A stretch of 7,578 bases of DNA from Candidatus Desantisiibacteriota bacterium (lineage in GTDB: Bacteria > JACRDZ01), in the NCBI GenBank assembly GCA_016209155.1, contig JACQWU010000073.1, forward strand, positions 1 to 7,578. The letters run 5' to 3'. This document shows positions 1 through 7,578 of the stretch, one piece after another; within the stretch, counting starts at the first letter, position 1, and each line of letters begins with the position of its first letter. The translations under genes and the position numbers were made by a program. A model generated the notes under the pieces. That model did no database searches. It had not been told where the DNA came from and saw only the letters and a program-made list of their open reading frames with translations.

Positions 1-569
1 AATCCGCTCACCTTCTCTGCGCCATTGGCAAGCAGTCTCTTTATGACGCCTTCCTGATCAGCGCCGAAAACTTTCGCCAAAGGAGCTTCGCAGCTTTCCT
101 TGAAACCTATAGATTTGAGAGAGCCGTCCTTTAAGTCCCTGAAAGCAACCCACTTGCCGGAGAGCGCCGCCTTCCCGGCGTTTCTTACATACATAAGGAC
201 CAGCAGTTTGTCCCATATGCCAAGTTCCTCATTAAAACCTGAGTTCGTGACTGTAATATCTTTGCCCATGTACTTTATCTTGAGTATGCCGCCTTCGCTT
301 AAAGCGCCTATCCCTTCGGCAAGAGGGGCGAGATCTTTTTTCGCCATTTCACTCAGCAGTTCTTTGAGAAATTTATCTTTCCAGTCGCTCAGGTCTGCCT
401 TGGAGAGCATGGCTTCAAGCTCATTTTTCCCCTGTTCCGTTATCTTTGTGCATTCGGAAAGAGAGACCTCATTCTTCGACATCTTCATTGCAAAGGCCAT
501 GCAGGTCTTTGCAGAACATTTGCCGCAGTTTATCCCCGGCAGTCTTTTGTAAATTTCAAGAGGGTTCAT
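1..569 (-). CDS. DUF3786-type protein with N-terminal Fe-S cluster motif (partial, C-terminus off left edge)
   Basis: Translating the minus strand from ATG 567-569 gives 189 open codons to the window edge. Residues 14-26 read NCGKCSAKTCMAF. Together with a later Cys in SEC (residue 40) this gives four cysteines, C15, C18, C23 and C40. The spacing matches the small 4Fe-4S domain known from the large corrinoid Fe-S subunit of CO dehydrogenase/acetyl-CoA synthase and from DUF3786 proteins. The rest (from about residue 60: DWKDKFLKELL, then KIKYMGKDITVTN and FNEELGIWDKLLVLMYV) has the look of DUF3786, whose function is unknown. There is no signal peptide or membrane segment, so it is probably cytoplasmic. 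The start is chosen because the cysteine motif follows at the usual distance; no good Shine-Dalgarno precedes it. It is divergent from the dCMP deaminase. Family assignment is fairly sure, role unknown. Confidence 0.8.
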   Translation of the reverse strand, partial: MNPLEIYKRLPGINCGKCSAKTCMAFAMKMSKNEVSLSECTKITEQGKNELEAMLSKADLSDWKDKFLKELLSEMAKKDLAPLAEGIGALSEGGILKIKYMGKDITVTNSGFNEELGIWDKLLVLMYVRNAGKAALSGKWVAFRDLKDGSLKSIGFKESCEAPLAKVFGADQEGVIKRLLANGAEKVSG

Positions 570-667
570 GGTTATTTTTCAGGTGGCTAAACGCTTATTA
601 AGAATAACACATGGAAGAGTGATTTGGTTGCAGAGCGGCAAGTTATGGCTCTCTGTTATAATTACTC
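570..667. promoter_or_regulatory. Divergent intergenic promoter region
   Basis: This is the only true intergenic stretch in the window: 98 bases between the divergent DUF3786 and dCMP deaminase start codons. It must hold the promoters for both directions. On the plus strand a perfect extended -10 is visible (separate entry). On the minus strand I see only a loose TTATTCT-like box near 602-608 with no convincing -35, so that promoter is not placed. No clear terminator or riboswitch is seen. Confidence 0.5.
654..662 (+). promoter_or_regulatory. Extended -10 promoter element TGTTATAAT for the dCMP deaminase gene
   Basis: Bases 654-655 (TG), one spacer base and 657-662 (TATAAT) form a consensus extended -10 element, which can work without a -35 box; none is visible at 17 bp. 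The hexamer ends 5 bases before the A of ATG 668, so the expected start of transcription (6-8 bases downstream) falls on or beside the start codon. That would give a leaderless mRNA, in agreement with the absence of a Shine-Dalgarno. The element is seen directly; its activity is inferred. Confidence 0.5.
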
Positions 668-1123
668 ATGTTAACGAAAGAGAATAGCAGGCGACCTGAC
701 TGGGACAATTACTTTATAGAGATAGCAAAGGTTGTGTCATCAAGATCCACCTGCCTGCGCAGAAAGTACGGGGCGGTGATCGTGAAAGACAATGTAATCA
801 TAAGCACGGGATACAACGGAGCGCCGCGCGGAATTGATAACTGCATTGACCTGAATAAATGCATCAGGAAAGAGCAGAATATCCCTTCAGGAGAGAGATA
901 TGAATTATGCGAAGCTGTTCACGCCGAGCAGAATGCGGTGATAAACGCCCCGCCGGAGAGGATGAAGGGCGCGGCCATCTATATTGCGGGATTTGAAGAG
1001 GACAAAAGCTTTGCCAACGGCAAACCCTGCAAGCTCTGTGAACGCATGATCAGGAATTCGCAGATCACAGAGGTTGTATATCTAAAAAATGACGGCAATC
1101 TCGAAAAGATCAAGTTATCCTAA
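668..1123 (+). CDS. Deoxycytidylate (dCMP) deaminase, ComEB family
   Basis: This 151-aa protein should be a zinc-dependent dCMP deaminase, converting dCMP to dUMP to feed thymidylate synthesis in the cytoplasm. The zinc site is complete: HAE at residues 85-87 (H85 ligand, E87 proton shuttle) and PCKLC at 120-124 (C121, C124). Family signatures are also present: RPDWDNYF near the N-terminus, RSTCLRRKYGAVIVKD (26-41), TGYNGAPRG (47-55) and IPSGERYELCEAVHAEQNA (72-90). Length is normal for the family. An in-frame TAA at 659-661 leaves ATG 668 as the earliest start. No Shine-Dalgarno is present, but an extended -10 sits just upstream, so translation may be leaderless. The stop is followed at once by the GTG of the hydrolase, suggesting co-transcription. 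The name comEB is used for homologues; no competence role is implied here. Confidence 0.93.
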   Translation: MLTKENSRRPDWDNYFIEIAKVVSSRSTCLRRKYGAVIVKDNVIISTGYNGAPRGIDNCIDLNKCIRKEQNIPSGERYELCEAVHAEQNAVINAPPERMKGAAIYIAGFEEDKSFANGKPCKLCERMIRNSQITEVVYLKNDGNLEKIKLS

Positions 1124-2053
1124 GTGGAATTAGATTTAACCATTCACAGAGGCAGAAGCAATAATCCCCTCGCGATCCTTATCCACGGCCTCGGAGTAGA
1201 TAAAAACATCTGGCTCAATCCCCTGAATGCAAAGGTGTTAGCCAAAAAGATCCCGCTTAAGCTCTTCGCGGCAAAAGCTCCAAAACCCTGCCTGCCGGAA
1301 AATCACAACGGAAAGAAAATCTCTTTCGGTGATATGCCTGAAAACATTCAGACGCTGTGGGACGCGCTCGTAAAAGAAGGGATCAATATCAGATGCTGGA
1401 TCCAGAGAAGGCCGGCAGGCCCGATAAGCGCGGCAGTGGATGACCTTGAAGAGGTTATGGAAAAAGCGACAGAGATTTTTCCCAATAGCCGTATAGCTCT
1501 CGTAGGCCATAGCAGAGGCGGGCTTGTCGCAAGGAAGTTTATGGAAGAAGGCCGTCCTGAAATAAAAGCCCTCATAACCATTGCAACGCCAAATTCAGGG
1601 AGCGCCATCTCAAGTATCGGCAAGTATGTCGCGCCATTATATGCGCTCTTTAAAGGAGTTCTGCCAAAGTATACGCATGTTAGCCTGTCCGAAATCATAA
1701 ATAGTACAGGGGAACTGCTTGAGGGCAAGGCAATAAAAGAGCTTATGCCTGATTCGAATTTTTTCAACTCTCTAAAGGACTCGCAGCAGAAAGGTGTAAA
1801 CTATATCTCATTCGGCGGCACAGAACCGAAAATACTGACCGTTTACAGATGGGAAGAAAGAGACGGAAATATCTTCCCGAAAGAATTATTCTCTCTTCCT
1901 GATTCGCTCTTAAAGATACTACCCCCATCTTTACAGCTGGATGAAATTACCCCCGGCAAGGGAGACGTTCTTGTCTCCGCAAAGAGTTCTCTCTTGCCCT
2001 GGAGCCATACACACTATGACCTGCATACTGCCGTGGAGCCAAGCACACTATGA
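1124..2053 (+). CDS. Alpha/beta-hydrolase (lipase/PGAP1-like), C-terminus frameshifted
   Basis: The GTG start directly follows the TAA of the dCMP deaminase, with no ribosome site of its own, so it is probably translationally coupled. The fold is a serine hydrolase of the lipase/DUF676/PGAP1 type. ILIHGLG (18-24) supplies the oxyanion HG. GHSRGG (128-133) is the nucleophile elbow with Ser130. ATPNSGS (154-160) is the usual TPxxGS segment. ELMPDSNFFNSL (206-217) matches a lipase-family landmark, and GKGDVLVS (278-285) gives the likely acid Asp281. The substrate is unknown: an ester or lipid. No signal peptide is seen. The frame ends at 2053 with an odd tail. The expected end, carrying the probable catalytic His in PANHLSIMW, lies in another frame up to 2132. 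A near-tandem duplication at 1995-2058 causes the shift; without its 34 extra bases the protein would be 324 aa. As written it is probably inactive. Confidence 0.85.
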   Translation: MELDLTIHRGRSNNPLAILIHGLGVDKNIWLNPLNAKVLAKKIPLKLFAAKAPKPCLPENHNGKKISFGDMPENIQTLWDALVKEGINIRCWIQRRPAGPISAAVDDLEEVMEKATEIFPNSRIALVGHSRGGLVARKFMEEGRPEIKALITIATPNSGSAISSIGKYVAPLYALFKGVLPKYTHVSLSEIINSTGELLEGKAIKELMPDSNFFNSLKDSQQKGVNYISFGGTEPKILTVYRWEERDGNIFPKELFSLPDSLLKILPPSLQLDEITPGKGDVLVSAKSSLLPWSHTHYDLHTAVEPSTL

Positions 2054-2058
2054 CCTGC
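1995..2058 (+). repeat. Near-tandem 30-bp direct repeat (34-bp offset) at the hydrolase 3' end
   Basis: Bases 1995-2024 and 2029-2058 match at 27 of 30 positions (differences at 1999/2033, 2008/2042 and 2009/2043), separated by ATAC. Both copies encode PWS-x-x-HYDL: PWSHTHYDL in the first, PWSQAHYDL in the second. The 34-base offset is not a multiple of three, so the second copy is read out of frame. Slippage or unequal recombination would explain it, but the three mismatches mean it is not a fresh exact copy. Confidence 0.85.
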
Positions 2059-2132
2059 CCGCGAACCATCTCTCAATAATGTGGAATAAAAAAGTGATCA
2101 ATAAAACAATAGAGGTACTCAAAAGTCTTTGA
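2029..2132 (+). other. Displaced original C-terminus of the alpha/beta-hydrolase
   Basis: In the frame shifted by the duplication, this stretch reads ILPWSQAHYDLPANHLSI, then MWNKKVINKTIEVLKSL and TGA at 2130-2132. It continues the hydrolase family pattern (Asp loop, then a conserved NH with the catalytic His, then a final helix). It has no start of its own and no ribosome site, so it is the severed end of the upstream gene, not a separate one. Confidence 0.75.
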
Positions 2133-2135
2133 GTA
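2116..2135. terminator. Possible hairpin at the convergent gene ends
   Basis: TACTCAAA (2116-2123) and TTTGAGTA (2128-2135) are perfect inverted copies around the loop AGTC. The hairpin sits over the displaced hydrolase stop, between the plus-strand genes and the convergent radical SAM gene. It is AT-rich, and no T-run follows it directly on either strand, so it is at best a weak or bidirectional terminator. Confidence 0.3.
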
Positions 2136-2144
2136 ACAAATGCA

Positions 2145-3545
2145 TCAAGATAATTTTTCAGTTTCCATTTGATTTTTATTGAAAATCTTGATTAGTTTTT
2201 TTAGTTCTTCATCAATATATTTATTCGATAAGGTGCTAAAATTCAGAGTAGTGATATTGTTTTTCTTACAATAATTTTTCACTTTAGACATCATTAAGAG
2301 TCTGCTTTTCCATGTCGGTGAGTTTTCGATAACCTCTAACTGAGGTGGCCTTCCCATCTTAAAAAACTTAAAAATATTATGAATCCTGCTCCATTTTTCC
2401 ATTTCCTTATCATATGAGAGGCCTTTATCCTTCGCATACCGAATCCAGATATTATGCTCTCTAATGCTTTTCCTAAAATCTCTAATTTTTTTATCAGTCC
2501 ATCCAGCTTTAGTATGAATGTAATAATCATTTTCTGTTTGTCCATCTTTAGATTTTTGAGAATTATAATTATCTTCTATAGAGTCTAACGGTCTAAATCT
2601 ACAGTCTGTGATCTGCACTCCCAACTTTTTGCAATACTTCAACTTTTTCAACATTTCATCATATGGAACACTAAAATTATAGATCATGAACACTGAAATA
2701 TCTTTTGCGTTATATCCTGCAGCTACAAGGGAATCCACCTGTACTTTAATAGATGAATAATCAGCAAATGAATTATCCCAAGCAATTCTAATATTTTGGA
2801 ATCTTGTTTTTTTAAGCAACTCGGCTAATTCCGAATCTTTCTCTAATAACCGGCCGTCAAAGCCGCTTTGCGATTCGAAAACAACAGATTTTTCATTTAA
2901 TCTCAGACTGGCAAGAACCTTAAGATTTTGTTTTATATGTCTGTTGGCTAAAAAATTATTATCAAAAAAAATAACTTTATTTTTACCGATTTCCTTAAGC
3001 TCCTTTATCAAGTCCTCTGATGTTTTGTCGTAACGATCCGGTTCTATTTTCCATGTTCCACAAAAAGCGCATTTTCTTATACAACCCCTCATAGCATGAG
3101 TAACATGATGATCGATTTCGCCGTTCAATAATGAATAATCAGGGTAGAAGTTTTCAGCGCCTAAGTGAAGCCCAACATAACATTCTGCCGAATATTGTTT
3201 AAGTTTATTTTGAAAATATTCCATATCATTATGAAGTGTTGCATAAATACCCCCAACAATTATTTTGGCCTTAGGGAACATGCTTCTATAATGCTCTACG
3301 GCACTCCAAACATACTTAGACCAATAAGTAAAAATTGAGGTTATTAATATTAGGTTAGGATTAAATTGAATGTTTTCTTTTGATTTATTACCCCTTTCAA
3401 GGTATACATGTGCCCCTAAAGATTTATAATATGCTCCAAGTTTTAGCAAACCTATAGGAACAAAATTCCTATGAATTTCATTTGCTTGATTTTTACTTTT
3501 TGTAGGATAAGGGAAGGCGGGTTCCACTAAAAGAACATTATTCAT
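2145..3545 (-). CDS. Radical SAM protein with degenerate B12-binding-like N-terminus
   Basis: This 466-aa protein appears intact. The N-terminal part (1-130) has the Rossmann-like layout of B12-binding domains found before radical SAM modules: MNNVLLVEPAF, PIGLLKLGAYYKSLGAHV (30-47), LILITS and IIVGGIYATLH (95-105). The DxHxxG cobalamin motif is missing. GCIRKCAFCGTW (154-165) gives the CxxxCxxC triad (C155, C159, C162) that binds the 4Fe-4S cluster and S-adenosylmethionine, followed by VIFFDNNFLAN (191-201). The C-terminal 120 residues are Lys-rich and not recognised. The start ATG overlaps the upstream stop by one base (TAATG) and lacks a Shine-Dalgarno, suggesting reinitiation after the 135-aa gene. 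It is the last gene of the AT-rich operon. The substrate is unknown; a nucleic-acid-related reaction is inferred only from the DndD-like neighbours. TGA is the stop. Confidence 0.85.
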   Translation of the reverse strand: MNNVLLVEPAFPYPTKSKNQANEIHRNFVPIGLLKLGAYYKSLGAHVYLERGNKSKENIQFNPNLILITSIFTYWSKYVWSAVEHYRSMFPKAKIIVGGIYATLHNDMEYFQNKLKQYSAECYVGLHLGAENFYPDYSLLNGEIDHHVTHAMRGCIRKCAFCGTWKIEPDRYDKTSEDLIKELKEIGKNKVIFFDNNFLANRHIKQNLKVLASLRLNEKSVVFESQSGFDGRLLEKDSELAELLKKTRFQNIRIAWDNSFADYSSIKVQVDSLVAAGYNAKDISVFMIYNFSVPYDEMLKKLKYCKKLGVQITDCRFRPLDSIEDNYNSQKSKDGQTENDYYIHTKAGWTDKKIRDFRKSIREHNIWIRYAKDKGLSYDKEMEKWSRIHNIFKFFKMGRPPQLEVIENSPTWKSRLLMMSKVKNYCKKNNITTLNFSTLSNKYIDEELKKLIKIFNKNQMETEKLS

Positions 3546-3952
3546 TAGTACAGATTCAATAAGACGTAATTTAATAAATTTTCACCTTTTTTAGGTGAAT
3601 TACTAAGTATTTCACTATATAATTTTCTAAATCCTCCCTTTGCATACTCTTCCATAATAGTTTTAACCGTCACATAACCATTTTCATCTAATTCATTATT
3701 AATGAACGCAATTGATTTAAAGGCTTCATAAATAGTTAGAGCATTTTCTAAATTTAACACCGAGGTTTTTAGGGTCAGTTGTTTAGGATCCTCTAAGGGT
3801 ATTCTAAGATTATATTTATAACCAATACAAGCAGACAAAAGGAAAATTTCCGGATGATTATTAAAAGGGAATTCTCTATCTGACTCTATGTTCGTATACA
3901 AATCGAAATCTTCTTTTTCAACATAAAATCTATCAAAAAATGCCTCTATCAT
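3545..3952 (-). CDS. 135-aa protein resembling Dnd (DNA phosphorothioation)-associated protein 4
   Basis: A small soluble protein without membrane segments or cysteine clusters. Two stretches recall the family annotated as DNA phosphorothioation-associated protein 4: HPEIFLLSACIGYKYNLRIPL (33-53), like its 'alxFAAalGyxxxxRxPL' pattern, and IMEEYAKGGFRKLYSEI (99-115), like its 'iFEEYANGGLxxL' end. This comparison is from memory of the family and was not searched. Its molecular role is unknown even in the family. The start is well fixed: ATG 3950-3952 comes directly after the TAG of the DndD-like gene and has an AAGGAG six bases upstream. Its stop overlaps the radical SAM start by one base. The sequence appears complete, unlike the ATPase and helicase before it. 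Function inside the operon is inferred only from position. Confidence 0.7.
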   Translation of the reverse strand: MIEAFFDRFYVEKEDFDLYTNIESDREFPFNNHPEIFLLSACIGYKYNLRIPLEDPKQLTLKTSVLNLENALTIYEAFKSIAFINNELDENGYVTVKTIMEEYAKGGFRKLYSEILSNSPKKGENLLNYVLLNLY

Positions 3953-5338
3953 CTATGTCTCCTTTTTTATAACTGTCATGCCATTTAATACAGTATTCAA
4001 ACTATATATTGCTGAAATATCATTAGAACATAATTGATATAAATCCTTAGTAAATTCGGAACTTGTCACTAACAAAAAAAGCTGGGTAATATATTGAGGA
4101 ATACTTTTTACTAATTTTTGTCTATGAATTGGGTCAAGATTACCCATCGGAGTATCCATTACAAACGGGCCTTGGTCACCAGAAACTTTAGCCAACCCAA
4201 GAATCAACGATAAGCTAAGTATTTGTCTTTCACCATACGATAATTGCTTTAAGATATTTTCGTTACTGTATTCCCTAAAAACATTCAACTTATATTCATC
4301 GTCAATGAATATATCCTTAAACACTCCTTCTTTCCTAATTATGCCATCAAAAATTAGCTTAATTTTCCCATTGATTTTGGCAATTTCAGTTTTTTCATAT
4401 TTATCGTAAAGTCGTTCGATCTCATCTCGTATCTTATAACTGAACTGTAATTTCTTTTTTTGTTTTTCCGTAAATTCAGATAAGCTCTTTATTGCCGAAA
4501 TAAACATTTCTTTGTATTCTTTTATATCTGGTAATTCTTCGCTAATCATCGATTCTTGCTTTGCTATACTTTCGTCATAATTCTCGATCTCTTTTTCGTA
4601 GTCATTAATATGCTTCTTAGAATCTGCAATATGGTGAAAGATTTTTTCACCTTCCTTTTTCGCAGAAGTAAAACTACTTGACAACTGAATAAGATTTTGA
4701 GGCGAACCGCTCTCGCTGGTAATCTTTGGCAGCTTAGTTAATATTAATTCTTTCTTTTCTTCTGTTAATTGTTCATGGCATATATAACATTGATTATTTT
4801 TTAAGGTTTCCCTGATTATTTCTCTAACACTTTCCGCATTGATCTTTTTTGCTTGAGGTTCAATATTTATCACTTGCAATGCATCAACTAATAGCTTATC
4901 AGCAAAACACAAATATACCTTTTTGAAATATTCGTACATTTCTTCGGCACACTTTTTTAGTTGTTCTCTTTTTTCATTGCGTTTTGTTTCATTTTCAAGC
5001 TTATTTTCTTTGTATATTGAATTTTGCTCAATGCTCGTTATTTCTTTTTCCGTGTTTTCGATATCCTTCTCGATGGCCGCAATATCGTTCGATATATTAT
5101 CAAGCTCCTTTTTGCTGTGTTCAATAGTTTCATCTAATTCCCTTATCTTCGACTTAATATTTTCAGTAGTTCCGTCATTTTCGTCGTCTTTTATTTCCCC
5201 CGTGATTTCTTTTATCATTACACTGATGTGATCTTTTGCACGTTTAATAGTTTCAATTTTTAGGAGATTTTTAATTGCGTTACCAACATCCTTGTAATGA
5301 TCATCTTTAGTAAAAGTTTCGATCCTTGCCCCATCGAC
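3953..5338 (-). pseudogene. DndD-like SMC/SbcC-type ATPase, C-terminal fragment (frameshifted)
   Basis: The frame is open from 5344; the recognisable protein begins VDGARIETF at 5338, matching the conserved FDGExI block of DndD. Without a better start a gene finder would begin at the internal ATG 5218, which has no ribosome site. Numbered from that Met: a Lys/Glu-rich coiled coil (about 20-90), a zinc-hook-like CYIC (144-147), a second coiled coil (185-280), the ABC signature LSYGERQ (326-332), Walker B PFVMDTP (351-357) and D-loop GNLDPIHR (359-366). DndD proteins are ATPases of the DNA phosphorothioation machinery thought to act on DNA for sulfur insertion. Together with the N-terminal fragment it would make about 590 residues, a little short for DndD. 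A general SbcC-like defence ATPase is the alternative. It ends immediately before the 135-aa gene. Confidence 0.75.
3959..3964 (-). promoter_or_regulatory. Ribosome binding site AAGGAG for the 135-aa gene
   Basis: Read on the minus strand, AAGGAG lies six bases before ATG 3952, inside the last codons of the DndD-like gene. It confirms the start and shows that this gene can initiate independently even if translation of the damaged upstream ATPase fails. Confidence 0.75.
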
Positions 5339-5730
5339 GCGACTTCATCATCAATGCTTTCTTGAATAGTCCCATCTTTTATTTTTTGAAGGTTGTATTT
5401 TTCATTAGGCTTCAATTGGTCTGTCAAACTGTTTATGACTGATATATTTCTCTTTATGATATATAAAATATCATCGTGCTTAAAATGAATTTCTATGTAC
5501 ATTTCAACTTTCTTTCCAGCTGGCGCCTCATCTAGAGCTTTATCATTAATTAATTCTTTAATATTAGTTTTTTCATTATAGAGACACCATGTTAGCCCAC
5601 TAATCAAGTTGGTTTTTCCTGCGCCATTCTCCCCGCGAATAATTATAATTTTCCCCTTTTCTGGAATACTAATTACTTGTTCATTGTAATACTGCCTATA
5701 GTTATGAAGTTTTATTTTATTAATTTTCAT
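5260..5730 (-). pseudogene. DndD-like ATPase, N-terminal fragment with Walker A
   Basis: From ATG 5730 the protein starts MKINKIKLHNYRQYYNEQV, typical of RecF/SbcC/DndD heads, followed by Walker A GENGAGKT (33-40) and LTWCLYNEK (46-54). Meaningful sequence runs to about residue 130 (QESIDDEV, near 5341). The remaining codons to the TAA at 5260-5262 are out of frame, because the real continuation is in the frame ending at 3953. ATG 5730 is preferred over an upstream in-frame start at 5805 because a GAGG lies six bases before it and the N-terminal beta strand begins correctly there. It overlaps the stop of the 52-aa gene by 11 bases. Alone this fragment cannot form an ABC ATPase, since signature and Walker B are in the other half. 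The break is either a real mutation or an assembly error. Confidence 0.75.
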
Positions 5731-5878
5731 TAAATGCCTCATCAATAATATCCCTATATATTTCCTTATATTGGGGCTGCAACTTATGCAACTGAGATTG
5801 TTCATATTCCAATATTTTCATCACTAGAGATTTTACTTCATGGTCTTGAATTAGACTTAAAATATTTTCTAAGTTCAT
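5720..5878 (-). CDS. 52-aa small protein between helicase and DndD-like ATPase
   Basis: ATG 5876-5878 opens a 52-codon frame ending TAA 5720-5722. It begins MNLENILSLIQDHEVKSLV and ends YKEIYRDIIDEAFNEN. It is a real gene by three signs: a canonical AAGGAG eight bases upstream, a start overlapping the helicase stop as ATGA, and an end overlapping the DndD-like start by 11 bases. The sequence is charged and predicted helical, with a Leu/Ile heptad-like spacing (ILSLI, LVMKILEYE, IYRDII), and has no membrane segment. I do not recognise the family with certainty. Its size, position and pattern recall small helical proteins that accompany DndD-like ATPases in DNA modification operons, so it may be a structural or regulatory partner of the ATPase. 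It appears intact. Confidence 0.75.
   Translation of the reverse strand: MNLENILSLIQDHEVKSLVMKILEYEQSQLHKLQPQYKEIYRDIIDEAFNEN
5737..5740 (-). promoter_or_regulatory. Ribosome binding site GAGG for the DndD-like gene
   Basis: On the minus strand GAGG lies six bases before ATG 5730, within the end of the 52-aa gene. It decides the start of the DndD-like protein in favour of 5730 rather than the longer open frame beginning at 5805. Confidence 0.6.
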
Positions 5879-6717
5879 AGATTATACTCCTTGAAAATAT
5901 TAATAAAATTTCTCATTAGAGCATTCTTTTGAGAATAACTGATTATGTCATGCACAGCATTATAATTACTTGCAGCCGATGCAAATTCTAGAATTCTTTT
6001 TAACTCTCTTTCAAATAATTCTCTGTCAGCCTGTGAAACAAATTCCGGGGGGACAACAAGAAAATCATAAATATCTGCACTTTTCTTCTTTCCTTCTTTA
6101 TCTTTACGCAAAACCCTACCTCTTCTTTGAATGTATTGCTTCGAGTTAGTAGAGCTTGCAAGTATAATAGCTTTATCAGCTGATGGAATATCTACGCCTT
6201 CGTCTAAGCAACGCATCGCAAGAATACAGTGGATATCTTTCTTAACAAATTTTTCTATTACATCAATTCTATCAGCCTTATTTATATCGGCAGTAATTTT
6301 CAGGGTAACAATATTCATTTCTTCCAATATATTAATGGTTTCGTCAAAGAAATTTTTGTTTTCTGCTGTATAAATTAAAGTATTGTAATAATTATTGAAG
6401 TTACTTAATATTTCTCTAAGAGTAACTAATTTACTTGAACATGTAGATACTATCTGAGATCTTTGTCTCAATAAATATTGCAATCTATCTTCATCAGGAT
6501 TGCCTCGTGAAAATAGTTGTGCAATTTTAATTGATAATTGTTTATATTTGTTATATTCGGTCGTATTTAGTTCGCAGAAACTGACAAAAAATCTATAAGG
6601 GACAAGGAAGCCCCTCTTAATAGCCTCTTTAATGCTTAACTCATAGATTGATGAACCGAAATATTCCTGTATTGCTCTGTTGCCTTCCTCGTCATAGGGT
6701 CTACTGGGAGTCGCACT
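5875..6717 (-). pseudogene. SF2 DEAD/DEAH-type helicase, C-terminal part (Dnd restriction-like)
   Basis: From 6717 the frame reads SATPSRPYDEEGNRAIQEYF, which is motif III followed by the linker, and runs open for 280 codons to TGA 5875-5877. ELSIKEAIKRGFLVPYRFF follows the linker. Further motifs are the RecA2 strand TLIYTA (near 6369), motif V CLDEGVDIP (6210-6184) and motif VI QRRGRVLRK (6129-6103). These are hallmarks of SF2 helicases/translocases. The overall style recalls the DEAD/DEAH enzymes found with DNA phosphorothioation and type I/III-like restriction. No good start exists: TTG 6483 is an internal Leu codon with no ribosome site. The same frame continues upstream across a TGA (6718-6720) into the fused fragment. 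The Walker A and DEAH motifs are absent from the window, so no active ATPase can be made. The stop overlaps the 52-aa start (ATGA). Confidence 0.8.
5887..5892 (-). promoter_or_regulatory. Ribosome binding site AAGGAG for the 52-aa gene
   Basis: AAGGAG on the minus strand ends eight bases before ATG 5878, inside the last helicase codons. This strong site is the best single argument that the short frame is translated. Confidence 0.75.
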
Positions 6718-6954
6718 TCAACCCATTCTAACAAAATAATCAGAGGATCCGGTAGTTGTAGTTGTTACGACTATGCCAGTTTTTTTATCACCATAAATCA
6801 TGTTCTGTAGAAGCTTATTTAAATGTCCATCCCATTCTTGTCGATTATCATAGCATTTAACAATTTCTTCTATGGGAAAAATATCCTTTATATTATTCGC
6901 CCATTGATCAACCAGATGCTGGTACGGACAACATATTATAAGTAAGAAATTTTC
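6718..6954 (-). pseudogene. SF2 helicase fragment (motif Ia region) fused to PEPCK
   Basis: After the PEPCK-like part the frame changes character to FLLIICCPYQHLVDQWANN, a typical motif Ia segment of SF2 helicases. It is followed by GIVVTTTTTGSSDYFV, the segment that leads to the DEAH box. It then reads RMG, stop (TGA 6718-6720), SATP. In intact relatives 'RLGLSATP' follows the DEAH box by about 20-25 residues. So the DEAH strand and surroundings are missing, and the Leu codon of RxGLSATP appears as TGA. The Walker A region, which should precede FLLIICCP, is also missing. The fragment is in frame both with PEPCK upstream and with the helicase C-terminal part downstream, confirming that it belongs to the same gene. 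Confidence 0.75.
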
Positions 6955-6961
6955 TTTACTT
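6940..6961. repeat. Imperfect palindrome at the PEPCK/helicase junction
   Basis: On the plus strand, AAGTAAGAAA (6940-6949) faces TTTCTTTACTT (6951-6961). The arms are inverted copies except for one extra base. The palindrome covers the codons for SKENFLL, exactly where PEPCK similarity gives way to helicase similarity. It is very AT-rich, so chance cannot be excluded, but such a structure could promote a deletion or mislead an assembler. Confidence 0.45.
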
Positions 6962-7578
6962 ATATTCAATCCTTCAACATTAAAATCGTTTATATCAGGT
7001 ACTAAACCTATAGGTGTTTCTTTAGCTTGCGACTTGTTTGTAACACGTTCTATTATCCATTTTATAACACGAATATTATCTCCAAACCCGGGCCAAATAA
7101 ATTTACCATTGTCATCTACTCTAAACCAATTAACCGAATATATTCGTGGTGGATTAGTTAATCGTTTACCAACATTTAACCAGTGCTGAAAATAATCACC
7201 CATGTTATAACCGCAGAACGGTAACATTGCCATCGGGTCACGTCGTAAAATACCGACCTGGTGCAACGCTGCAGCTGTTGTTTCTGACCCCATACGCGCG
7301 CCAAGAAATACACCGTGTGTCCACGAAAAACTTTCAACTACCAACGGGACAAGTTTTGTTCTTCTGCCACCAAATATTATTGCTGATATAGGCACACCTT
7401 TCGGGTTATCAAACTCTTTTGATAGCATCGGACAGTTTTTTATCGCTACAGTAAACCTTGAATTAGGATGCGCAGCTTTATTCCCGGAATTTTTATCCCA
7501 CACATTTCCCTGCCAATCAACAATATTCGTCGGAACTTCGCCATCTAATCCTTCCCACCAGGGTTCATTTGTATCAGT
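6955..7578 (-). CDS. pckG: Phosphoenolpyruvate carboxykinase (GTP), partial, C-terminus replaced
   Basis: The minus-strand frame is open from the right edge; its 5' part lies outside the window. It begins TDTNEPWWEGLDGEVPTNIV and contains AAHPNSRF, PKGVPISAIIFGGRR, WTHGVFLGARMGSETTAAA, DPMAMLPFCGYNMGDYFQHW, SVNWFRVDDNGKFIWPGFGDN and ETPIGLVP. These are all hallmarks of GTP-dependent PEPCK, which converts oxaloacetate and GTP to PEP, CO2 and GDP in gluconeogenesis or anaplerosis. About 208 residues are visible, roughly the last third. The kinase P-loop would be upstream. After GLNISKEN the normal final helices (around 45-50 residues in relatives) are replaced by helicase sequence. GTG 7503 could be mistaken for a start but lies mid-gene. 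Base composition is richer in G+C than the operon next to it. Truncation is either real or an assembly artefact. Confidence 0.9.

What the first reader, a model, noticed from the sequence alone, without database searches (positions are those of the whole stretch)
2145..6717. Tight Dnd-like operon ending in a radical SAM enzyme: candidate unusual DNA-modification/defence system
Five genes on one strand (SF2 helicase, 52-aa protein, DndD-like SMC ATPase, 135-aa Dnd-associated-4-like protein, radical SAM) are joined by overlaps of 4 and 11 bases, a 0-base gap and a 1-base overlap. Known Dnd modification needs a cysteine desulfurase and the DndC ATP-pyrophosphatase. Neither is here, while a radical SAM protein is locked into the operon by start/stop overlap. 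This suggests a Dnd variant whose chemistry or signalling uses radical SAM, or an operon relying on dndA/C/E elsewhere. Architecture is seen in the sequence; the defence role is inferred from family knowledge.
Basis: partly seen in the sequence, partly recalled or inferred. Interest (0 to 1): 0.72.

Follow-up and report, generated by a model that had tools for sequence, protein, structure and literature searches.

The report
Broken Pbe defence operon with radical-SAM
The window holds a decayed copy of a known anti-virus gene cluster (PbeABCD) that ends in a radical-SAM enzyme gene; intact relatives across bacteria and archaea, and sister genes in another defence system (DISARM), suggest this enzyme marks the cell's own DNA in place of the usual methylase or sulfur-modification enzymes.

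Summary
The five-gene order and its overlaps are real, but two genes are broken. The helicase (PbeA) lacks its nuclease part, Walker A and DEVH motifs, has an in-frame TGA, and runs into a truncated PEPCK gene at the contig end. The DndD-like gene is frameshifted. It is not Dnd: it is PbeABCD (the CxC-ATPase/DndE system), plus an intact radical SAM gene.

The radical SAM link is not accidental. The same PbeABCD-rSAM order occurs in Stahlbacteria, Chloroflexota, Bacillota and Asgard archaea with intact PbeA. The same enzyme family also ends DISARM-type operons (DrmA-B-C-E-rSAM). It sits beside ParB_N, DndB and GHKL-ATPase modules, and phages carry it alone. rSAM-bearing Pbe/DISARM loci lacked DNA methylases and DndC (0 of 25), while 4 of 7 sampled loci without it had one. 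A tree shows repeated swaps between Pbe, DISARM and other modules.

Best reading: a radical SAM DNA-modification (self-marking) component that substitutes for methylase or phosphorothioation. The linkage is shown; the chemistry and DNA substrate are inferred. I found no description of this pairing in the papers I could search. The window copy is probably non-functional for restriction.

The parts
2145..3545 (-). radical SAM protein, 466 aa, intact; N-terminal B12-type Rossmann domain plus radical SAM barrel; candidate DNA-modification enzyme
   Evidence: PF04055 E 3e-10; carries the invariant columns of a 22-member family; AF2 pLDDT 87, best folds AprD4/MgmA/RimO/MiaB/TsrM
3060..3083 (-). CxxxCxxC motif (C155, C159, C162) that binds the 4Fe-4S cluster in radical SAM enzymes
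   Evidence: invariant in alignment A1
3545..3952 (-). PbeD / DndE-cognate, 135 aa
   Evidence: TIGR04062 dnd_assoc_4 E 1e-7, 32 bits, below its cut-off of 74; aligned with PbeD of 8 Pbe loci
3953..5730 (-). PbeC, DndD-like CxC ABC ATPase, frameshifted
   Evidence: PADLOC DndD/PbeC E 4e-38 (C part) and PbeC E 3e-30 (N part); frame change between about 5395 and 5335
4778..4789 (-). zinc hook CYIC of PbeC
   Evidence: aligned with CTIC of L020; CxxC at the same place in 10 relatives
5720..5878 (-). PbeB-like small protein, 52 aa (shorter than relatives of about 65-76 aa; similarity weak)
   Evidence: position and weak alignment only
5875..6960 (-). PbeA remnant: C-terminal part of the SF2 helicase; N-terminal HKD nuclease, Walker A and DEVH missing
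   Evidence: PADLOC PbeA E 3e-56, TIGR04095 E 6e-46; tblastn of intact PbeA
6718..6720 (-). in-frame TGA stop in the PbeA remnant
6961..7578 (-). C-terminally truncated GTP-PEP carboxykinase fused in frame to the PbeA remnant; runs off the contig
   Evidence: PF00821 E 1e-96; complete C-terminus on contig C112 of the same genome

Best explanation
The window carries a decayed PbeABCD (CxC ABC-ATPase/DndE) restriction operon whose last gene, still intact, encodes a radical SAM enzyme of a family that works as the modification (self-marking) component of several restriction-type systems. In intact versions, PbeC/PbeD scan DNA and PbeA (HKD nuclease plus helicase) attacks unmarked DNA. The radical SAM enzyme would put a base modification on host DNA, taking the place of DndCDE phosphorothioation or of a DNA methylase. 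Shown here: family identity, conserved gene order, exchange between Pbe, DISARM and ParB/DndB/GHKL modules, near-absence of other modification genes beside it, phage-borne orphan copies, and decay of the window copy. Inferred: that the substrate is DNA, the nature of the mark, and that the mark protects self.
For: PADLOC PbeA/PbeC matches. Same gene order PbeA-B-C-D-rSAM in L020, L022, L028, L029, L033, L063 and L071. Divergent members beside Pbe in L121, L122, L124. The full-length PbeA proteins of these loci keep HKD, Walker A and DExH. The family ends DISARM-type operons: L065 DrmA, DrmB, DrmC by PADLOC, DrmA and DrmE in L011, L066, L110, L112, L117. It lies beside a ParB_N protein fused to a DpnII/MboI nuclease domain (L024), beside DndB proteins and GHKL ATPases. 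Other modification genes (methylases, DndC) were found in 0 of 25 rSAM+ Pbe/DISARM loci and in 4 of 7 rSAM-minus loci (m5C methylase L143, L146; DndC L075, L076; Fisher p 0.001). No DndC over cut-off in 14 genomes that carry the rSAM or in the own genome. Phages carry the gene without the restriction module. The tree needs at least 14 context changes; sister pairs differ in context, e.g. L117 DISARM / L121 Pbe.
Against: No chemistry is shown and no DNA-binding domain was identified in the enzyme. The 0-of-25 versus 4-of-7 contrast is post hoc, uses loci related to each other, flanks of unequal length, and screens by similarity and motif. Methylases do lie near some other rSAM loci (type I HsdM in L012/L018, N6/N4 methylase in L031). 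Some Pbe loci have neither rSAM nor another modification gene (L074). RNA or protein modification, or signalling, would give similar linkage. The window copy itself may have no function.
Confidence: 0.6

Rival explanations
1. The radical SAM enzyme makes an antiviral small molecule (as viperin makes chain-terminating ddhNTPs) and the Pbe/DISARM genes only share the island.
For: Radical SAM enzymes with antiviral function exist (viperins, own knowledge); viperin structures match the barrel (Z about 11).
Against: Whole-chain fold matches are to two-domain enzymes (AprD4 Z 25.1, MgmA 23.1, RimO/MiaB about 21, TsrM/CysS about 20), viperin only to the barrel. Phages carry close relatives, odd for an antiviral nucleotide synthase. 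Genes overlap within one operon.
Confidence: 0.08
2. The radical SAM protein modifies RNA or a protein partner (e.g. matures PbeC/DrmA or a ParB/DndB protein) instead of DNA.
For: Best folds include MiaB (tRNA), RimO (ribosomal protein) and MgmA (MCR protein). Its neighbours differ, but most include a ParB/DndB-type protein or an ATPase.
Against: Its partners differ between Pbe, DISARM, GHKL/ParB and SNF2 modules, so one common protein target is hard to name; methylases or DndC take its place in sister systems.
Confidence: 0.2
3. Passenger: the gene is one of many in defence islands and its place after PbeD is incidental.
For: Many Pbe operons lack it; the window operon is decaying.
Against: Same position with overlapping or closely abutting frames in several phyla including Asgard archaea; 24 of 26 loci from an rSAM scan that did not look at neighbours have a restriction- or ParB/GHKL-type neighbour, the other two are at contig ends.
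Confidence: 0.07
4. The breaks in the window (PEPCK-PbeA fusion, TGA, frameshift) are assembly or sequencing artefacts and the organism has an intact operon.
For: MAG of 352 contigs, 78.8% complete; two different PEPCK copies in one bin; the fusion lies at a contig end; the frameshift lies in an A-rich stretch.
Against: Loss of about 37 residues at DEVH beside the TGA is not a base-call error; no other copy of the missing PbeA part was found in the genome.
Confidence: 0.25

Closest known systems
PbeABCD (Xiong 2019, PMC6459918), the same as CxC ABC-ATPase/DndE systems (Rakesh 2024, PMC10853773)
   Same: Gene order A-B-C-D, HKD-helicase PbeA family, CxxC-hook ATPase, small PbeB, PbeD/DndE cognate
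   Different: A fifth gene, radical SAM, directly after pbeD; no dndCDEA; the window copy has a truncated PbeA and a frameshifted PbeC
Dnd phosphorothioation (DndABCDE, DndFGH)
   Same: PbeC is DndD-like, PbeD is related to TIGR04062
   Different: No DndC in window or genome; hook-type ATPase; PbeA, not DndFGH
DISARM (DrmA-E with DrmMI/MII methylase)
   Same: The same rSAM family ends DrmA-B-C-E operons in archaea
   Different: The window has no Drm genes; in rSAM-DISARM loci no methylase was found in the cluster
Two-domain radical SAM enzymes (AprD4, MgmA, MiaB/RimO, TsrM/CysS)
   Same: N-terminal B12-type Rossmann domain plus radical SAM barrel in the model
   Different: No detectable sequence relative among solved structures; no invariant N-terminal cysteines as in MiaB/RimO

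Membership tests
PbeABCD / CxC-DndE system | Gene order pbeA-pbeB-pbeC-pbeD on one strand | tested here: met
   pbeB only by position and weak alignment
PbeABCD / CxC-DndE system | PbeA with HKD nuclease and SF2 helicase motifs | tested here: not met
   Window copy lacks HKD, Walker A and DEVH. Relatives keep them. So the window is a remnant of the system, not a working member.
PbeABCD / CxC-DndE system | DndD-like ATPase with CxxC zinc hook | tested here: met
   CYIC at 4778-4789; PADLOC PbeC; gene frameshifted
PbeABCD / CxC-DndE system | PbeD / DndE cognate | tested here: inconclusive
   TIGR04062 E 1e-7 but 32 of 74 bits; aligns with other PbeD; DndE fold not modelled
Dnd phosphorothioation system | DndC PAPS-reductase-like enzyme | tested here: not met
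   No TIGR03183 match in the own genome; genome 79% complete
Radical SAM superfamily | CxxxCxxC motif in a TIM-type barrel | tested here: met
B12-dependent radical SAM enzymes | Cobalamin bound by the N-terminal domain | not testable with these tools
   Domain resembles it (PF02310 E 0.011; fold); AprD4 has the domain without cobalamin (own knowledge)
Methylthiotransferases (MiaB/RimO) | Second 4Fe-4S cluster bound by three N-terminal cysteines | tested here: not met
   Only invariant cysteines in A1 are C155, C159, C162, C305, C315
DNA-modifying enzymes of restriction systems | Modifies DNA | not testable with these tools
   Only genetic linkage and exclusion pattern
Viperin | Viperin fold and nucleotide substrate | tested here: inconclusive
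   Barrel-only match, Z about 11

The most novel reading that the evidence does not exclude
A widespread family of radical SAM enzymes, shared by Pbe, DISARM, ParB/DndB-GHKL modules and phages, installs a so far unknown DNA modification that serves as the self mark of restriction systems.
Probability: 0.5. Interest if true: 0.9.

Novelty: new variant of a known kind. Interest (0 to 1): 0.7.

Why it matters
How 'solitary' Pbe systems tell self from non-self is an open question: in Xiong 2019, 320 of 553 PbeAC pairs had no dndCD nearby and 165 had neither dndCD nor a methylase. A radical SAM partner that also takes the methylase place in DISARM gives a concrete, testable answer for part of them and would point to a new type of DNA mark, also used by phages.

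Tried and rejected
Viral contigs for the 135-aa protein: no relative. Plasmids for the rSAM: only about 24-27% relatives in alphaproteobacteria, beside DGQHR and ATP-binding proteins. DndC in the own genome and 14 others: none over cut-off. Intact PbeA elsewhere in the genome: none. PDB sequence search: none. Viperin did not stand out in the fold list. Rejected: a Dnd variant using radical SAM for phosphorothioation (no DndC; Pbe genes); a passenger gene (conserved order); methylthiotransferase (no N-terminal cysteines). Paper searches found no report of this pairing; the ABC-ATPase survey that first described CxC systems (NAR 2020) was not held, so novelty is not certain.

Full report
OBSERVATION. 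The five reading frames and their junctions (overlaps 4 and 11, gap 0, overlap 1) are as described. Two genes are not intact. The helicase frame is open from a PEPCK gene at the contig end (PF00821) to a TGA at 6718-6720, then continues in the same frame to 5875. Compared with intact PbeA proteins it lacks about 300 N-terminal residues and about 37 residues around DEVH. The DndD-like gene changes frame between about 5395 and 5335. The 135-aa and radical SAM genes are intact. The operon is 31.5% GC beside genes of 46.9%, which fits an acquired island.

WHAT IT IS. PADLOC models name the helicase PbeA (E 3e-56) and the ATPase PbeC/DndD (E 4e-38). NCBIfam gives TIGR04095 for the helicase and TIGR04062 (weak) for the 135-aa protein. 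A CYIC hook marks the ATPase as the CxC type. So this is PbeABCD, described as a phosphorothioation-dependent antiviral module (PMC6459918) and re-described as the CxC ABC-ATPase/DndE system, where PbeB is a fast-evolving small protein and PbeD the DndE cognate (PMC10853773). PbeABCD often stands without dndCD (320 of 553 cases), so the missing dndA/dndC is not in itself odd. The own genome has no DndC.

THE RADICAL SAM GENE. A scan of about 85,000 species genomes with the rSAM protein alone found 26 relatives, about 41-60% identical, in bacteria and archaea. I sorted their neighbours. Five have PbeA-B-C-D-rSAM in the window's order (L020, L022, L028, L029, L033). Four have DISARM-type genes (L009, L010, L011, L030). 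Six have a GHKL ATPase plus a protein of about 335 aa. Six have a ParB_N protein, in L024 fused to a DpnII/MboI nuclease domain. Two have a DndB/HEPN-type protein. One has a SNF2 helicase (L008, the closest relative at 60%). Two lie at contig ends. Further sampling gave more: two more PbeABCD-rSAM operons (L063 Asgard, L071 Bacillota), complete DrmA-B-C-E-rSAM operons (L065, L066), and a divergent clade in methanogens beside Pbe (L121, L122, L124) or DISARM (L117, L118, L120, L123), often with a DndB protein. Full-length PbeA proteins in these loci keep HKD, Walker A and DExH, so the window copy is a decayed member of a living family. Frequency is low: 9 of 227 genomes in the Asgard phylum, 18 of 344 in the phylum of Methanococcoides, 1 of 400 Chloroflexota.

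EXCHANGE WITH KNOWN MODIFICATION GENES. In the Bacillota sample, 8 PbeC loci were found. Two carry this rSAM (L029, L071). Three carry a more distant rSAM (L072, L073, L077; one search shows their CxxxCxxC). Two carry DndC and DndD nearby instead (L075, L076). One has neither (L074). Among DISARM loci of the methanogen phylum without the rSAM, L143 ends in an m5C methylase right after DrmC, L146 has an m5C methylase nearby, L144 has only a DPPY motif in an 850-aa protein without Pfam match, and L145 has none found. In 25 rSAM-bearing Pbe/DISARM loci (12 DISARM-type, 13 Pbe) no methylase or DndC relative was found. Counting only confirmed genes this is 0 of 25 against 4 of 7 (Fisher p 0.001). 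The test is post hoc, the loci are related, and flank lengths differ, so it is indicative only.

TREE. A 53-row tree of the rSAM needs at least 14 changes of context. Well-supported sisters differ: L117 (DISARM) with L121 (Pbe), L119 (DndB/HEPN) with L122 (Pbe) inside one genome. The window protein falls with L008 (SNF2), L009 and L010 (DISARM-type) at 99% SH-aLRT, not with the other Pbe copies. The gene therefore moves between restriction modules, as modification or specificity genes do.

PHAGES. Relatives of 42-46% identity occur in two viral contigs (L034, L035). More distant ones occur in Marinitoga camini virus 1, methanogen viruses and Bacteroides phages, in some beside DNA methylase genes. 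Phage-borne copies without the restriction module fit a protective DNA mark better than an antiviral product.

STRUCTURE. The AF2 model (pLDDT 87) has an N-terminal B12-type Rossmann domain and a radical SAM barrel. The best matches are AprD4 (Z 25.1, 339 aligned, rmsd 3.1), MgmA (23.1), RimO/MiaB (about 21) and TsrM/CysS (about 20). No PDB sequence relative exists. Invariant cysteines are C155, C159, C162 plus C305 and C315; the last two are candidates for a catalytic role. The fold does not name the substrate.

MECHANISM. Most likely the radical SAM enzyme supplies the self mark on DNA for a Pbe restriction module. Shown: family, gene order, exchange, exclusion pattern, phage copies. Inferred: DNA as substrate, type of mark, protection of self. 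For the window itself, PbeA is broken three ways and PbeC is frameshifted, so restriction is probably lost, while the modification gene is kept, which is the expected safe order of loss for a restriction-modification pair. That last point is inference.

NOVELTY. The module is known; the pairing with this radical SAM family, and its shared use by Pbe and DISARM, was not found in the literature held.

Noticed in passing
window 6961-7578; contig C112 (L002): A PEPCK gene has lost its C-terminus and runs in frame into the PbeA remnant; a second, C-terminally complete PEPCK is on C112 of the same bin. Real deletion or chimeric contig.
   Followed up: partly
L009 (Methanococcoides vulcani), about 7989-9641: The radical SAM frame has an in-frame TAG near the position of a tyrosine in the window protein; Methanococcoides can read TAG as pyrrolysine (own knowledge), so it may be intact. 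One search lists the TAG.
   Followed up: no
L006, L007 (alphaproteobacterial plasmids): Distant radical SAM relatives lie between a DGQHR (DndB-like) gene and an ATP-binding protein gene in overlapping order, a recurrent triad on plasmids.
   Followed up: partly
L072:11233-12465, L073:9308-10483: Another radical SAM family (N-terminus with DADLLDNGTRHPN) lies next to PbeABCD in two Bacillota genomes.
   Followed up: partly
L024:6589-7971: ParB_N domain fused to a DpnII/MboI restriction nuclease domain, directly before the radical SAM gene.
   Followed up: no
L064:8709-11368: Two different radical SAM members of this family in tandem in an Asgard genome.
   Followed up: no
L110:4996-8178, L009:4753-7872, L112:4706-8008, L117:9053-12382: A conserved protein of about 1,040-1,110 aa (no Pfam match for the L009 and L110 copies) takes the DrmE place between DrmC and the radical SAM gene in methanogen DISARM-type loci.
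   Followed up: partly
L012:6991-7998 and relatives (about 335 aa): Two protein clusters (c10, c12) between a GHKL ATPase and the radical SAM gene, weakly like NF047698, function unknown.
   Followed up: no
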